Shown here one piece after another: positions 1 through 64,000 of a DNA stretch of 64,000 nt; the first letter of the stretch is position 1, and each line of letters begins with the position of its first letter. The DNA comes from Hyphomonadaceae bacterium. Lineage in GTDB: Bacteria; Pseudomonadota; Alphaproteobacteria; Caulobacterales; Hyphomonadaceae. A model generated the notes under the pieces. That model was not told the origin of the DNA and made no database searches. It saw only the letters and a program-made list of their open reading frames with translations. The stretch is from positions 1 to 64,000 of the forward strand of contig JANSYM010000007.1 of assembly GCA_024742355.1 (NCBI GenBank). Direction: 5' to 3'. A program made the translations under genes and the position numbers.

Positions 1-44
1 AAAATCGTCTTGGCCAGATCGATGCCGATTGTGGTAACATGCAT
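1..44 (-). CDS. IS110-family transposase, N-terminal fragment (runs off window)
   Basis: Read on the minus strand from position 44, the frame gives MHVTTIGIDLAKTI and then leaves the window. The stretch GIDLAK is the usual N-terminus of IS110/IS1111 (DEDD) transposases, and its Asp is the first metal ligand of the RuvC-like catalytic domain. Only 14 codons are visible, so subgroup and intactness cannot be judged. A GAGGAG ribosome-binding site lies just upstream, inside a hairpin arm (see the next entry). The element lies downstream of uvrB on the same strand. Confidence 0.6.
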   Translation of the reverse strand, partial: MHVTTIGIDLAKTI

Positions 45-128
45 GTGGATGGCTCCTCTTATTTGCAGCACTCTGATGGTGACTGCGTAATATGGCGCAT
101 TGCGACGCCGGGAGCAGGAGCCATCCAC
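45..128 (-). promoter_or_regulatory. 13-bp inverted repeat covering the transposase ribosome-binding site
   Basis: GTGGATGGCTCCT at 45-57 and AGGAGCCATCCAC at 116-128 are perfect inverse complements separated by 58 bases. In a minus-strand transcript the downstream arm carries the AGGAG that precedes the transposase ATG at 44. Folding would therefore hide the ribosome-binding site. Such hairpins are a known way insertion sequences silence transposase translation when read through from outside. IS110 elements also encode a structured RNA in their non-coding end, so part of this stretch could belong to that RNA. Confidence 0.5.
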
Positions 129-155
129 CCCATCTGCTTTTGCTTGCTCACCCGC

Positions 156-2303
<2,148 letters not shown>

Positions 2304-2703
2304 CTGGTGATTTCCCCGGCAATGGTTCAGGCCGTTATTCAGTCTATTGTGATACCGCCCACACACAACCATGACTTAACGGTTGAAAAAACATCTACTG
2401 ACATAAGCTGTCAGGACGAATCCCTGCCGGGGGAGTCCCTTCCGCCCCCTTCACAAGAGGATTTGCGCAAAATTCTTTCGCCAATATTTCAATACCCGCA
2501 CGTTCGTGCCGCAGAACTGGGCACAATTGTGGCATAATCAACACACACAGTTGTGAGATGGAGTTGAAAGTGACAATTCTGTGATCTGTTAATTGACGCC
2601 CGCTCCTAAGCAGCTCTAACACCAAAGTTGCGTTTTTAACATTCGCACATTGAGAGAGGCTTTCAGGAGTGGGAGCGCTCAGTTTATTGGAGGATGATAG
2701 ATC
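2304..2703. other. 400-bp intergenic region between uvrB and the TonB receptor gene
   Basis: No convincing gene is visible. The stretch must hold the divergent promoters of uvrB and the receptor. It is AT-richer than its surroundings and contains the perfect palindrome CACAATTGTG at 2522-2531, about 170 bases upstream of the receptor start, which could be an operator. The receptor's ribosome-binding site GGAGGA lies at 2690-2695. Confidence 0.5.
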
Positions 2704-5700
2704 ATGACTAATGATCTTCTCAAGAAGAAATTGTTTGCAACATCGTTGCTGGCAAGCGCTGTGGGTGGCCTTTGGGCCGGCGCAGCAGTTGCACAAGAAA
2801 CCGGCGACGAAGAAGTCCCGGTGGTTATCGAGGAAGTCGACGAAGACGACGAAGCGCGTCAAGATAAAGTCGTTGTCACAGGTTCGCGCCTGCGTCGCGA
2901 CTCATTCAGCAGTGTTGCGCCTCTGCAAGTGATCACTGCAGAAACCGCTGTCGAGGCTGGCCTTATCGATTCATCAGAGATTCTGAAATCAGGCACTTCG
3001 GTGAACGGCGTTCAGCTCGACACGAACGTGAACTCGTCATTTGTGACGAACGGCGGACCTGGTGCGTCCAACGTCAGCTTGCGTGGCCTAGGTGCTGACC
3101 GGACCCTGGTACTGGTCAACGGTCGCCGCTTCGCACCAGCTGGTGTGGAAGGCGCTCCTTCGCTTCCAGACATCAACCTGATCCCGACATTGATGATTTC
3201 CCGTGTTGAAACACTTCTCGACGGCGCATCCTCAATTTATGGCTCGGACGCTATTGCCGGGGTGCAAAACGTCATCCTTCGCGATGAATTCGACGGCGTC
3301 GCATTCCAAACGTTCAACCGTGAACCACTTGATGATGGCGGCAAGACAGAACGTTATGGTATGATCATCGGTTCGACCACCGACGAAGGCAAGTTTGTCC
3401 TGGCTGCAGAATATCGTGCTCAGGAAGCGCTTCAATTCAGAGATCGTGACTTCCAGATGTCAGACGATGGGCGGTTTTGCTCGATGGACATCGAAACCAA
3501 TTCGGCAACCGGCGAGCAGTTCAATAATTGTGGCGGCGCAATCGGTAGCGTCGAGTTCCGTTCGTTCACTTCTCCGTTTGGACAAGGCGCACCTTTTGTA
3601 GCGCCATTCAACTCCGTCACTAACTCTCGCGATCCTGCGTTCCGTTCGGTTCTGCTTGAAGCTGATGACGAGTTCATTCCAGAACAGACCGTCTTCAACG
3701 TTTACGGTCTCGGTGATCGCGACATCAACGTTTTTGGTCATGACACCAACGTCTATTCGGAAGTCTCGTATTCGAACAGTCAGACGTTCGTTCGTGCCGG
3801 ATTCCACGGACAATTGTTCCCGTCCGTCGCAGCCACGAACCCAACTAACCCGCTTGGATTTACCGCTGTCCCGGTCATCTTCTCACCAATCGGCCGGTCG
3901 AACATTGACGTCGATGTCACTCAAACCCGCTTCACGGCTGGTGCACGTGGTTCACTTGACTTCCTGGGCTCGGACTTCCTGAGCCAGTGGGAATACGACG
4001 TCTATGGTCAATATTCACGGTCTGTTGGCGACTCGATCCGTCCAGCTGTTCTTGAAGAACGCCTGGCGCTTTCACTGTCGACCACAGTCCAGAATCCAGA
4101 TGGCTCCCTGAGCTGCGGTAATGCTCTGACCGACCTGTTCGGTTTCATTACTCAGCAAACCTGTGTGCCGATCAATCTGTTCGCACCTTCGCTTTACAAC
4201 AGCGCGAACCCACAATTCGCTACGCAAGCAGAGCTTGACTACATCTCCGGTGAGCGTTCGGTTACCACCAAGGTTGACCAAATGTTGTTCGGTGGATTTG
4301 TAACGGGTCCTCTGTTCAAGTTGCCAGGCGGTGAAGCTGGTGGTGTGCTCGGTTTTGAATACCGTGAAGACGGTCTGGATTCGGGCACAGATACGATCGC
4401 TGCAACTGGCGGCGCGGCTGGCTTCTTCGCCGACCGTCGTTCACAGGGCCAGGTGAGCATCACTGAAGCTTACGGCGAGATCGAGCTTCCGCTCCTGGCT
4501 AACGTACCAGGTGCTGAAGAGCTGACTGTCAACCTGTCAGGTCGGTATGTCAGCCACGAGTTCTTCGACGATGAATTCGTGTACTCTGGTAAGGTTGCCT
4601 ACAGCCCGGTTGAGTACCTGACCCTGCGTGGCACATATGGTACTGCCTATCGTGCTCCAGGTCTGCGTGAATTGTTCCTGGGCGGACAATCAGGCTTTGC
4701 CAGCGGCTTCGTTGACCCATGCGTGGTGCCGAACGGCGCGCAATTGGATGATGATGGAAATCCAGCGACGCCACCAGTCTACGATCCGACTGCAGATACA
4801 CGTACAACAACCGTTCTGGCGAACTGTACTGCTGAAGGTGTCGATCCAACCTCGCTCGGCCTGAATGGTGTCCCAGGTGTGGAAACTTTCCGCGCCGGTA
4901 ACACCGGTTTGTCTCCTGAAACATCTGAAGCCTGGACTGCGGGCTTTGTGTTTGAGCAGCCATTCACGGATGCGATTGATGTTACAATCGGCGTCACTTA
5001 CTTCGACATCACTGTTGAAGAAGCGCCGGTCATTCCAAGCACACAGCTGATCCTGCAGAACTGCTATCAGTCTCAAAACTTCCCGAATGACCCATTCTGT
5101 CAGCGCCGCGTACGTGACGCATTCGGCAACTTGTCAGAAGTCAATGTGACACCATTCAATCTGTCCGGTTTCGGTGCGACTGGTTATGACTTGAACCTGC
5201 GTACCAATATCGATTTCCAAGCCTTTGGTTCAGATTGGGAATTTATCACAGACACAGTGGCAACGTACTCAGATTCAGTTGAGCGTCAGATCCTCGAAAC
5301 TTCACCTGTCGAAGATTTCGTTGGTGATGCCGGGCAACCAGAATGGGCGGCGAACGTGAATGCGCGCCTGATCACTGGTGATTGGACGCTTTCTTATGGT
5401 CTCGAATACATCGGTGAAGTCGATGCAGATCGTGATTCTGAGACTCTGGCCCTTAACGGGACAGCTGCCGATGGTCGCTTCGAAACGACTGGCGCGCGGA
5501 CCTCTGCTGACACAATCGTCAGCGCCATTGACGCTTACTACCTGCACAACATGTCCGTGCAGTATGAGGGCGATACTTGGTCTGCAACGCTCGGTGTTCG
5601 GAACGTGTTCGACGAAGATCCACCGCTGGTTGACCAAGACGCGTTCAACCCGACCCTGATCGGTAACGTTCCAGTCGGTTCGGGTTACGACATTCTTGGT

Positions 5701-5736
5701 CGCAGCCTGTTCCTCTCGCTGACAAAAGAATTCTAA
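2704..5736 (+). CDS. TonB-dependent outer membrane receptor
   Basis: A 1010-residue gated beta-barrel receptor for TonB/ExbBD-energised uptake of an unknown substrate. A signal peptide covers residues 1-30 (KKK, hydrophobic core, AVA|Q). A short acidic segment precedes the TonB-box-like DKVVVTGSR. The plug domain follows (VSLRGLGADRTLVLVNGRR, then YGSDAIAGVQNVILR), then a long barrel ending in the canonical C-terminal Phe (SLTKEF). There is no N-terminal secretin/STN domain, so transcriptional signalling through FecR is not expected. GGAGGA is spaced well before the ATG. Codon use is richer in T-ending codons than in the neighbours, as often seen in abundant outer membrane proteins. It stands alone, closed by a strong terminator. 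Confidence 0.93.
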   Translation: MTNDLLKKKLFATSLLASAVGGLWAGAAVAQETGDEEVPVVIEEVDEDDEARQDKVVVTGSRLRRDSFSSVAPLQVITAETAVEAGLIDSSEILKSGTSVNGVQLDTNVNSSFVTNGGPGASNVSLRGLGADRTLVLVNGRRFAPAGVEGAPSLPDINLIPTLMISRVETLLDGASSIYGSDAIAGVQNVILRDEFDGVAFQTFNREPLDDGGKTERYGMIIGSTTDEGKFVLAAEYRAQEALQFRDRDFQMSDDGRFCSMDIETNSATGEQFNNCGGAIGSVEFRSFTSPFGQGAPFVAPFNSVTNSRDPAFRSVLLEADDEFIPEQTVFNVYGLGDRDINVFGHDTNVYSEVSYSNSQTFVRAGFHGQLFPSVAATNPTNPLGFTAVPVIFSPIGRSNIDVDVTQTRFTAGARGSLDFLGSDFLSQWEYDVYGQYSRSVGDSIRPAVLEERLALSLSTTVQNPDGSLSCGNALTDLFGFITQQTCVPINLFAPSLYNSANPQFATQAELDYISGERSVTTKVDQMLFGGFVTGPLFKLPGGEAGGVLGFEYREDGLDSGTDTIAATGGAAGFFADRRSQGQVSITEAYGEIELPLLANVPGAEELTVNLSGRYVSHEFFDDEFVYSGKVAYSPVEYLTLRGTYGTAYRAPGLRELFLGGQSGFASGFVDPCVVPNGAQLDDDGNPATPPVYDPTADTRTTTVLANCTAEGVDPTSLGLNGVPGVETFRAGNTGLSPETSEAWTAGFVFEQPFTDAIDVTIGVTYFDITVEEAPVIPSTQLILQNCYQSQNFPNDPFCQRRVRDAFGNLSEVNVTPFNLSGFGATGYDLNLRTNIDFQAFGSDWEFITDTVATYSDSVERQILETSPVEDFVGDAGQPEWAANVNARLITGDWTLSYGLEYIGEVDADRDSETLALNGTAADGRFETTGARTSADTIVSAIDAYYLHNMSVQYEGDTWSATLGVRNVFDEDPPLVDQDAFNPTLIGNVPVGSGYDILGRSLFLSLTKEF

Positions 5737-5766
5737 GTCAACCAAGAGAACGACAACTATCGGAAA

Positions 5767-5796
5767 GGGGCGGCGCTTTCGGGCCGCCCCTTTTTT
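5767..5796 (+). terminator. Rho-independent terminator of the TonB receptor gene
   Basis: Stem GGGGCGGC (5767-5774) pairs with GCCGCCCC (5783-5790) around an eight-base loop, followed by six T residues. It sits 30 bases after the receptor stop codon and abuts the convergent holin-like gene, whose TAA lies at 5795-5797. Confidence 0.9.
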
Positions 5797-6262
5797 ATGT
5801 TCGCGCACCGGATTTTCCGCGGTCACCGAACCACCAGAGCGTCGCAGCCGTGGCGGCGAAAGTGGCGGTTTCCGTGATATTGGTGCGGTCCGCGAGGTCG
5901 GCGGAAAACCAGATCACGACCGTGATCCCCCACAATAGCAAGGTGAGGAGCGGTCGTGTCAGCCCGCGGATCGCGTCCACCCATTTATAGCTCGACCGAA
6001 TCGCCGCTTCGGCGTTCAGACTGGCCTGCAGACCGTCCCAACGGCCTTCGGCATGCGTGAGCGCCAGGTCTGCTTCCGTCTCTGCTGCCGCAGCTAAGCG
6101 CTGCATCTCAAGCAGCGTCACTTCGTGTTGCCACCGGCGTTCTTCATGTTCAATCGATTGCTGTCGCTCAAAATAACCCGCCAGGCGCCCGAGCGCGGTG
6201 CCGAGCACCCCGAACATGCCGCCGCCGGCGGCGCTGGCGGCGATGCCAATCAAGTCTGCCAT
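5795..6262 (-). CDS. Holin-like phage/GTA membrane protein
   Basis: 155 residues. A Gly/Ala-rich N-terminal segment (about 5-28, with GGGMFGVLGTALGRLAGYF) is followed by a charged, probably helical cytoplasmic stretch (about 30-95). Two hydrophobic segments lie at about 103-120 (LTRPLLTLLLWGITVVIWF) and 130-146. Similar small proteins lie beside endolysins in alphaproteobacterial prophages and GTAs, where they are annotated as holin family. The gene overlaps the endolysin gene by 13 bp and has its own GGGAG ribosome-binding site. I infer a pore-forming role in releasing the endolysin; no holin motif is diagnostic. Confidence 0.6.
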   Translation of the reverse strand: MADLIGIAASAAGGGMFGVLGTALGRLAGYFERQQSIEHEERRWQHEVTLLEMQRLAAAAETEADLALTHAEGRWDGLQASLNAEAAIRSSYKWVDAIRGLTRPLLTLLLWGITVVIWFSADLADRTNITETATFAATAATLWWFGDRGKSGART

Positions 6263-6678
6263 AGATCAAAACTCCCAGGATAAAACCAAACCGCGGGCCG
6301 GGGCCGCGTATCGAGGTGTAAAAAGCGCTGCGCCAGGCCCAATCCGGTGAATCCAGCTGCCTCTGCCATCGCGCGTAAATCCTGGCGCTCATGCCCTGCC
6401 ACCAGAACATCCACCGCCATCATCTTGTGGCGCGAAAGCGGCGCGCCGCCGACAGCGGCATTCCATAGCGGGCAGCGATGCGCGGACGAGACTATGAGCG
6501 GTCGCCCGCAGGCCGCGCGCAAGCGCTGCAAGCGATCCAGAAAGTCCGGCGCGTGCCAATAGGCGCCGTCGCAAAACCTGCCACCGCAGCGACAGGCAAG
6601 CTCGGACACGCGGAAATTCGGCCACGCCCAACGCTTTTCAAGCGCAGCTTCAGCCGCAGCTATGGACGGATATAACAA
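6250..6678 (-). CDS. Peptidase M15A-type endolysin (D-Ala-D-Ala carboxypeptidase-like)
   Basis: 142 residues resembling the peptidase M15A/YcbK-like murein endopeptidases of phages and GTAs. Zn-binding features are visible: the region SSAHRCPLWNAAVGGAPLSRHKMMAVDV supplies the His and Asp ligands in the pattern H-x(6)-D, and FLHLDTR near the C-terminus supplies the third His. An N-terminal FRVSELACRCGG segment is typical of this group. No signal peptide is present, so export would need the holin-like neighbour. Translation seems to begin at a TTG (6676-6678), because an in-frame stop lies just upstream and no ATG is available. In RcGTA the lysis genes lie away from the structural cluster, and this pair is a good candidate for that role here. 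Confidence 0.8.
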   Translation of the reverse strand: MLYPSIAAAEAALEKRWAWPNFRVSELACRCGGRFCDGAYWHAPDFLDRLQRLRAACGRPLIVSSAHRCPLWNAAVGGAPLSRHKMMAVDVLVAGHERQDLRAMAEAAGFTGLGLAQRFLHLDTRPRPAVWFYPGSFDLWQT

Positions 6679-6718
6679 AGCCTACCCTCATCTCTCACTG
6701 GAGATCAGGATAGGCTTT
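6676..6718 (-). promoter_or_regulatory. Hairpin occluding the endolysin start, or a terminator upstream of it
   Basis: In minus-strand RNA, AAAGCCUAUCC (6718-6708) pairs along all 11 positions with GGGUAGGCUUU (6687-6677), with one U-G pair and a 20-base loop. The 3' arm contains the probable ribosome-binding site and the first two bases of the TTG start codon. It could restrain endolysin translation. Alternatively it could end transcripts of the nitronate monooxygenase gene, although the following U-run is poor. Confidence 0.5.
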
Positions 6719-6752
6719 GATTTTGTGCGTGGAATTGTTGCGGAATCAGGCC

Positions 6753-7739
6753 CTATGCGTCGGCCATGCTGAAGGCGCGGCGTTGTTGCAGGGCTTCGAT
6801 GGCCGCGACATATTCGGCTTCCAGCTTGTCGACATACTCGGCCGTACTCATCCGGGATTTGATCGCGCCAATCCCCTGCCCGCAGCCCCAGATATCGCGC
6901 CAGGCCTTGGATTTCTGATTGCCGCCAGAACCAAAATTCATCGCGCTCGGGTCGCTTTCCGGCAGGTCGTTCGGGTTGAGCCCCGCCTGCGCAATTGACG
7001 GTGCGAGATAGTTGCCATGCACACCGGTGAACAGGTTGGAGTAGACGATGTCTTTCGCATCACTCTCGACGATCATGTCCTTATAGCCCTCAGCCGCATT
7101 GGCTTCATGGCAAGAGATGAAGGCCGAGCCGATATAGCCAAGATCGGCGCCCATGGCCTGTGCAGCGGCCACAGCGCCGCCATTGCCCATCGCGCCGGAC
7201 AGCGCCAGCGGGCCATCAAAGAATTCACGAATGTCCTGGATCAGCGCCAGCGGCGAAATCGTTCCAGCATGTCCACCGGCCCCGGCAGCGACGGCGATCA
7301 GGCCGTCAGCGCCCTTCTCCAGCGCCTTGCGTGCGAAGATCGAGTTGATGATATCGTGCAGGACAATGCCGCCATAGGAATGGATGGCCTGGTTGACCTC
7401 TTCGCGGGCACCGAGCGATGTGATCACCACGGGCACCTTGTATTTCACACACATCTCAACGTCATGGTCGAGGCGATTATTGGTCTTGTGGACGATCTGG
7501 TTGACCGCAAATGGAGCCGACGGCCGGTCCGGATTCTTGGCATCATGCTCGGCCAGCTCGGTGGTGATCCGGTCGAGCCACTCGTCCAGCTGTGATTCCG
7601 GCCGTGCATTCAGCGCCGGAAATGATCCGACCACACCGGCTTTACACTGGGCGATGACCAGGTCGGGATTGGAAATGATGAAGAGCGGACTGCCAATGAC
7701 GGGGATTCGCAGATTCTGCAGGACGGGAGGTAGCGCCAT
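6753..7739 (-). CDS. Nitronate monooxygenase (2-nitropropane dioxygenase family)
   Basis: A 328-residue FMN-dependent TIM-barrel enzyme oxidising alkyl nitronates such as propionate-3-nitronate. The N-terminus PVIGSPLFIISNPDLVIAQ and the glycine-rich phosphate-binding segments (AAGAGGHAG, then ALSGAMGNGG and GADLGYIGSAF) match the NMO/NPD family. The His in AGAGGHAG corresponds to the catalytic-base region of class I enzymes. It is monocistronic and divergent from mutA. The family also includes enoyl reductase-like members, so the physiological substrate is uncertain. Confidence 0.85.
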   Translation of the reverse strand: MALPPVLQNLRIPVIGSPLFIISNPDLVIAQCKAGVVGSFPALNARPESQLDEWLDRITTELAEHDAKNPDRPSAPFAVNQIVHKTNNRLDHDVEMCVKYKVPVVITSLGAREEVNQAIHSYGGIVLHDIINSIFARKALEKGADGLIAVAAGAGGHAGTISPLALIQDIREFFDGPLALSGAMGNGGAVAAAQAMGADLGYIGSAFISCHEANAAEGYKDMIVESDAKDIVYSNLFTGVHGNYLAPSIAQAGLNPNDLPESDPSAMNFGSGGNQKSKAWRDIWGCGQGIGAIKSRMSTAEYVDKLEAEYVAAIEALQQRRAFSMADA

Positions 7740-7922
7740 AAGGGGTCTCTCAATACTTGCCGTTTACGTTAGCGCCAACCTAGCTTCCGGATCGAAATGG
7801 GCAAGCCCTGACCAAAGGGCATTGCAGTCCGCGGCGCGGTGTTTTTCCGTAACGGAACGCTTGCCAGTCGCCCGTCCATGGGCCAAATCCGGCCTATGGG
7901 ATTCCTGTGAGGTTCGGCAGAC

Positions 7923-9860
7923 ATGGCAGACGGTACGCTTTCTCTTTCCAGCAGCTTCGATGAGGCCACGGAGGCTGACTGGCTGGCCGCTGTCGAGAAA
8001 GCGCTGAAAGGCGGCGGGATTGACCGGATCACACGCCAGACGCGCGATGGCATCAAGATCCACCCACTCTATCGCGAGACCGATTTTGCCAGCGGCACGG
8101 ACCCACGGGGCGCGCCCGGCCTGGCGCCTTATTTGCGCGGCGGCGCGGCTGAAACTGACCGCTTCCTGCCCTGGGACATTCGCCAGGCCTTCTCGCATCC
8201 CGACCCGGCCGAGACCAATAAGGAAATCCTGCGCGACCTCGAACGCGGAGTAAGTTCCATCCATCTCGGCATTGAGTGCTCCGGCAAGACCGGCTGCATC
8301 ATCACCAATCTCGATCAACTTTCGACGGCGCTTGCCGGTGTCCGCGCCGACCTGGCCGCCGTATCTCTCGGCCATCGCGGTGCTGGGTCCGGGGCGAGCG
8401 CCGCCGCCCTCCTCGCCCTCTGGGCCGACCAGCAGGACAATCCAGCCGAACAGAAACTCGCCTTCAACATCTCACCGATCCGGCAATTGATGCGCACCGG
8501 CAAGATTGGCGGCGGTGTCGATGCCGCCATGGCCAGGACCGCGGCGCTGGTGACGGCTTTGGCCGATAAATTCCCGGCAGCGACCGCCCTCGAGGTGGAA
8601 GCGCAGACCGTCCACGAATCTGGCGGCAGCGAGGCGCAGGAACTCGGCGCGCTGATGGCACATGCTGTCGACCTGCTGCGCCGGCTCGAACAGGCGGGGC
8701 TGGCGCCAGACGCAGCTGCCCCGCAAATCCTTTTCAGGCTCGCTGTGGACGCGAATTACGGCATCGGTATCGCCAAGCTGCGCGCCGCTCGCCGTCTCTG
8801 GGCCCGCGTGCAGGACGCGATCGGGCTCGCGCCCGCGCCAATGAAGCTTCACGCCGTGACCAGCGCGCGCATGCTGACCCGCTATGATGCCTGGGTGAAC
8901 ATGCTGCGCGGCACGGCTGCGTGTTTCGCCGCTGCCACGGGCGGCGCGGATGTGATTACCGTGCGCGCCTTCAATGAGAGTTTCAGCGTCCCTGAAGAGC
9001 TCGGACGCCGCATCGCGCGCAACACGCAAATCATGGCCATGGAAGAAAGCGGCCTGGGCCGCATTGCCGATCCGAGCGGCGGCGCCTGGTTCACCGAAAC
9101 CCTGGCCGAAGGTCTCGCCCGGGCCGCCTGGGCAGAGTTCCAGACCATTGAAAGCGAAGGCGGCCTGATCGAGAGCCTGGTCGGCGGACACCTGCAGGCC
9201 CGCGTGGCCGAGACACGCGCCGCGCTGCTCAAAGACGTCGCCCGCCGCAAGGTGCCGGTCACAGGGGTCAGCGAGTTTCCTCTGCTCGAAGAGATTGCCG
9301 CACCGGTCGCAGACGTGGTTTCGCCACCACCTGGCGACGGCGTCGATCCGGCTGGACTGGATGCGCTGCTGCCCGACTTCAAGTCCGCCCCTGGCGACGA
9401 CACTGAGGCCGAACCGCTGGACTGGATCTCCATCGCCGCACCGTTCGAAACCCTGCGCGACCGCGCGGAAGCCCACCTAGACGCGACCGGCGCGCGCCCG
9501 TCTATCTTCCTCGCCACGCTCGGCCCGCTGGCCGAACACACGGCCCGCGCAGATTTTGCCCGAAACTTCTTTGCCGCAGGCGGTATTGAGGCCAAAGCGG
9601 CACCCGTGCCGCCTGAGTCCATGTCCGAACTCGCCGCCGCCTTCCGCGCCAGCGGGTGCCAGATCGCGGTGCTGTGCGGCTCTGACAAACGCTATCCTGA
9701 TGAAGCTGGCGATGCGGCCCAGGCGTTGAAAGACGCCGGAGCGGTCGCGCTCTGGCTCGCCGGGAAACATGAGGCCGACGGCGTTGACCGCCACATCTTC
9801 ATGGGCGCGGACGTGGTGCATGAATTGACCGTCGCGCTGGCCGAACTGGGGGTGAAATGA
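7923..9860 (+). CDS. mutA: Methylmalonyl-CoA mutase small (beta) subunit
   Basis: 645 residues forming the non-catalytic subunit of the heterodimeric adenosylcobalamin-dependent mutase, which interconverts (R)-methylmalonyl-CoA and succinyl-CoA in propionate and branched-chain metabolism. The TIM-barrel part shows SARMLTRYDAWVNMLRGTAACFAAATGGAD and RIARNTQIMAMEESGLGRIADPSGG. The C-terminal cobalamin-like fold lacks the DxHxxG His ligand, as expected for MutA. Its stop overlaps the next start as ATGA. The cluster order mutA-orphan-mutB-methyltransferase is tightly coupled. Confidence 0.93.
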   Translation: MADGTLSLSSSFDEATEADWLAAVEKALKGGGIDRITRQTRDGIKIHPLYRETDFASGTDPRGAPGLAPYLRGGAAETDRFLPWDIRQAFSHPDPAETNKEILRDLERGVSSIHLGIECSGKTGCIITNLDQLSTALAGVRADLAAVSLGHRGAGSGASAAALLALWADQQDNPAEQKLAFNISPIRQLMRTGKIGGGVDAAMARTAALVTALADKFPAATALEVEAQTVHESGGSEAQELGALMAHAVDLLRRLEQAGLAPDAAAPQILFRLAVDANYGIGIAKLRAARRLWARVQDAIGLAPAPMKLHAVTSARMLTRYDAWVNMLRGTAACFAAATGGADVITVRAFNESFSVPEELGRRIARNTQIMAMEESGLGRIADPSGGAWFTETLAEGLARAAWAEFQTIESEGGLIESLVGGHLQARVAETRAALLKDVARRKVPVTGVSEFPLLEEIAAPVADVVSPPPGDGVDPAGLDALLPDFKSAPGDDTEAEPLDWISIAAPFETLRDRAEAHLDATGARPSIFLATLGPLAEHTARADFARNFFAAGGIEAKAAPVPPESMSELAAAFRASGCQIAVLCGSDKRYPDEAGDAAQALKDAGAVALWLAGKHEADGVDRHIFMGADVVHELTVALAELGVK

Positions 9861-10195
9861 TGGAATTCACCGCCCAAAACTGGCCCCAACATGAGTGCGT
9901 CGAACATCGTCCTGCAAACGAAGCGGACGTTAACGCTGGAAGAGCAGTCTACTATGTGCCTGGCAGCACAGAAAAGGATGTACACCCGACGTCCTGTCCA
10001 GCGCCGGCATTCTTGATGCTAGAAGGTAAGCCGCCGCTCTCAGTGATTGTACTTCAAGCGCATAGCAAAGATGACGACGTGATTTTTGGATTAATCGATC
10101 AGCACAACAATCAATTTGTTGCGACTAGCTCCGAGGTAATAGTTTTGGACTCTGCCTCGGAAGATTGGATCGCGGGGTTGGAGGAATCTGAATGA
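9857..10195 (+). CDS. Unknown small protein cotranslated between mutA and mutB
   Basis: 112 residues, not recognised. It is predicted soluble, with no signal peptide or membrane segment, a central hydrophobic strand-like run ([19 protein letters not shown]) and an acidic C-terminus ([14 protein letters not shown]). Both ends overlap the flanking mutase genes by ATGA, so it looks translationally coupled to both. Its codons are clearly AT-richer (taacgctggaag, aattttgtt-like runs) than those of mutA and mutB, which suggests a later insertion. It could be an unrelated cassette, or an accessory or stability factor of the mutase; nothing in the sequence decides this. Confidence 0.7.
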
Positions 10196-12348
10196 CAAAG
10201 TTCCCCGATTTCACCAAACTCGATCTCGGCGCGCTTGAGCCCGGCGCCAGCGCATCTCAGCCACGCACCCTGCCCACCCCCGAAGGCATCGACCTCGCCG
10301 CCGCCTATAGCGCGGCGGACACGCAGGATCTCGACTTCCTCGATGATTATCCGGGTCTCGCGCCGTTCGGACGGGGCCCCTACCCGACCATGTACACCCA
10401 GCGTCCATGGACCGTGCGCCAATATGCGGGTTTCTCCACAGCTGAGGACTCCAACGCCTTCTATCGCCGCAACCTCGCCGCCGGTCAGAAAGGCCTGTCC
10501 GTGGCCTTCGACCTTGCCACCCACCGTGGTTATGACAGTGACCATGTCCGCGTCAGCGGTGATGTCGGCATGGCCGGTGTGGCCATAGACAGCATCTATG
10601 ACATGCGCACGCTGTTCTCCGGCATTCCGCTCGATCAGATGTCCGTCTCGATGACCATGAATGGCGCCGTGCTGCCGATCATGGCCCTCTATATCGTGGC
10701 GGCCGAGGAACAGGGCGTCGGGCCGGACAAGCTTGCGGGCACCATTCAGAACGACATTCTGAAAGAGTTCATGGTCCGCAACACCTATATCTATCCGCCC
10801 AAGCCGAGCATGCGGATCATTTCGGACATTTTTGCTTACACCTCGCAGAACATGCCGAAATTCAACTCCATCTCGATTTCCGGCTATCACATGCAGGAAG
10901 CCGGGGCGACGGCCGACCTGGAACTCGCCTACACCATCGCGGATGGCATCGAATATATCCGCGCCGGGGTGAATGCCGGGCTCGATGTCGACGCCTTTGC
11001 GCCGCGCCTCAGCTTCTTCTGGGCGATCGGCATGAACACGTTCATGGAAGTCGCCAAGATGCGCGCCGCGCGCCTGATCTGGGCGAAACTGGTGAGCGAG
11101 GAATTCGCGCCCAAGAACCCGAAATCGACCTCCCTGCGCACGCACTGCCAGACCTCCGGCTGGTCGCTGACCGCGCAGGATGTCTACAACAATGTCATCC
11201 GCACCTGCCTGGAAGCGATCGCCGCAGCGGGTGGCCAGACGCAGAGCCTGCATACGAACTCCTTCGATGAGGCGCTTGCCTTACCGACCGATTTCTCCGC
11301 CCGCATTGCCCGCAACACGCAGCTCTTCCTGCAACAGGAAGGCGGCGCGGCGCAGACCATCGATCCCTGGGGCGGCTCCTATTATGTCGAGCGTCTGACC
11401 CATGACCTTGCCGCCAAGGCACTCGAACACATCGCTGAGGTCGAGAAGCTCGGCGGCATGCGCAAGGCGATCGAGGAAGGCATCCCGAAACTGCGCATCG
11501 AGGAAGCGGCCGCCAACACGCAAGCGCGCATCGATAGCGGCGAACAGACCGTGGTCGGCGTGAACAAGTTCCTGCTCGATGCAGAAGAAGACGTCCCGGT
11601 CCTCAAAGTCGACAATGCCACGGTGCGCCGGATGCAGCTGGACAAGCTGGCGCGCCTGAAATCAGACCGCAAACAGGCCGAAGTCGATGCCACACTCGAC
11701 GCGATTGCCAATGCCGCGGCGGGCACCGAGGGCAACCTGCTCGCCCTTGCCGTCGACGCAGCCCGGGCCAAGGCCACAGTCGGCGAAATCTCCGAAGCGG
11801 TGGAACGCAGCCAGGGCCGTCACAAGGCGATTATTCGCTCGATCAAGGGCGTCTATGGCGCCGGCGTGAAAGCCACCGAGCGGGCGAAGGAAGCCACCGG
11901 GCTCGCCGACGCGTTCGAAGCCAAGCATGGCCGACGCCCGAAAATCTATATCGCCAAGATGGGCCAGGACGGTCACGATCGCGGCCAGAAAGTCGTCGCC
12001 TCAGCACTGATGGATCTGGGCTGGGAGGTTGAGATCGGTCCCCTCTTCCAGACCCCGGAAGAAGCCGCCAAGGACGCACGCGCCGCTGGCGTCGACATCG
12101 TCGCCGCGTCTTCCCTGGCAGCCGGACACCTGACCCTCGTGCCGGAACTCAAGCGCGCATTGGGCAATGAAGGCGCAGCCGCGACCAAGATCATGGTTGG
12201 CGGCGTCATCCCGCCCCAGGATTTCGACGCGCTCTATGCGGCTGGCGCGGTGGCCATCTTCCCGCCCGGAAGCGTGATCGCAGACTGCGCCGTGACCATG
12301 CTCGAAGCGCTGGGTGATGATGGCGATGGCATACAGGCGGCCGAGTGA
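10192..12348 (+). CDS. mutB: Methylmalonyl-CoA mutase large (alpha, catalytic) subunit
   Basis: 718 residues. The N-terminal barrel carries the substrate-binding signature [30 protein letters not shown] and [13 protein letters not shown]. The C-terminal cobalamin-binding domain carries the base-off/His-on motif DGHDRG (in [13 protein letters not shown]), with ASSLAAGH and VGGVIPPQD following as in the family. The length is typical of MutB/Mcm. The start ATGA overlaps the preceding stop. Partner chaperone MeaB/ArgK is not next to it; a methyltransferase-like gene follows instead. Confidence 0.97.
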
Positions 12349-12956
12349 CGGATAGCGCTTCCAACGCCGGCTACTCTGATGAAGTCGACTCGCTGTTCGA
12401 GCGCTATGAATCGCGAAACCCGGCCGGCATTCACGCGCCGTGGGTGCATCTATTCCCCGAAGCTCCGGCGCGGATCCTCGACATTGGCGCTGGCACCGGG
12501 CGTGATGCCGCCTGGTTCGCGTCGCTCGGCCATTCCGTGCTCGCGGTCGAGCCAACCGACGCGCTGCGTGAAGGCGCGGCCAAGCTCCATCCCGAACCCG
12601 AGATTGAATGGCTGGATGATATCCTGCCGGCAATCCCAAAGGTCATGGCGCGCGGCGAGACTTATGACCTGATCCTCATGCATGCTGTGTGGATGCACCT
12701 GACCGAGGCCGAACGCGCAGACGGCATGGCCAATCTCGCGCAGTTGCTCTTGTCCGGCGGGCGCATTGCGATGAGCCAGCGGCATGGCCCCATCCCTAAG
12801 GGTCGCCGCATGTTCGAAATCTCCGGCGAGGAGACGATCGCGCTCGCCGCGCAGCACGGTCTGACGAATCTGTATCATGAGCGCGCCGAGTCCATCCAAG
12901 CCGAGAACCGCGCCAATCAGATTGAATGGACGAAGCTGGTTTTCGAGAAAACCTGA
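12345..12956 (+). CDS. Class I SAM-dependent methyltransferase
   Basis: 203 residues with the glycine-rich SAM motif [29 protein letters not shown] and a [12 protein letters not shown] post-II segment. It starts at a GTG overlapping the mutB stop as GTGA, so it is in the mut operon. Substrate unknown; nothing ties it directly to cobalamin or CoA chemistry. The C-terminal helix ([11 protein letters not shown]) is short. Family identity is safe, function is not. Confidence 0.85.
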
Positions 12957-13024
12957 CACGAGGTGAGGCTTTTCAAGCCTCCGCTTCCGGTCCATCCTCG
13001 CGGGCACAGATCGCGGAGGGAATG

Positions 13025-14458
13025 ATGGACGAATATCAGAATTATGATGCGCTTGGCCTGGCCGAACTGGTGCGCAAGGGCGACGTCAGCGCCGGCGAAC
13101 TGCTCGGTGAAGCCGTGGGGCGCGCGGAAGCGGCGCAGAAGGAGCTGAATTGCTTCTCCGCCATGTTCCCCGACTATGCCGAAAACCAGATCTCCGACGG
13201 TTTGCCAGATGGCCCGTTCGCGGGTGTTCCGATGGCGGTGAAAGATCTCGGCTTCGAAATCAAGGGCCAGCCAATCACCAATGGTTCGCAGGCCTTCAAA
13301 GGACATGTCGCGGCGCATGACAGCGTCATGTGCGAGCGCTACAAGGCCGCCGGCTTTACGCTATTCGGCCAGACGACGAGTCCGGAATTCGGCCTGACCA
13401 CGACAACTGAGAGCACGCTTTACGGCCAGACGCGCAATCCCTGGGACACAACCCGCACTTCCGGCGGCTCATCCGGCGGCGCCAGCGCAACCGTCGCCTC
13501 AGGCGTGATCCCGCTTGCGCATGCCAGCGATGGCGGCGGCTCGATCCGTATTCCAGCGGGCTGCACGGGTCTGTTCGGCATGAAGCCCTCGCGCGGACGC
13601 ATGCCAATGGGGCCGCTGACGACAGAAGGCTGGAACGGCCAGTCGACGCACCATGCTGTCTCCCGCAGTGTCCGAGACAATGCCGCCCTGCTCGACGCCA
13701 CGCACGGCCTGGAAATCGGTTCGCGCTATGACGCGCCAGCGGAAACGCGCTCGTTCATGAGCGCGCTGGAGAGCGATCCGAAACCACTCAAGATCGCGCT
13801 TTGGGACACCGCACCGAATGGCACCAAGCCCGATGCCGATGCCGCCGCCGGGCTCGCATCGACGGCGAAACTGCTCGAGAGCCTCGGGCACAAGGTCGAG
13901 GTCGCTGGCCCTGAGTTTGATGGCGAAGCGCTCGGCAAAGGCCTGCTAGCGACCGTGTCTGCCGCCATCGCCATGGTCATGGAAGCGCGCGGCGAAGTGC
14001 TCGGGCGCACGCTCGGGCCGGACGATATGGAGCCAATCACCGCGCGCTTTGTCGAGATGGGCAATTCGATGCCGATGAAAGAGCTGATGAAAGCGACGCA
14101 GTCCTCGATCACGGCCGGCCTGATCTATGACCGGTTCCTGGTCGAAGGCGGCTATGACATGATCCTGTCGCCGACCATGGCCCGGGTGCCGGACAAGCTT
14201 GGCGTTCTGTCGCTCGCGCCCACCAGCATGGATGGCTACACCGAAGCCGTAACCTCGTTCGCCGCCTGGTGCGCGATCTCGAACCAGGCCGGGTCGCCGG
14301 CCATGTCGGTGCCCTTGCACTGGACCGAAGAGAGCCTGCCCATCGGCATGATGTTCGGCGCCCGCTGCGGGCGGGAATGGGAGCTCTACCAACTCGCGGG
14401 GCAGCTGGAACGCGCCGCCCCCTGGGCCCATCGGCGACCACCTTTCTGGGTGGGATAA
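13025..14458 (+). CDS. Amidase signature family enzyme
   Basis: About 477 residues with the Ser-cisSer-Lys catalytic set: Lys in MAVKDLGF, the cis-Ser region in TSGGSSGGASATVASG, and the nucleophile in DGGGSIRIPAGCTGLFGMKPSRGR. These enzymes hydrolyse amides; relatives include GatA, aryl acylamidases and 6-aminohexanoate-cyclic-dimer hydrolase-like proteins. No gatB/gatC neighbour is present, so GatA is unlikely. The start at 13025 is chosen because GGAGGG lies 6-7 bases before it; the adjacent ATG at 13022 would sit too close. Confidence 0.88.
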   Translation: MDEYQNYDALGLAELVRKGDVSAGELLGEAVGRAEAAQKELNCFSAMFPDYAENQISDGLPDGPFAGVPMAVKDLGFEIKGQPITNGSQAFKGHVAAHDSVMCERYKAAGFTLFGQTTSPEFGLTTTTESTLYGQTRNPWDTTRTSGGSSGGASATVASGVIPLAHASDGGGSIRIPAGCTGLFGMKPSRGRMPMGPLTTEGWNGQSTHHAVSRSVRDNAALLDATHGLEIGSRYDAPAETRSFMSALESDPKPLKIALWDTAPNGTKPDADAAAGLASTAKLLESLGHKVEVAGPEFDGEALGKGLLATVSAAIAMVMEARGEVLGRTLGPDDMEPITARFVEMGNSMPMKELMKATQSSITAGLIYDRFLVEGGYDMILSPTMARVPDKLGVLSLAPTSMDGYTEAVTSFAAWCAISNQAGSPAMSVPLHWTEESLPIGMMFGARCGREWELYQLAGQLERAAPWAHRRPPFWVG

Positions 14459-14638
14459 CATCCGGAGAAATCGATACGCCTGGAAGGAACTTGCTGCCGC
14501 CAATACCTGCGCAGGGAGGCATCCCGGGACAGTCGCCACCTCATCGACAGGTGGCAAGATTTGGTCCATGGGTTCCTGCCTGCGCAGGAACCGACGGATA
14601 AAGTGATCCCAGGGAAAACAGCAAGGATGAGACCGACC
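14459..14638. repeat. Palindromic intergenic repeats after the amidase gene
   Basis: Two perfect hairpins lie here. GCCACCT/AGGTGGC (14535-14541 with 14549-14555, 7-base loop) is followed by GGTTCCTGC/GCAGGAACC (14571-14579 with 14584-14592, 4-base loop). A related CCTGCGCAGG occurs at about 14507-14516. They look like dispersed REP-type elements common in alphaproteobacterial intergenic DNA, and may end amidase transcription, though there is no T-run. Confidence 0.55.
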
Positions 14639-15034
14639 ATGCCTGACCTTCAGACCCATACCGGTGGCTGCCATTGCAAGGCCGTTCGATTTGAAGTCGA
14701 CCTGCCTTCCGCGTTCGAGGTGGAGGATTGCAATTGCTCGATCTGTGCGATGAGCGGCAACATTCACGTCATCGTTCCAGCATCGCGCTTTCGCCTGCTG
14801 AGCGGCGCGGACAATCTGAGCGAGTACACATTCAATACAGGCGGCGCCAAGCACCGCTTCTGCAAGACCTGCGGGATCAAGAGCTTTTACGTCCCCCGTT
14901 CAAACCAGGACGGCTTTGCCGTGACCTGGCGTTGTCTCGACAATTGGATGGATCTGGACGTCACCATTAACAGGTTTGACGGTCAGAACTGGGAAGCCAA
15001 TGCCGGAGCGCTCGCCCACAAGTCCAGGGACTAG
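14639..15034 (+). CDS. GFA/CENP-V family zinc protein
   Basis: 131 residues with the family's cysteine pattern: GGCHCKAVRFEV near the N-terminus, EDCNCSICAMSG in the middle and FCKTCGIKSF later. These bind structural and exchangeable zinc. The founding enzyme (Gfa) was linked to S-hydroxymethylglutathione formation, but most members have no proven activity. The ATG at 14639 is preceded by AAGGATGAG at a good distance. The stop codon shares a CTAG with the convergent gene on the minus strand. Confidence 0.88.
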   Translation: MPDLQTHTGGCHCKAVRFEVDLPSAFEVEDCNCSICAMSGNIHVIVPASRFRLLSGADNLSEYTFNTGGAKHRFCKTCGIKSFYVPRSNQDGFAVTWRCLDNWMDLDVTINRFDGQNWEANAGALAHKSRD

Positions 15035-15546
15035 TCGCGCGGGCGTGGCGGCGGTGGGCCGCGGCGGTCATCACCTGGACGCCCACGCGGAGGTCTGCGC
15101 TTGTTCAGGTCCTCGATAATCGCGCGGCGTTGCTCGACGGTCAGCGTGCCGAACTGTTCGGCCAGCACATCCTGAATACGCGCGCGCATCGCCGCATCTG
15201 CTTCGCGCAACTCGCGGAAACTCTCACGCACCGCTTCAGCATCATAGGGCTCTGCCGCCAGCAGCTGTCCGAGACGCTGGCGCGCGTCGCGCACAATTAC
15301 GCGCTGCTCCCGCGACTCGGCGAATGCCTGTCGGAAGGCGCGGCGAACGAGCCGTCTCTGCTCATCTGGCAAGGACCGATCAATGCCCCGGATCAGCGCT
15401 TGCTCAGCGCCGGGACCACCGCCCGGCGGCGGGCCGGCCTTGCGTTGGCCGAGACCACCGCCGATCAGCACACCGATAAGCAGCGCATTCACGATCAGTG
15501 AAACGACCAGCCAGATCGGCAATTTGGGTGTTTTCGCGTCGCTCAT
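15031..15546 (-). CDS. Periplasmic heavy-metal-sensor-like protein (CnrX/Spy-like)
   Basis: 171 residues. A single membrane anchor (about 9-30, PIWLVVSLIVNALLIGVLIGG) is followed by a mostly helical periplasmic domain with repeated Arg/Gln/Leu-rich heptads, and a Pro/Arg/Gly-rich tail (RRPPRGRPGDDRRGPPPPRPRD). This architecture is typical of the 'periplasmic heavy metal sensor' group related to CnrX/ZraP. It is the third gene behind an ECF sigma factor and a putative anti-sigma factor. I infer it is the sensing or modulating arm of that system. No clear metal-binding His/Cys cluster is visible, so the ligand is open. Confidence 0.7.
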   Translation of the reverse strand: MSDAKTPKLPIWLVVSLIVNALLIGVLIGGGLGQRKAGPPPGGGPGAEQALIRGIDRSLPDEQRRLVRRAFRQAFAESREQRVIVRDARQRLGQLLAAEPYDAEAVRESFRELREADAAMRARIQDVLAEQFGTLTVEQRRAIIEDLNKRRPPRGRPGDDRRGPPPPRPRD

Positions 15547-15549
15547 CCC

Positions 15550-16011
15550 CTACTCCAAACTGACCCAGTCTTCGCCGCTATCCAGTCCGAATGCGGCATA
15601 ATACGCACTATCGGCCTGGTCATAGCCAATGCCGGTTGAGGCATAGGCATAGCCGCCTATCAGGCCCATCGCCAGACTTGCAAGCGCCGCACCAGCGGGC
15701 CAACGAATGCCTTGCGGAAACAGTAATGACGAGAGTCTGTCAATCAGGCCACTTCGCGTCCGAAGCGCGTCCGGCGCGGCGGCGAGGACGGTCTCTGCCA
15801 AGATTGCAGACGGCTCGGGCACGGCTTCGAGGCCGAGCGCCTGATCCAGCGCCTCAGCGTCGGACAACGCCGCCGCAAAAGCTTCCGGTTCGGCCTCGAG
15901 CAAGGCGCGCGCCGCGTCGCGTTCATCCTCGGGCCAGCCCATCGGCTCAGCGCCATAGGCTGCGATCAGTTCCAATACTCGTTCCTGGGTCATACCATTC
16001 ACCGTCATCAT
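15550..16011 (-). CDS. Putative membrane anti-sigma factor
   Basis: About 153 residues with a soluble, helical, acidic N-terminal part (ERVLELIAAYGAEPMGWPEDERDAARALLEAEPEAFAAAL) and one membrane segment around 108-128 (AGAALASLAMGLIGGYAYA). A short periplasmic tail ends in DSGEDWVSLE. The start codon overlaps the sigma-factor stop, which is the classic sigma/anti-sigma coupling. Two ATGs (16011 and 16008) and an upstream TTG are possible. The anti-sigma assignment comes from position and topology; there is no ZAS zinc motif. Confidence 0.65.
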   Translation of the reverse strand: MMTVNGMTQERVLELIAAYGAEPMGWPEDERDAARALLEAEPEAFAAALSDAEALDQALGLEAVPEPSAILAETVLAAAPDALRTRSGLIDRLSSLLFPQGIRWPAGAALASLAMGLIGGYAYASTGIGYDQADSAYYAAFGLDSGEDWVSLE

Positions 16012-16556
16012 CAATCCCCCGCCAATTGCGCGCCAAGGCTCGCTCTGAGCGATCTCCGGGCGCGCGCCAATAGGCTCTCCAAAGCGCGGACGCCGACATC
16101 CATTGCCGCCGCCGCTTCAATATTGCTCATGCCTTCCAGTGCACACAGCGTCAGGGCTTCACGCTGGCGTTCGGGCAGTGCGGCGATCTTCTCCGCAATT
16201 CCCTCGAGGCCTTGCTGCGATGCCAGGGCCTCTTCCGGTCGCAGCGCCGTATCAACGCGCTCCGGCAATTCATCCATCAAAACCGGCTTCTTCTTCCGCA
16301 ACCGGTCGCGGCACAGGTTCAAAGCGACCGTGCAGGCCCAGGTCGAGAATTTGGCCTTGGGCTGCCAGTTCGGCAAGTGTTTCCAGGCGCGAAGAAACGT
16401 CTCCTGCGTCACGTCTTCGGCCTCTGCCCGGTCCTGGAGCATGCGATAGGCGACACGGAAGACAATCGGCATATTTCGATTGACCAGAGCTGCTTGCGCC
16501 GCTCTGTCACCACCCGCTGCGCGGGCGATTTGGTCACTCTCGCTGATCCCAGACAC
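16011..16556 (-). CDS. ECF-type RNA polymerase sigma factor (sigma-70 family)
   Basis: 181 residues. Region 2 shows FRVAYRMLQDRAEAEDVTQETFLRAWKHL with the core-binding and -10 recognition helices, followed by FSTWACTVALNLCRDRLRKKK. Region 4 shows ALPERQREALTLCALEGMSNIEAAAAMDVGVRALESLLARARRSLR. Regions 1 and 3 are absent, as in ECF factors. A GTG start is used and the ribosome-binding site is weak. It heads the operon sigma - anti-sigma - periplasmic sensor, which probably responds to an envelope or metal signal. Confidence 0.93.
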   Translation of the reverse strand: MSGISESDQIARAAGGDRAAQAALVNRNMPIVFRVAYRMLQDRAEAEDVTQETFLRAWKHLPNWQPKAKFSTWACTVALNLCRDRLRKKKPVLMDELPERVDTALRPEEALASQQGLEGIAEKIAALPERQREALTLCALEGMSNIEAAAAMDVGVRALESLLARARRSLRASLGAQLAGD

Positions 16557-16576
16557 GCAGATAATCTAACGGATTC

Positions 16577-16618
16577 CCCAGCAAGTGCGAGTGGGAGGAG
16601 ATCTCGCACTTGCCCGGG
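16577..16618. promoter_or_regulatory. Inverted repeat in the sigma-factor upstream region
   Basis: GCAAGTGCGAG (16581-16591) and CTCGCACTTGC (16603-16613) are perfect inverse complements with an 11-base spacer, extended by CCCC and GGGG outside. It lies between the EF-hand gene stop and the sigma gene start. It could be an operator, or a transcript hairpin that separates the two units; no T-run follows. Confidence 0.45.
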
Positions 16619-16655
16619 GATATGATGACGGCTGGCTAAGGTCCGCCTCCGTATT

Positions 16656-17123
16656 CTATCCCCGGCGACCAAACCGGCGTTTTCCGCGCATTTTCTCCTT
16701 GGCTGCTTCGCGCTCAGCCTCGGTAATCACGCCGTCGCCATCGGTGTCGACGCGCTCAAACATACGATCCATTCGCTCGTCGGCAGCACTGGCATGCTCT
16801 TCAGCGGTGATCAAACCGTCACCATTGGCATCGAGTTTGGCAAAACGCTTTGCCTGACGGGCCTCGCGCTTGCGTTCGCGCTCTGCGTCGGCAAAGGCTT
16901 CAAATTCTTCGGCCGAGACCAGATTGTCGCCATTTGTGTCGGCGCTCAGGAATTTGTCGGCGCGGTGTGCGGCAATCTCATCCTTGGTGATATTGCCATC
17001 CTGGTTGGTATCCACCGCTTCCAGACGCGGATGCGGTCCGGGAGCCCCTTGTTGGGCAATGGCAGTATAAGTCAGGCCGCCCAAGCCAAGTGTTACAAGC
17101 GCAGCAATCGTAAGTTTCTTCAT
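16656..17123 (-). CDS. Secreted EF-hand calcium-binding protein (four loops)
   Basis: About 155 residues: a signal peptide (MKKLTIAALVTLGLGGLTYTAIA|QQ) and then four 12-residue EF-hand loops, DTNQDGNITKDE, DTNGDNLVSAEE, DANGDGLITAEE and DTDGDGVITEAE, each starting with Asp and ending with Glu as required for Ca2+. A basic C-terminus (KMRGKRRFGRRG) follows. The start at 17123 is preferred because the signal peptide begins there. It lies directly upstream of the ECF operon on the same strand. Likely a periplasmic Ca2+ buffer or sensor. Confidence 0.85.
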   Translation of the reverse strand: MKKLTIAALVTLGLGGLTYTAIAQQGAPGPHPRLEAVDTNQDGNITKDEIAAHRADKFLSADTNGDNLVSAEEFEAFADAERERKREARQAKRFAKLDANGDGLITAEEHASAADERMDRMFERVDTDGDGVITEAEREAAKEKMRGKRRFGRRG

Positions 17124-17171
17124 ATCTTTGAGCCTTTCTTCTGAACTCATTGATAGAACGATGAACGATTT

Positions 17172-19865
17172 CTAATCCGTCGCTGGTAGACCCAGTTTTT
17201 GCTCAAATATCGCAGTTACGCGATCACAGGTCGCTTGCAGGCGGTCTGACAAGGTCTCGAAGTCCGCAATATCCACGGCGCGGCACAAGCGATCCTTCAG
17301 GCCGCTGGACAGGTCTTCCTCAGACACCGCCCCCTCATGCGCGATACGCTGTACCTGCTGCAGCGCCTGCAGGAAGGTGAAGGCCTCTGACATGGCCTGG
17401 TCAGTTTCTACGCCCCATTCGCCGGTCTCCGCCAGTTGATGATGCGCGCGATTGAGCTCCGGCATCAGGGTTTGCGGCGTCTTGGCATTAAGAATGGCGT
17501 GCTGGGTGATGAATTCCAGGTCGACCAGGCCGCCGGGGCACATTTTCAGGTCCCAGCGACCCGCAGAAGGTTTATCGCGATAGAGGCGCGCCCGCATGTC
17601 AAGGATGTCTTGTGTCCGCGCCGCCATGTCACCGCCATGGATGACCCGTTCAGCGGTCGCAGCAATGCGCGCGCCCAGCGCCGGATCGCCGGAAACGGCG
17701 CGCAAACGCGTCAGCGCCATATGTTCCCAGGTCCACGCCTCGTCCTGATGATAGCGCTCGAATGAAGCAATCGATGTGGCCACTGGCCCAGCACGGCCGG
17801 ACGGACGCAGGCGCATGTCGACTTCGTACAAGCGCCCCTCGCCAGTCTCTGCCGACAGCGCTGTGATCAGGCGCTGGGTAAAGCGCGTGAACCATTTCTG
17901 CGCATCGTCACTGCCATCCGGGTCGTAGATGACCAACAGGTCGAGGTCGGAACCAGCCGTCATCTCGCGTCCGCCCAGCTTGCCCAGGCCGATCACCGAC
18001 CAAACGCCAGGCGCAGGTCCGAACCGCCGTACGGTTTCGTGCTCCGCCAGCGCGCTCATCAATTCGATGCAAGTGTCCGCCAGTTCGGTCCAGGCCGCCG
18101 CCGCGTCGCGTGCCTTGAGCTGGCCGTGCAGCAGTTGGTGCCCAATCAGGAAAGCCCGCTCGCCTTGCCAGCGCCGGACCAGTTCCATCCCGGTTTCGAA
18201 ATCGGTTTCGGCATCAATAATGGGCGTGTCCTTGCGGTCAGACACGAATAGCAAAGCTTCGAGCAGACCCGGACGACGCGCGAGAATATCGGCAATACGC
18301 GGCGCAATCGCCAGCGTCGTCACCAGATCATCCATGAGCGCGGTTTCGGCGACCAGCATTGACAGGACCTGGACACCAGATCTCAGGCCTTCAAAGAACC
18401 GGCTGAAGCGCCGGAAGGCTTCGTCCGGCTCGCCGGTCTTGCCCATCGCTGCCAGTAGGTCGGGCAGGATCGCGGTGAGCAATTCGCGGCCGCGTGTCGT
18501 GCGCGTCGCCGGTGTCCGGCCGCGATGCCACTGGCGGATGGTTTCGATGACCAGGTCGGGCGTGTTGAACCCGAGCTCTGACAGGGTTCGCACCGTTTCA
18601 GGGTCATTATCGACGCCGGTGAAGACGAGATTGCCGTCGACCGCGCTCTGGCTCTTCTCGGCCTCTTCCGCGAACAGGGCACGATAATGGTCATGCACAC
18701 ATTTGCGCGTTTCGATGAGGTCTTTGTCGAACGCATCGAGGGAGGCATAGCCACACAGGGTCGCCACCGCCGCCCGCCGGTTTTCAAAACTCGGCATGGT
18801 GTGGGTTTGTGCGTCATCGAGCATCTGTATCCGATGTTCGACAGAGCGGAGCGCTGTGTAAGCCTCGGTCAGCTCTTCGGCTGCAGACGATTCGACCGCG
18901 CCGAGGTCGACGAGGCGTTGCATGCCTTCCAGCGTGCCACGAACCCGCAAAGCCGGATTGCGTCCTCCGAGAATGATTTGCTGTGTCTGGACAAAGAACT
19001 CGATCTCGCGGATTCCGCCAGGGCCCAGTTTCACATCCGGCGCCACGTCTTCGAGTGACTGCGCGCCGACTTTGGCATTGATCATGTTCTTGATCGCGTG
19101 GACATCGGCGATCGCCCAATAATCGAGGTGCCGGCGCCAGACAAAAGGTTCCAGGGCGCCAATAAACGCATTGCCGGCATCCAGATCACCGGCCGCTGCT
19201 CGGCCCTTGATCCAGACCATCCGCTCCCAGTTCTGACCGACACTTTCATAATAGAGCTCGGCCCGGCGGGTCGACACCGCGACCGGCGTCGAGCTCGGGT
19301 CCGGCCGCAATCTCAGATCGGTCCGGAAAACGTAACCGTCCGGCGTGCGGTCATCGAGCAGGCTGATCATGTTGCGGATTGTTCGAACCGCCGCATCGAT
19401 GGGCTCGCGTTCGCCACCGCTGAACCGATCAGGATCAAAGAAAACGGCAATGTCGATATCGCTCGAATAGTTGAGTTCGAACGCGCCCATTTTTCCGAGC
19501 GCGACGGCAAACAGGCCGTCTACAGTGAGCTCGCGCCGGCGCACGGACGCGGTCAGCGCGGCGTCGAGGGCAGCATCAGCGAATTCGGTGATATGCCGCG
19601 TGGTTTGCGGCAGCGAATAGCGTCCCGAGAGATCTCCGGCCGCGATTGCGAGGTGGGCTTGCTTCTTGGCGAGACGAAGAACCGCTGCGGCATTGTCAGC
19701 TCCGTCCGCCACCGCCGCGCATTGATCAAACGCAGTGCGTAACAGCGTGTCGGGACTGGCCGCGCCATCAACCTTCTGGGCCAGATCCGCAAGGTATGGT
19801 GCGTGCTCTGCTGCGATCTCGATCGCGGTGGCAGGATCATCAGAAATGGCGGCGGTCTTGAGCAA
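17172..19865 (-). CDS. glnE: Bifunctional glutamine synthetase adenylyltransferase/deadenylase
   Basis: 897 residues. GlnE adds AMP to, and removes it from, glutamine synthetase in response to PII and glutamine. Both nucleotidyltransferase domains are visible: the N-terminal deadenylase with SSDIDIAVFFDP (DxD) near residue 140, and the C-terminal adenylylase with GGREMTAGSDLDLLVIYDP near residue 630, each followed by an RLRPSG-type segment (DLRLRPDPSS and DMRLRPSGRAG). A TTG start at 19865 is likely: AGGA overlaps the stop of the upstream kinase gene and sits at the right distance. The gene ends the block degP-regulator-kinase-glnE, an order also found in rhizobia. Confidence 0.95.
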   Translation of the reverse strand: MLKTAAISDDPATAIEIAAEHAPYLADLAQKVDGAASPDTLLRTAFDQCAAVADGADNAAAVLRLAKKQAHLAIAAGDLSGRYSLPQTTRHITEFADAALDAALTASVRRRELTVDGLFAVALGKMGAFELNYSSDIDIAVFFDPDRFSGGEREPIDAAVRTIRNMISLLDDRTPDGYVFRTDLRLRPDPSSTPVAVSTRRAELYYESVGQNWERMVWIKGRAAAGDLDAGNAFIGALEPFVWRRHLDYWAIADVHAIKNMINAKVGAQSLEDVAPDVKLGPGGIREIEFFVQTQQIILGGRNPALRVRGTLEGMQRLVDLGAVESSAAEELTEAYTALRSVEHRIQMLDDAQTHTMPSFENRRAAVATLCGYASLDAFDKDLIETRKCVHDHYRALFAEEAEKSQSAVDGNLVFTGVDNDPETVRTLSELGFNTPDLVIETIRQWHRGRTPATRTTRGRELLTAILPDLLAAMGKTGEPDEAFRRFSRFFEGLRSGVQVLSMLVAETALMDDLVTTLAIAPRIADILARRPGLLEALLFVSDRKDTPIIDAETDFETGMELVRRWQGERAFLIGHQLLHGQLKARDAAAAWTELADTCIELMSALAEHETVRRFGPAPGVWSVIGLGKLGGREMTAGSDLDLLVIYDPDGSDDAQKWFTRFTQRLITALSAETGEGRLYEVDMRLRPSGRAGPVATSIASFERYHQDEAWTWEHMALTRLRAVSGDPALGARIAATAERVIHGGDMAARTQDILDMRARLYRDKPSAGRWDLKMCPGGLVDLEFITQHAILNAKTPQTLMPELNRAHHQLAETGEWGVETDQAMSEAFTFLQALQQVQRIAHEGAVSEEDLSSGLKDRLCRAVDIADFETLSDRLQATCDRVTAIFEQKLGLPATD

Positions 19866-19873
19866 ATGAGATC

Positions 19874-21268
19874 CTAGCGTTTTGGCGCAAACGTCAGGAC
19901 GGCTTTTAGGCCAGTATCGTCATCTCCGCGAGTCAAAGTGAACGTACCCATATGCAGTTCGGACACGGCCTCAACCAGTGCCAGACCCAATCCGGAGCCA
20001 ACCTGGGTGCGCGCCAGGTCCAGCCGCACGAACCGTTCTTTCACGCGTTCCAGATCGGCGTTTGGAATGCCGGGACCGGTATCGGCAACGATAATCTCAA
20101 TCTGCTCGTCCTTGAGGGCGGCATCGAGGTGGATGCTCTGCCCTGACGGCGTGTACTTCACCGCATTATCAAGCAGGTTCGAGACAGCCTGCGCCATCAA
20201 CGTGCGGTCACCCATGAGCTCGAGGCCACGCTCGATATTGGCGGTGAATTCAATGCCCGCATCCTCGCAGGCCGGTTCGAACAATTCGGCCATTTCCTCG
20301 CAAAGCTCGGTCAAATCGAGCGGGAGCAGCTTGCCCTCCGCGCCTTCATTGACGCGTGACAGGCGCAGGATGGCGTTGAAGGTGGCAAGTACATTGTCGA
20401 CCTCTTCGACCGTTTCAGCCAGAGTCTCGCGGGCGCTGATCTCGTCGATGGGACCGCGCAGGCGGGCTTCCAGCTGATTGCGCAGGCGGGAAAGCGGCGA
20501 GCGCAGGTCATGTGCGATGGAGTCGCCGGCATGACGGGTCGCTGCCATCAGTGTTTCGAGCTTCGCAAGCATCGCGTTGAGCTGCTCTGCCAGCCGGTCA
20601 AATTCGTCCCCTGAGACACCAACGGGTGCGCGCAGCGACAAGTCGCCTGACATCACGCCTTCGGCCGTCTTGGTCAGGCTTTCGGCCCGGTGGGCCGCAT
20701 AGCGGGCGCTGAAAAACCCGCCGAGCAGCGCGAGCAGGAATCCGATCGGCGCCGCCGTCGCCACAGCGCGGGTAATCCGATTCACTTGCCGGATTCTCTC
20801 ATCCATCTTGATTCCGACCAGCAAGACGCTGTCATCACCAAGCCGGACGATGCGGCCTTCGATCGGTGTGATGGTCGTGCCCCCTTCCGGGCCCGGACGC
20901 TCGATCTCGAACGTCACCACGCGCGGCGTGCCATAGTCCTCCAGCGGCTCAACCGGCATGCGCGGCATGTCGCCGATTATGGTGCGGCCATTGGCGTCTT
21001 CGAACTGATAGGTGAAATCGCGCAGATCGACGAGAACCCGCTCGAGCAGAGATTGTTCGAGCCGGGTCGGGCCGCCCGTATTCCACGCCACGGCAAGGGT
21101 TCGAAATTCGGCTTCAAGTCGTGCCTTGGAATCGGCCCGCATGGTCCCGACGGTCGCCTGGAACAAATATGCCAGCAGACCCGCCGAGAACAGCGCGAAC
21201 AGGATTGAGTAAACGAGCGCTAGCCGAAACGTCGTGGTTCGGACGAACGCGAAAGGGCCTGATTTCAT
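19874..21268 (-). CDS. Sensor histidine kinase
   Basis: 464 residues. Membrane helices at about 14-34 and 168-190 flank a periplasmic sensor of about 130 residues. A HAMP region (AHRAESLTKTAEGVMSGDLSLRA) and a HisKA dimerisation domain with phospho-acceptor in SIAHDLRSPLSRLRNQLE follow. The HATPase domain shows N-box SNLLDNAVKYTP, G1 DTGPGIP and G2 GSGLGLALVEAV. The ATG overlaps the regulator stop as ATGA, so the pair is translationally coupled. The signal is unknown; proximity to the protease DegP suggests envelope stress. Confidence 0.93.
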   Translation of the reverse strand: MKSGPFAFVRTTTFRLALVYSILFALFSAGLLAYLFQATVGTMRADSKARLEAEFRTLAVAWNTGGPTRLEQSLLERVLVDLRDFTYQFEDANGRTIIGDMPRMPVEPLEDYGTPRVVTFEIERPGPEGGTTITPIEGRIVRLGDDSVLLVGIKMDERIRQVNRITRAVATAAPIGFLLALLGGFFSARYAAHRAESLTKTAEGVMSGDLSLRAPVGVSGDEFDRLAEQLNAMLAKLETLMAATRHAGDSIAHDLRSPLSRLRNQLEARLRGPIDEISARETLAETVEEVDNVLATFNAILRLSRVNEGAEGKLLPLDLTELCEEMAELFEPACEDAGIEFTANIERGLELMGDRTLMAQAVSNLLDNAVKYTPSGQSIHLDAALKDEQIEIIVADTGPGIPNADLERVKERFVRLDLARTQVGSGLGLALVEAVSELHMGTFTLTRGDDDTGLKAVLTFAPKR

Positions 21269-21939
21269 GCCTGCAGGCAGTAGCCCGCACCACGTACCGT
21301 CTGCAAGAGCGGTTGCTCAAATTCTTTGTCGATTTTCGCGCGCAGACGTGAGATATGCACGTCAATCACATTGGTCTGGGGATCAAAGTGATAGTTCCAG
21401 ACTTTCTCCAGAAGCATGGTCCGGGTCACCGTCTGGCCAGCGTGGCGCATCAGATATTCAAGCAGTTTGAACTCGCGCGGCTGCAGGTCGATCTTGGTTT
21501 CGCCGCGGGTCACCTTGCGGGCCAGCAGGTCCATTTCAAGGTCGCCGACTTTCAGCACTGTGACCGGCGGTTCGCCAGATGTCTGACGACGGCCAAGCGC
21601 TTCAATCCGCGCGACCAATTCTTCCGGCGCAAATGGCTTGGAGAGGTAATCGTCGGCACCGACTTTCAGGCCTTCGACCCGATTGTCGACATCCGAGAGC
21701 GCCGAGAGGAACAGGGCCGGCGTTGTGCCGCCGCCATTTCGAAACTCCTCGACCAGTTGCAGGCCCGGCTTTTCAGGCAGCATGCGGTCGACCACGAGCG
21801 CATCGAACTGGTCTTCGCGCGCCCGGCTCAGGCCGCCAGCGCCATCTTCAGCGGTTTCAACGCTGTGGCCTGCTTCACAGAGCACTTTCTCAATGAACTG
21901 AGCGTGCTCACGATCGTCTTCAATTACCAGCACATGCAT
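21265..21939 (-). CDS. OmpR/PhoB-family response regulator
   Basis: 224 residues. The receiver has acidic pocket IEDD near residue 6, phospho-acceptor Asp in LVVDRMLPEKPG near residue 51 and the conserved Lys in LSKPFAPEE. The C-terminal winged helix (LQPREFKLLEYLMRHAGQTVTRTMLLEKVW) is OmpR type. AGGAGG precedes the ATG by seven bases. It partners the adjoining kinase and lies 16 bases downstream of degP on the same strand. Confidence 0.94.
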   Translation of the reverse strand: MHVLVIEDDREHAQFIEKVLCEAGHSVETAEDGAGGLSRAREDQFDALVVDRMLPEKPGLQLVEEFRNGGGTTPALFLSALSDVDNRVEGLKVGADDYLSKPFAPEELVARIEALGRRQTSGEPPVTVLKVGDLEMDLLARKVTRGETKIDLQPREFKLLEYLMRHAGQTVTRTMLLEKVWNYHFDPQTNVIDVHISRLRAKIDKEFEQPLLQTVRGAGYCLQA

Positions 21940-21955
21940 GGCATGCCTCCTCTAC

Positions 21956-23464
21956 TTACTCGTCCTCGTCGACATCAATCGCGACGAACCGGGTTCCCAC
22001 CCGCTCGTCCTGGATCGCCAGAAGCAGGCGATTACGACCGTTCGAACGGACCTCATTCAACTCTTCTTCCAGGACATCGATGCTGTCGAGTTTATTGTAG
22101 TTAACATCCAGAATGGCCATGCCTTCGCGAACACCAGCCTCGAACAGCGCGCTATCCGCGTCGAGCGCGGTGATCAGCATGCCCTTCTCGCTTGAGTCGA
22201 GTTGCAGACGTTCACGCTCTTCATCCGTCAGCGGCGTCAGGGAAACACCCAGTGGGCCGCTTTCATTCTCTTCCGGCTCCGGTGAACTTGAAGAGGCGAG
22301 CGTCGTGACCTGGCCAAGCCCCTTGCTGCGATCACCGACGGTGACATCGATGACCATGCGTTTGCCATCGCGGTAGATCTCGAACTTGTTCTTCGATCCC
22401 ACGGCCAGCGCGCCGACCATCCGGGTCGTGGTGGTGGCATCATCGACCTGGCGGCCATTGACCTTGACGATAATATCGCCGCGCTCGAGACCGGATTTAT
22501 CGGCCGGGCTGTCTTCGGTGACAGTCGAAACGATGGCGCCGCGATTGTTCGGCAAGCCAACGGCTTCGGCCATGTCGTCACTGACATTGCCAATCGTCAC
22601 GCCGAGCCAGCCGCGCGACACGCGGCCTTCATTGATCAGCGTGGTTGTGACCTGATCCACCAATTCAGACGGGATCGCAAAACCGAGTCCGATGGAGCCG
22701 CCAGTTGTGGACGCGATCCAGGTGTTCACGCCAACGACCCGGCCATTCATGTCAAAGGTCGGTCCGCCCGAATTGCCGCGATTGATGGCAGCGTCGATCT
22801 GCAAATAGTCTGTATAGGATTGCGAGCGCCGAATATCGCCCGGCTCACCGACGGCTGAGACGATGCCTGCCGTGGCGGTTCCGGAAAACCCGAGCGGGCT
22901 GCCAACGGCCACCACCCAGTCGCCGCGGCGCAGCTGCTTCGAGGGTCCGAAATCCACGTAGGGGTGCGGCCCGGGACTGATGACTTTCAACACGGCGAGA
23001 TCGGTCTCGGCGTCTACGCCGACCAGTTCCGCCTCAAGCTCGGAGCCATCATCGGTGGTGACCAGAATCTCGACCGCATTGTCGACCACGTGATTGTTCG
23101 TGACGATGTGGCCTTCAGCTGAAATGAAGAAGCCGGACCCCTGCCCGAAACCTTCACGCGGCTGCGGCGCTTCTTCGCGCGGGATCAGACCGAATTGCTC
23201 GCCGAATTGTTCGAGAAAGCGCTCACGATCGGTCAGTTCCCGATCCGAGAGCTGGATTTCTGTTCGAACGCGAACGCCGACCACGGCCGGACTGACTTGT
23301 TCAATCAGATCGGCAAACGAAACCGGGGCGCCAGCCGGCGCTTCCAGTGTAATCGGATTGGCATCCGCATTCGGGAATTGCGGTCCGAGCAAAAACGCGC
23401 CCATCGCCCCTGCGCCGACCAGACCGGCGACCATTGCATTTCGGGAAATGCCAAACAATTTCAT
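21956..23464 (-). CDS. degP: Periplasmic Do/DegP-family serine protease
   Basis: About 502 residues. An N-terminal membrane or signal segment (NAMVAGLVGAGAMGAFLLG) is followed by the trypsin-like domain with the triad His in VTNNHVVDNA, Asp in AETDLAVLKV and Ser in NRGNSGGPTFDMNG. Two PDZ domains follow (SRGWLGVTIG and GPLGVSLTPLTDEE). The acidic tail ends IDVDEDE. It degrades or refolds damaged envelope proteins. Start at 23464 (MKLFGIS); an in-frame TTG six codons upstream is possible. Likely cotranscribed with the regulator and kinase. Confidence 0.94.
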   Translation of the reverse strand: MKLFGISRNAMVAGLVGAGAMGAFLLGPQFPNADANPITLEAPAGAPVSFADLIEQVSPAVVGVRVRTEIQLSDRELTDRERFLEQFGEQFGLIPREEAPQPREGFGQGSGFFISAEGHIVTNNHVVDNAVEILVTTDDGSELEAELVGVDAETDLAVLKVISPGPHPYVDFGPSKQLRRGDWVVAVGSPLGFSGTATAGIVSAVGEPGDIRRSQSYTDYLQIDAAINRGNSGGPTFDMNGRVVGVNTWIASTTGGSIGLGFAIPSELVDQVTTTLINEGRVSRGWLGVTIGNVSDDMAEAVGLPNNRGAIVSTVTEDSPADKSGLERGDIIVKVNGRQVDDATTTTRMVGALAVGSKNKFEIYRDGKRMVIDVTVGDRSKGLGQVTTLASSSSPEPEENESGPLGVSLTPLTDEERERLQLDSSEKGMLITALDADSALFEAGVREGMAILDVNYNKLDSIDVLEEELNEVRSNGRNRLLLAIQDERVGTRFVAIDVDEDE

Positions 23465-23547
23465 CGACTTCCAAGCCTCCAAAGATGTGTTGTACCTATC
23501 TGGTACGAAATTTACGAAAGTAACAGCCTAACACTCATTAAAGATCA

Positions 23548-24777
23548 TTAAGCCGGATTTGTGGCGAGATGTGTTTCCACTTTCGCGCCATGTTCCAGGG
23601 TGCGGTGAACCGGGCAGCGGTCGGCGATTTCAAGCAGGCGTTGGCGTTGATCATCATCCAGATCTCCATCGATCTGAATGTAACGCGTGAACACGTCGAT
23701 TCGGTCTTTTGGTCCGCAGTCGACACAGTCGTCGGCGTGCTTCTTGGCATGCTCCAGCCCGACGGTTACCCGCTCCAGCGGCCACCCCTTGCGCGTTGCA
23801 TACATGCGAAGGGTCATCGATGTGCAGGCGCCAAGACCGGCAGTGACCCAGGCATAGGGGTCCGGCCCGGTATCGGCGCCGCCGACACTTGCCGGCTCGT
23901 CTGCCAGGAACCGCCGGCCGCCGATCAGCACCTCATTCTGATACGGCCCATTGGCGAGGGTTTCGCTCACCACGGTTTTGTAGACCTGGGGCGCATTCGC
24001 CGTTACTGCCTCAGGCGCCTGGCCAAGATATCGCCCCGCCCAACCGGTGATCACATCGACAACAAATGCCGCATCGCCCTTGCCGGTCAGCAAATGGTCG
24101 GCGCGATCGAGGCTGACAAAACTCTTCGGGTGCTTGGCGGCGAGGAACAGGCCGGTCGCATTGTCGATGCCGACAACATCATCACCCGGCGCATGGAGGA
24201 TCAGGAGCGGTTTGCGCAATGCGGCCGCGGCATCCTTGACGCTGGCCGCGCGGACATCGTCCAGAAACTCACGGCTCAATGTGAAGGGTCGCCCCGCAAG
24301 ATTGACCTGTGCGGCGCCTTTGGCCTCGATATCAGGGACGCTGTCCCTGAACTGCTCGACCACGTGGCCAGCATCCGAAGGTGCGCCGATCGTCACCACC
24401 GCGTTGACGCTGTCAATCTGTCCCGCAGCCACCACCGTTGCGGCGCCGCCGAGGGAGTGACCGATCATCAGGCTGACAGGCTTGTCTTGCCCGGCCATCC
24501 ATGCCGTCGCCGCGACCAGATCGGCGACATTCGATGAGAACCCGCTGGTCGAAAAATCACCATCTGAATCGCCGAGGCCGGTAAAGTCGAAGCGCAGGAC
24601 ACCGATGCCCTGCTCTGCCAGGCCACGCGCCACACGGCTGGCGGCCAGGCTTTTCTTGGAGCAGGTGAAGCAATGCGCAAACACCGCCCAGGCGCGCGCT
24701 TCGCCATCTGGCGACTCGATCACCCCTGAAAGCGTCTCACCGCTGGCATTTGAAAATTCGACGCGATCACTCTGCAT
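23548..24777 (-). CDS. Alpha/beta hydrolase - OsmC fusion protein
   Basis: 409 residues. Residues 1 to about 250 form a serine hydrolase with nucleophile elbow IGHSLGGAA, an Asp in HAPGDDVVG and His in DRADHLL. Residues about 270-405 form an OsmC/Ohr-type domain with the two redox cysteines, one in GLGACTSMTLRMY and one in DRCPVHRTLEHG. OsmC domains reduce organic hydroperoxides; the hydrolase could release or supply a lipid substrate. This bifunctional architecture is known in proteobacteria. Here it lies between degP and ccmE, where rhizobia have ccmF and ccmH. Confidence 0.92.
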   Translation of the reverse strand: MQSDRVEFSNASGETLSGVIESPDGEARAWAVFAHCFTCSKKSLAASRVARGLAEQGIGVLRFDFTGLGDSDGDFSTSGFSSNVADLVAATAWMAGQDKPVSLMIGHSLGGAATVVAAGQIDSVNAVVTIGAPSDAGHVVEQFRDSVPDIEAKGAAQVNLAGRPFTLSREFLDDVRAASVKDAAAALRKPLLILHAPGDDVVGIDNATGLFLAAKHPKSFVSLDRADHLLTGKGDAAFVVDVITGWAGRYLGQAPEAVTANAPQVYKTVVSETLANGPYQNEVLIGGRRFLADEPASVGGADTGPDPYAWVTAGLGACTSMTLRMYATRKGWPLERVTVGLEHAKKHADDCVDCGPKDRIDVFTRYIQIDGDLDDDQRQRLLEIADRCPVHRTLEHGAKVETHLATNPA

Positions 24778-24857
24778 GTCCCTGCTCCATCTTGCTCAGA
24801 TGCAGATAGGGTGTGGCGCGGTGCGGCGCCAATCAAGAGCTGCTCTCTATGTCGTGA

Positions 24858-25298
24858 TCAGTAGGCCGCCGTGTCGCCGGGACGCTCTAGGTCTTCAAGT
24901 TCGCGCGGTTGATAATTCTCATCATGCTTGGCGAGAATTTCTTCAGCGACGAAGCGCGTGGATCCCGCCTCGAAGCGGCCCGTCGCGACCACCCCTTCGC
25001 CTTCGCGGAATAGATCAGGCACGAGCCCGGTATAAGAGACCTGCACGGTTTCCCCCGATCCGTCTTCAATGACAAAGAGCATCTCAGCGCCGTCGCCATT
25101 GCGTCGGGAGCCCGGTTGAACGAAGCCGCCAATGCGCACGCGCTGACCGTCTTCAGGCATGCCGCGTTCGACCAGCAATTGCGGGGTGTAGAACAGATCA
25201 GCGTGCTGGCGCAGCGCCATGCCTGCAACGACCACGGCAGAAATCACCAGAACGCCGGCCACAGCGACCGCGTAGAGTCTTTTCGTGCGAGCTCTCAT
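24858..25298 (-). CDS. ccmE: Cytochrome c maturation heme chaperone CcmE
   Basis: About 146 residues: an N-terminal membrane anchor (RLYAVAVAGVLVISAVVVAGMAL) and the OB-fold periplasmic domain (RIGGFVQPGS, VQVSYTGLVPDLFREGEGVVATG). The heme-binding HxxxY motif is present as KHDENYQP. It carries heme covalently and passes it to CcmF/H. No other ccm gene is adjacent, which is unusual because ccmE usually sits with ccmF and ccmH. The start at 25298 (MRARTKRLY) fits the membrane topology better than the in-frame upstream alternative. Confidence 0.95.
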   Translation of the reverse strand: MRARTKRLYAVAVAGVLVISAVVVAGMALRQHADLFYTPQLLVERGMPEDGQRVRIGGFVQPGSRRNGDGAEMLFVIEDGSGETVQVSYTGLVPDLFREGEGVVATGRFEAGSTRFVAEEILAKHDENYQPRELEDLERPGDTAAY

Positions 25299-25345
25299 GG
25301 GGCCTATATAGTCGATCTTTTGCGCAATGCCCTGCGGCACGTTGA

Positions 25346-26758
25346 TCACGCGCGGCGCAATCTCACCGAGGCGCGCAAGCCCCCTTGCGGACTCTCATCC
25401 AGGGTCAGGCTGCCGCCATTCATGCCGGCAATATCAGCGACAATTGACAATCCAAGCCCTGTGCCGGGGGCGGTCTCGTCCAGGCGAACGCCGCGTTTGA
25501 CTGCCTGTTCGCGCTGTTCCGGCGAGAGACCGGGTCCGTCATCATCAATGTGAATGACGATCATGCCGTCATCATCGCCCTCGGCGCTGACCGAGACTTC
25601 GTTGCGGGTCCACTTGCAGGCATTGTCCAGCAGATTGCCCAGAATTTCTTCGAGATCCTGCTGCTCGGTCCGGACATAGAGTGAGACCGGGATCTCCACC
25701 GTGACCTGTTTTCCCTCACGCGCGAACAGCTTGTTCATGACCCGCGCGATACCATCCGCGGCTTCCAGAACCTGCGTACGGACACCTAGGGCTTCGGCCC
25801 GCGCGGCGGCCTGGGCGCGGCGCAAATAATGCTCGACATTGGCATGCATGCTCTCGGTTTGTCGGCGCACGACCGCGTCAAGCTGCGAGTCGCCCTTGGC
25901 TTCATTGCGCAGGACCGCCAGAGGCGTTTTCAGCGCGTGCGCCAGATTGCCGACATGCGTGCGCGCGCGGGAAACCACAGACCGGTTATGCTCGAGCAGC
26001 TTGTTCAGTTCAGCGCTCAGCGGCTGCACCTCCTGAGGATAATCGTTGGAGAGCTGGGCCTGGCGCCCCTCTCGAATATCGGAAATGTCAGATTGTATGC
26101 GATCCAGCGGGCGCAACGCGAATCGCAGCCCCAAAGCCATTGCCAGCAAAGTGCCTCCCGCCAGCGTGGTCATCGCTATGATCAGGATGGTCCGCAACTG
26201 GTCTGCGCCATCATTCGATTGCGTTCGATCAGATGCGGCGACCAGTAAGATAGGATTGTCCCGGTTGGGCAATGTGATGGACTGAACGGCAATCCGGATC
26301 GGTTCGCCGGCTGGCCCATCCGGGTGATTGCCGCGAATGACCGCTCCCGGCTCGTTCAGCGCTGCTTCGGCAAGCGCCGCGGGCAGCGGTGGCTCGCCGT
26401 CCCAGACACTGCGTGGGCGAATATCGCTCGAGAATGATCTATCGTCCTCGACCGCAATAATCACCCAATACTGGCCTGAGAGCGGCGTTTCGAAACGCGG
26501 GTCGGTGGGCAGACGTTGGGGGATTTCTCGAATGCGGCCGGACCCGTCTTCCAGCGGCTCAATCGCGCGGGCGAGTGTTTCCAATGTCGAATCAAGATCT
26601 GAATCGAGAAGATTGATGGTCTGGGCCCGATAGACCTCAGACGTCGCCACCACGCCGCCGACCACGATCAGCGCACTCCACAACAAGGCGCCGATCAGAA
26701 TTCGGCGCGCCAGCGACAAGCGGCGCGTTTTCTTTGGGGAATCGGGCGAGGAATCCAT
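25346..26758 (-). CDS. PhoQ/FeuQ-like sensor histidine kinase
   Basis: 470 residues with membrane helices at about 19-41 and 190-213 around a periplasmic sensor, then HAMP and a dimerisation helix with His in GNLAHALKTPLAVLRNEA, the HALKTP form typical of PhoQ-type kinases. The HATPase domain has LGNLLDNACKW, DDGPGLS and GTGLGLSIVADIAG. Cognate regulator 25 bases upstream. In rhizobia a similar pair (FeuP/FeuQ) precedes the cytochrome c maturation genes, and here ccmE follows it, which supports the relationship. Confidence 0.92.
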   Translation of the reverse strand: MDSSPDSPKKTRRLSLARRILIGALLWSALIVVGGVVATSEVYRAQTINLLDSDLDSTLETLARAIEPLEDGSGRIREIPQRLPTDPRFETPLSGQYWVIIAVEDDRSFSSDIRPRSVWDGEPPLPAALAEAALNEPGAVIRGNHPDGPAGEPIRIAVQSITLPNRDNPILLVAASDRTQSNDGADQLRTILIIAMTTLAGGTLLAMALGLRFALRPLDRIQSDISDIREGRQAQLSNDYPQEVQPLSAELNKLLEHNRSVVSRARTHVGNLAHALKTPLAVLRNEAKGDSQLDAVVRRQTESMHANVEHYLRRAQAAARAEALGVRTQVLEAADGIARVMNKLFAREGKQVTVEIPVSLYVRTEQQDLEEILGNLLDNACKWTRNEVSVSAEGDDDGMIVIHIDDDGPGLSPEQREQAVKRGVRLDETAPGTGLGLSIVADIAGMNGGSLTLDESPQGGLRASVRLRRA

Positions 26759-26783
26759 GCGTCCGAACCTGCCCGATCGGGGC

Positions 26784-27470
26784 TTAAGTCACAACGCCTG
26801 AGCGTTCATCGTCCGGCACGACGAGACGATAGCCGAGGCCACGCTCAGTCTGGATGCGATCATTGCCGATTTTCTTGCGCAGGCGTCCGATAAACACTTC
26901 GATCGTGTTTGAGTCGCGATCAAAGTCCTGATCGTAGATATGCTCGACCAGCTCAGTGCGCGGCACAACGCGGCCCTGATGGTGAATGAGATAGCTCAGC
27001 ACCTTGTATTCATGCGCCGTGAGTTTGATGGGTTCGCCGTTCACAGTCGCGCGGGCCGCGCGTGTATCGAGCCGCAGGGCCCCGGCTTCAATCGCCGCGA
27101 CCGCGTGGCCAGACGCACGCCGCAACAAGGCGCGCAGGCGGGCCAGAACTTCTTCTGTGTAGAACGGCTTGGTCACATAATCGTCGGCGCCGGCATCAAA
27201 GCCCGCCACTTTTTCGCTCCAGCGATCGCGCGCCGTCAGGATCATGACCGGAAACGTCTTCCCGTCTTCCCGCCAGCGTTCGAGGATGGTCACGCCATCC
27301 ATCTTGGGCAGGCCGAGGTCCAGGATGACCGCGTCATAAGGCTCGGTATCGCCCAGGAAATGACCATCCTCACCGTCTGCAGCGAGGTCGACGGCATAGC
27401 CGGCATGAGTCAGCGCATCCGCTAATTGGCGGCGAAGGTCTGCTTCGTCTTCAACAACAAGAATTCTCAT
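26784..27470 (-). CDS. PhoP/FeuP-like OmpR-family response regulator
   Basis: About 228 residues starting MRILVVEDEAD at 27470. The phospho-acceptor Asp lies in YDAVILDLGLPKMDG and the conserved Lys in VTKPFYTEEV. The winged helix is LTAHEYKVLSYLIHHQGRVVPRTELVEHIYDQDFDRDSNTIEVFIGRLRKKIG, which matches the PhoP/QseB/FeuP subgroup. It is preceded ten bases upstream by a small PepSY-like gene, so the order is PepSY - regulator - kinase - ccmE. Confidence 0.94.
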   Translation of the reverse strand: MRILVVEDEADLRRQLADALTHAGYAVDLAADGEDGHFLGDTEPYDAVILDLGLPKMDGVTILERWREDGKTFPVMILTARDRWSEKVAGFDAGADDYVTKPFYTEEVLARLRALLRRASGHAVAAIEAGALRLDTRAARATVNGEPIKLTAHEYKVLSYLIHHQGRVVPRTELVEHIYDQDFDRDSNTIEVFIGRLRKKIGNDRIQTERGLGYRLVVPDDERSGVVT

Positions 27471-27480
27471 GATTATTACC

Positions 27481-27792
27481 CTAGCTCGTAGAGATGATAC
27501 GTCCAGTTTGAGCATTGACCGTGATTCGCAGTCTTTCGCCCTTTTCGGTCATCCAGTCGATGACATAGACCTGACCACCGCCGCGATTGTAGAGATTGGC
27601 ATCGACCTGATAGCCGCCATATTGTCTCTTCAACTGCCGGAAGATATCGCGGAGCGGGACGACGTTGCCCTTGTCGCGCGCATCGCGCGCCTGGTCCGCA
27701 GTAAACGAATTGCCCAATTGCGCCTGCGCCAGGGTGGGCGCGGCTGAGGTCGCGAGCGCGACATACACAAAGAAGGCGATAATTTTTTTCAT
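27481..27792 (-). CDS. Small secreted PepSY-like protein
   Basis: About 103 residues: a signal peptide (MKKIIAFFVYVALATSAAPTLAQA) followed by one PepSY-like unit (VVPLRDIFRQLKRQYGGYQVDANLYNRGGGQVYVIDWMTEKGERLRITVNAQTGRII). PepSY units often inhibit proteases or modulate sensors. It is the first gene of the regulator-kinase operon and could tune the kinase from the periplasm, as the small FeuN protein does for FeuQ in Sinorhizobium. That functional parallel is inference; I have not shown homology. Confidence 0.8.
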   Translation of the reverse strand: MKKIIAFFVYVALATSAAPTLAQAQLGNSFTADQARDARDKGNVVPLRDIFRQLKRQYGGYQVDANLYNRGGGQVYVIDWMTEKGERLRITVNAQTGRIISTS

Positions 27793-27862
27793 CACGATCA
27801 CGATATGCTCAAAAGCCTCTGAATGGATAGTGAATAGCGACAAAGGAATTCAGTCATATTCT

Positions 27863-28699
27863 CTACCCGCGCGCCCAATCGCGCAATCCCGGGTCCTTCG
27901 GGTTCTCGATCTGAATCTCCAGCCGTGCATAGAGATGTCCTGTCTTTCCAGGAATTTGCACGCCTTTCGAGCGCAGGCGAAGGACAGCGCCTGAATTGGA
28001 TCCTTCTGGAATTTTCAGCGCGATGGAGCCCATGGGTGTATTCACTTCCACCTGACCGCCCAGAATCGCTGTTTTCAGAGGCACCGGAACGGTCATGCGG
28101 ATATCGTTGCCATCCCGCGTCCAGATCTTGCTCGGGCGCACGATGATTTCGAGAAGCGCATCGCCAGGGGGGCCACCGCCTTTGGATGGTTTGCCCTGGC
28201 TCTTCAAACGCAGGGTCTGGCCGGTTTCGATGCCGGCCGGAATGGAGACATTCAAGGCGCGGCCATCTGCTACGGTCATCTCTCGACGAGCGCCCGTCAC
28301 AGTGTCTTCAAATGCAATTTCGACCCGGTAACGAATGTCGTTACCCTTACGCGGCCCAGGACGGCGGCGGCCGCCGCCAAACATGCCAGACAGGATTTCC
28401 TCGAACGGATCGCCCTGGAAGCCGCCAGCGGTCTGCCCTCCGCCAAAGCCCTGGTGCCCACCGAAACCACGCGGGTTGCCGTCGCTGTCAATCTCGCCGC
28501 GATCATATTGAGCGCGCTTTTGCTTGTCGCCGAGGATTTCATAGGCCGTCGAAGCCGACTTGAACGTTTCTGCTTTCTTGGCGTCGCCTGGGTGCAGGTC
28601 CGGATGAGATTCCTTGGCCTTGCGCTTATAGGCGCGGCGTATCTCATCGTCGCTGGCCGTGCGCGATACGCCAAGGGTCTTGTACAGGTCTTTACTCAT
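27863..28699 (-). CDS. DnaJ-type co-chaperone (CbpA-like)
   Basis: About 278 residues. The J domain (MSKDLYKTLGVSRTASDDEIRRAYKRKAKESHPDL) has the HPD tripeptide that stimulates DnaK ATPase. A Gly/Phe-rich linker follows (GFGGHQGFGGGQTAGGFQGDPFEEI), then two beta-rich substrate-binding domains (RYRVEIAFEDTVTGARREM to the C-terminus) without the zinc-finger cysteine repeats, so it is CbpA class. The C-terminus GLRDWARG is conserved in alphaproteobacterial homologues. It lies just downstream of the GTA cluster but is probably housekeeping. Confidence 0.92.
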   Translation of the reverse strand: MSKDLYKTLGVSRTASDDEIRRAYKRKAKESHPDLHPGDAKKAETFKSASTAYEILGDKQKRAQYDRGEIDSDGNPRGFGGHQGFGGGQTAGGFQGDPFEEILSGMFGGGRRRPGPRKGNDIRYRVEIAFEDTVTGARREMTVADGRALNVSIPAGIETGQTLRLKSQGKPSKGGGPPGDALLEIIVRPSKIWTRDGNDIRMTVPVPLKTAILGGQVEVNTPMGSIALKIPEGSNSGAVLRLRSKGVQIPGKTGHLYARLEIQIENPKDPGLRDWARG

Positions 28700-28734
28700 C
28701 GCCGCATGGGTTCCGGACTCATTCCGGAGCACAC

Positions 28735-31700
28735 TTAAGGCTGTGGCAAAGGAATGGAACCCCATTCGCCCACTCGGCCGTCATCTGAACGTGTGGCGAC
28801 ACGAATCAGGTCGGCCGTCTGGACAGGCACCGTGATCTCGGTGTCGCTCTGATCCAGCTGTGCGACGAGGGTGTCATCGAGATAGGTTTCGACGCGATAT
28901 TGCAAGTTCGCGTTCGCCTCGGTGAGCTCCCAATTGTTTGAGAAATCAGAACCACGCGGCGTCCAGCTGACCTGATGCGTTCCACCGGACCGGACGGTGC
29001 GCAAATGCCCCACGCGCCACGGCAAGGATGCATTGCCATTGAACGTGAATTCGGACGTCTCTCCATCATCAAGCCGGGCAATGAAAGTTCGGCCGATATC
29101 GTCCCGGCCAAGAGAGATTGAGACGAGCCGGTCATCTGCGAGTATGACATGGGCACCTGCCAAGACAGGTCGAACAGGACTTCCGGCGAGGCCGCGCATC
29201 AAGCCGGACAGGTGCCAGTTATCGGTGCCGACAAGGTCCGCATCTCGCCAGGCGAGCAATTCCCAGCCCGACTCGTTTTCGATCAGGATGCGGTTTCTTC
29301 CGGACAAGACCAGAGTCTCATCGGCTGAGGACAAGGTCTCGCCTGGCATATAGAGTTCAATCACGTTCGCCGCGTCCCATCGACCGAGTGGGCCGGCGCC
29401 GAAGTCCGCTGCCAATCGACCAAGACCAGCCGCCTGACGGAGCGTCGCGACGTCTGACAGGCCATCCGCTGCCATGCCGAGCTTCAATGTTGACGATCCA
29501 ATCCAGGGGTTGCTCGTCGCGGCGACGCGCAGGGCGGCTCCGTCCAGATGGTCGAGCACGGGACCATCCACAATTCTGAAGATTGGCTCTGCTGCCAGCA
29601 CCGCTGCAGGACCGGTCGACGGCGGCGTGACAGAGCGCACAGGTGAGGACGAGGTCAGCGCCGGTCGAAGACTGAGATAGCGTTGCAAGCCATGGTCTTC
29701 CAGGCGCTGAACAATCCAATGCCGGCCATCCAGCGCGACCCGGTCCAGCACCTCCAGGCCGAGCGCCTCACCTGGCGGGAGCGCCAGGCCGCGTCCATCC
29801 GTTTCCAGAATCTGAGCGAGCCATCGCTCCGCCAACACGCGCGCACGGCCGGCGCCAAGGACAATCGGATAGGTCAAACCGATCTTGAGATCCGATCCCG
29901 GATGCAAGGTTCGGGCTGCAATCACAGCCGGCTGATAGGAGCCGTCCCCCGAAATATATTGCAGCGTCACGCCGCTCGGTTGCTTGTCGAGCAGATTGCG
30001 CGTGGCCGCATAGGTGGACTCGATCATATGTTCGGGGCTGAGGGTCGCAATGGAGACGGCGCCTTCATGTGCGGCGTGAAGGCCGGCATCGGTTTCCTTG
30101 ATAGAAAACTCGTACGCATTCGTCAGCGGAGCCAGAGCCCGGTTCAGAGATGTCACCGAATCCAGCAGATACCCGTCCACGGCGCCGTTCAGCGCTCGCG
30201 CATCCAGTGAAATATCGGCCTGCGCAGCGAGATCGCCGACCAGTTCGGAAAGATCAATCAATCCCGACCGTCCATTCAGCCAATGGCCATATTGCCAGTT
30301 CGGGCCGTCGCTCCAAACCTCGTCGCGAGATGGAAAGTCCGGCCAGGGCCGGCCGTCCCAGGCCCAGTTGAGCACCTGCTCGACCATGGGCTGCGTCCGC
30401 CAGAATTCATTCGCGACCGCCAGGGCGCGGCGCTGCAACAGATCATCCCGGCCGCCATTCGAGTGACGGGGCAGCGCACTTTCAGAACTCTTCGGATCGA
30501 AGAAGACGTTCGGCGCATTGGTCCCTTTGTCGACCGCCGGTACACCGAGCTCAATCAGTCGGATTGGCTTGGACTGCGGCACCCAGGCCGTCGGCGAGGC
30601 GGCGCGCGCCCCGGCGGGACGCTCATAATGTGCCTGTCCCCACCAATTGGCGAGATCCTTCTGTCGGAACACCCAGGGCTCGCCATGCGCACCATCCTCG
30701 ATCGGCGTGCGGACCTGGGCGATGCGGTCATCGTCCGTCGCATAAAACCAGTCAAACGCCTCTCCCCCGGCCAGGTTCTGTTGCAGATAGGCCGCGTCTT
30801 CGATCCGTTCATAGCCAGCCGCAAGGTCCAGATGATCTTCGCCATCGCGCCAGTCCGACAGTGGCGGGTACCAGTCGAGCCCGACAAAATCGATCGGCTC
30901 GCACGCCCACAAAGGGTCGAGCGGAAACAGGACGTCACCGCTGCCTTCGCCGGGAACATAAGCCCCGTATTCAGTCCAGTCGGCGGCGTAGGAAATCGCG
31001 ACCTCCGGCCCGACAATGCTGCGGACTTCATGCGCAATCTCGATCAGCGCTTCAACAAATGGAAACCGCCCCTCTGCATCCCGCGCCCGCGTCAGACCGA
31101 CCATTTCCGACCCGATCAGGATCGCCTCGACACCCCCTGCCTGCACAGCCAGTCGCGCGTGATGCAGGATGAAATGCCGAAACCCGAAGCCGCCATCGTC
31201 TCCGACAAAGCTCGCGATCTCATCCCGGGCCGAGGCCGTCTGGTCCTGAACAACTGTCAGCCGCCCTCGCCAGGGAAAGGCCGCCTGTTTCGCGGCGCCA
31301 TAGGGGTCCGGCAAGCCATTGCCGCCCGGAATTTCCATCATCAGAAACGGCGACAGCGTCACCTTGAGACCGGCCGCCTTCAACGCCTGAATGCCCTCAA
31401 TCACCGCCTGATCCGCCGGCGTGCCGCCAAAATTCGGACGCCCATTGGTTTGCGAAAGCAAGTGCGCGCTGCCGCGATCGACACCACCAACCGTCCAGGC
31501 ATATGGCACGGTCGCCCGGTCGCGAATTTCAATCCCAGGCGCAATCCGGCACGATCCGGCGCGCAGGTCGGTGCCAAACCAGGCGACGGTCAGCGCCGCG
31601 TCGGTGACGCCCGGCAGGTCCCGGCCCAATTGGTCGAGCGACACGGAGAAGTCCGCATCGCCGCGGACATTGTTCATGTTCAACGGTGTCTCAATGCCGG

Positions 31701-32418
31701 GAAATCGTCGTTCGCGCACGATCGACGTCGCGTACACGAACTCGCCACTTGCCGGGATGATGTTCACGCCCCGCACAGTGCGGCTCAGACTGTCATCCGT
31801 AGCCTGCCCGGCCCGGACAATCTCGAACGACATTTGCGGCAGATGATGGCCATAGGCATCGAGCGGAAAGTCCTCGAACACGATATAGGCCGTGCCGCGA
31901 TAGGCTGGCACTGAATCGCTGCCTTCAATCGCTTCGATCAGGGGATCGGGAAGCTGCGTCTCGGTGCCGGTGTACAGGCGCCAGTTCACGCCGCTCAGCG
32001 TCACCAGTTCGCCATTCGCCCAAATCCGGTCGACCCGCGTCACCGGCCCCTGGCAGAGCGCCACCGCAAAGCTGACCGAGTAAGTGTACTCAGAATATTT
32101 CGGCCCGCCTTTGCCCGCGGATTGTTCGCTGCGATGCTCCTTGAAACGCGACGCCCAGAGCACCTGACCTCCGACGCGCATGCGGCCATACACAAGAGGT
32201 AGAACAGCGCCTTCGCGGCTCTCCATCACCTGCAGCGATTTTATCCGGGCCCCTTCTGAAGCGGGCGCCAGCGAAGCATCAATCGCGCGGCCCGCAAATC
32301 GGCCGACCCCCTCGCCAATGGCAGCGCCAGACAAGGTTTGACCAAACACACCGACACCGCCCGGGAGCAAGGCCGATCCCAGCGCGGCGCCGGCTTGCGA
32401 CAAGATGATTTCCGCCAA
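28735..32418 (-). CDS. GTA g15: host-specificity/tail-tip protein (megatron)
   Basis: 1227 residues, the largest GTA protein, forming the tail tip/baseplate. The N-terminal part carries hydrophobic, Ala/Gly-rich helices (IILSQAGAALGSALLPGGVGVFGQTLSGAAIGEG). The centre has a TIM-barrel-like glycosidase-related domain (ALIEIAHEVRSIVGPEVAISYAADWTEYG, PIDFVGLDWYPPLSDWRDG), and the C-terminal part has fibronectin-like strands. RcGTA g15 is about the same size. The start is TTG at 32416-32418 with GGGAGG nine bases before it. A strong terminator lies immediately upstream on this strand, so expression should depend on read-through, anti-termination or a hidden promoter. Confidence 0.93.
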   Translation of the reverse strand: MAEIILSQAGAALGSALLPGGVGVFGQTLSGAAIGEGVGRFAGRAIDASLAPASEGARIKSLQVMESREGAVLPLVYGRMRVGGQVLWASRFKEHRSEQSAGKGGPKYSEYTYSVSFAVALCQGPVTRVDRIWANGELVTLSGVNWRLYTGTETQLPDPLIEAIEGSDSVPAYRGTAYIVFEDFPLDAYGHHLPQMSFEIVRAGQATDDSLSRTVRGVNIIPASGEFVYATSIVRERRFPGIETPLNMNNVRGDADFSVSLDQLGRDLPGVTDAALTVAWFGTDLRAGSCRIAPGIEIRDRATVPYAWTVGGVDRGSAHLLSQTNGRPNFGGTPADQAVIEGIQALKAAGLKVTLSPFLMMEIPGGNGLPDPYGAAKQAAFPWRGRLTVVQDQTASARDEIASFVGDDGGFGFRHFILHHARLAVQAGGVEAILIGSEMVGLTRARDAEGRFPFVEALIEIAHEVRSIVGPEVAISYAADWTEYGAYVPGEGSGDVLFPLDPLWACEPIDFVGLDWYPPLSDWRDGEDHLDLAAGYERIEDAAYLQQNLAGGEAFDWFYATDDDRIAQVRTPIEDGAHGEPWVFRQKDLANWWGQAHYERPAGARAASPTAWVPQSKPIRLIELGVPAVDKGTNAPNVFFDPKSSESALPRHSNGGRDDLLQRRALAVANEFWRTQPMVEQVLNWAWDGRPWPDFPSRDEVWSDGPNWQYGHWLNGRSGLIDLSELVGDLAAQADISLDARALNGAVDGYLLDSVTSLNRALAPLTNAYEFSIKETDAGLHAAHEGAVSIATLSPEHMIESTYAATRNLLDKQPSGVTLQYISGDGSYQPAVIAARTLHPGSDLKIGLTYPIVLGAGRARVLAERWLAQILETDGRGLALPPGEALGLEVLDRVALDGRHWIVQRLEDHGLQRYLSLRPALTSSSPVRSVTPPSTGPAAVLAAEPIFRIVDGPVLDHLDGAALRVAATSNPWIGSSTLKLGMAADGLSDVATLRQAAGLGRLAADFGAGPLGRWDAANVIELYMPGETLSSADETLVLSGRNRILIENESGWELLAWRDADLVGTDNWHLSGLMRGLAGSPVRPVLAGAHVILADDRLVSISLGRDDIGRTFIARLDDGETSEFTFNGNASLPWRVGHLRTVRSGGTHQVSWTPRGSDFSNNWELTEANANLQYRVETYLDDTLVAQLDQSDTEITVPVQTADLIRVATRSDDGRVGEWGSIPLPQP

Positions 32419-32435
32419 TGTTCCAGACCTCCCAT

Positions 32436-32469
32436 AGAAAAAGACCGGTCAGCGAACTGACCGGTCTTT
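32436..32469 (-). terminator. Rho-independent terminator inside the GTA cluster
   Basis: AAAGACCGGTCAG (32440-32452) and CTGACCGGTCTTT (32457-32469) form a perfect 13-bp stem with loop CGAA. On the minus strand it is followed by a run of T residues (complement of 32438-32442). It closes the DM13 gene 22 bases after its stop and lies just before the g15 ribosome-binding site. Confidence 0.88.
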
Positions 32470-32491
32470 CTGATTGATGATTGTGTTGGGC

Positions 32492-32926
32492 TTACAGGTT
32501 GCCGCCGCCCCAAAGGACCGAATAGGCCTCGCAATGCACGAGCACGCTGCCATAGGCCGACAGGTCGACGCCGGCGGGCACTTCATATTCCTGCGTGCCT
32601 TTGGTCTTTTTCAGCTCACCAATGTTGAGCGACCCGTCCACGGCGTTCTTGCCGGTGGCGTCGGCCACGCTTTTTGGCGACAGGAAGATTTTCAGGTCCG
32701 GGCCTTTGGCGGCGCGGAAGTCGTCCGCAAAGACGATGAAGGTCTTGCCGTCGCGCTCGACGACAGACCAGGAGCCCTTGAGCTTCTTGGACTTCTTGAT
32801 GAAGTCGCCGGATGTCGAAAAGGCCGCTTGTTGGGCAATTGTCGACTGGGCGATCACCGGTGCGGCGGTCATCATGCCGGTCATTCCCATGGCCAGGGCA
32901 GCGAAGGCAGCGTGTGTCAGTTTCAT
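32492..32926 (-). CDS. Secreted DM13-domain protein inserted between g14 and g15
   Basis: 144 residues: a signal peptide (MKLTHAAFAALAMGMTGMMTAAPVIA|Q) and one DM13 domain (AAFSTSGDFIKKSKKLKGSWSVVERDGKTFIVFADDFRAAKGPDLKIFLSP to VHCEAYSVLWGGGNL). DM13 domains are proposed cytochrome-like or redox-associated beta folds. A Cys (VHCEAYS) is the only cysteine. It does not belong to any known GTA gene set. It carries its own terminator and a 67-base leader, so it looks like an independent unit dropped into the structural operon. Role in GTA biology unknown. Confidence 0.85.
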   Translation of the reverse strand: MKLTHAAFAALAMGMTGMMTAAPVIAQSTIAQQAAFSTSGDFIKKSKKLKGSWSVVERDGKTFIVFADDFRAAKGPDLKIFLSPKSVADATGKNAVDGSLNIGELKKTKGTQEYEVPAGVDLSAYGSVLVHCEAYSVLWGGGNL

Positions 32927-32993
32927 GTTCGTCTCCAGGTGTGTGATGCGTCTCGATGCAGCCCATCTAGAAACGCCCGTGAACAAGTGCCAA

Positions 32994-33455
32994 TCACCCT
33001 CGATCACAGGGCTGTGCGCGTTCTGTGAGCCGGCATTCGGGGAACGCGAACGCCGCCGCGATCCGTCGCTCCCACCAGGGCACCAGGCGCGTTTCACACA
33101 CCGCCTTGCCCCAATAGGCATGAATGATGCGCGCCTCGCCCGAGACGATGGCGCAATGTTTCGCCGGATGCCCGAGGCCCATTCGGAACAAAAAGACATC
33201 GCCGGGTTGCGCCGTGGAAATTGCAATCTCGCGCAAGTGCCGGCGCGCCGCTTCGAGCAAGGTGTCCTGCTTCAGCGCTTCGGCCCAGTCCGGCGTGTAG
33301 GCCGGAACGGTCTCAGGCTCGTCGCCGAAAACTTCGCGCCAGACACCGCGTAGCAAGCCCAGACAATCAGTGCCGACCTGCTTCTTGCTGGCCTGATGTC
33401 GATAGGGCGTGCCGATCCATGTCCGTGCCTCTGACAGGATCTGCGCGCGACTCAT
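32994..33455 (-). CDS. GTA g14: NlpC/P60 cell-wall peptidase
   Basis: 153 residues. Catalytic Cys31 lies in QVGTDCLGLLRGVW and the His in GLGHPAKHCAIVSG, with a further His in ARIIHAYWGKAV. This matches the NlpC/P60 peptidase of GTA and phage baseplates, which cuts peptidoglycan during DNA delivery. It overlaps g13 as ATGA. The gene that follows is the inserted DM13 gene rather than g15. Confidence 0.93.
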   Translation of the reverse strand: MSRAQILSEARTWIGTPYRHQASKKQVGTDCLGLLRGVWREVFGDEPETVPAYTPDWAEALKQDTLLEAARRHLREIAISTAQPGDVFLFRMGLGHPAKHCAIVSGEARIIHAYWGKAVCETRLVPWWERRIAAAFAFPECRLTERAQPCDRG

Positions 33456-34096
33456 CTTTGCCCCCCATCATTATTCGCGGCGGCCGGCCCTGACAGAATG
33501 AAGTCATTGCCAGGCATGTGCGGGAAGCCGCGAAAATTCTCGCTATTGGAAAAGACATCCCGGCAGGTTTCGAAGCGCTGGTCGCAGCTCCGTCCCAGCG
33601 CCGCAATACCGCACCGTGCATCGCCGAGCACCGCATCACAGCGCCGTTGCAGCACGCGGCCAACGGGACGCTCGAGATCGGATTTCAGCGACACCAGGTC
33701 GGCTTCAAACTGTCCGGTCTCATTCAGCCTGACCTCGCTCAGATAGCCGCTCCAGACATGTCTCTGCCCAGCCTCGGGCGTGGTCCAGTCCGCCTGATAG
33801 ACGTCGAGGCGGCACCCGTCCCACAATCCGTTTGCAAGGTCGTCAGCTGAAATCGCATCGCTCGAGAGGACGCCTCCGCCAGCACCCTGCCCCGGTTTCA
33901 ACCCGTCACTCTGCGTGAAACGGCCGGCCTCGATGGCGCCGCCCGGTTGATAGGTCACGCCCGCCAGCGTGAGCGCCACGTCGTGATCGGTCACACCGAT
34001 CCGGGCGCCATCACGGCGCGTCAGACGCCAGCACAGGCAGAGCGTCGTCGCCGCGCTCTTTAAACGCACCGCGAGCGCTTCGGAAATGTCTTTCAT
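33452..34096 (-). CDS. GTA g13: baseplate hub protein (DUF2163 / BR0599 family)
   Basis: 214 residues with the DUF2163 core (LCLCWRLTRRDGARIGVTDHDVALTLAGVTYQPGG). The phage BR0599-type cysteine-rich C-terminus contains CDAVLGDARCG, SCDQRFETCRDVFSNSENFRGFPHMPGND. In RcGTA the conserved cysteines of g13 bind an iron-sulphur cluster in the hub; four Cys with suitable spacing are present here. Starts 8 bases after the g12 stop. Confidence 0.93.
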   Translation of the reverse strand: MKDISEALAVRLKSAATTLCLCWRLTRRDGARIGVTDHDVALTLAGVTYQPGGAIEAGRFTQSDGLKPGQGAGGGVLSSDAISADDLANGLWDGCRLDVYQADWTTPEAGQRHVWSGYLSEVRLNETGQFEADLVSLKSDLERPVGRVLQRRCDAVLGDARCGIAALGRSCDQRFETCRDVFSNSENFRGFPHMPGNDFILSGPAAANNDGGQR

Positions 34097-34104
34097 CGCA
34101 CCCT

Positions 34105-34719
34105 CTAGACCAGTTCGATCAGCGTCACGCTGACGATGCGTCCCGCACCAAATGCCTCGATCACGGCATTGATCTGGTCGGTCTCGAACCGAACGGGGCA
34201 GTCAAATTTGAACCCGGCCCGCACCACGGCGCCTGATGGGGGCGCAGTGTCGAACGCGATCTCGCCAGTATCTGTCGACACCGACCAACCGGTACTCTGT
34301 TCAACGCCATCTACAGAAACGCGTGCCGTGCCATCGACGGGCTTAGTGATGGTGCGCTTGACGGCGCCATACCATTTGCACAGCTGGAACGTGGTTTGTG
34401 TGCCGTCGCCGACGCCCAGAACCTGATCGCCTGCGCCTGGCTCAGTCCCGGCATCCGCGCTCGAATAATCAAGCGGATCGCGAAAACGAAACCCATACAG
34501 GCGCCCCATGCGGGCTTCGAAAAAGCTGATCAGTGTCTGCAAATCCTGCACACTCGACACAGCGCCGCCGACATCCCACCGGCGCCTTGAACGCGACCAT
34601 TTCGCGTTGCGCACCTCCTGGCCGCTGGCCAGGGTGACAATCTCCGTGCGTCGCTCCGGTCCGCCCGCGGCGCCGAGCGCCAGGGGCATCGGGAAGCTGA
34701 CCTCATGAAACGCCGTCAT
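34105..34719 (-). CDS. GTA g12: distal tail protein (DUF2460)
   Basis: 204 residues beginning FHEVSFPMPLALGAAGGPERRTEIVTLASGQEVRNAKWSRSRRRWDVG, the highly conserved N-terminus of DUF2460/TIGR02217 proteins. It ends in the beta-strand set GAVVRAGFKFDCPVRFETDQINAVIEAFGAGRI. It forms the ring linking tail tube and baseplate hub in GTA particles. ATGA overlap with the tape-measure gene. Confidence 0.94.
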   Translation of the reverse strand: MTAFHEVSFPMPLALGAAGGPERRTEIVTLASGQEVRNAKWSRSRRRWDVGGAVSSVQDLQTLISFFEARMGRLYGFRFRDPLDYSSADAGTEPGAGDQVLGVGDGTQTTFQLCKWYGAVKRTITKPVDGTARVSVDGVEQSTGWSVSTDTGEIAFDTAPPSGAVVRAGFKFDCPVRFETDQINAVIEAFGAGRIVSVTLIELV

Positions 34720-35087
34720 GTGAACCGCCCGCCTCTGGCGGCTGCAACCGCGACAGCATTCGCGATCGTACTGGCGCTGCCGATCGCGGCGGATTGGCCA
34801 GCCCCAACCGACATGTTCAGATTAACCGTCTGACGGACCCGGCCAAGCCCGGACTGTGCGATCACGGCCTCGGCGGCAATGCGCGCCAGATCGCTCAAAA
34901 TGGATTCGGCCATGCGGCGAAAATCGGTTTCGCCGGACCGCGCAGCACGGCCAAGGGCCTGTTCAATGCTCGCGCCGGCGCGTCCGAAAGCCTGTTCCAG
35001 GACCGCGGCCGCTTCCTGACCGGGTCCTTCGACCAGGCGGGTCAGGCTCTCGCTCGCCGCTTGCAGTTCAGCTTCAAAATCATCCAT
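34716..35087 (-). CDS. GTA g11: tape-measure protein (short form)
   Basis: 123 residues, mostly alpha-helical and Ala-rich (ESLTRLVEGPGQEAAAVLEQAFGRAGASIEQALGRAARS). A C-terminal hydrophobic stretch follows (GAGQSAAIGSASTIANAVAVAAARGG), as in GTA and lambda-type tape-measure proteins. It is clearly shorter than the roughly 220-residue RcGTA protein I recall, which predicts a shorter tail. It overlaps the upstream chaperone gene by 8 bp. Confidence 0.85.
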   Translation of the reverse strand: MDDFEAELQAASESLTRLVEGPGQEAAAVLEQAFGRAGASIEQALGRAARSGETDFRRMAESILSDLARIAAEAVIAQSGLGRVRQTVNLNMSVGAGQSAAIGSASTIANAVAVAAARGGRFT

Positions 35088-35256
35088 CGGGATGGGCCTC
35101 CATCAGGGATTTCAGGATTGCGGCATCGAAATCAGGCTTTGGCGACGTGGTCAGCCACAACCATTCGCGCACCGACAATTTCCAGAACGCGTCAGGTGCG
35201 AGGCCGCGCGCGACCGCCATCTGCAGCATTTCAGCCCAGGGCAGCATGAAACGCAT
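35080..35256 (-). CDS. GTA g10.1-like tail assembly chaperone
   Basis: 58 residues: MRFMLPWAEMLQMAVARGLAPDAFWKLSVREWLWL and a short acidic tail. This is the TIGR02216-type tail assembly chaperone of GTAs and related phages, recognised by its WxLSVxEW core. The start at 35256 overlaps the previous gene's end by 26 bp, which recalls the frameshift or overlap arrangements between the two tail chaperones in many siphophages. Confidence 0.85.
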   Translation of the reverse strand: MRFMLPWAEMLQMAVARGLAPDAFWKLSVREWLWLTTSPKPDFDAAILKSLMEAHPDG

Positions 35257-35506
35257 CCGCAATGGCGCGGGCGGCCTCGAGGGGAGCGACGCGCTCCATC
35301 GCAATCTTCGCCCCCGCACCTTTGGCCAGGATGGCCAGCACCTTGGTGAGCTCCGTTGCTGACAAGTGTTTCAAGCGCAATTGCAGGTCGGTCAGGGACT
35401 GGCAGCCAAAGGCATGCTCCAGCTCTGCCAGTCCGCCGAGCGTGAGGCAGAGTGGCACTTCAGCCCCGTCGACCGTCAGCACCGTTTCACCCCGCGCCGC
35501 GTTCAT
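35231..35506 (-). CDS. GTA g10: tail assembly chaperone
   Basis: 91 residues with the GTA-family core LTVDGAEVPLCLTLGGLAELEHAFGCQSLTDLQLRLKHLSATELTKVLAILAKGAG. These chaperones bind the tape measure and tube monomers before tail polymerisation. Start overlaps the tail tube stop as ATGA. Confidence 0.88.
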   Translation of the reverse strand: MNAARGETVLTVDGAEVPLCLTLGGLAELEHAFGCQSLTDLQLRLKHLSATELTKVLAILAKGAGAKIAMERVAPLEAARAIADAFHAALG

Positions 35507-35922
35507 CCTTCCGCCTCGAAGGCCAGCGCCCCGGCGCTTTCCAGGTCGACCGAAAATCGCGCTTCGCCATCAAACACGCCGCCCCATTTCAGTTCACGAA
35601 TGTGCAATGGTCCGGTCAGGACTCCGAGCCCCGGAATAATCAACTTCCACGTGGCGATCGCGCCCGAGAAGAAAATGTCCTGCATGCGCTGGTCGCTTTC
35701 GGCATCCTTGAACACACCCTGGCCGCGCACACGGGCGGATTTCACACCCGCCCCGGCGATGAGTTCGCGCCACCCGCCCGGGCTTTCTGCCGATGTGCCA
35801 TCGACGCTCTGTGCGTTGAGTTCAATATCGCTGGAGCGGATGCCTGCGAGGGTGACAAAACTCTCGGGGACAGCGCCGTCAGATATCTTGATCAGGACAT
35901 CGCGTCCTTTTTGCCCGGCCAT
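35503..35922 (-). CDS. GTA g9: major tail (tube) protein
   Basis: 139 residues: MAGQKGRDVLIKISDGAVPESFVTLAGIRSSDIELNAQSVDGTSAESPGGWRELI is the signature of the TP901-1/GTA tail tube family. The rest is beta-rich (LIIPGLGVLTGPLHIRELKWGGVFDGEARFSVDLESAGALAF). GGAGG lies seven bases before the start at 35922. Confidence 0.94.
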   Translation of the reverse strand: MAGQKGRDVLIKISDGAVPESFVTLAGIRSSDIELNAQSVDGTSAESPGGWRELIAGAGVKSARVRGQGVFKDAESDQRMQDIFFSGAIATWKLIIPGLGVLTGPLHIRELKWGGVFDGEARFSVDLESAGALAFEAEG

Positions 35923-35924
35923 GT

Positions 35925-36353
35925 TCAGACCTCCTCTGTCACGATGCGGACCCGCATGACGCCGCGCAGCACCTGGCGATTCGGCGCGCGCATGACGTCC
36001 GAATAGGTCGGATGAACCAGGATGACGCGTTGGCGCGACAGGGTGAGCTCCATGCGCTGCACGGCCGATCGCAGCGTTGCGAGAAGCGCTTTCGCCTCGG
36101 TCTGCCCGCCCGCACGCGACAGGGTCGCAAATTGCAGGCGATGCTCTGCACCGCACACGCTGGCGGCACTGGCATCGCGGCGTTCGCAACGCTCCAGCAC
36201 CACATAAGGAAACAGGGCGGCCCGGGTCTCGTCATCAAAAATCCGCGCCGGTGATCCCAATAAGGTCTGCAAGTCGGCATCCGCGCGCAAGGCAGCAAGG
36301 ATTTGCTCGATCAATTCCACATCGGAAATGCCTGCGCTCAAGTCGAAGCTCAT
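35925..36353 (-). CDS. GTA g8: tail terminator/connector protein (DUF3168)
   Basis: 142 residues with the DUF3168 pattern (ILAALRADADLQTLLGSPARIFDDETRAALFPYVVLERCERRDASA, then VILVHPTYSDVMRAPNRQVLRGVMRVRIVTEE). It joins tail tube and connector. It directly follows g6 with an ATGA overlap; no g7 gene separates them. Confidence 0.92.
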   Translation of the reverse strand: MSFDLSAGISDVELIEQILAALRADADLQTLLGSPARIFDDETRAALFPYVVLERCERRDASAASVCGAEHRLQFATLSRAGGQTEAKALLATLRSAVQRMELTLSRQRVILVHPTYSDVMRAPNRQVLRGVMRVRIVTEEV

Positions 36354-36922
36354 AACCGCACCTCCCGTCGCGCTTCGAGAATGGCGCGGACCTCTTCTGG
36401 CAGTGCCCCGCTCGCCCCGAACGCAAAAGCGGCTGGCGCGCGCGCCGCATACAGCACGCCGGCCAGCCGCAGGATCGCTTCTTTCAGGTCTTCCGGAACA
36501 TCAGACGCCGTTCCATAGCCAGCCTGATACGTCACTTCGATCTGTTCGTCCGCGGCAATCACCGGCAATTGGCTCCAGGGCCGCAATCCGAGACGCCCGC
36601 AATCGAGACGAAAGCGATCGGTATGATCGGTCACGTCGCCCGCTTCAGCCACAATCACGACCGAGATGAGCGAAACGGCCGGGCGGCGCGGCAGCAAGGC
36701 CCCGCGCCCGGCCAATACTGACGGCCAGGCCTGCCAGTCGACCCGGAGCGTCTGCGCGATGAAGGCCAGCCCAGCCGCCTGCTCGATCCGCGCCCGGGCG
36801 CTTTGAATGAACCGCGTGACCAGATCATCCTCGCCATCATGCCCGATGCGCAGGAATTGTTTTGCCGCGGCGAGCGTTACAGGCTCCTCCGCTGGCGGCG
36901 ATATCACCGTCAGGTCTGTCAT
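36350..36922 (-). CDS. GTA g6: head-tail adaptor protein
   Basis: 190 residues: PVTLAAAKQFLRIGHDGEDDLVTRFIQSARARIEQAAGLAF is the typical 'phage gp6 / phiE125 gp8' N-terminus. The C-terminal part (PEDLKEAILRLAGVLYAARAP) follows. It docks onto the portal. It starts 40 bases after the capsid stop. Confidence 0.92.
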   Translation of the reverse strand: MTDLTVISPPAEEPVTLAAAKQFLRIGHDGEDDLVTRFIQSARARIEQAAGLAFIAQTLRVDWQAWPSVLAGRGALLPRRPAVSLISVVIVAEAGDVTDHTDRFRLDCGRLGLRPWSQLPVIAADEQIEVTYQAGYGTASDVPEDLKEAILRLAGVLYAARAPAAFAFGASGALPEEVRAILEARREVRL

Positions 36923-36962
36923 GGTCTTCGACTTTGCTTGATTGGAACGCGGATGCGGTGAC

Positions 36963-38138
36963 CTAGAAGGTCAACACTTTGAAGGCGTCGAAATTCTGGA
37001 TGCCGCCGCCGACTCTCTTGGTCGTGTAGAACAGGACATAGGGCTTGGACGAATAGGGATCGCGCAGCACGCGCGCGCCTTGCCGGTCGGCAATCAGATA
37101 GCCACGGCGAAAATCGCCAAAAGCGATGGCCGCATTGCCGGATGCCATGTCCGGCATGTCTTCCAGTTCGGTGACCGGATAGCCGAGCACCGTCGATGCT
37201 TCTCCGGCAGCGCCGGGTGCCCAGAGATATCTACCGTCCGCATCTTTCAGTTTTCGCACGCTCGCGGTCGTGCGCCGGTTCATCACGAAGCGGCCATTGA
37301 CGCGAAACTGCGATTTCGGCGCATGGATGAGGTCGATCAGCTGGTCACCGGCATCGGTGACAGTGAAATCACCGTCCAGAGACCCGATCTTGCCCCAGGC
37401 ATGATTGGCGTCGCTGACAATCGTATAATCGAGGAAACCGCGCGGCTTGCCGACCCCATCTCCGGAGACGAAGGCCGCACTCTCCTGGACGCTGAAGGCG
37501 GTTTCCACCTCCTCAGCCAGCCAGGCATCGATGTCGGCATAGGCATCGTCCAGCAATGTCTGGGTTGCGGCGGGCATGGCGTAGAGTTCGCCGGCCGGGA
37601 ATTCCAGCAGCTCCAGCCCATCCGTCGTGGTTTGCGTCCGGGTGTCTGTTTCACCCGTCCATTGCGCCCCGACGCCGAGCGAGACCGGCTTGCGATAGGT
37701 TCCGGCTGAGGTCTGGCGCACCGTCGCGATCTGGCGCATCGGCGAGGATTGCAACAGGCGCGACTCGATCATGCGGTCGAGCTCCGGCGGGGCGACATAG
37801 CCGCCCTGCTCATCCGTGCCCGCCGAGAGGGCTTTCGTGTCCAGCCGCGCCAGGCCGCTTTCATCGCCGGTGCGCAAGTATCTCGCCCAGGCCGTCTGAG
37901 GGGCGTCATGTGGCTGCGGCTCAGCCTGGGCTTCCGGCTGCGCGGCTTTCAGGCTCAGCGTGTCGAGACGCTTGTCCATGCGCTCGAGCTTGTCCTGCAG
38001 CACGGTGTCGACCGCGCCTATTTGCTCAAGCTCGGTCAACCGCGCCTCATTGGCGGCCTTAAAGGCTTCGAATGTCGCCATCAGATCGGCGGCGATGGAT
38101 TTGACTTCGCCCGTCAGGGCCTTGGTTTCCTTGGTCAT
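36963..38138 (-). CDS. GTA g5: HK97-fold major capsid protein
   Basis: 391 residues. The N-terminal 100 or so form a charged, coiled-coil-like scaffolding part (IAADLMATFEAFKAANEARLTELEQ), normally removed by the prohead protease. The HK97-fold capsid domain starts around GGYVAPPELDRMIESRLLQSSPMRQIATV and ends FLFYTTKRVGGGIQNFDAFKVLTF-like, the usual phage capsid C-terminus. It should build the GTA head that packages random genomic DNA. Confidence 0.96.
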   Translation of the reverse strand: MTKETKALTGEVKSIAADLMATFEAFKAANEARLTELEQIGAVDTVLQDKLERMDKRLDTLSLKAAQPEAQAEPQPHDAPQTAWARYLRTGDESGLARLDTKALSAGTDEQGGYVAPPELDRMIESRLLQSSPMRQIATVRQTSAGTYRKPVSLGVGAQWTGETDTRTQTTTDGLELLEFPAGELYAMPAATQTLLDDAYADIDAWLAEEVETAFSVQESAAFVSGDGVGKPRGFLDYTIVSDANHAWGKIGSLDGDFTVTDAGDQLIDLIHAPKSQFRVNGRFVMNRRTTASVRKLKDADGRYLWAPGAAGEASTVLGYPVTELEDMPDMASGNAAIAFGDFRRGYLIADRQGARVLRDPYSSKPYVLFYTTKRVGGGIQNFDAFKVLTF

Positions 38139-38162
38139 TTTTTCTCCTTCAGACCCAGATTT

Positions 38163-38582
38163 TCAGACAAGCTCGAAACGGGCAGCCGGCTGCATCGGCT
38201 CCGCCACCAGTGAAATTTCCACGAGCTCCACATCGATCAGCACGCGCCCGCCGGTCGGTCGCGGCGTCCACAGGCGCGGGCGAAACCCGATCGACAGGCC
38301 GTCAAGCCCGGTGCGCGCCAGATGGGCAGCGACGTCGCGCTCAATCAGGCCGCGCACGAACAGGCCCTGGCCCGTCTCCGTCAGGCGCACCCAGCGCCCG
38401 ACGACGGAACCCGTGCGGTGTTGCAACAGCATAGGCGGCGGCGCGTCTCGCAGGGTTCGCGCAAACGCCCCGGCGCGGACCACGTCGCCAGACAGGTCCT
38501 CGCGCCCGAACAGGCTGGCATAGCCCTCGATCAGGGACGGTCGCTCTGCCATTGCCCGAGGCGCGGTTGGCGCCGCGATCAC
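38163..38582 (-). CDS. GTA g4: HK97-family prohead protease
   Basis: 139 residues with the U35-type serine protease residues: His in PPMLLQHRTGSVVGRW and Ser in GLDGLSIGFRPRLW. It removes the capsid scaffolding part during maturation. The segment IEGYASLFGREDLSGDVVRAGAF is a family hallmark. ATGA overlap with the small gene upstream. Confidence 0.94.
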   Translation of the reverse strand: MIAAPTAPRAMAERPSLIEGYASLFGREDLSGDVVRAGAFARTLRDAPPPMLLQHRTGSVVGRWVRLTETGQGLFVRGLIERDVAAHLARTGLDGLSIGFRPRLWTPRPTGGRVLIDVELVEISLVAEPMQPAARFELV

Positions 38583-38800
38583 AGATTTTCCACCTTGTTC
38601 TCGATCCGCTCGAGCTGGGCCTGCACGGCCAGCAATCCGGTTTCCAGACGGGCCAGGCGCTCCGCCGCCGAGGCCTGCGCTTCGACCCGATCCTCAAGCG
38701 CCGATATGCGCTGCGCCGCGGCTCCGGCCCAGACCAGCACGCCGCCGGTTTGCACCGCCAGCGCGAGCAGAACTGCAGCGCTGAATTTCTTCTCGATCAT
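38579..38800 (-). CDS. GTA g3.5-position small membrane/coiled-coil protein
   Basis: 73 residues: one membrane segment (about 6-28, FSAAVLLALAVQTGGVLVWAGAA) followed by a heptad-rich coiled coil (ISALEDRVEAQASAAERLARLETGLLAVQAQLERIENKVENL). It sits between portal and protease, the slot of the RcGTA gene g3.5, whose function is unknown. Overlaps both neighbours by 4 bp. Shape resembles inner-membrane spanins, but this is only an analogy. Confidence 0.8.
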   Translation of the reverse strand: MIEKKFSAAVLLALAVQTGGVLVWAGAAAQRISALEDRVEAQASAAERLARLETGLLAVQAQLERIENKVENL

Positions 38801-39915
38801 GTGCCCGCCTCCAGGCCGAGCATGGCGCGTTTCTCGGCGTCACTGAGAAAATCAGAGGCCGAGACGCGGGCCCAGAGGGCATCGCGGTCCGCCGCGAAAG
38901 CCGGAACCTGGTCGAGCACGGGGGTGACGCAGACGGCGTCAAACCGGCCGCGCAGCCAGACACTCAGAGCGTTCGCCGTTTTCTGCACCAGAGGCAGAAC
39001 CGTTAGCCGCCAGAAAGCGGAATGGGCTTCCTTATAGGTCGCATACGTATTGTCGCCGGGAATGCCGAGCAACATAGGCGGGACGCCAAAGGCCAGCGCA
39101 ATTTCCCGCGCCGCCGCGTGGCGGGTTTCGGCATAATCCATCTCGGCCGGTGACAGGCTCATCGGTTTCCAGTCGAGGCCGCCCTCCAGCAGCAGCGGCC
39201 GGCCAGCATTGGCGGCGCCGGTATGTTCGGCGGTCAGCTGCGTTTTCAGGCGCTCGAATTGTTCATCCGTCAGCCGCGCGCCGTCCTTGCCATACATCAG
39301 AGCGCCGGATGGCCGGGCCGCATTGTCGAGCAAGGCCTTGGCCCACGCCGCGGTGCCATTGTGCATGTCGAGCGCGCGGCGCGCCGCCGACAAGGGCGAC
39401 AGGCCATAGGCGCTGCCGCCCGGGTGATAGAGTTTCAGGTGCAACACCGGCGACCAGCCATCGGCGGCCTTGCCAATCAGGCGCTCGCCGCGTTTCTGCC
39501 GCAGCGCATAGCCGGAGACATGCCCGCGCTCATCCAGCCGGACCGTCACCGCATCCGCGCGCAGCCCGAACAGGCCGCGCGGCGCCTGTTCGCCGGTCAG
39601 CGTCACCGCTTCGGCCCAGGCATTCCCGGTGACCTGCAAGTCAATATAGAGCTGCTCCAGCAGCGCCTGCCCGGACTGGTCTGGCGATGGCTCATCGAGC
39701 AATCTCTGCGCCGCATCATCCCCGCACTCAAACGCGATCGAGGCAGCGGCTTCGGCAATCATCCGGGCGCAGCGATAGACAATGGCATTGCCGGCATAGC
39801 CGTCGCGCACCAGGGTCGCCGGGTCGGTCTGGCCCCAGACCGCGCCAGGCAGGCTGGCCAGCGCAATCCAGGCGCCGCCACTTTTTTCATCTGGTTTTGA
39901 CCAGGGCAGCTTCAT
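38797..39915 (-). CDS. GTA g3: portal protein
   Basis: 372 residues of the HK97-type portal family: GYAGNAIVYRCARMIAEAAASIAFE at the N-terminus, DLQVTGNAWAEAV, LKLYHPGGSAYGLSPLSAARRALDMHN in the middle and the signature ARHAAAREIALAFGVPPMLLGIPGDNTYATYKEAHSAFW. The portal forms the dodecameric DNA entry ring. Its start faces the divergent parA-like gene, so the terminase genes are cut off from the rest of the operon by the insertion. Confidence 0.95.
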   Translation of the reverse strand: MKLPWSKPDEKSGGAWIALASLPGAVWGQTDPATLVRDGYAGNAIVYRCARMIAEAAASIAFECGDDAAQRLLDEPSPDQSGQALLEQLYIDLQVTGNAWAEAVTLTGEQAPRGLFGLRADAVTVRLDERGHVSGYALRQKRGERLIGKAADGWSPVLHLKLYHPGGSAYGLSPLSAARRALDMHNGTAAWAKALLDNAARPSGALMYGKDGARLTDEQFERLKTQLTAEHTGAANAGRPLLLEGGLDWKPMSLSPAEMDYAETRHAAAREIALAFGVPPMLLGIPGDNTYATYKEAHSAFWRLTVLPLVQKTANALSVWLRGRFDAVCVTPVLDQVPAFAADRDALWARVSASDFLSDAEKRAMLGLEAGT

Positions 39916-40107
39916 GCGCCTCTCCGGTAATCGCTAGGGTTCTCAACGCTATGGAACCTAGCCCCGCCGCGACCCCGCCGGATTCGTTTCCGGTTTCTTA
40001 AGTTTTTTCAGGCGATTTGAACGGTATTGAGAGTACTGGTTCCCCACCGAAACCGCGTGGGCAGCGTAAATTCCTGACATCGGTACGAAAAACGGAGAGG
40101 GGGCTTT
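39916..40107. promoter_or_regulatory. Divergent promoter region between portal gene and parA-like gene
   Basis: 192 bases without a gene. An imperfect dyad CTAGGGTTC ... GGAACCTAG spans 39934-39961 and is an operator candidate close to the portal start. An AT-rich stretch around 39996-40010 could hold promoter elements. GGAGAGGGGG precedes the parA ATG. A GTA activator such as GafA could act here, but no site can be named. Confidence 0.5.
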
Positions 40108-41016
40108 ATGCTCGGACGGGTCATATCCGTCGCCAATTCAAAAGGCGGCGTCGGCAAAACAACCACCACAGTCTCACTGGCAGAGGCATTTGCGGCAGAA
40201 GGGTACAAGACGCTGGTCGTTGACCTCGACAGCCAGGCCAATGCCTCTCTGCTGATCTATGGGGAGAATGGTGACGAGCGCCTGTATGACGCGATCCACA
40301 ATTACACCAATGTCTCCGACTATCTGCGCGAGAACTTTCTCGGTGAATGTTTCGCGCACATGACCAAATTCATCGTGCCGCATGCCAGCGACGTCTCCTT
40401 CATGGGCAAGCCGCTCGATCTGTCGCTGGTGCCGGCAACACCAGGCCTGCGCCGGGCTGAGCGGGAACTCATCTATATCCTGACCGAGCAAGGCTATTCG
40501 ATGACCGCAATTGAAGGCCGCGTCGGCCTGCGCCTGCGCCAGGACATGGCCGATCTGCGCAAGCAGTATGACGTCATCATCTGCGACTGCCCGCCAGGCA
40601 TCTCGGCGATGACGGAAGCGACGCTGTCCGCCTCTGACCTGATCATCGTGCCGACCATACCTGATTTCATGTCGACCCTTGGTCTCGACCTGTTCACTGG
40701 CGACATCATTGACAGTCTCAAGAAGCGCGGCCTGTCCAACCGGCCGGTGGTCCTGCCAACCAAATTCGATGGCTCGGCGCATCAGAGCATCGTGCTCGAC
40801 GCGATGCGCGACGGGGCCAATGATCCGGACAGCGAATATGACATCTTCCAGACCGTCATCCCGCAAAAATCGGACTTCGCCGCCAACCCGGTCGAGCTCG
40901 GCGCCAATCCGACCCTGGCGCAAAAGTGGCCAGGGGATGCGCTCGCCACGGTGAATATGCTATATCAGGAAGTGCAAGCCCGACTCGCGGCACAATCCAA
41001 ACCGGCAGCAGCTTAA
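40108..41016 (+). CDS. ParA/Soj-type partition ATPase embedded in the GTA cluster
   Basis: 302 residues. The deviant Walker A motif SKGGVGKTTTT (residues 11-21) has the signature Lys12 needed for ATP-dependent dimerisation. Walker A' is VVDLDSQANAS and the switch/Walker B region is DVIICDCPPGIS. ParA-family ATPases bind nucleoid DNA non-specifically and move plasmids, chromosome origins, carboxysomes or chemosensory clusters. This one lacks an N-terminal DNA-binding helix-turn-helix, as in Soj and McdA types. It lies on the opposite strand to the GTA genes, with a small partner gene 5 bases downstream and no parB or parS nearby, so chromosome partition is unlikely. Cargo unknown. Confidence 0.92.
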   Translation: MLGRVISVANSKGGVGKTTTTVSLAEAFAAEGYKTLVVDLDSQANASLLIYGENGDERLYDAIHNYTNVSDYLRENFLGECFAHMTKFIVPHASDVSFMGKPLDLSLVPATPGLRRAERELIYILTEQGYSMTAIEGRVGLRLRQDMADLRKQYDVIICDCPPGISAMTEATLSASDLIIVPTIPDFMSTLGLDLFTGDIIDSLKKRGLSNRPVVLPTKFDGSAHQSIVLDAMRDGANDPDSEYDIFQTVIPQKSDFAANPVELGANPTLAQKWPGDALATVNMLYQEVQARLAAQSKPAAA

Positions 41017-41021
41017 AAATC

Positions 41022-41447
41022 ATGGCCCTAATACCAGACGGACGTGCCGCACTCTCAGCGATCCTCGCTCATGAGACCCAGTTCCCGCGCGTCAAGGATT
41101 CTGACCTCTCAGCGGCAGCGATCAAGCTCGCGCGCAAACAGATCATTGCTGCGGGCCTGACCCGTGACGACCTGCTGCAACTGAAAGCCACACTCGGCGA
41201 CGACATGTTCGAGAAAACGCTCGACAGTCTGACGCCCTATCACGTCAAACTGCTCGCCCGGCGGCTGGACAAGACAGCGGCGGAAATCGAAGTGAATACA
41301 GGCAGCTCGGCCCTGTCTCATGTTCGCAAAGTCCTCACCGGTGACGTCGCCCCGTCCGACACCCCTGCCGCGTCAGCTGATGACACCCCTGCCGCGCCGA
41401 AGAAGAACAAGTATCTCGGTCGCAAGGCGTTTCGCACCGGGCGCTAG
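41022..41447 (+). CDS. Putative ParA partner/cargo adaptor with basic C-terminal tail
   Basis: 141 residues, not recognised as any named family. Residues 1-100 look like a compact helical domain (KLARKQIIAAGLTRDDLLQLKATLGDDMF, TPYHVKLLARRLDK). Residues 108-126 are a Pro/Ala/Asp linker with a duplicated DTPAA block, encoded by a 15-bp DNA repeat. The end is strongly basic (KKNKYLGRKAFRTGR). ParA partners such as ParB and McdB often use a basic terminal peptide to stimulate ATP hydrolysis, and this layout fits. It has no ribosome-binding site of its own, so it is probably translated by coupling to the ATPase gene. Its TAG stop shares CTAG with the terminase stop. Confidence 0.75.
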   Translation: MALIPDGRAALSAILAHETQFPRVKDSDLSAAAIKLARKQIIAAGLTRDDLLQLKATLGDDMFEKTLDSLTPYHVKLLARRLDKTAAEIEVNTGSSALSHVRKVLTGDVAPSDTPAASADDTPAAPKKNKYLGRKAFRTGR

Positions 41448-42754
41448 AGCGCGCGAATACGTGGTCCGCGACCCGCCAGCAACAAGGCACTGATGGCCCA
41501 GACCAGGGCATCGACCCGGTCCGGTGAGCCGACAAACCCCTCGGTCCCGAACCGGCACATTTCATCTTCCAGCGCGTTCAGCTCCCCGACATGTGAAATC
41601 CGGTTCTGCTCATACAGGGCCGCCACTGGCATCGCTCGTCCGCGTTTGCCGAGGCGGGCATGGACCAGATCGACCGGCACATCGCAGGCCACGCTGTCGA
41701 ACACTGTGCGCAGCATTTCGCCGCCCTGATTGGACTCGGCGATGATGCGTGATGCCCCACAGTCGCGGGCCAGGCTGGCGGCCCGTGCGGCCCAGTCAGA
41801 CGGCGTCAGACCGCGCGCCGTGGCGTCGGCCAGGACAAAGCCGTGTGGGCGAAAGCCGGGCGGACACGCCGCGCCGGCGGCGACAATGCCGCACGCGTCA
41901 GAGCGGCGATGGCTGGTCACTGGCGGGTCGACGGCGACGATCACATCCTCGAGCTGAGGCGGCGCGATCGCGACGCGGTTTTTGTCAATGTAATGGCGCT
42001 TCCACAGCGCGCCCTCGATATCTTCCACCAGCTCGCCCTCGAGTTCCTGGCGGGCCAGCGCGGTACCGGCGAAAGCTGCTTCGACACTGTCGACGAAGCC
42101 TGGCGAGAGGTGGTCGACATTGTCCCGCGTGGCGCTGTGCGTGACCACCGCCTCGCCACCCATCAAACGCCTGACCAGGCGCACGGGCCGCGGCGTGGTC
42201 GTCGCCACGCAGCGCGGCGACTCGCCTAGGCGCAAACCGAACTGCAGATTGTTCCACACGCTTTCGCCATCGGCCCAGACACCAATCTCGTCGCACCAGG
42301 CGGCATCGAATTGCGGGCCACGCAAACTGTCCGGGTCTTCCGCAGAGAAGACCAGGCCGACGGCGCCATTCGGCCATTCCAGCCGCCGCCGGGAGACGCT
42401 GTATTGCGGACACTGAGCGAGCACAGGCTCAATCCGCCGCAAGCCGGATGGCCCTTCAATCATAACTTCACGCGCATCGCTGAGGGTTGGTCCGACCAGC
42501 GCAATCCGCCGGCAGCCGCCCAGCAAGGCGGCATAGCGCGTCCATTCCGCCCCGGCCCGCGTTTTACCAGCGCCGCGTCCCCCGATGAACAGCCAGGTCC
42601 GCCAGGTCCCCTGCGGGGGACGCTGCGCCGGACGCGCCAGACGCAGAAATGGAAAGCGGTACACGATATCCGCGTAAGACCGGTCAATCAGGTCGTCGGA
42701 TACGAATTCTCTGTCCCACCAGGGTTTCCAATTCGCGCTGTAATTGCTCGTCAC
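41444..42754 (-). CDS. GTA g2: terminase large subunit
   Basis: 436 residues. The ATPase domain has Walker A FIGGRGAGKTRAGAEW and Walker B AAWCDEIGVW. The RNase H-like nuclease domain has IVAVDPPVTS, with further acidic residues in ISHVGELNALEDEMCRF. It packages host DNA by headful into GTA heads. GTG start at 42754 with AAGGAG at ideal distance, overlapping g1 by 71 bases. The stop overlaps the convergent ParA-partner stop. Confidence 0.95.
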   Translation of the reverse strand: MTSNYSANWKPWWDREFVSDDLIDRSYADIVYRFPFLRLARPAQRPPQGTWRTWLFIGGRGAGKTRAGAEWTRYAALLGGCRRIALVGPTLSDAREVMIEGPSGLRRIEPVLAQCPQYSVSRRRLEWPNGAVGLVFSAEDPDSLRGPQFDAAWCDEIGVWADGESVWNNLQFGLRLGESPRCVATTTPRPVRLVRRLMGGEAVVTHSATRDNVDHLSPGFVDSVEAAFAGTALARQELEGELVEDIEGALWKRHYIDKNRVAIAPPQLEDVIVAVDPPVTSHRRSDACGIVAAGAACPPGFRPHGFVLADATARGLTPSDWAARAASLARDCGASRIIAESNQGGEMLRTVFDSVACDVPVDLVHARLGKRGRAMPVAALYEQNRISHVGELNALEDEMCRFGTEGFVGSPDRVDALVWAISALLLAGRGPRIRAL

Positions 42755-43106
42755 TCAGCGTCTCCTTCAACGGGTTGGCCGCATCAGGCTGCGCCCCATC
42801 GGATTTCGATTTTCGGATGCGGTAACTGCTCCGCAAGCGCGCCTGTTCGGTCGACCCGCTGGCGGCAATCAGGACTTCCTCGACATTCCGGTGCGCGTCA
42901 TAGTCTTCAAACAGAGCCAGCCATTCAGCCGTGCTGAGCTGGCGCCGATTCTCCCGGGGCCCGAGATTGCGCCCGACCGTGGAGTCCGAACAGTTCAGGC
43001 ATTTCGCAATCTTGCGGTTCGAGTGCCCAAGCGCGGACAGCAACTCAGCCAGACGCTGAGTTTGCGCGGTCCATTGGAATCTGAAGGTGGGGGTCGCTTT
43101 CGCCAT
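42684..43106 (-). CDS. GTA g1: terminase small subunit
   Basis: About 140 residues. A helix-turn-helix-like region lies at the N-terminus (RLAELLSALGHSNRKIAKCLNCSDSTVGRNLG) with a C-terminal helix (ETLSDEQLQRELETLVGQRIRIRRPD) that could contact TerL. It occupies the first slot of the cluster. In RcGTA this subunit has lost specific DNA recognition, in line with random packaging. The ATG at 43106 has no strong ribosome-binding site; an upstream TTG at 43115 is the alternative. Confidence 0.8.
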   Translation of the reverse strand: MAKATPTFRFQWTAQTQRLAELLSALGHSNRKIAKCLNCSDSTVGRNLGPRENRRQLSTAEWLALFEDYDAHRNVEEVLIAASGSTEQARLRSSYRIRKSKSDGAQPDAANPLKETLSDEQLQRELETLVGQRIRIRRPD

Positions 43107-43205
43107 GCCGAGCAAGATAGACGGCGGTGAGATCGGTCGGATTCACGAACCGCCGCGCGTGAAGAGAGCGTGAGGTTCGGGGGCGCGCTTGGACATCGAG
43201 TTAGT

Positions 43206-43225
43206 GTCCGCTTGCGGCGTCGGAG
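43206..43225. repeat. Left copy of a 20-bp direct repeat flanking an AT-richer orphan gene
   Basis: GTCCGCTT-G-CGGCGTCGGAG here matches 19 of 20 bases with the copy at 44125-44144. The two bracket the gene at 43324-44064. They could mark insertion ends, or be members of a dispersed intergenic repeat family. Confidence 0.6.
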
Positions 43226-43323
43226 GGGGCTTTAGCCTCGCGAGTCAAATCGCCCTCGAAAGGAACTCCGATGAGTGTGATGGATTGCGCTGTGGAATGG
43301 ACTCTCGGCACAAAGATTTTGTG

Positions 43324-44064
43324 TCATGGGAACAAGCGCGTAGGGATTCGCTCGTCGATCTCCGCAGGTTCCCAACTGATACCATTTAAACGGAAGTTGA
43401 GCTGTAGCGCGGCCAATCCGAAAAACCATAGTGCCGCTTCGGGAAGATAGAAATCGTCGTCTTTCATTTCATCAATCCACTCAAGCCATGCAGTGTTCCA
43501 TGCCTCAGGGAATGCTGATTGTTTGTTCAAGGCGATCGTCTGTAGAAGATTTACCCGATGCTCCCAACCTGGCCATCTACTAGAATGAGCGTGCTCAGAC
43601 ATGCGGCTTGCTTCAATTTTGTCTTTCAGCGCTAAGGCGCATAATGCCTTAAACAAATACATTTCGAAATCGGAACCGAGGGGATCGCGCTTGTTGAAAT
43701 GGGTCTGAGCCAGATCCAGTTGTTTACCAATCAATCTTCGTAGTTCCGACTCACTCGACACCAAAATCGCATTGAGTAGAGCCCATTGCCATTGATAACT
43801 AATATAGTCGCAATCAACCGTGTCGGGTTCAGATGCCGTTAAGTCCAATAATTGATCGAAGTACGAAACGCTCAGCTGTAGCGATTCTTTGCACGGTTCA
43901 TGGTTGCCTTTCGCATACTCTAACGCAGCAACATCAGAATATTCGCGTGACAAATTCCAGAGATTGCGACCTCGTTTATGTCGGCCATTCTTTAGTTCGG
44001 TTTTCACGAAGTTTATGAGCTTCCACGCTCCTTTCTCGCAATCTTCAATCTGAATGTTGTGCAT
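43324..44064 (-). CDS. Orphan alpha-helical protein, possibly Imm49-like immunity protein
   Basis: 246 residues, all-alpha, soluble, without signal peptide. Trp- and Leu-rich helices dominate (YISYQWQWALLNAILVSSESELRRLIGKQL, AWNTAWLEWIDEMKDDDFYLPEAALWFFGLAALQLNF) and the end WEPAEIDERIPTRLFP resembles the C-terminus of Imm49-type immunity proteins. That assignment is a weak impression. Codons are much AT-richer than around it, there is no neighbour on its strand, and 20-bp direct repeats flank it. Likely acquired horizontally. If it is an immunity protein, no toxin gene is visible beside it. Confidence 0.7.
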   Translation of the reverse strand: MHNIQIEDCEKGAWKLINFVKTELKNGRHKRGRNLWNLSREYSDVAALEYAKGNHEPCKESLQLSVSYFDQLLDLTASEPDTVDCDYISYQWQWALLNAILVSSESELRRLIGKQLDLAQTHFNKRDPLGSDFEMYLFKALCALALKDKIEASRMSEHAHSSRWPGWEHRVNLLQTIALNKQSAFPEAWNTAWLEWIDEMKDDDFYLPEAALWFFGLAALQLNFRLNGISWEPAEIDERIPTRLFP

Positions 44065-44124
44065 TAGAAAAATACTTCATCGAAGCTTTCCAACGATACT
44101 AGACAAACGCTGGCGAACTGCAAC

Positions 44125-44144
44125 GTCCGCTTCCGGCGTCGGAG
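44125..44144. repeat. Right copy of the 20-bp direct repeat
   Basis: GTCCGCTT-C-CGGCGTCGGAG, same orientation as the copy at 43206-43225 and 919 bases away, one mismatch. Confidence 0.6.
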
Positions 44145-44154
44145 CGAACTAAGC

Positions 44155-44860
44155 TCACTCGTTGCAGGACGGCTTCCATCTAGCCGACAAGGACAAGCCC
44201 CTCTCCCGATTGCGGGAGAGGGGTTGGGGTGAGGGCACGCTATTTTCCAGGGTGAGACTCCGGTGCTTTTGCTGAAACATGGGTGCCCTCATCCCCGGCC
44301 CTTCTCCCGAGCCCCGGGAGAAGGGGGCGCCAGTGGCGAGCGTGTTCTCTCTCCGCCTGTCCCGGACTTGATCCGGGATCTCGTGCGATAGAGACCGGAA
44401 GCGTTGCCGGAGGTCCCGGGTCAAGCCCGGGATGGGCGGTGAGCTCTTTTAGCCTCATCCTGAGCGAAGTCGAAGGACGAGGCGGGCTTGTTGCGAGTTT
44501 CCAGAAGCACGGCCCTTTATCCTTCGGCTTCGCTCAGGATGAGGGCCTGAAGAACTGAGGCCCCCTTCTAGCGCTCCCCACGGAATTTTCCGTGGGGTCC
44601 AGCACGGGAAATTGCCGCAAAGATCGGGAGAGCTGTTTTCGCTCCCGATCTTTGCAGCACGCTCGGGTGATGGACTGCCCAGACCGGGCTGGGCAGAGCG
44701 TAGACTTGATTATCGTCGAATGTTTCTGACCCATTGAAGGCGCCGCGCCTAAGCGTGCGACATATTGAGCTGTCATCCCGGAAAGGGCGCAGCACTTATC
44801 CGGGACCTAGTTGATCTGGGTCCCGGCTCTCCGCATTGCTACGGCCGGGATGACAAACCA
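44155..44860. repeat. 700-bp island of palindromic (REP/BIME-like) repeats, no gene
   Basis: At least five different palindromic units lie in a row. CCCCTCTCCCG/CGGGAGAGGGG (44198-44223) and an opposed relative CCCTTCTCCCG/CGGGAGAAGGG (44299-44325) form one inverted pair. A CCCGGACTTGATCCGGG-type unit lies at 44357-44440. CATCCTGAGCGAAG at 44457-44470 is inverted at 44531-44544. GCAAAGATCGGGAG (44617-44630) pairs with 44642-44655, and CTGCCCAG (44675-44682) with 44689-44696. TGTCATCCCGG (44771-44781) pairs with 44845-44855. No ORF here shows coding character. Confidence 0.8.
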
Positions 44861-44961
44861 AATTTCTCGCACAGCTAATGCCTCCTCCTGCCCCAAGCAG
44901 ACCTCAGGCGAACGCCAGTTTTCCCTTTTCCGCGACACCACCGCTTATCGCCAGCGCGCAA

Positions 44962-46860
44962 TCACGCCTCTTCCAGCGCCACCAGGATGTCGCCTTCCGG
45001 CACTTGTGCGCCAAGCTCAGCGCCAACCGCCTCAACCACGCCGTCGCGCGGTGCGGTCAGCGAGTGTTCCATTTTCATCGCTTCCATCACGGCCACGACC
45101 TGACCCTTCTCGACCGTGTCGCCGGCTTTGACATTGACCGCGATGACCTTGCCCGGCATCGGCGCCATCACCGCATCGCCGCCGGCCAGGGCCTCGGCTT
45201 CGGCTTCGAAGTCAGGCACCTCGACGAGGACGCTGTCGCCGCCAGTCGTTACCGCAAAGCGGCGCGGCGACAGGTCGGTGACGAGCGGCATGGAAATGTC
45301 TTCGGCAACCGTGTGTTCGGAGGGATCGAACCAATCAGCATCCTCCCCGACCGCGACAGCGGTTTTGGTCACAGCGGCCCGATTGAGGCGCCAGCCATCG
45401 CGTACCGTCCACGGGTCGCCGGCATCGTCGCCCAGCAGAACGTCAGTGACCGCCATGACCGAGGCATGCTGGTGCGCCTCGGGCGCCTGGCTGAGCGCAT
45501 CGCCCTGCTCGGCGATCCAGTTGACGTGATGGGTGCCGTCAATGAAGGCATCGGCCATGGCGCAGCGGCGCAGGAAGCCGATATTTCCGGGCACACCGAC
45601 CAGCTGCAAATGGGCCAGCGTATCAATCAGATTGTCATTCGCCTGCTCGCGATCCTCGCCCCAGACGACCAGTTTGGCGATCATGGAATCATAGACCGCC
45701 GGCACGCGGTCACCGCTTTCAAAGCCCGCTTCCCAGCGCAGCCAGTCGGCGTCCGTGTCGGCCAGCATGCCGAATTCTTCGATCAGGCCGGCGCCGGGGC
45801 GGAAGCCATCGGACGGGTCTTCGGCGCAGATGCGGGCTTCGATCGAGTGGCCGAGCAGTTTGATATCCTTCTGCTTGGCCGGCAGCTTTTCGCCGCTCGC
45901 CACGCGCAATTGCCAGTCGACCAGGTCCATGCCGGTGACCATTTCCGTCACCGGATGCTCGACCTGCAGGCGGGTGTTCATTTCCAGGAACCAGAACGTG
46001 TCGAGCGCCAGCGGTTTGGCGCCATCGACGATGAACTCGACCGTGCCTGCGCCTTCATAGCCAACCGATTTGGCCAGCTTCACCGCGGCATCGCACATGG
46101 CCTTGCGGACTTTTTCCAGCATGCCTGGCGCCGGGGCTTCCTCGATCACTTTCTGGCGTCGCCGCTGCAAGGAGCAATCGCGCTCGAACAGGTGAACGGC
46201 ATTGCCGTGACTGTCGCCAAACACCTGCACTTCGATATGACGCGGCTGTTCGACCAGCTTTTCCAGCATCACCCGGCCATCGCCAAAGGCGGCTTCGGCT
46301 TCGCGCACGGCGCTTTCCAGTTCGCCCGCGAGTTCGCCGGCTTTCGAGACCAGGCGGATGCCGCGTCCGCCGCCGCCAGCGACGGCCTTGATCAGAAGCG
46401 GGAAACCAATCCGTTCGGCTTCCTTGGTCAGGGTCTTGGCGTCCTGCGCCTCACCGCGATAGCCCGGCAGGACGGGTACGCCCGCCTCTTCGGCAATCGC
46501 CTTGGCGCGGTCTTTCAGGCCCATGGCTTCAATCGTGTCGGCTTTCGGGCCAACCCAGACCAGGCCAGCTTTTTCAACTGCACGGGCAAAGGCGGCATTC
46601 TCGGACAGGAAGCCATAGCCCGGATGAATCGCCTCGGCGCCGACCTCTTTCGCGGCGGCGATGATGCGGTCTGCATCGAGATAACTCTCGGTCGCCGCAG
46701 ACGCCCCGATCCAGACCGCCTCATCGGCCTCGCGGACATGTTTGGCGCGGGCATCTGCATCGGAATAGACGGCAATGCCGCGAATGCCGAGCGCCCGGCA
46801 GGTGCGCATGATCCGACACGCAATTTCTCCACGATTGGCGATCAGAAGCGATGAAATCAT
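44962..46860 (-). CDS. liuD: 3-Methylcrotonyl-CoA carboxylase alpha (biotin carboxylase/BCCP) subunit
   Basis: 632 residues. The N-terminal biotin carboxylase domain (LLIANRGEIACRIMRTCRALGI) has the ATP-grasp signature with GGGGRGIRLV near residue 165 and the EMNTRLQVEHPVTE motif. The C-terminal biotinyl domain has VMEAMKMEHSL, whose middle Lys is biotinylated. It carboxylates 3-methylcrotonyl-CoA in leucine breakdown together with the beta subunit 2.4 kb away. Acetyl- or propionyl-CoA carboxylase alpha would look similar; the choice rests on the nearby beta subunit and LiuC-like hydratase. Confidence 0.9.
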   Translation of the reverse strand: MISSLLIANRGEIACRIMRTCRALGIRGIAVYSDADARAKHVREADEAVWIGASAATESYLDADRIIAAAKEVGAEAIHPGYGFLSENAAFARAVEKAGLVWVGPKADTIEAMGLKDRAKAIAEEAGVPVLPGYRGEAQDAKTLTKEAERIGFPLLIKAVAGGGGRGIRLVSKAGELAGELESAVREAEAAFGDGRVMLEKLVEQPRHIEVQVFGDSHGNAVHLFERDCSLQRRRQKVIEEAPAPGMLEKVRKAMCDAAVKLAKSVGYEGAGTVEFIVDGAKPLALDTFWFLEMNTRLQVEHPVTEMVTGMDLVDWQLRVASGEKLPAKQKDIKLLGHSIEARICAEDPSDGFRPGAGLIEEFGMLADTDADWLRWEAGFESGDRVPAVYDSMIAKLVVWGEDREQANDNLIDTLAHLQLVGVPGNIGFLRRCAMADAFIDGTHHVNWIAEQGDALSQAPEAHQHASVMAVTDVLLGDDAGDPWTVRDGWRLNRAAVTKTAVAVGEDADWFDPSEHTVAEDISMPLVTDLSPRRFAVTTGGDSVLVEVPDFEAEAEALAGGDAVMAPMPGKVIAVNVKAGDTVEKGQVVAVMEAMKMEHSLTAPRDGVVEAVGAELGAQVPEGDILVALEEA

Positions 46861-46965
46861 TAGGCTTCGTCCTTACACGTCTTGATTACTGGCTGGTCAT
46901 AAAACCTTGCCCCGGGCTCCTCTTACCGCCTAAGCTACCTGTGAGGAAAGAGTAAGGGGAAACAA

Positions 46966-47307
46966 ATGGCATATGCATCTGGCGTTCGCCTCAGCAGTCT
47001 GGCGGGGATCATTGGCGCAGGGGTCGGTGGCTATATTGGCTATACGCAAGCGGCCGATGTCAGCGACCTGACGCCGATCAGCGGCGCGCTCATCCTTGGC
47101 GGTGTCGGACTGGTCGCTGGGAGTGCCGGCGCCTTCCTGCTCAAATCGGTGATGCAGTTCGTCATCTATGCGATCATGCTCGGCGTGGTGGTGTTCGTGT
47201 TCCAGAACCAGATCGAGGCGATGACCGGGATAAACCCGTGTGACGCCACGGTAGAGTTCCTGAGGGATCTCGGCTTACCAGTGAGCATGCTGCCCGGGGT
47301 CGAGTGA
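46966..47307 (+). CDS. Small three-helix membrane protein
   Basis: 113 residues with probable membrane segments at about 10-27 (SLAGIIGAGVGGYIGY), 40-60 (ALILGGVGLVAGSAGAFLLK) and 62-80 (MQFVIYAIMLGVVVFVFQNQ). The C-terminal part has a single Cys (INPCDATVEFL). Family not recognised. It is divergent from the carboxylase alpha gene and convergent, one base apart, with the hydratase gene. Confidence 0.75.
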   Translation: MAYASGVRLSSLAGIIGAGVGGYIGYTQAADVSDLTPISGALILGGVGLVAGSAGAFLLKSVMQFVIYAIMLGVVVFVFQNQIEAMTGINPCDATVEFLRDLGLPVSMLPGVE

Positions 47308-47308
47308 C

Positions 47309-48103
47309 CTAGCTCGCCCAGTCGGGTTTGCGTTTCTCCAGGAAGGCTGTCAGCCCCTCCTTGCCTTCATCGCTGGTGCGACGATCGGCAATCCGCTTGG
47401 CCGTCGCCCGGCTGAGCGCAGGGCTGTAGGGCTCACCGGTAAAATCCAGAACCAGATTCTTGGCATCGCGAATAGCGCCCGGCGCTGCGCCCATGGCGAG
47501 GTCAGCAATGTGCTCCTCCATCCCGGCAAGTTCTTCCATGTCGGAGACCACGTACTGAACCAGCCCGATTTTTTCGGCATAGTCTGCATCGAACATTTCC
47601 GCCGTGACAAACAGCGCCTTCGCCCAGCGCGGACCGATGGCGCTGATCACGAAGGGAGAGATCGTCGCCGGGGTCAGACCGAGCCGCACTTCACTGAACC
47701 GGAACTTGGTGCCTTTGACCGCAACCGCGACGTCGCAGGCGGCGACCAGACCGGCGCCGCCACCCATGGCTGCACCTTGCACCAGCGCCAGCGTCATCTG
47801 CGGCAGTTCGGCCAGCTTGCGCAGCATCTCTGCCAGCGCCAGCGCGTCCTGTTCATTATCCTCACGTGTCCAGTGCTGCGCCGCTTTCATCCATTCAAGA
47901 TCGGCCCCGGCCGAGAAACTCTTGCCCGCCCCGCGCAGGATCACCATGCGCAACGTGTCCTGCTCTTCCAGGGTCTCCAGGGCGTCTGTCAGCTCCTCGA
48001 TCACCTGACTGTTAAAGGCATTGTGCCGGTCCGGACGGTTCAGTGTCAGGATCGCAATCCCTTCGCGTGTTGCGTCCAGGGTAATGGTCTCATACTCGCT
48101 CAT
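47309..48103 (-). CDS. liuC: Enoyl-CoA hydratase/isomerase, probable methylglutaconyl-CoA hydratase
   Basis: 264 residues of the crotonase fold: ILTLNRPDRHNAFNSQVIEEL at the N-terminus, oxyanion-hole segments RGAGKSFSAGADLEWM and VQGAAMGGGAGLVAACDVAVAV, and acidic residues in FRFSEVRLGLTPATISPFV. The AGADLxWM and MGGGxG variants are typical of LiuC/AUH-type hydratases. It would act after 3-methylcrotonyl-CoA carboxylase in leucine degradation. Start at 48103 with AGAGG six bases before. Confidence 0.85.
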   Translation of the reverse strand: MSEYETITLDATREGIAILTLNRPDRHNAFNSQVIEELTDALETLEEQDTLRMVILRGAGKSFSAGADLEWMKAAQHWTREDNEQDALALAEMLRKLAELPQMTLALVQGAAMGGGAGLVAACDVAVAVKGTKFRFSEVRLGLTPATISPFVISAIGPRWAKALFVTAEMFDADYAEKIGLVQYVVSDMEELAGMEEHIADLAMGAAPGAIRDAKNLVLDFTGEPYSPALSRATAKRIADRRTSDEGKEGLTAFLEKRKPDWAS

Positions 48104-48172
48104 ATCTGCCTCTCTGCCGCTATCGCCACTGTAACCGCAAATTCGACGACGCGAAGGCCTAATAACCGCGGC

Positions 48173-48207
48173 AAAAAAGAAGCGCCCGCAAATCTTGCGA
48201 GCGCTTC
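48173..48207 (-). terminator. Terminator of the small EF-hand gene
   Basis: GAAGCGC (48179-48185) pairs with GCGCTTC (48201-48207), with an inner CGCAA/TTGCG stem. On the minus strand it runs into TTCTTTTTTG (complement of 48173-48181). It separates the EF-hand gene from the hydratase gene. Confidence 0.82.
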
Positions 48208-48239
48208 CTCGAGAGAATGGAGGTGGTCGAACCGGAGTC

Positions 48240-48545
48240 TTAAGAAGACCGGTCCTTGTCCTTGTCGCCATGCTTTTTCTTCTTGTGAGCCTTCATCGCG
48301 GCTTCGAATTCAGCAAGCGTCAGCTCGCCATCATCGCCCGCGACCTTGGCGAATTTTTCACTGACTTCTTCGGCCGTGTATTTGCCGTCAGCTGTCTTGT
48401 AGGCGACGTATTCTGCTTGCGTGATCACGCCGCTCGCATCCGCATCAATCTTGTTGAAATAGTCGGCTGGAGAGCCGGCATGCGCAACCGCAAACGCACT
48501 TGCGGCAAACAGACCGAACGCACCGGTCAGGAGTTTGGTTTTCAT
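48240..48545 (-). CDS. Small secreted EF-hand protein
   Basis: 101 residues: a signal peptide (MKTKLLTGAFGLFAASAFAVAHA|G), a canonical loop DADASGVITQAE, a degenerate second loop (AGDDGELTLAE) and a very basic/charged tail (KAHKKKKHGDKDKDRSS). Probably periplasmic and Ca2+-binding through one loop. It has its own promoter region with a dyad and its own terminator, so it is monocistronic. Confidence 0.8.
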   Translation of the reverse strand: MKTKLLTGAFGLFAASAFAVAHAGSPADYFNKIDADASGVITQAEYVAYKTADGKYTAEEVSEKFAKVAGDDGELTLAEFEAAMKAHKKKKHGDKDKDRSS

Positions 48546-48599
48546 CGAAAGTTCCTCCCTGGAACAGTTTGAGTGAGCGCCTGTGAAGGGCGGCGCACT

Positions 48600-48631
48600 A
48601 CAGATGTAACAATCTTGCGTGTTACATTTGT
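48600..48631. promoter_or_regulatory. Dyad upstream of the small EF-hand gene
   Basis: ACAGATGTAAC (48600-48610) and GTTACATTTGT (48621-48631) are inverse complements at 10 of 11 positions with a 10-base spacer, 55-86 bases upstream of the EF-hand start. Size and symmetry fit a dimeric regulator's operator; the regulator is unknown. Confidence 0.5.
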
Positions 48632-48718
48632 AGTTACCATTTTGTAATGAATCGAGAATGGCGTGAGACGCCCGATGTTTACAGGCGCCTCAGCCAGTAG
48701 GGACGAAACTGCGCGGCG

Positions 48719-48994
48719 TTACATATCCCCTTCAGAAGACGATTCATGTTTCGCCTTCGCCGCCTCCATTTCCGCTTCCGAGATCATGCCGCTGGCATCT
48801 GTGTCGATTTCAATGAACTTGATCAGGGCGTCCGCTGCGGACATCTCTCCAGAACTCGTCTTCCAACTGACAAACTCGCTTTCGGAAATGAATCCGTCGC
48901 TATTGGCATCCACGGTAGCGAAGGTGACGTCTTCGCCCGCTGAGGCCGTAAAGGCGCAGGTGGCAAGGCCGAGTAGTAGAATGTATCGGGTCAT
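48719..48994 (-). CDS. Small secreted EF-hand protein (two loops)
   Basis: About 91 residues: a signal peptide (MTRYILLLGLATCAFTASA|GED) and two canonical loops, DANSDGFISESE and DTDASGMISEAE. A short charged tail follows (KHESSSEGDM). It is a paralogue-like neighbour of the EF-hand gene 170 bases downstream, with which it shares the ADYF/FIEIDxDASGxI-type second loop. Start at 48994, where the signal peptide begins. Confidence 0.8.
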   Translation of the reverse strand: MTRYILLLGLATCAFTASAGEDVTFATVDANSDGFISESEFVSWKTSSGEMSAADALIKFIEIDTDASGMISEAEMEAAKAKHESSSEGDM

Positions 48995-49234
48995 TGGTTT
49001 GCTCCAGTGTTTCACACCACGACGTGTGGCGAGTAAAAGACTGCCGCCGCCGCGGCGCAAACACCCGTGACGTTTCCGAAACCTGGATGACAGGGCTTTC
49101 ACGACAGAATGGCAGGATTGGCGCGAATGCCCGCCATTAGGGCGCGACTCAGCGGGCGCTACGCGCGCATAACGGGTTACACCTCAGACACCGTGTCGAA
49201 GTTTTAATCGATCGCCATCACGCGATGCAGGAGA

Positions 49235-50842
49235 TTACATCCGGAAGACGCCAAACCCACGCTCATCAAACGGCGCATTCAGGGCCGCCGACAGGGCCAA
49301 TCCGAGCACGCGGCGCGAATCCGCCGGGTCGATAATCCCGTCATCCCAGAGCCGCGCTGTCGAATAGTAAGGCGACCCTTCATGCTCGTACAGGTCACGG
49401 ATCGGCGCCTTGAAGGCTTCTTCTTCATCGGCTGACCAGTCTTCGCCGCGACGCTCCATGCCGTCGCGCTTGACCGTCGCCAGGACCGACGCGGCCTGCT
49501 CGCCGCCCATGACCGAAATCCTCGCATTCGGCCACATGAACATGAAGCGCGGACTATAGGCGCGGCCACACATGCCGTAATTGCCCGCTCCGAAGGATCC
49601 ACCTGTGACCAGCGTCAGTTTCGGCACAGAGGCCGTCGCCACGGCCGTCACCATCTTGGCGCCGTCCTTGGCAATGCCGCCCGCCTCATATTTCGAGCCG
49701 ACCATGAATCCGGTCAGGTTTTGCAGGAAGAGAAGCGGAATGCGGCGCTGATCGGCCAGTTCGATGAAATGCGCCGCCTTTTGCGCGCTCTCACTGAACA
49801 GGATGCCATTATTGGCGAGAATCGCGACCGGCATCCCGTAGAGATGCGCAAAGCCGCAGACCAGGGTGTCGCCGTACAGCTTCTTGAATTCATGGAACTC
49901 GGAGCCATCAACCAGACGTGCGATCACTTCGCGGGCATCATAAGGCTCGCGCACATCCTGCGGGATGAGGCCGTGCAGCTCTGCCGGGTCGTAAAGTGGC
50001 TCTGCCGGGTCCTGAAGGCCGACAGTCTCTGGCTTCGGCAGGTGCAGCGTGCGCACGATCGAGCGGACAATCGCCAGCGCATGGTCATCGCTGGCCGCAT
50101 AATGGTCAGCGACACCGGACTGGCGCGCATGTACATCAGCGCCGCCCAGGTCTTCGGCAGATATCACCTCACCTGTCGCCGCCTTCACCAGCGGCGGCCC
50201 GCCGAGGAAAATCGTGCCTTGCTTGCGCACAATCACGGTCTCGTCCGACATGGCCGGCACATAGGCACCGCCCGCCGTGCACGAGCCCATGACAGAGGCA
50301 ATTTGCGGGATGCCCTTGGCGCTCATATTGGCCTGATTGTAGAAAATCCGTCCGAAATGCTCGCGATCGGGGAAGATTTCCGACTGGTGCGGCAGGTTCG
50401 CCCCGCCACTATCGACCAGATAGATGCAGGGCAGACGGTTCTGCTCGGCAATCTCCTGCGCCCGGAGGTGCTTTTTGACCGTCATCGGATAATAGGTGCC
50501 GCCTTTGACCGTCGCATCATTGCAGACAATCACGCATTCACGGCCTTCGACGCGGCCGATGCCCGCAATCATCCCGGCGCCAGGCGCCTCATTGTCATAC
50601 ATGTCATGGGCGGCGAGCGCGCCGATCTCCAGGAAGGGCGTCGCCGGGTCGAGCAGTTTTTCAACCCGTTCGCGCGGCAGCAGCTTGCCGCGTGACACAT
50701 GCCGTTCGCGCGCCCGTTCGGAGCCGCCTGCGGCCGCACTGACCGTATGTTCTTGCAGCTCAGCCACCAAGGCTTCCATCGCTCTGCGATTGGCCGAATA
50801 AGCCGCACTGGCAACATCAAGCTTGGACTTCAGGACAGGCAT
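49235..50842 (-). CDS. liuB: 3-Methylcrotonyl-CoA carboxylase beta (carboxyltransferase) subunit
   Basis: 535 residues, the usual MccB length. The N-terminal carboxyltransferase half shows [45 protein letters not shown] and [17 protein letters not shown]. The C-terminal half shows [29 protein letters not shown] and [37 protein letters not shown], diagnostic for methylcrotonyl-CoA rather than propionyl-CoA carboxylase. Start at 50842 with GGAGA eight bases before. Confidence 0.95.
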
Positions 50843-50987
50843 AAAGATTTCTCCGACAACCAATTTTTCAATGCCATAACCGGGCATTCTCGGCCTGTCA
50901 TCCCGGGCTTGTGACCGAATGTCATCAAATCCTTCATGAAATTGCCCCATATTTGCATAGATCCTTCCGAGTGACGGAGACTGAGTA

Positions 50988-52793
50988 ATGCGTATATTTG
51001 GCGGCATGAGTTTGGACGTGGTCCCTGCCCTTGCCTCAATTAAGTTCCTTGAGGATGTCCCGCGCCGCGCTTTGCGGGCGGCGGGCAAGGAAGCGCGTTG
51101 GTTTTCTGTCCCGGCTGGCTGGCCACTTTTTCGCGCCGGCGAAATGTCGGATTCGATCTATTTTGTCCTGTCCGGATCGTTCGGCGCGTTCAAGGCGATG
51201 CGCGATGGCCGCAGCGAGTTCATGGGCCACATCCGCGCTGGCGAGCCGGTCGGTGAAATGGCCATGTTCCAGGGCGGCGTCGACATTGATGGCGATGGCA
51301 CCCCGGACAATGTCCCACATTCTTCTTCCGTCTATGCTCTGCGTGACAGTGAAGTGCTCGAAATCTCACGCGCAGGATTCCAGCGTATCAGTGCGGCCGA
51401 GCCGGATATCCTGAATGCGATGATCCGACTGATCCTGTCGCGGCTCCGCGAGGGCAACCAGCGCAATCGTCGTACCGCGCCAAAAGTGTTCACACTGGTG
51501 GCAACATCGCCGACCATCGATCTTGGCCTGCGCGCAGAATCTCTGCGCGCGTCGCTTGAGAAACTCGGCGTCAAAACCCGGGTCGTGGAAGAAGAGGAAG
51601 GCGACGAGAAACCTTCCGCCTTCTTTGATTCGCTCGAAGCCGAGAATGACATTGTCATCCTGATTTCGACCCTGGGCGACAATGCCTGGTACCGCCTGTC
51701 CATGCGCCAGGCCGATCGGATCTGGGTGGTTGCCCGCGCCGATGCGAAACCATCTTATCCACTCTTCCCGGAAGAGAATTCGCCAGCCCAGTCATTGAAA
51801 CTCGTCGATGTCCTGCTCTTGCACCACGGCGAAGATCGAAAAGCCTGCCGTCCGGCCGACTGGCTCCGCGCCGCAGGTGCTGCACGCGTCTTTCACTGGC
51901 AGGACGTCAATGGCGAGCATTGTGACCGCCTCGCCCGCACCATTGCCGGGCGCAGCGTTGGGGTCGTCTTTTCTGGCGGCGGCGCCCGCGCTTATGCCCA
52001 TATCGGTGTGGTCCGCGCCATGCGCGAGCTTGGCATTCCGATCGATTTTGCCGGCGGCGCCTCCATGGGCGCGGTCGTGGCTGGCTGCGTGGCCATGGGC
52101 TGGGATGATGACGAGATTGATTACCGCATCCGAAAAGGTTTCGTCGAAACCAATCCCCTGGGTGACTGGAACATCCCCGTCGTCGGCATGGTCAAAGGGC
52201 ACCGGGTTGATGCCCGTCTGAAAGAACATTTTGGTGACGCCGAGATTGGCGATCTGGACATGCCCTTCTTCGCTGTGTCCACCAATCTGACCGATGGCGC
52301 CTACCGCGTTCATCGCCGCGGACTTATGCGTAAAGCGCTGCGCGCGACGATCGCGCTTCCGGGTATCCTTCCACCGGTCATCGACGAGGGCGAAGTCCTG
52401 GTCGACGGCGCTGTTCTGAACAATTTCCCGACCGATGTGATGCGTGAATTCCAGCGCGGATTTGTCGTCGGCTGCGACGTTGCCCGCGCGCCCGAAGGTC
52501 TTGACGCATCCGAGTTCGTGAACCCGCCCGGCTTTTTTGGCTGGATCGCCCGTCACGGCTTTTCCAACGCGCCACCCATTGCCGGCCTATTGATGCGATC
52601 TGCGACGGTCAGCGTGAACCCGAATGCCGGGCGTGAACTGGTCGACATCCTGGTTCTGCCAGAGCTCAAGGATATCGAGCTGCGCGACTGGAAAGCCTAT
52701 GACGCTGCAGTCGAAGCCGGATACCAGGCGGCCATGACGGCGCTGAAGGAAAGCGACCTCAAGAGCCAGTGCTGCACGCTGCAAGTGGTGTAG
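50988..52793 (+). CDS. Cyclic-nucleotide-domain patatin-like phospholipase
   Basis: 601 residues in the neuropathy-target-esterase/RssA style. Residues about 15-150 form a cNMP-binding-type beta barrel ([35 protein letters not shown]). Residues about 175-320 form a linker domain with [15 protein letters not shown]. The patatin domain begins at [20 protein letters not shown] with nucleophile Ser in [11 protein letters not shown] and catalytic Asp in [10 protein letters not shown]. The cNMP domain contains a DIDGDGTPD insert (99-107) like a calcium-binding DxDxDG loop. Likely a lysophospholipase under ligand control. GGAG lies ten bases before the ATG. Confidence 0.9.
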
Positions 52794-53321
52794 CTAGTAC
52801 GACGCCTCTTCGGCAAGATCTTCCAGTTCAAGAACGCGCTTGGCCGTGAGTTCGAGCCTGCAATCGGCGCCGGCAATGCGGCCCAGCGATCCACCTCGGA
52901 ATGTGTCATGTTCGAACCCGCATTTGGCATCGCGCCATGCCAGCCACTGTTCCTGATAGACACGCAGGCGGGGCGCCAATGCGCGAACTGGGTCTTCGAA
53001 TTCATCCTGTTCGGCGTAAGCGACGTCCAGAGCCTTCAACCCCGCAGTCATCCGTGATTCCCAGACTGCAATTTCCGGCGTGAGGCAGGACAACATCTCG
53101 ACAGTCGTCAGCGCGTTGGCGGTGCAAGGCGAAACGGAGATGCCGATACAGCTTGTCCTGTCTCCTTCGCCAAGCGCCGCCTGTTCAAGACAGGACTGGA
53201 CCAATTCTGCAGGGGTCGACACATCAGCATCTTCGGAACTGACTTCACGTTCGTCAGCATACGCCTTTGTCGTCAGCAGCAGGGCTAACAGGATGAGAAA
53301 CGAAATTCCAAAGTTGCGCAC
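52794..53321 (-). CDS. Secreted LprI-like (DUF1311) protein
   Basis: 175 residues: a signal peptide (MRNFGISFLILLALLLTTKAYA|DE) and a C-terminal LprI/DUF1311 domain with its W-R-C pattern (EQWLAWRDAKCGFEHDTFRGGSLGRIAGADCRLELTAKRVLELE). An N-terminal cysteine-containing segment (CLEQAALGEGDRTSC, SPCTANALTTVEMLSC) adds four Cys that may form disulphides. The domain is named after a mycobacterial lysozyme inhibitor; most members are uncharacterised. The neighbour on the same strand is a GH24 lysozyme. Confidence 0.82.
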   Translation of the reverse strand: MRNFGISFLILLALLLTTKAYADEREVSSEDADVSTPAELVQSCLEQAALGEGDRTSCIGISVSPCTANALTTVEMLSCLTPEIAVWESRMTAGLKALDVAYAEQDEFEDPVRALAPRLRVYQEQWLAWRDAKCGFEHDTFRGGSLGRIAGADCRLELTAKRVLELEDLAEEASY

Positions 53322-53400
53322 GAAAAGCCCCCCGGTTGCTTCAGGTCGAGTATTTCCGAGCGTAACGATTTTGCCGACCGTGGCCAGCTGACACGATGCG

Positions 53401-54612
53401 CTAATCGTCCGTGATCAACGTCCTGACAAAGTAATAGGCCATCACGCCAAACAGGATCAGTCCGAGCAGGATGAGGAAGATTGGCAGGAAGATCTCCAAT
53501 CCGTTGCGGAACGCTGGATCGCCACCAACCAGGCCAAACTGTCCGGCGATACCATAGCCGCCCAGGGCCAGTCCGATCAGGGCCAGGATGCCGAATGGCA
53601 GGGCTGCGAAGAAACTTCCAGCGCGGGCTTCGGCTTCCATCGCGTGATTGACCTCGATCGCGCGGTTGATGCTGTCTTGTGAGACCTCAACCTGCTCGAA
53701 GTCGTCGATGACCTCTGGCTCCAGCCGCGGATCATCATCGACTTCGGGCAGTTCGATTTCGCCTGGCTCAAGGAAGGGCGGCGGCGGCAAGTCTTCACGT
53801 TGTGGCCAGACCGATTTCTGGACGCCTTTGGCGCGATCCTCGCCTGCGAGTTCTGAGATGGCGGCAGTAATTTCTTCGGGCGTGGCGCCGTCGGTTGAGA
53901 CGTTCGGGCGGTCATCCTGAGACGCGGTATCGCCGGTCTCGCCAAGAATTCGCACCATTTGCTGGCGCACGGATTCAGCGGCTTCCTCGGTTGCGGTCCG
54001 CGTCGGGGTTTGCGGTTGAGCTTCTTGCTGAGCCGGGGCGTCATCGGCGCCAGGGCGGTGTTCGACCAGAATTTCGCGGGGCTCAGGTGTATAGGCGATC
54101 GCTTCGGATTCATGCAGGGCGCGGTATAGGCGCGACGAGGCCACAGGGGTTCGCCCAGGGGCGTTCAGGAACAGGGACTTCTCTGCTGCCCGGCGACGCA
54201 CCAGCGCATCGACTATCTGCACGCGGCCGCCGATCCTGGCGCGACGCCAATCGTCGAAGGCTTCAGCCGCTTCCAATCGATTGCCGCCATTGATACCGGC
54301 AACAACATCCGAGCTGGCAAAGGCTTTTGGCCCGATATTGAACGCCAGAGAGACCAGCGCATCGAATTCATTCTGAGACATTGGCGCCAGCACGCAGCGC
54401 GTGACATAGCGCTCAACTGGCGGCAGGTCGTATTCCCGCAGGATCGCTTCAGCTTCAGTTTCGCTGACCCGGATACCCTTACGTGCACGGCGCATGTGGC
54501 CGTATCCAATGATCCAGCGACCATTGGGCAATGCTTCTGAGCGTGCGCGAAACCCCTCAAACGCCTTGATGACGTCCAGTCCCGCTTGAGATGTGCGCAT
54601 ATATAATGCCAT
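53401..54612 (-). CDS. GH24 phage-type lysozyme with C-terminal membrane anchors
   Basis: 403 residues. Residues 1-150 form the T4-like lysozyme domain: catalytic Glu in IKAFEGFRAR, the GYGHMRR loop, FDALVSLAFNIGPKAF and RRRAAEKSLFL. A long acidic, Pro/Glu-rich linker (about 165-325) follows. Two membrane helices close the protein (about 340-362 and 372-398, with EIFLPIFLILLGLILFGVMAYYF). No signal peptide is visible, so the enzyme domain's side of the membrane is unclear. Unlike phage endolysins it is membrane-tethered, suggesting a cell-wall remodelling role. Start at 54612 with GGAG seven bases before. Confidence 0.88.
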   Translation of the reverse strand: MALYMRTSQAGLDVIKAFEGFRARSEALPNGRWIIGYGHMRRARKGIRVSETEAEAILREYDLPPVERYVTRCVLAPMSQNEFDALVSLAFNIGPKAFASSDVVAGINGGNRLEAAEAFDDWRRARIGGRVQIVDALVRRRAAEKSLFLNAPGRTPVASSRLYRALHESEAIAYTPEPREILVEHRPGADDAPAQQEAQPQTPTRTATEEAAESVRQQMVRILGETGDTASQDDRPNVSTDGATPEEITAAISELAGEDRAKGVQKSVWPQREDLPPPPFLEPGEIELPEVDDDPRLEPEVIDDFEQVEVSQDSINRAIEVNHAMEAEARAGSFFAALPFGILALIGLALGGYGIAGQFGLVGGDPAFRNGLEIFLPIFLILLGLILFGVMAYYFVRTLITDD

Positions 54613-54693
54613 CACCTGCTCCGGTTTGGGACAGATTATCTATCCGATTGAGGAAGAACTGCAAACTGCGCGCCGCGCCGCAACTGCCCGTTT

Positions 54694-56070
54694 TTACAAC
54701 AGAAATAGCGTCGCCAGACCGAGGAAACTGAAGAAGGCCATGGTGTCGGTGAGAGTTAAGACGAAGACGGACGAGGCGACGGCGGGATCGGCGCCCATCC
54801 GTTTCAGCGTCAATGGCACCAGGATGCCGGATATCCCGGCCCAGAAAAAGCTCGCAAGCATCGCCACGCCGAGCACGATGGCGAGATTGACATCCTGGAA
54901 CCAGAACAAGGCGACAAGGCCGACTCCGATGGCGAAAATCACGCCATTGACCAGGCCGGTCAGCGTTTCCCGGACCACGGCCCGGCGCCCGGCCTTGCCT
55001 TCCATTTCCCGCTCCGCAATCGCGCGCACAGCCACCGCGAGGCCCTGACTACCGGCATTTCCAGCCAGCGCCGCGACAACGGGCATCAGGATGGCCAGCT
55101 GAACCAGGCGATCGATTGTGCCTTCGAACACGGCAATGATGGCCGATGCGACAAAGGCGGTGATGAGATTGATGCCGAGCCAGGGCGCTCGTGCTTTCAC
55201 CGATTCCCAGACTGTATCCGACCCGTCCGCGGACGACACGTTGGCGAGCGCCAGCAAGTCTTCCGTATTCTCTTCCTGGATGACGTGCACCATGTCATCG
55301 ACGGTGATCATGCCGACCAGGCGGCCATCGCGATCTTTCACGGGTGCAGATGCCAGCGCATATTTCTGGAACTGATACGCGACCTCTTCCTGATCCAGAT
55401 CGACGTGAATATCGGAATGGAATTCTTCCATAATATCGGCGAGTTTCACGTCCCGTTCGGTGCGCAGGAGCTGCGAGAGCAGGACATAACCGAGCGGCTT
55501 GTTGGACGGGTCGACAACGTAGATTTCATAGAAGTCCGTTGGCAGCTCTTCCGCATTATCCCGTGCAAAATCAATCGTTTGCCCGATGGTCCAGAATTCT
55601 GGTGCGGCCAGGAAGTCGCGCTGCATCAAGCGCCCGGCCGTGTCTTCCTCAAACTCGAAACTGGCTTCCAGGACGGCGCGGTCTTCTGGCTCCAGCTCTT
55701 CCAGAATGCGTTCGCGGCGGTCCTCATCGAGATCTTCGAGAACCGCGGTCGCATCATCGGTTTCAAGGTCGTCCAGCGCTTCGACCACCGCTTCGTCGCT
55801 CATCACCTCGACGGCGTCTTCGCGATACTCTTCACGCAGCTCGATCAGGATGTCGGATGGCAGCTCGCCGCCAAGCAGCTCGACCACGGCCTCGAACCGC
55901 TCGGTCGACAAGTGTTCCAACAGGTCGGACGCATCCGCCGGGTGCATGTCCTCCAGCGTCGCGCGGACCCAGTCACCTTCGCCGAGATCTATCGCATCGC
56001 GCAGGTCGCTCGCCAGCTGCGCGCGCTGTTCTTCGCCGTCCTGGGCAGATGGATCCGAGGCTTCACTCAT
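54694..56070 (-). CDS. mgtE: Magnesium transporter MgtE
   Basis: 458 residues. The N-terminal superhelical domain (MHPADASDLLEHLSTERFEAVVELLGGELPSDIL) holds the acidic Mg2+-sensing face. Two CBS domains follow (DFYEIYVVDPSNKPLGYVLLSQLLR and DGRLVGMITVDDMVHVIQEE), then five membrane helices with the pore motif PVVAALAGNAGSQGLAVAVRAIA. CBS/N domains close the pore when cytoplasmic Mg2+ is high. Start at 56070 with AGAGG just before; an upstream in-frame extension is not supported. Confidence 0.95.
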   Translation of the reverse strand: MSEASDPSAQDGEEQRAQLASDLRDAIDLGEGDWVRATLEDMHPADASDLLEHLSTERFEAVVELLGGELPSDILIELREEYREDAVEVMSDEAVVEALDDLETDDATAVLEDLDEDRRERILEELEPEDRAVLEASFEFEEDTAGRLMQRDFLAAPEFWTIGQTIDFARDNAEELPTDFYEIYVVDPSNKPLGYVLLSQLLRTERDVKLADIMEEFHSDIHVDLDQEEVAYQFQKYALASAPVKDRDGRLVGMITVDDMVHVIQEENTEDLLALANVSSADGSDTVWESVKARAPWLGINLITAFVASAIIAVFEGTIDRLVQLAILMPVVAALAGNAGSQGLAVAVRAIAEREMEGKAGRRAVVRETLTGLVNGVIFAIGVGLVALFWFQDVNLAIVLGVAMLASFFWAGISGILVPLTLKRMGADPAVASSVFVLTLTDTMAFFSFLGLATLFLL

Positions 56071-56201
56071 AGCGCCTCTTTGGCTTGATCGCCCGGCGCA
56101 GGCAAGCCGTTTTTGGGCGAAACCACCCGCAGGCGCCCTTGTTTGCGCGCCGCGTCTGACGCAAGCTGCTGCCCGAGCCAAAGCAAGGGAGGGCTGTGCT
56201 C

Positions 56202-56609
56202 ATGACTGACCTACCAATTACCGGCCTGTATACCGGCCTCACCATCATCCTCGCCTTCGTGCTGAGTGCCGGGATCGGCACCTATCGCGGCAAGACCAAG
56301 ATCTCGATCGGCGATGGCGGTGACGCGGAAACCCTGCTGCGCATGCGCCGGCACGGCAATCTGGTCGAAACCGCAGCGCTGACGCTGCTGGCAATGGCAA
56401 TCATCGAGATCAATGGCGCCTCGGCGATGTTGCTGCATGGGCTCGGCATTGCCTATATCCTGGCGCGGATTGCCCACCCGATCGGGCTGAAAAAGGACGA
56501 TATCACCCACCCGCTGCGGGCGATTGGGGCGATGGGGTCGATGCTGGTCATGCTGATCGCAGGCGGCACGGCGATTTGGCAGTTTGTACAGAGTTTGGGG
56601 GCTGCTTAG
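56202..56609 (+). CDS. MAPEG-family membrane protein
   Basis: 135 residues with four membrane helices (about 6-28, 58-78, 80-95 and 108-128). The MAPEG core RMRRHGNLVETAALTLLAMAIIEINGAS matches the family's conserved R-H/N-E-Q/T pattern. Human relatives make leukotrienes and act as glutathione transferases; bacterial members are mostly uncharacterised. GGGAGGG lies eight bases before the ATG. Confidence 0.9.
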   Translation: MTDLPITGLYTGLTIILAFVLSAGIGTYRGKTKISIGDGGDAETLLRMRRHGNLVETAALTLLAMAIIEINGASAMLLHGLGIAYILARIAHPIGLKKDDITHPLRAIGAMGSMLVMLIAGGTAIWQFVQSLGAA

Positions 56610-56688
56610 AGGCGCTGGCCCTTGCAGGAGTGCGGCTAAGACTGGATGAAATGGCGCAAGATTCGGCGCGTTTTGCGCACTCTCTTTG

Positions 56689-56725
56689 AGCCTCATCCTG
56701 AGCGAAGTCGAAGGACGAGGCGGGC
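56689..56725. repeat. 37-bp exact repeat, second copy in the window
   Basis: The stretch starting AGCCTCATCCTGAGCGAAG is identical over 37 bases to 44451-44487. It belongs to a dispersed REP-like family, also present inverted at 44521-44546. Confidence 0.75.
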
Positions 56726-56770
56726 GCTTGAACACTGGTTCTCGGTCGCCGCGCCCTCCGCTTACGCTGC

Positions 56771-56971
56771 GGGCATTTTCACACGATTTTTGGTCCCCCG
56801 GACCAAAAATTTGGCTTCGCAAATCAGCTGCGGCCCTGCCGGGCATTCTTCACCTATTTTTGGTCCACTGGACCAAAAATTTTGCTGCGCAAATCGGCTG
56901 CGGCCCTGCCGGGCATTCTTCACCTATTTTTGGTCCACTGGACCAAAAATTTTGCTGCGCAAATCGGCTGC
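56771..56971. repeat. 70-bp tandem repeat with strong palindromes (2.9 copies)
   Basis: Three units begin at 56771, 56841 and 56911, each carrying a near-perfect palindrome ATTTTTGGTCC-NNN-GGACCAAAAAT at 56786-56810, 56856-56880 and 56926-56950. Units two and three are almost identical; unit one is diverged. The array ends four bases before the tRNA-Leu CCA. It contains no gene. The A/T-flanked hairpins could end transcription in either direction. Confidence 0.88.
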
Positions 56972-56974
56972 GAA

Positions 56975-57063
56975 TGGTGCCCGCGGCCGGACTTGAACCG
57001 GCAAGCCCAATAATGGGCGGCGGATTTTAAGTCCGCTGTGTTTACCAATTTCACCACGCGGGC
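56975..57063 (-). tRNA. tRNA-Leu (UAA)
   Basis: 89 nt including encoded CCA. Acceptor stem GCCCGCG/CGCGGGC with discriminator A. Anticodon loop CUUAAAA gives UAA. The long variable arm (GCCCATTATTGGGC) marks a class II tRNA, and the T-arm has GGTTCAAGTCC. It reads codons UUA/UUG. Confidence 0.95.
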
Positions 57064-57158
57064 ACGGCGCCTTCGTTAGCCGGGCTCGCGGCGCGAGACA
57101 AGCAGGCATTTGTTCCGGCCGCGAAGGTTAACAGAATCCTTACTGGCATCATCTATGC

Positions 57159-57281
57159 ATGATCCCTGTTATGCTGCGACCATTGCAAAAGAAACGGTAT
57201 AACGCGATCCTCGTAACCCTGGTGTGCTACGGGCCGCTCCTCGTATTGTTTGGAGGTCTGGCCGTCTGGGTTGCCAGTTAG
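57159..57281 (+). CDS. Possible 40-residue membrane microprotein between tRNA genes
   Basis: An ATG at 57159 opens 40 codons ending in TAG at 57279-57281. The basic N-terminus (MIPVMLRPLQKKRYN) is followed by a single hydrophobic helix (AILVTLVCYGPLLVLFGGLA, then VWVAS), a plausible one-pass membrane peptide with N-in topology. No good ribosome-binding site precedes it. It is the only open frame in the 220-base gap and runs opposite to both tRNAs. It may be real, or a chance ORF. Confidence 0.35.
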   Translation: MIPVMLRPLQKKRYNAILVTLVCYGPLLVLFGGLAVWVAS

Positions 57282-57284
57282 GAT

Positions 57285-57361
<77 letters not shown>

Positions 57362-57430
57362 AACCAAGCCCGGTGGTATAGGCGCATCTTCAGAATTGGC
57401 AATGGGAAAAGACGGCGCAAAGCGCGGTCT

Positions 57431-57931
57431 TCAGGCGGCATCCTTCAGACGCACAGCATCCAGTCTCGCCTTGATATCGGTAAGATCGGAGAGGATCGTC
57501 TCCAGACGCTCCTGCGTGCCCGTCGCGGGCGCGGCGGGGTCACTGGCTTCGAAGGCTTTGCGCACGGTTTCTTGCATCTCTCTGGCAGGGCTAACGGATG
57601 GCGCAGCATCACCTGAGTCTGCGGGCGCGACAATGCGGGCTTCGCCGCCGAGAACAGATTGTACACCCTGCTCGCTGAGCAGCTTGCCGGCGCCTTTCAG
57701 CGTCATACCCTGATCATGCACAAGTGTCTGGATCGCGCGCAGGGCGGCCATATCGTCCGGACGGAACATGCGGCGTCCGTCGCGGCGCTTGAGCGGCTTT
57801 ACGAATTTCGCGAACTTGGTTTCCCAATAGCGCAGCACATGTGGCTGCAGGCCGAGCTCTTCAGCGGCTTCCCCGATTGAACGATAGGCGTCAGCGGATT
57901 TTTCAATCTTGCGGGCAGCAGAACTCGGCAT
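57431..57931 (-). CDS. MerR-family transcriptional regulator
   Basis: 166 residues. The N-terminal winged helix (YRSIGEAAEELGLQPHVLRYWETKFAKFVKPLKRRDGRRMFRPDDMAALRAIQTLVHDQGMTLKGAGKLL) fits MerR proteins that bend overspaced promoters. The C-terminal part is acidic and disordered, with a final helix (ERLETILSDLTDIKARLDAVRL). It has no metal-binding cysteines. It follows ihfA on the same strand, an association seen in many alphaproteobacteria. Confidence 0.92.
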   Translation of the reverse strand: MPSSAARKIEKSADAYRSIGEAAEELGLQPHVLRYWETKFAKFVKPLKRRDGRRMFRPDDMAALRAIQTLVHDQGMTLKGAGKLLSEQGVQSVLGGEARIVAPADSGDAAPSVSPAREMQETVRKAFEASDPAAPATGTQERLETILSDLTDIKARLDAVRLKDAA

Positions 57932-57950
57932 GTCTTAATTGGTCTCGCGT

Positions 57951-58241
57951 TTAGCCTCCGACGCGATCTTTGAGCATCGGAGAAGGTTTGAAAGTCACAA
58001 CCTTGCGCGCCGATATCGTTGCCTGAATGCCTGTCTTTGGATTGCGCCCCTCGCGAGCCGCTTTTTTCCGGACATTGAAGTTACCAAAACGAGAGAGTTT
58101 AACCGTCCCGTCCTGTTCCAGGTTTTCGCTGATCATTTCCAGCATTCGGTCGAGCAAGTGCGAGGATTCCTGTCGTGTCAGACCGACCTCACGCACAATC
58201 GCGTCAGTTAGTTCCACACGTGTGAGCGTTGCATTCGTCAC
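57951..58241 (-). CDS. ihfA: Integration host factor alpha subunit
   Basis: 96 residues: ATLTRVELTDAIVREVGLTRQESSHLLDRMLEMISENLEQDGTVKLSRFGNFNVRKKAAREGRNPKTG carries the HU/IHF fold and the RNPKTGI arm whose Pro intercalates into DNA. It bends DNA strongly at specific sites as a heterodimer with IhfB. Located downstream of plsX-fabH on the same strand, as is typical. Confidence 0.96.
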   Translation of the reverse strand: MTNATLTRVELTDAIVREVGLTRQESSHLLDRMLEMISENLEQDGTVKLSRFGNFNVRKKAAREGRNPKTGIQATISARKVVTFKPSPMLKDRVGG

Positions 58242-58296
58242 GGTTCAGCTCCTCTTCGTTAACAATAGCGACCGAGTTCTTAACGAAACCAAAAGA

Positions 58297-59271
58297 TCAG
58301 AGGCGGAAGAGGCTTGCGCCCCAGGAAAATCCACCACCCATGGCTTCACTGAGCACCAAATGGCCCGGTTGGATGCGACCATCGCTGACCGCAGTGTGTA
58401 AAGCAAGTGGAATCGAAGCCGCAGACGTGTTGCCGTGCTGCCCCACCGTCGAGATCACCTTGGCTTCATCAAGCTTCATTTTCTTGGCCACACCGTTCAG
58501 AATGCGCTGATTGGCCTGGTGCGGCACGAACCAGTCGACATCGTCCGAATTGATGCCGGTTTCCTCATATACAGCATTGATCGCGCTCGAAATATTCGTC
58601 ACCGCGTGTTTGAACACCTGGTTTCCGAGCATGCGCACATGGCCGATCGTTCCGGTTGAGGACACGCCGCCATCGACGTGCAACAGCTCGCTCTTGGTGC
58701 CGTCCGTGCGAATATGATGCGTCAGGATCCCGCGATCTCCGGCATCTGCCTCGCTTTCCGCTGTGAGCACGACGCCGCCGGCGCCATCGCCAAACAGAAC
58801 GCAAGTACCGCGATCGGACCAGTCGAGAATACGCGTGAAAGTCTCGGCGCCGATGACCAGGGCGGTCTTGAACAGGCCGGTCTTCAGCATCGAGTCGGCG
58901 GTGGCCAGCGCGAACAGGAAGCCGGAACACACGGCCTGCACATCGAAGGCCGCGCCGGGGCCGGTGCCAAGATTGGCTTGCACCGCGGTCGCTGTCGCCG
59001 GAAAGGTCTTGTCCGGGGTCGTCGTTGCCAGCACGATCAGATCCACGTCTTCAGCCGCAATCCCCGCATCCGCTAGGATGGCGCGTGCTGCGTTGGTGGC
59101 GAGGTCTGAAGTCAGCTCGCCATCGGCTGCAATATGGCGCTGGCGGATGCCGGTGCGTTCCTGGATCCACTGATCCGAGGTTTCGACAATCTCGGACATC
59201 TCGGCATTGGTCATTATCCGCTCAGGCAGATAACCGCCGGTACCACGAATTACGCTTCTGATCGCACTCAT
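58297..59271 (-). CDS. fabH: Beta-ketoacyl-ACP synthase III
   Basis: 324 residues with the Cys-His-Asn triad: Cys in [14 protein letters not shown], His in [13 protein letters not shown] and Asn in [15 protein letters not shown]. It starts fatty acid synthesis by condensing acetyl-CoA with malonyl-ACP. ATGA-type overlap with plsX (59268-59271) makes the two coupled; the C-terminus SWGASLFRL is standard. Confidence 0.97.
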
Positions 59272-60305
59272 TCTGAGGCCTCGCTCAAGCTGACTTCGAC
59301 CCGGTCTCGGCTGAGGCCGGAGGCAACTTCTTCCATATACTGGCTCGCCGCGAGATCCGCCGCCAACCGGACTGCGGTGGCATACCCTTCGGCATCGGTT
59401 CCGCCATGGCTCTTTACCACAACACCATTGAGCCCGAGAAGCACGCCGCCATTCACATTTGACGGATCCATCTTTTCTTTCAGGCGTTTGAGGCCGGAAC
59501 TTGCGAGCGCCGCGCCGACCTTGGAGATCACACCGGATGTCAGGGCTTCACGGACATAGGACGCCACCAGGCGCGCTGTGCCCTCGGCGGTCTTCAGAGC
59601 GACATTGCCGGTGAACCCGTCAGTGACGACGACGTCAACAGCGCCCATGGCGATGTCATTGCCTTCGACATAGCCGCGAAAATCGAGCCCGAGTTCGGAT
59701 TCTCTAAGCCGCTCAGCTGCCAGTTTCAGCGTGTCACGGCCCTTGCCGTCCTCGGCGCCGATATTGAGCAAGCCAATGGTCGGCTTCGCCTTACCTGTCA
59801 CGGCGCGAGCGTACGCCTCGCCCATGATTGCAAAGGTCACCAATTGATCGGAATCAGCGTCGAGATTGGCGCCGACATCCAGCACAACGGAGCGCCCTTC
59901 CATGGTCGGCCAGATCGCCGTCATGGCCGGCCTGTGCACGCCTTCCATCTTGCGCAGGGACATCATCGAGAAGGCCATCAGCGCGCCCGTATTTCCCGCA
60001 GACACAGCGGCGCCAGCGCGGCCGGCTTTGACCGCCTGAACAGCGCCCCACATGCTGGTTGTCTTGGCACGGCGCAGCGCTGCTGACGGCTTTTCGCTCA
60101 TGTCCACGACATCATCATGGTGAAAGATCGTGCAACGATCCATCAAGCCCCGGGACTCAATCCCGGTGGTGATGTCTTCTGCCCGGCCATGCACCTCGAA
60201 CAGGACATTTTTTCGCTGCGCAGCGAATAGTTTCAGACCGTCGAGAACAACCGTCGGGGCTGCATCGCCGCCCATGGCGTCAATCGACAGAATAAGGCTG
60301 GCCAT
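59268..60305 (-). CDS. plsX: Phosphate acyltransferase PlsX
   Basis: 345 residues beginning [17 protein letters not shown], the family signature, with [63 protein letters not shown] and [24 protein letters not shown]. It converts acyl-ACP to acyl-phosphate for PlsY in phospholipid synthesis. In many alphaproteobacteria a DUF177/YceD gene precedes it; here only a 100-base gap lies between it and the chaperone gene. Confidence 0.97.
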
Positions 60306-60409
60306 TCGGCAGAACTCCACAAAGCCCTAAAAGTCGGCGCAACCTATGCGCGCGCGGTCGGAAAGGCAACGGCGGGAATGTGCTTAAAACGCGCTTCCTT
60401 TACGCGAAG

Positions 60410-60922
60410 TCAAAGCTCGCCTGGTCCGACCAGGATTTGCTCGGGCGCAACCCGCTCGACCCGGTCGTTCAGGTCGAGGACATAATTCGCGAGCTCCAGC
60501 GCTTTTTCCGCGTCAGGCTGGATGTTGCGCTGAATGACCTGCGCCAGATGTTTGTCCGGCCCGCCCTGCTCCAGCGCTTCGTCAACCGCTGATGCCAGGC
60601 CGTAAAACTCCTCGCCCATTTTTCGAATCCGGCGCGCGATCGACGAATCGCCAACGCCATGCTCGCGCAGGGAATGATCGAAATCCGAGAACAGCTTTTC
60701 CGAGAAGGCTTTTGACAGCGCCTTGCCGTCACTGCCCTGCTCTCGGAACCGGCGCATGGCGAGCGTGGCGACGAGTGCCACCATGTGGAAGCGCCCATAG
60801 ATCGTATCCGGCGTCCAGCCGCGTAAATACGGCTCTGGTTCGCGCGCCAATTTCGTCACCTCATCGCGCCACTTCCTGACCGCTTCGGGGTCAACATTCG
60901 ATTTCTTGAACCACGCAAACAT
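60410..60922 (-). CDS. Ubiquinol-cytochrome c reductase chaperone (CBP3/UQCC family)
   Basis: 170 residues. The conserved core is YGRFHMVALVATLAMRRFREQGSDGKALSKAFSEKLFSDFDHSLREHGVGDSSIARRIRKMGEEFYGLASAVDEAL. It helps assemble cytochrome b of the bc1 complex in mitochondria and alphaproteobacteria. The start at 60922 (MFAWFKKSN) fits the family. Divergent from the BamE-like lipoprotein gene, a layout common to alphaproteobacteria. Confidence 0.92.
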   Translation of the reverse strand: MFAWFKKSNVDPEAVRKWRDEVTKLAREPEPYLRGWTPDTIYGRFHMVALVATLAMRRFREQGSDGKALSKAFSEKLFSDFDHSLREHGVGDSSIARRIRKMGEEFYGLASAVDEALEQGGPDKHLAQVIQRNIQPDAEKALELANYVLDLNDRVERVAPEQILVGPGEL

Positions 60923-61019
60923 GAACCGCCCTATTTTCGTCTCGTCTCTGGTGTTTCCTGACGCTTGCCAATTACAGGTTTTCGGCCTTATCTCCAGCTC
61001 AGTTATCAGGAGTACCCTC

Positions 61020-61496
61020 ATGGCGCGACGTGTCATTCTCGCATCTATCGCACTGGCAAGCCTTACAACGGCCTGTATCAGCCCGATTGAGGACTATCAC
61101 GGGTACACCGCTGACGAAGTGTTGCCGCAGAATATCAAAGTCGGCGAAGATTCGCGAGCCAGCGTGCTGGCGCAACTGGGCTCGGCGTCGACCGAAAGCG
61201 TATTTGACGAGAATACCTGGTTCTATGTCACCACCCAGCGCGAACGCATCGCCTTCCTGACACCGCGGACCAAGGCGCGCTCAATCACCGCCATCCGGTT
61301 CGGAGAGGATGATCTTGTTGAAGAGCTCCTGACCTATGACGAAGCCGATGGCTCGGTCATTCGCTATGCGTCGCGCGAAACGCCGACGCGTGGCCGCCAG
61401 CTTGGTCTGCTTGAACAAATCTTCGGAACCGTAGGCGCCGTTGCGCTGCCGCAGACTGATGAGCGAACCCCCGGCAACCCAACCGGCCGCCGCTAA
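61020..61496 (+). CDS. bamE: BamE/SmpA-family outer membrane lipoprotein
   Basis: 158 residues. A lipoprotein signal (MARRVILASIALASLTTAC) places the lipidated Cys at residue 19. The SmpA/OmlA domain follows (VGEDSRASVLAQLGSASTESVFDENTWFYVTTQRERIAFLTPRTKARSITAIRF). BamE supports the BAM machine that folds outer membrane proteins. A C-terminal extension (FGTVGAVALPQTDERTPGNPTGRR) goes beyond E. coli BamE and is common in alphaproteobacteria. Its TAA overlaps the convergent gene's stop. Confidence 0.92.
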   Translation: MARRVILASIALASLTTACISPIEDYHGYTADEVLPQNIKVGEDSRASVLAQLGSASTESVFDENTWFYVTTQRERIAFLTPRTKARSITAIRFGEDDLVEELLTYDEADGSVIRYASRETPTRGRQLGLLEQIFGTVGAVALPQTDERTPGNPTGRR

Positions 61497-62521
61497 TCGC
61501 TGGACAACACGGCGTCGTCCGCCTGAAACTGCGGGTCCTGCGCCCACATATCAGAACATGAATAGGAATCGCCGTCGAATGGCGTGAAGGAGACGCAGGC
61601 ATATTCCGCCTGTGCGCTTTCCTCGAACTGCGGTGCCCCTGTCCACGCGTGCATGGCCTTCACCCCCGTCCAGGCGCTTAGATAAATATTGCCCGCATGT
61701 GACGGCATACGGGCGCTGTCACGCGGCGATCGATAATGCTCAACGCCGTTCACGTACCAGATGATTTCGTCTGGATGCCACTCAAACGCGTACAGATTCA
61801 TGCGCTCGGAAAAGTCGAATCCGAGCGGTTCGCGGCTATATGCCCCTTTTCTGCCCGCTCTCCAGTAATTGTATTCGATGCCGCTCGGGCGATTGCCCAC
61901 AAATTCGATATCGATTTCATCCTGGGGATCGCCAGACCACGGGCCAGTATAGGTGAAGAAGGTCGACACGACCCCACGCTCACCCGACGGGCGCATGATC
62001 ACTTCGTAGCGGCCATAGCCATATTTCTCGCGCGTCTTCATCTCGGCCATGCTGGGTCGTGTACCGTTTTTGCCGGCCTGGACCCGCAAAATCAGCCGAT
62101 CGTGCTGCTGGATAATGTTCTCGATCAACCATGGGCCACCATAATAGGCCTTTGGTTCATCATTCTTCTGAGTGGATACCCGCCAATCATTATAGTCCAG
62201 CGGCTGCCGCAGATCCGCGAAAAACGACCCTTGCCGGATTGGACGGGGTTGCGGCACAGGCGCAGGGCGTACCGGGCGGCTGTCTGTGGAGTCAGTTTCG
62301 TCGACATCGCGATCTGGCGAATCCCGCGGAATCTCAACAATGGCAGGCACGTCAGACGTGTCTGGCACGATCGCGATGGTTGAAACTATGGGCTCGGGAG
62401 ACACCCCCGCAACCCGGCTGAGCGACAGCAAAAACGCAAATACCCAAGCAAACGGCACTAAAACATAGCGACCATTTGTTTGCTCGGAACGCGCAAAATT
62501 TATCAGACTCGTTAACAGCAT
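61493..62521 (-). CDS. Glycoside hydrolase family 16 protein
   Basis: 342 residues. A hydrophobic N-terminal segment (about 19-38, VLVPFAWVFAFLLSLSRVAG) acts as signal or anchor. A Pro/Asp-rich low-complexity linker follows (about 45-95). The GH16 domain has catalytic motif DEIDIEFVG (nucleophile and acid/base Glu) and FHTYxxxW-like strand MNLYAFEWHPDEIIWYVNGVEHY. It probably cleaves beta-1,3/1,4-glucans, or trims an exopolysaccharide like ExsH/ExoK. Standalone; polysaccharide target unknown. Confidence 0.9.
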   Translation of the reverse strand: MLLTSLINFARSEQTNGRYVLVPFAWVFAFLLSLSRVAGVSPEPIVSTIAIVPDTSDVPAIVEIPRDSPDRDVDETDSTDSRPVRPAPVPQPRPIRQGSFFADLRQPLDYNDWRVSTQKNDEPKAYYGGPWLIENIIQQHDRLILRVQAGKNGTRPSMAEMKTREKYGYGRYEVIMRPSGERGVVSTFFTYTGPWSGDPQDEIDIEFVGNRPSGIEYNYWRAGRKGAYSREPLGFDFSERMNLYAFEWHPDEIIWYVNGVEHYRSPRDSARMPSHAGNIYLSAWTGVKAMHAWTGAPQFEESAQAEYACVSFTPFDGDSYSCSDMWAQDPQFQADDAVLSSD

Positions 62522-62596
62522 TCGGGTTCAAGTTCGGCTAGCCCCCGAATTTACAGCAATTTCCGGACCAATCATTGTTAACGATCGGCTACGAAA

Positions 62597-62624
62597 AAAA
62601 CCCGCGTCCGAAGACGCGGGTTTT
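62597..62624 (-). terminator. Terminator of the membrane pyrophosphatase gene
   Basis: AAAACCCGCGTC (62597-62608) and GACGCGGGTTTT (62613-62624) form a 12-bp stem with loop CGAA. On the minus strand it is followed by seven T residues (complement of 62594-62600). It sits 24 bases after the hppA stop. Confidence 0.92.
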
Positions 62625-62647
62625 CTTATTTCGCGTTTGGGTTGTGC

Positions 62648-64000
62648 TTAGTGACCACCCGCCAGCACGGCGAGCATCAAAAGCGCCACAATATTGGTGA
62701 TTTTGATCATTGGGTTCACCGCTGGACCAGCCGTGTCCTTGTACGGATCGCCAACTGTATCGCCGGTGACGGCAGCCTTGTGGGCTTCAGAGCCCTTGCC
62801 GCCATGATTGCCGTCTTCGATATATTTCTTGGCATTGTCCCATGCCCCGCCGCCTGAGGTCATCGAGATGGCCACAAACAGGCCGGTCACGATCACACCG
62901 AGCAGCATCGCGCCAACCGCAGCAAGCGCGGCTGGAACGCCGGCAATCCACCAGATCAGCAGGAACAGGACGACCGGAGACAGTACCGGCAGCAATGACG
63001 GAACAATCATTTCCTTGATCGCCGCAGAGGTCAGAATGTCGACCGCTTTGCCGTAATTCGGCTTCGAGGTCCCGGCCATGATGCCCGGATCATTCTTGAA
63101 CTGGCTGCGCACTTCTTCCACAACCGCCTGCGCGGCGCGGCCAACAGCCATCATCGACATACCACCGAACAGGAATGGCAGCAGGCCACCGAAGAGCAGT
63201 CCAACCACGACGTACGGGTTGGCGATGGAGAAGTCGACTGTGACGCCGTGCAGGATGGACCCTTCTGCGGCATGCGTCGCAAAGTATTTGAGGTCCTCAT
63301 TATAGGCCGCGAACAGCACCAGAGCACCGAGACCGGCAGAACCGATCGCATAGCCCTTGGTCACCGCTTTCGTGGTGTTGCCGACCGCGTCCAGTGCGTC
63401 GGTTGTGTCGCGCACAGAACTTGGCAGCTCCGCCATTTCAGCAATACCGCCAGCATTGTCAGTCACAGGACCAAAGGCGTCGAGCGCGACGATCATACCC
63501 GCGAGCGCCAGCATGGTCGTGGTCGCGATCGCAATGCCGAACAGGCCTGCCAGGTTAAAGGTCAGGATAATCCCGGCCATGATGGTGATCGCTGGCAGCG
63601 CCGTTGATTCAAGCGAGACAGCCAGGCCCTGGATCACGTTGGTACCGTGCCCGGAGGTCGAGGCTTCCGCCACAGACTTCACCGGACGATAGTCGACGCC
63701 GGTATAGTATTCTGTGATGACAACGATCAGCGCCGTCACAACGAGGCCGGCAACGCCGCAGAGGAACAGATCCATGCCTGTTACTGCGCCCGTCAGCCCG
63801 AGTGCGGCCGCAGCCCCATCAAGCGCACCGAAGCCGTTTGGCAGGGCATAGTTCACGGCAATGGCGAGCCCCCCCACGGTCAGGATGCCCGTCACGATGA
63901 GGCCCTTGTACAGCGCGCCCATAATGTTCGTGGAGCCTTTACCGAGCTTGACGAAGAAGGTGCCGATGACCGAAGCGAAGATACACACCGCACAGATGGC
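62648..64000 (-). CDS. hppA: Membrane-bound proton-translocating pyrophosphatase, C-terminal part (runs off window)
   Basis: About 450 residues are visible and the frame stays open to the window edge. Many membrane helices are present. Family motifs include [20 protein letters not shown] and [36 protein letters not shown], and the C-terminal acidic segment [22 protein letters not shown]. It couples PPi hydrolysis to H+ pumping. The segment [10 protein letters not shown] carries Lys where K+-dependent enzymes have Ala, so this is probably the K+-independent type. Confidence 0.96.

Follow-up and report, generated by a model that had tools for sequence, protein, structure and literature searches.

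A gene transfer agent (GTA) operon that carries two genes on its opposite strand raises a simple question: do these genes serve the virus-like particle, or the cell that harbors it? The locus lies in the window analysed here, a stretch of 64,000 nucleotides from the genome of a Hyphomonadaceae bacterium, where the genes for a ParA-type ATPase of 302 residues (40108..41016, plus strand, called from its ORF and Pfam matches) and a partner protein of 141 residues (41022..41447, plus strand, called as an ORF) sit head-on between the terminase large subunit gene g2 (41444..42754, minus strand) and the portal gene g3 (38797..39915, minus strand) of an RcGTA-type cluster. The remaining head-tail genes of the cluster, namely protease, capsid and g6-g15, and also a DM13 gene, occupy 28735..38582 on the minus strand, and the flanking minus-strand genes have RcGTA-like family matches (Terminase_6N/6C, Phage_portal, Peptidase_S78, Phage_capsid, the GTA-gp10 tail tube protein, GTA_TIM and Rcc01698_C). 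ORFs and Pfam matches agree with the initial annotation in its description of a plus-strand two-gene module that splits a minus-strand GTA operon between g3 and g2. That annotation went on to propose that the two proteins space GTA procapsids or packaging sites on the nucleoid, or link particle assembly to chromosome position. Such a role is not supported: among 55 loci, 21 have an intact pair and no capsid gene, and there too ParA is conserved much as rpoB is. The reading that we favor, with a probability of about two in three, takes the pair to be a ParA/partner system of the cell, specific to a few lineages, that has become lodged in the GTA operon and works independently of the GTA.

The terminase and partner genes overlap by 4 bp at their ends, and the portal and parA genes diverge from an intergenic region of 192 bp (39916..40107). 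The better start for the partner is the ATG at 41022, which gives the 141-residue product; a longer ORF that begins with GTG at 40926 overlaps parA. Translational coupling is suggested by 21 Hyphomonas loci in which the last 4 bp of parA, including its stop, are shared with the start of the partner gene. The DM13 gene of the cluster encodes a protein with a DM13 electron-transfer domain (32492-32929, minus strand; Pfam 2.5e-15) and lies between g14 and g15, a position that it also holds in three other genomes (G085, G026 and G224); a homologue is found close to the pair at both G135 loci (G135a, G135b) and in G056.

The ATPase matches Pfam AAA_31 (4.4e-34) and CbiA (2.6e-20) and contains the sequences SKGGVGKTTT (with K12) and DCPPG, which we take to be the deviant Walker A motif and a Walker B-like motif, respectively. 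Residues K12-K17 and D160-G164 are invariant in the 27 ParA sequences aligned, out of 29 in the sample, and the intact ParA deviant Walker motif with signature lysine that had been noted at the outset is indeed present. The window's ParA is 94-98% identical to six of the seven other aligned Henriciella copies (85% in G026), 60-63% identical to those of Hyphomonas, where the ORF ends at 294 residues with a normal TGA stop, and 62% identical to that of a third genus, g272. The window's genome has a single copy of each pair gene. Its other ParA-like proteins are Soj, encoded beside a ParB-like gene on another contig (L003), and an orphan ParA, and further proteins were assigned by motif to the MipZ, CpaE, FlhG and Mrp types; no ParB-like gene adjoins the pair, as the initial annotation had stated. 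The orphan, of 307 residues (G000:C3:264488-265159; L002 1492-2415), is without an obvious partner and has as neighbors an RluD-like and a sugar-transferase-like gene, both labeled by eye.

An alignment of 29 partner sequences reveals a conserved domain (about residues 1-105), a Pro/Ala/acidic linker whose length and sequence both vary, and a second conserved part at the C-terminus. This C-terminal peptide is KNKYLGRKAFRTGR (residues 128-141) in the window's protein and has the consensus Y[FL]GR[KR][SA]FR[TA]. Among the 18 invariant columns, Y131, G133, R134, F137 and R138 fall within the last 11 residues, and four members end right after ...FRT. The strongly basic C-terminus pointed out in the initial annotation contains the conserved part of the tail, its last ~10 residues, and the basic peptide is kept in 29 of 29 partners; the duplicated DTPAA block reported for the linker does occur twice in the window's protein, whereas the duplication is not found in the other aligned members. 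The partner family seems to be undescribed. No Pfam or NCBIfam family exceeds its cut-off with the partner, no match was obtained in PHROGs or PADLOC, and no ParB family in Pfam, NCBIfam or PHROGs matches it, so that the known ParB or toxin-antitoxin identity for which the initial annotation had allowed did not materialize. Weak matches to Pfam DIMCO_N do recur, in 20 of the 29 members (best 6.5e-5; 20.8 bits for the window's protein against a cut-off of 36.7), and a PDB profile search gave chance-level matches only (best E 0.31). The accessible parts of the literature on GTAs with ParA, Hyphomonas and Hyphomonadaceae, including PMC6821227, PMC7200025 and PMC6650430, do not describe the pair; subscription papers fall mostly outside this scope, and the silence of these sources is not proof of absence.

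The region upstream of parA has conserved elements of its own. An octamer, CAAATCTG, is found 47-55 bp before parA in 34 of the 37 Hyphomonas loci with 150 bp upstream (a count that leaves out G205, with 27 bp only), and it is present whether the capsid gene is missing (19 of 21 loci) or kept (15 of 16). An alignment of the Henriciella copies identified a different block, TTTCTTAAGTTTTTTCAGGCGA (39994..40015, plus strand), which is identical in G065 and G135a, altered in G085, G150, G056 and G135b, and unrecognisable in G026, and which is also retained where the GTA has been lost; the block pattern has a single match in the window and none in 100 shuffles. Because these elements are kept without the GTA, the pair probably has its own promoter. 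A consensus scan found no sigma-70-like promoter in the 192-bp region, and a full CtrA site (TTAA-N7-TTAA) was considered and rejected, with none within 150 bp upstream of parA in 49 loci (one with 27 bp).

The pair is confined to a few lineages. Among 105 genomes of the family, searched with a related ParA, it is present in 41 of the 42 Hyphomonas genomes, in 10 of the 29 from Henriciella (19 are without it) and in two of three members of genus g272; under the cut-offs applied, the pair-type ParA turned up in no other genus of the family. Of 249 genomes sampled from the order, 29 have the partner: 7 belong to Henriciella and 21 to Hyphomonas, and the remaining one, G055, gives a weak match (E 6e-4) that has no ParA next to it. 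ParA at E<=1e-100 is found in the same 28 Henriciella and Hyphomonas genomes. The small partner is co-inherited with ParA. In a class-wide sample of 289 genomes, strong matches to either profile were limited to the window's genome and one Hyphomonas, a partner match in G471 being at chance level (0.0097). At least 44 loci in public genome contigs encode ParA at 55-98% identity, with the next identity among the matches listed at 33%, and the best 15 of 1141 plasmid records matching ParA are only 26-35% identical.

The surroundings of the pair were assessed from GTA gene coverage at 55 loci, representing all 53 bearer genomes. Where terminase and portal both remain beside the pair, it sits head-on between them, and the recurrence of this g2/g3 position in three genera (Hyphomonas, Henriciella and g272) answers the call for synteny made in the initial annotation. 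All eleven core GTA genes are present in 13 loci; two others, in G080 and G555, have lost no core gene at the locus except the terminase, and about 13 kb separates terminase and pair in G021. At the other extreme, the capsid gene is absent from 21 loci despite at least 11.9 kb of coverage on the portal side, and the pair is intact there (ParA coverage at least 0.96, partner at least 0.74). Another 19 loci are partly decayed, or ended by a contig or stretch boundary. The decayed loci retain traces of the operon: a portal or protease stump abuts a piece of g15 in G065, G150, G170 and G115, and a terminase stump is left in G135a, G056 and G105. Furthermore, many loci of both large genera share their host neighbors beyond the portal side, among them (by eye) a DnaJ-like gene and a response regulator/sensor pair, and some of these neighbors are also found at intact loci, so the GTA genes were lost on the spot while the pair stayed. 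Since the pair remains intact in many species with a decayed GTA, it most likely serves the cell rather than the virus-like particle.

The junction between terminase and portal appears to have received other genes as well. In eight Henriciella loci that lack the module, a gap of 66-195 bp separates the terminase match from the portal match. In genus g4 the junction contains, on the GTA strand, a 302-residue trypsin-like peptidase gene in G110 (5.3e-11; L134 5844-6752) and a 295-residue ORF without family in G165 (L133 5742-6629). The pair-bearing locus of G051 has two extra genes on the terminase side of the pair, for a transposase (1.6e-18) and an acetyltransferase (5.2e-13; L107 4758-6051). 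The g2/g3 junction is thus a site for accessory genes, and these other inserts fit the idea that the site is permissive and the pair a passenger there.

Counts across whole genomes lead in the same direction. A GTA capsid gene (E<=1e-40) is present in 66 of the 105 family genomes, distributed as 27 of 53 bearers (with only an 84-residue fragment in G552) versus 39 of 52 non-bearers (Fisher p 0.015), and in the 89 better genomes as 22 of 46 versus 34 of 43 (p 0.004); the contrast is phylogenetically uneven, with Hyphomonas dominating the bearers, and some absences may be assembly gaps. Within Henriciella, the capsid is missing in 5 of 10 bearers versus 4 of 19 non-bearers, a difference that is not significant (Fisher p 0.20). 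With 26 of 53 bearer genomes and 21 of 55 loci lacking the capsid gene, the presence of the pair does not depend on an intact GTA. The initial annotation had named, as an outcome that would refute its proposal, a pair found mostly away from GTAs, and this has proved true in part, in that the same 26 bearers are capsid-less. One Hyphomonas genome, G200, has neither terminase (E<=1e-60) nor capsid (E<=1e-40), and H. jannaschiana (L174) and H. atlantica (L147) are examples of GTA-intact species. Six genomes of the three genera (G549, G537, G543, G140, G544 and G574) are missing both pair and capsid, which may reflect joint loss, and two others (G224 and G545) keep the capsid and lack the pair.

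ParA is under strong purifying selection, whether or not the GTA survives. Its dN/dS values are 0.00-0.061 in 16 genome or copy pairs, compared to 0.014-0.067 for rpoB in 15, and 0.020-0.058 in the five genome pairs in which both members are capsid-less; several dS values in this analysis are saturated. The corresponding values are 0.085-0.20 for terminase, 0.00-0.12 for portal and 0.02-0.11 for capsid (with one of 0.33 at dS 0.01), while a g15 value of 1.97 for G001-G006 is a misalignment artefact. ParA falls below terminase in seven of seven shared pairs, and the tightest GTA genes overlap ParA. The partner evolves with dN/dS of 0.08-0.41 overall (two pairs saturated), from 0.08-0.11 in Henriciella (the window's genome versus G065 and versus G135a) to 0.27-0.35 in four capsid-less Hyphomonas pairs; capsid-bearing Hyphomonas pairs give 0.10-0.25 in four of five cases and 0.41 in the fifth. 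The higher values in capsid-less Hyphomonas could mean that constraint on the partner is relaxed there, and they speak against the reading that we favor in its simplest form. Near-universal presence in Hyphomonas, constraint like that of rpoB and indifference to the state of the GTA together argue against a GTA-positioning role.

A single ancestral insertion, inherited vertically and later lost in places, would fit the ratio of ParA to rpoB protein distance, which is 1.9 and 2.25 inside the two large genera and 2.7 when one is compared with the other. The rpoB data reject a single clade of bearers (p-AU 1.8e-9) and also a clade of Hyphomonas with a 13-genome Henriciella group (p-AU 0.0018), both in tests without g272, so that the pair was either ancestral with repeated loss or transferred between lineages.

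Relatives of the pair are found elsewhere in the order. The nearest outside ParAs found (group A) come from 11 loci in Caulobacterales family f3. In four of these loci (L250, L252, L253 and L254) the ParA is 34-38% identical (34-37% in L252-L254) and a small protein with a basic C-terminal tail is encoded directly downstream, as in the pair; the other seven show no such partner. Three of these small proteins (L252-L254) are homologues of the partner, with about 90 aligned columns. Each alone scores weakly against the partner profile (E 4e-5 to 0.04, in a small set), while a profile comparison is clear, with E 3e-6 and a score of 41.7, against 16.7 for the best of 100 column shuffles and 9.8 for the reversed profile. 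The differences are a distinct C-terminal peptide, the lack of GTA genes in the surrounding stretches apart from a weak g9 match in L252, and a roadblock-like third gene in L252-L254. A second set (group B; L255-L262 and L266, in genera g3 and g4 and family f3) consists of an orphan ParA, which along most of the protein is 31-36% identical, with a partner of 122-169 residues that ends in RxxRDxKxFxY. The partner gene follows parA directly in eight loci, and the one other locus is cut by a contig end. The group B partner shows no detectable homology to that of the pair (hhalign probability 0.3, and the relationship was rejected), and the three scanned match no family over cut-off. Group B ParA is present in relatives without the pair, in genera g3, g4, g6 and g271 (63-100% to the query, with one partial match at 88%), and no genome among those listed has both it and the pair-type ParA. 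In a tree with 12 of the 29 pair-type ParAs, from which L004, L005 and L007 were left out, pair-type, group A and group B ParAs form three supported clades.

One alternative is a different function, in which the pair would be a regulator or polarity factor whose ATPase is a MipZ-type switch that positions no cargo. The order ParA - partner - roadblock-like gene in L252, L253 and L254 would suit such a role, the third gene matching Robl_LC7 over cut-off in L253 (= G142; 5.2e-7), just under it in L252 (0.00045) and being recognised by eye in L254, and the window's ParA scores above the Pfam MipZ cut-off (45.8 bits against 20.7, best stretch 5-54), far below its AAA_31 match. Against this, no roadblock match was found in 11 Hyphomonas/Henriciella genomes, an argument weakened by the failure of the same search to detect the genes of L252 and L254, and the genome's own Soj and MipZ-like proteins (the latter, L006, labeled by motif) are far from the pair-type ParA in the tree, outside the three clades on long branches. 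We regard this alternative as unlikely, while giving it some weight.

A selfish or addictive module, resembling a toxin-antitoxin system or a partition relic, could also have invaded the operon and hastened its decay. In favor are the head-on split of the operon, the transposase gene next to the pair in G051 and a higher rate of capsid loss in bearers, in that Dollo reconstruction on an rpoB tree placed 18 capsid losses in bearers over 2.89 branch-length units versus 7 in others over 5.47 (p 1.8e-4), for 72 of the 105 genomes, 41 of them bearers, selected by the analyst. Second copies of the pair exist in G135 (L099, G135:C5) and G560 (L373, G560:C435); the two G135 copies differ by dS 0.65, with a ParA dN/dS of 0.016. 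A toxin-antitoxin or defence identity was nevertheless rejected, in that no toxin, antitoxin or defence family was matched beyond generic P-loop matches of ParA (PADLOC PDC-M28B, residues 11-41), and the ParA/rpoB distance ratios fit descent. A selfish origin is accordingly rather improbable. Our claim goes no further than the independence of the pair from the GTA, whose loss it may hasten.

The case for positioning of GTA procapsids or packaging sites on the nucleoid draws on two facts that also count against our preferred reading, namely the constant g2/g3 position in three genera and the higher partner dN/dS in capsid-less Hyphomonas. Our reading has further points against it: both g272 bearers (G573 and G575; ParA 62%, partner 42-48%) have a full GTA in the same arrangement, pair and capsid may be lost jointly, most Henriciella manage without the pair, and a partner is seen at only four of the 11 group A loci. 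The positioning proposal can also call upon 27 IMG/VR contigs with the ParA (L217-L243), of which 27 have portal, 26 capsid, 11 terminase and 21 the partner within the stretch, but that collection selects virus-like contigs, and these are GTAs filed as viruses. The 18 capsid losses without loss of the pair, the 21 capsid-less loci that keep it, the lower frequency of capsid in bearers, the orientation of the pair opposite to the GTA genes with an upstream element that outlives them, and a ParA constrained like rpoB and tighter than terminase leave this proposal largely refuted as the main function and very improbable overall. Least probable of all is a partition system left from the phage ancestor of the GTA, which the location in a phage-derived cluster and the best PHROG match (phrog_164, a ParA-like phage partition family, 3e-45) might recommend, but which is rejected on the closely spaced terminase and portal of module-less Henriciella, the failure to find the pair-type ParA, under the cut-offs applied, in the rest of the family, the distance of phage ParAs (26-35% identity in the best 15 of 24 matching phage records) and nearest relatives around which, in 20 cases, no GTA gene occurs except weak g9 matches in L252 and L265.

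The pair is most simply read as a cellular ParA/partner system. The layout of domain, tether and basic peptide in the partner resembles that of ParA partners already described. ParA, for which ATP-dependent dimerisation and nucleoid binding are expected, would in its ATP-bound form dimerise and sit on the nucleoid, and the conserved partner domain would bind a cargo. The flexible linker would allow the partner to reach the ATPase, the basic C-terminal peptide would trigger ATP hydrolysis and release, and a cargo, presumed here to exist, would thereby be spaced or moved. The C-terminal peptide could also bind something other than ParA. Genes that recur next to the pair are GTA genes or ordinary-looking host genes. 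The McdAB system for carboxysome positioning likewise has a ParA-type ATPase and a small partner, and in McdB a short terminal peptide with key lysines binds McdA; according to the accessible text of that report (PMC12204374), McdB uses its N-terminus, in contrast to the C-terminal peptide of the pair's partner. McdA itself matches the ParA profile at only 3e-4. Soj/ParB-parS of the same genome shares the ParA motifs, and its ParB begins SRLGKGLSALIG, which by eye is loosely like YLGRKAF of the partner, but the pair's partner matches no ParB family and its ParA is only about 32% identical to Soj.

The cargo could lie in the budding cycle of Hyphomonas, with the pair acting as a new ParA-based transport or positioning system that, for instance, moves or holds a polar complex or DNA in the bud or where the stalk begins, although we consider this specific version of a cellular role a long shot. 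In H. neptunium, one origin segregates through the stalk in a second step whose mechanism is called unknown in the accessible part of PMC6650430, where chromosomal ParA is also considered unlikely to drive the DNA transfer through the stalk. The same source describes the stalk as having no DNA scaffold, which argues against a nucleoid-based ParA inside it and makes the stalk base or the bud a likelier site.

For studies of gene transfer agents, the locus illustrates how a function assigned from gene neighborhood can be misleading when the neighborhood is a virus-like cluster, and that the comparison of intact with decayed clusters separates a passenger from a component. The GTA-less relatives form a natural series that makes the question directly testable. 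Hyphomonas, a genus with a laboratory model of stalked budding in which the transport of DNA via the stalk is unexplained as far as the accessible text of PMC6650430 goes, gains a near-universal ParA that is conserved like rpoB and has a dedicated partner.
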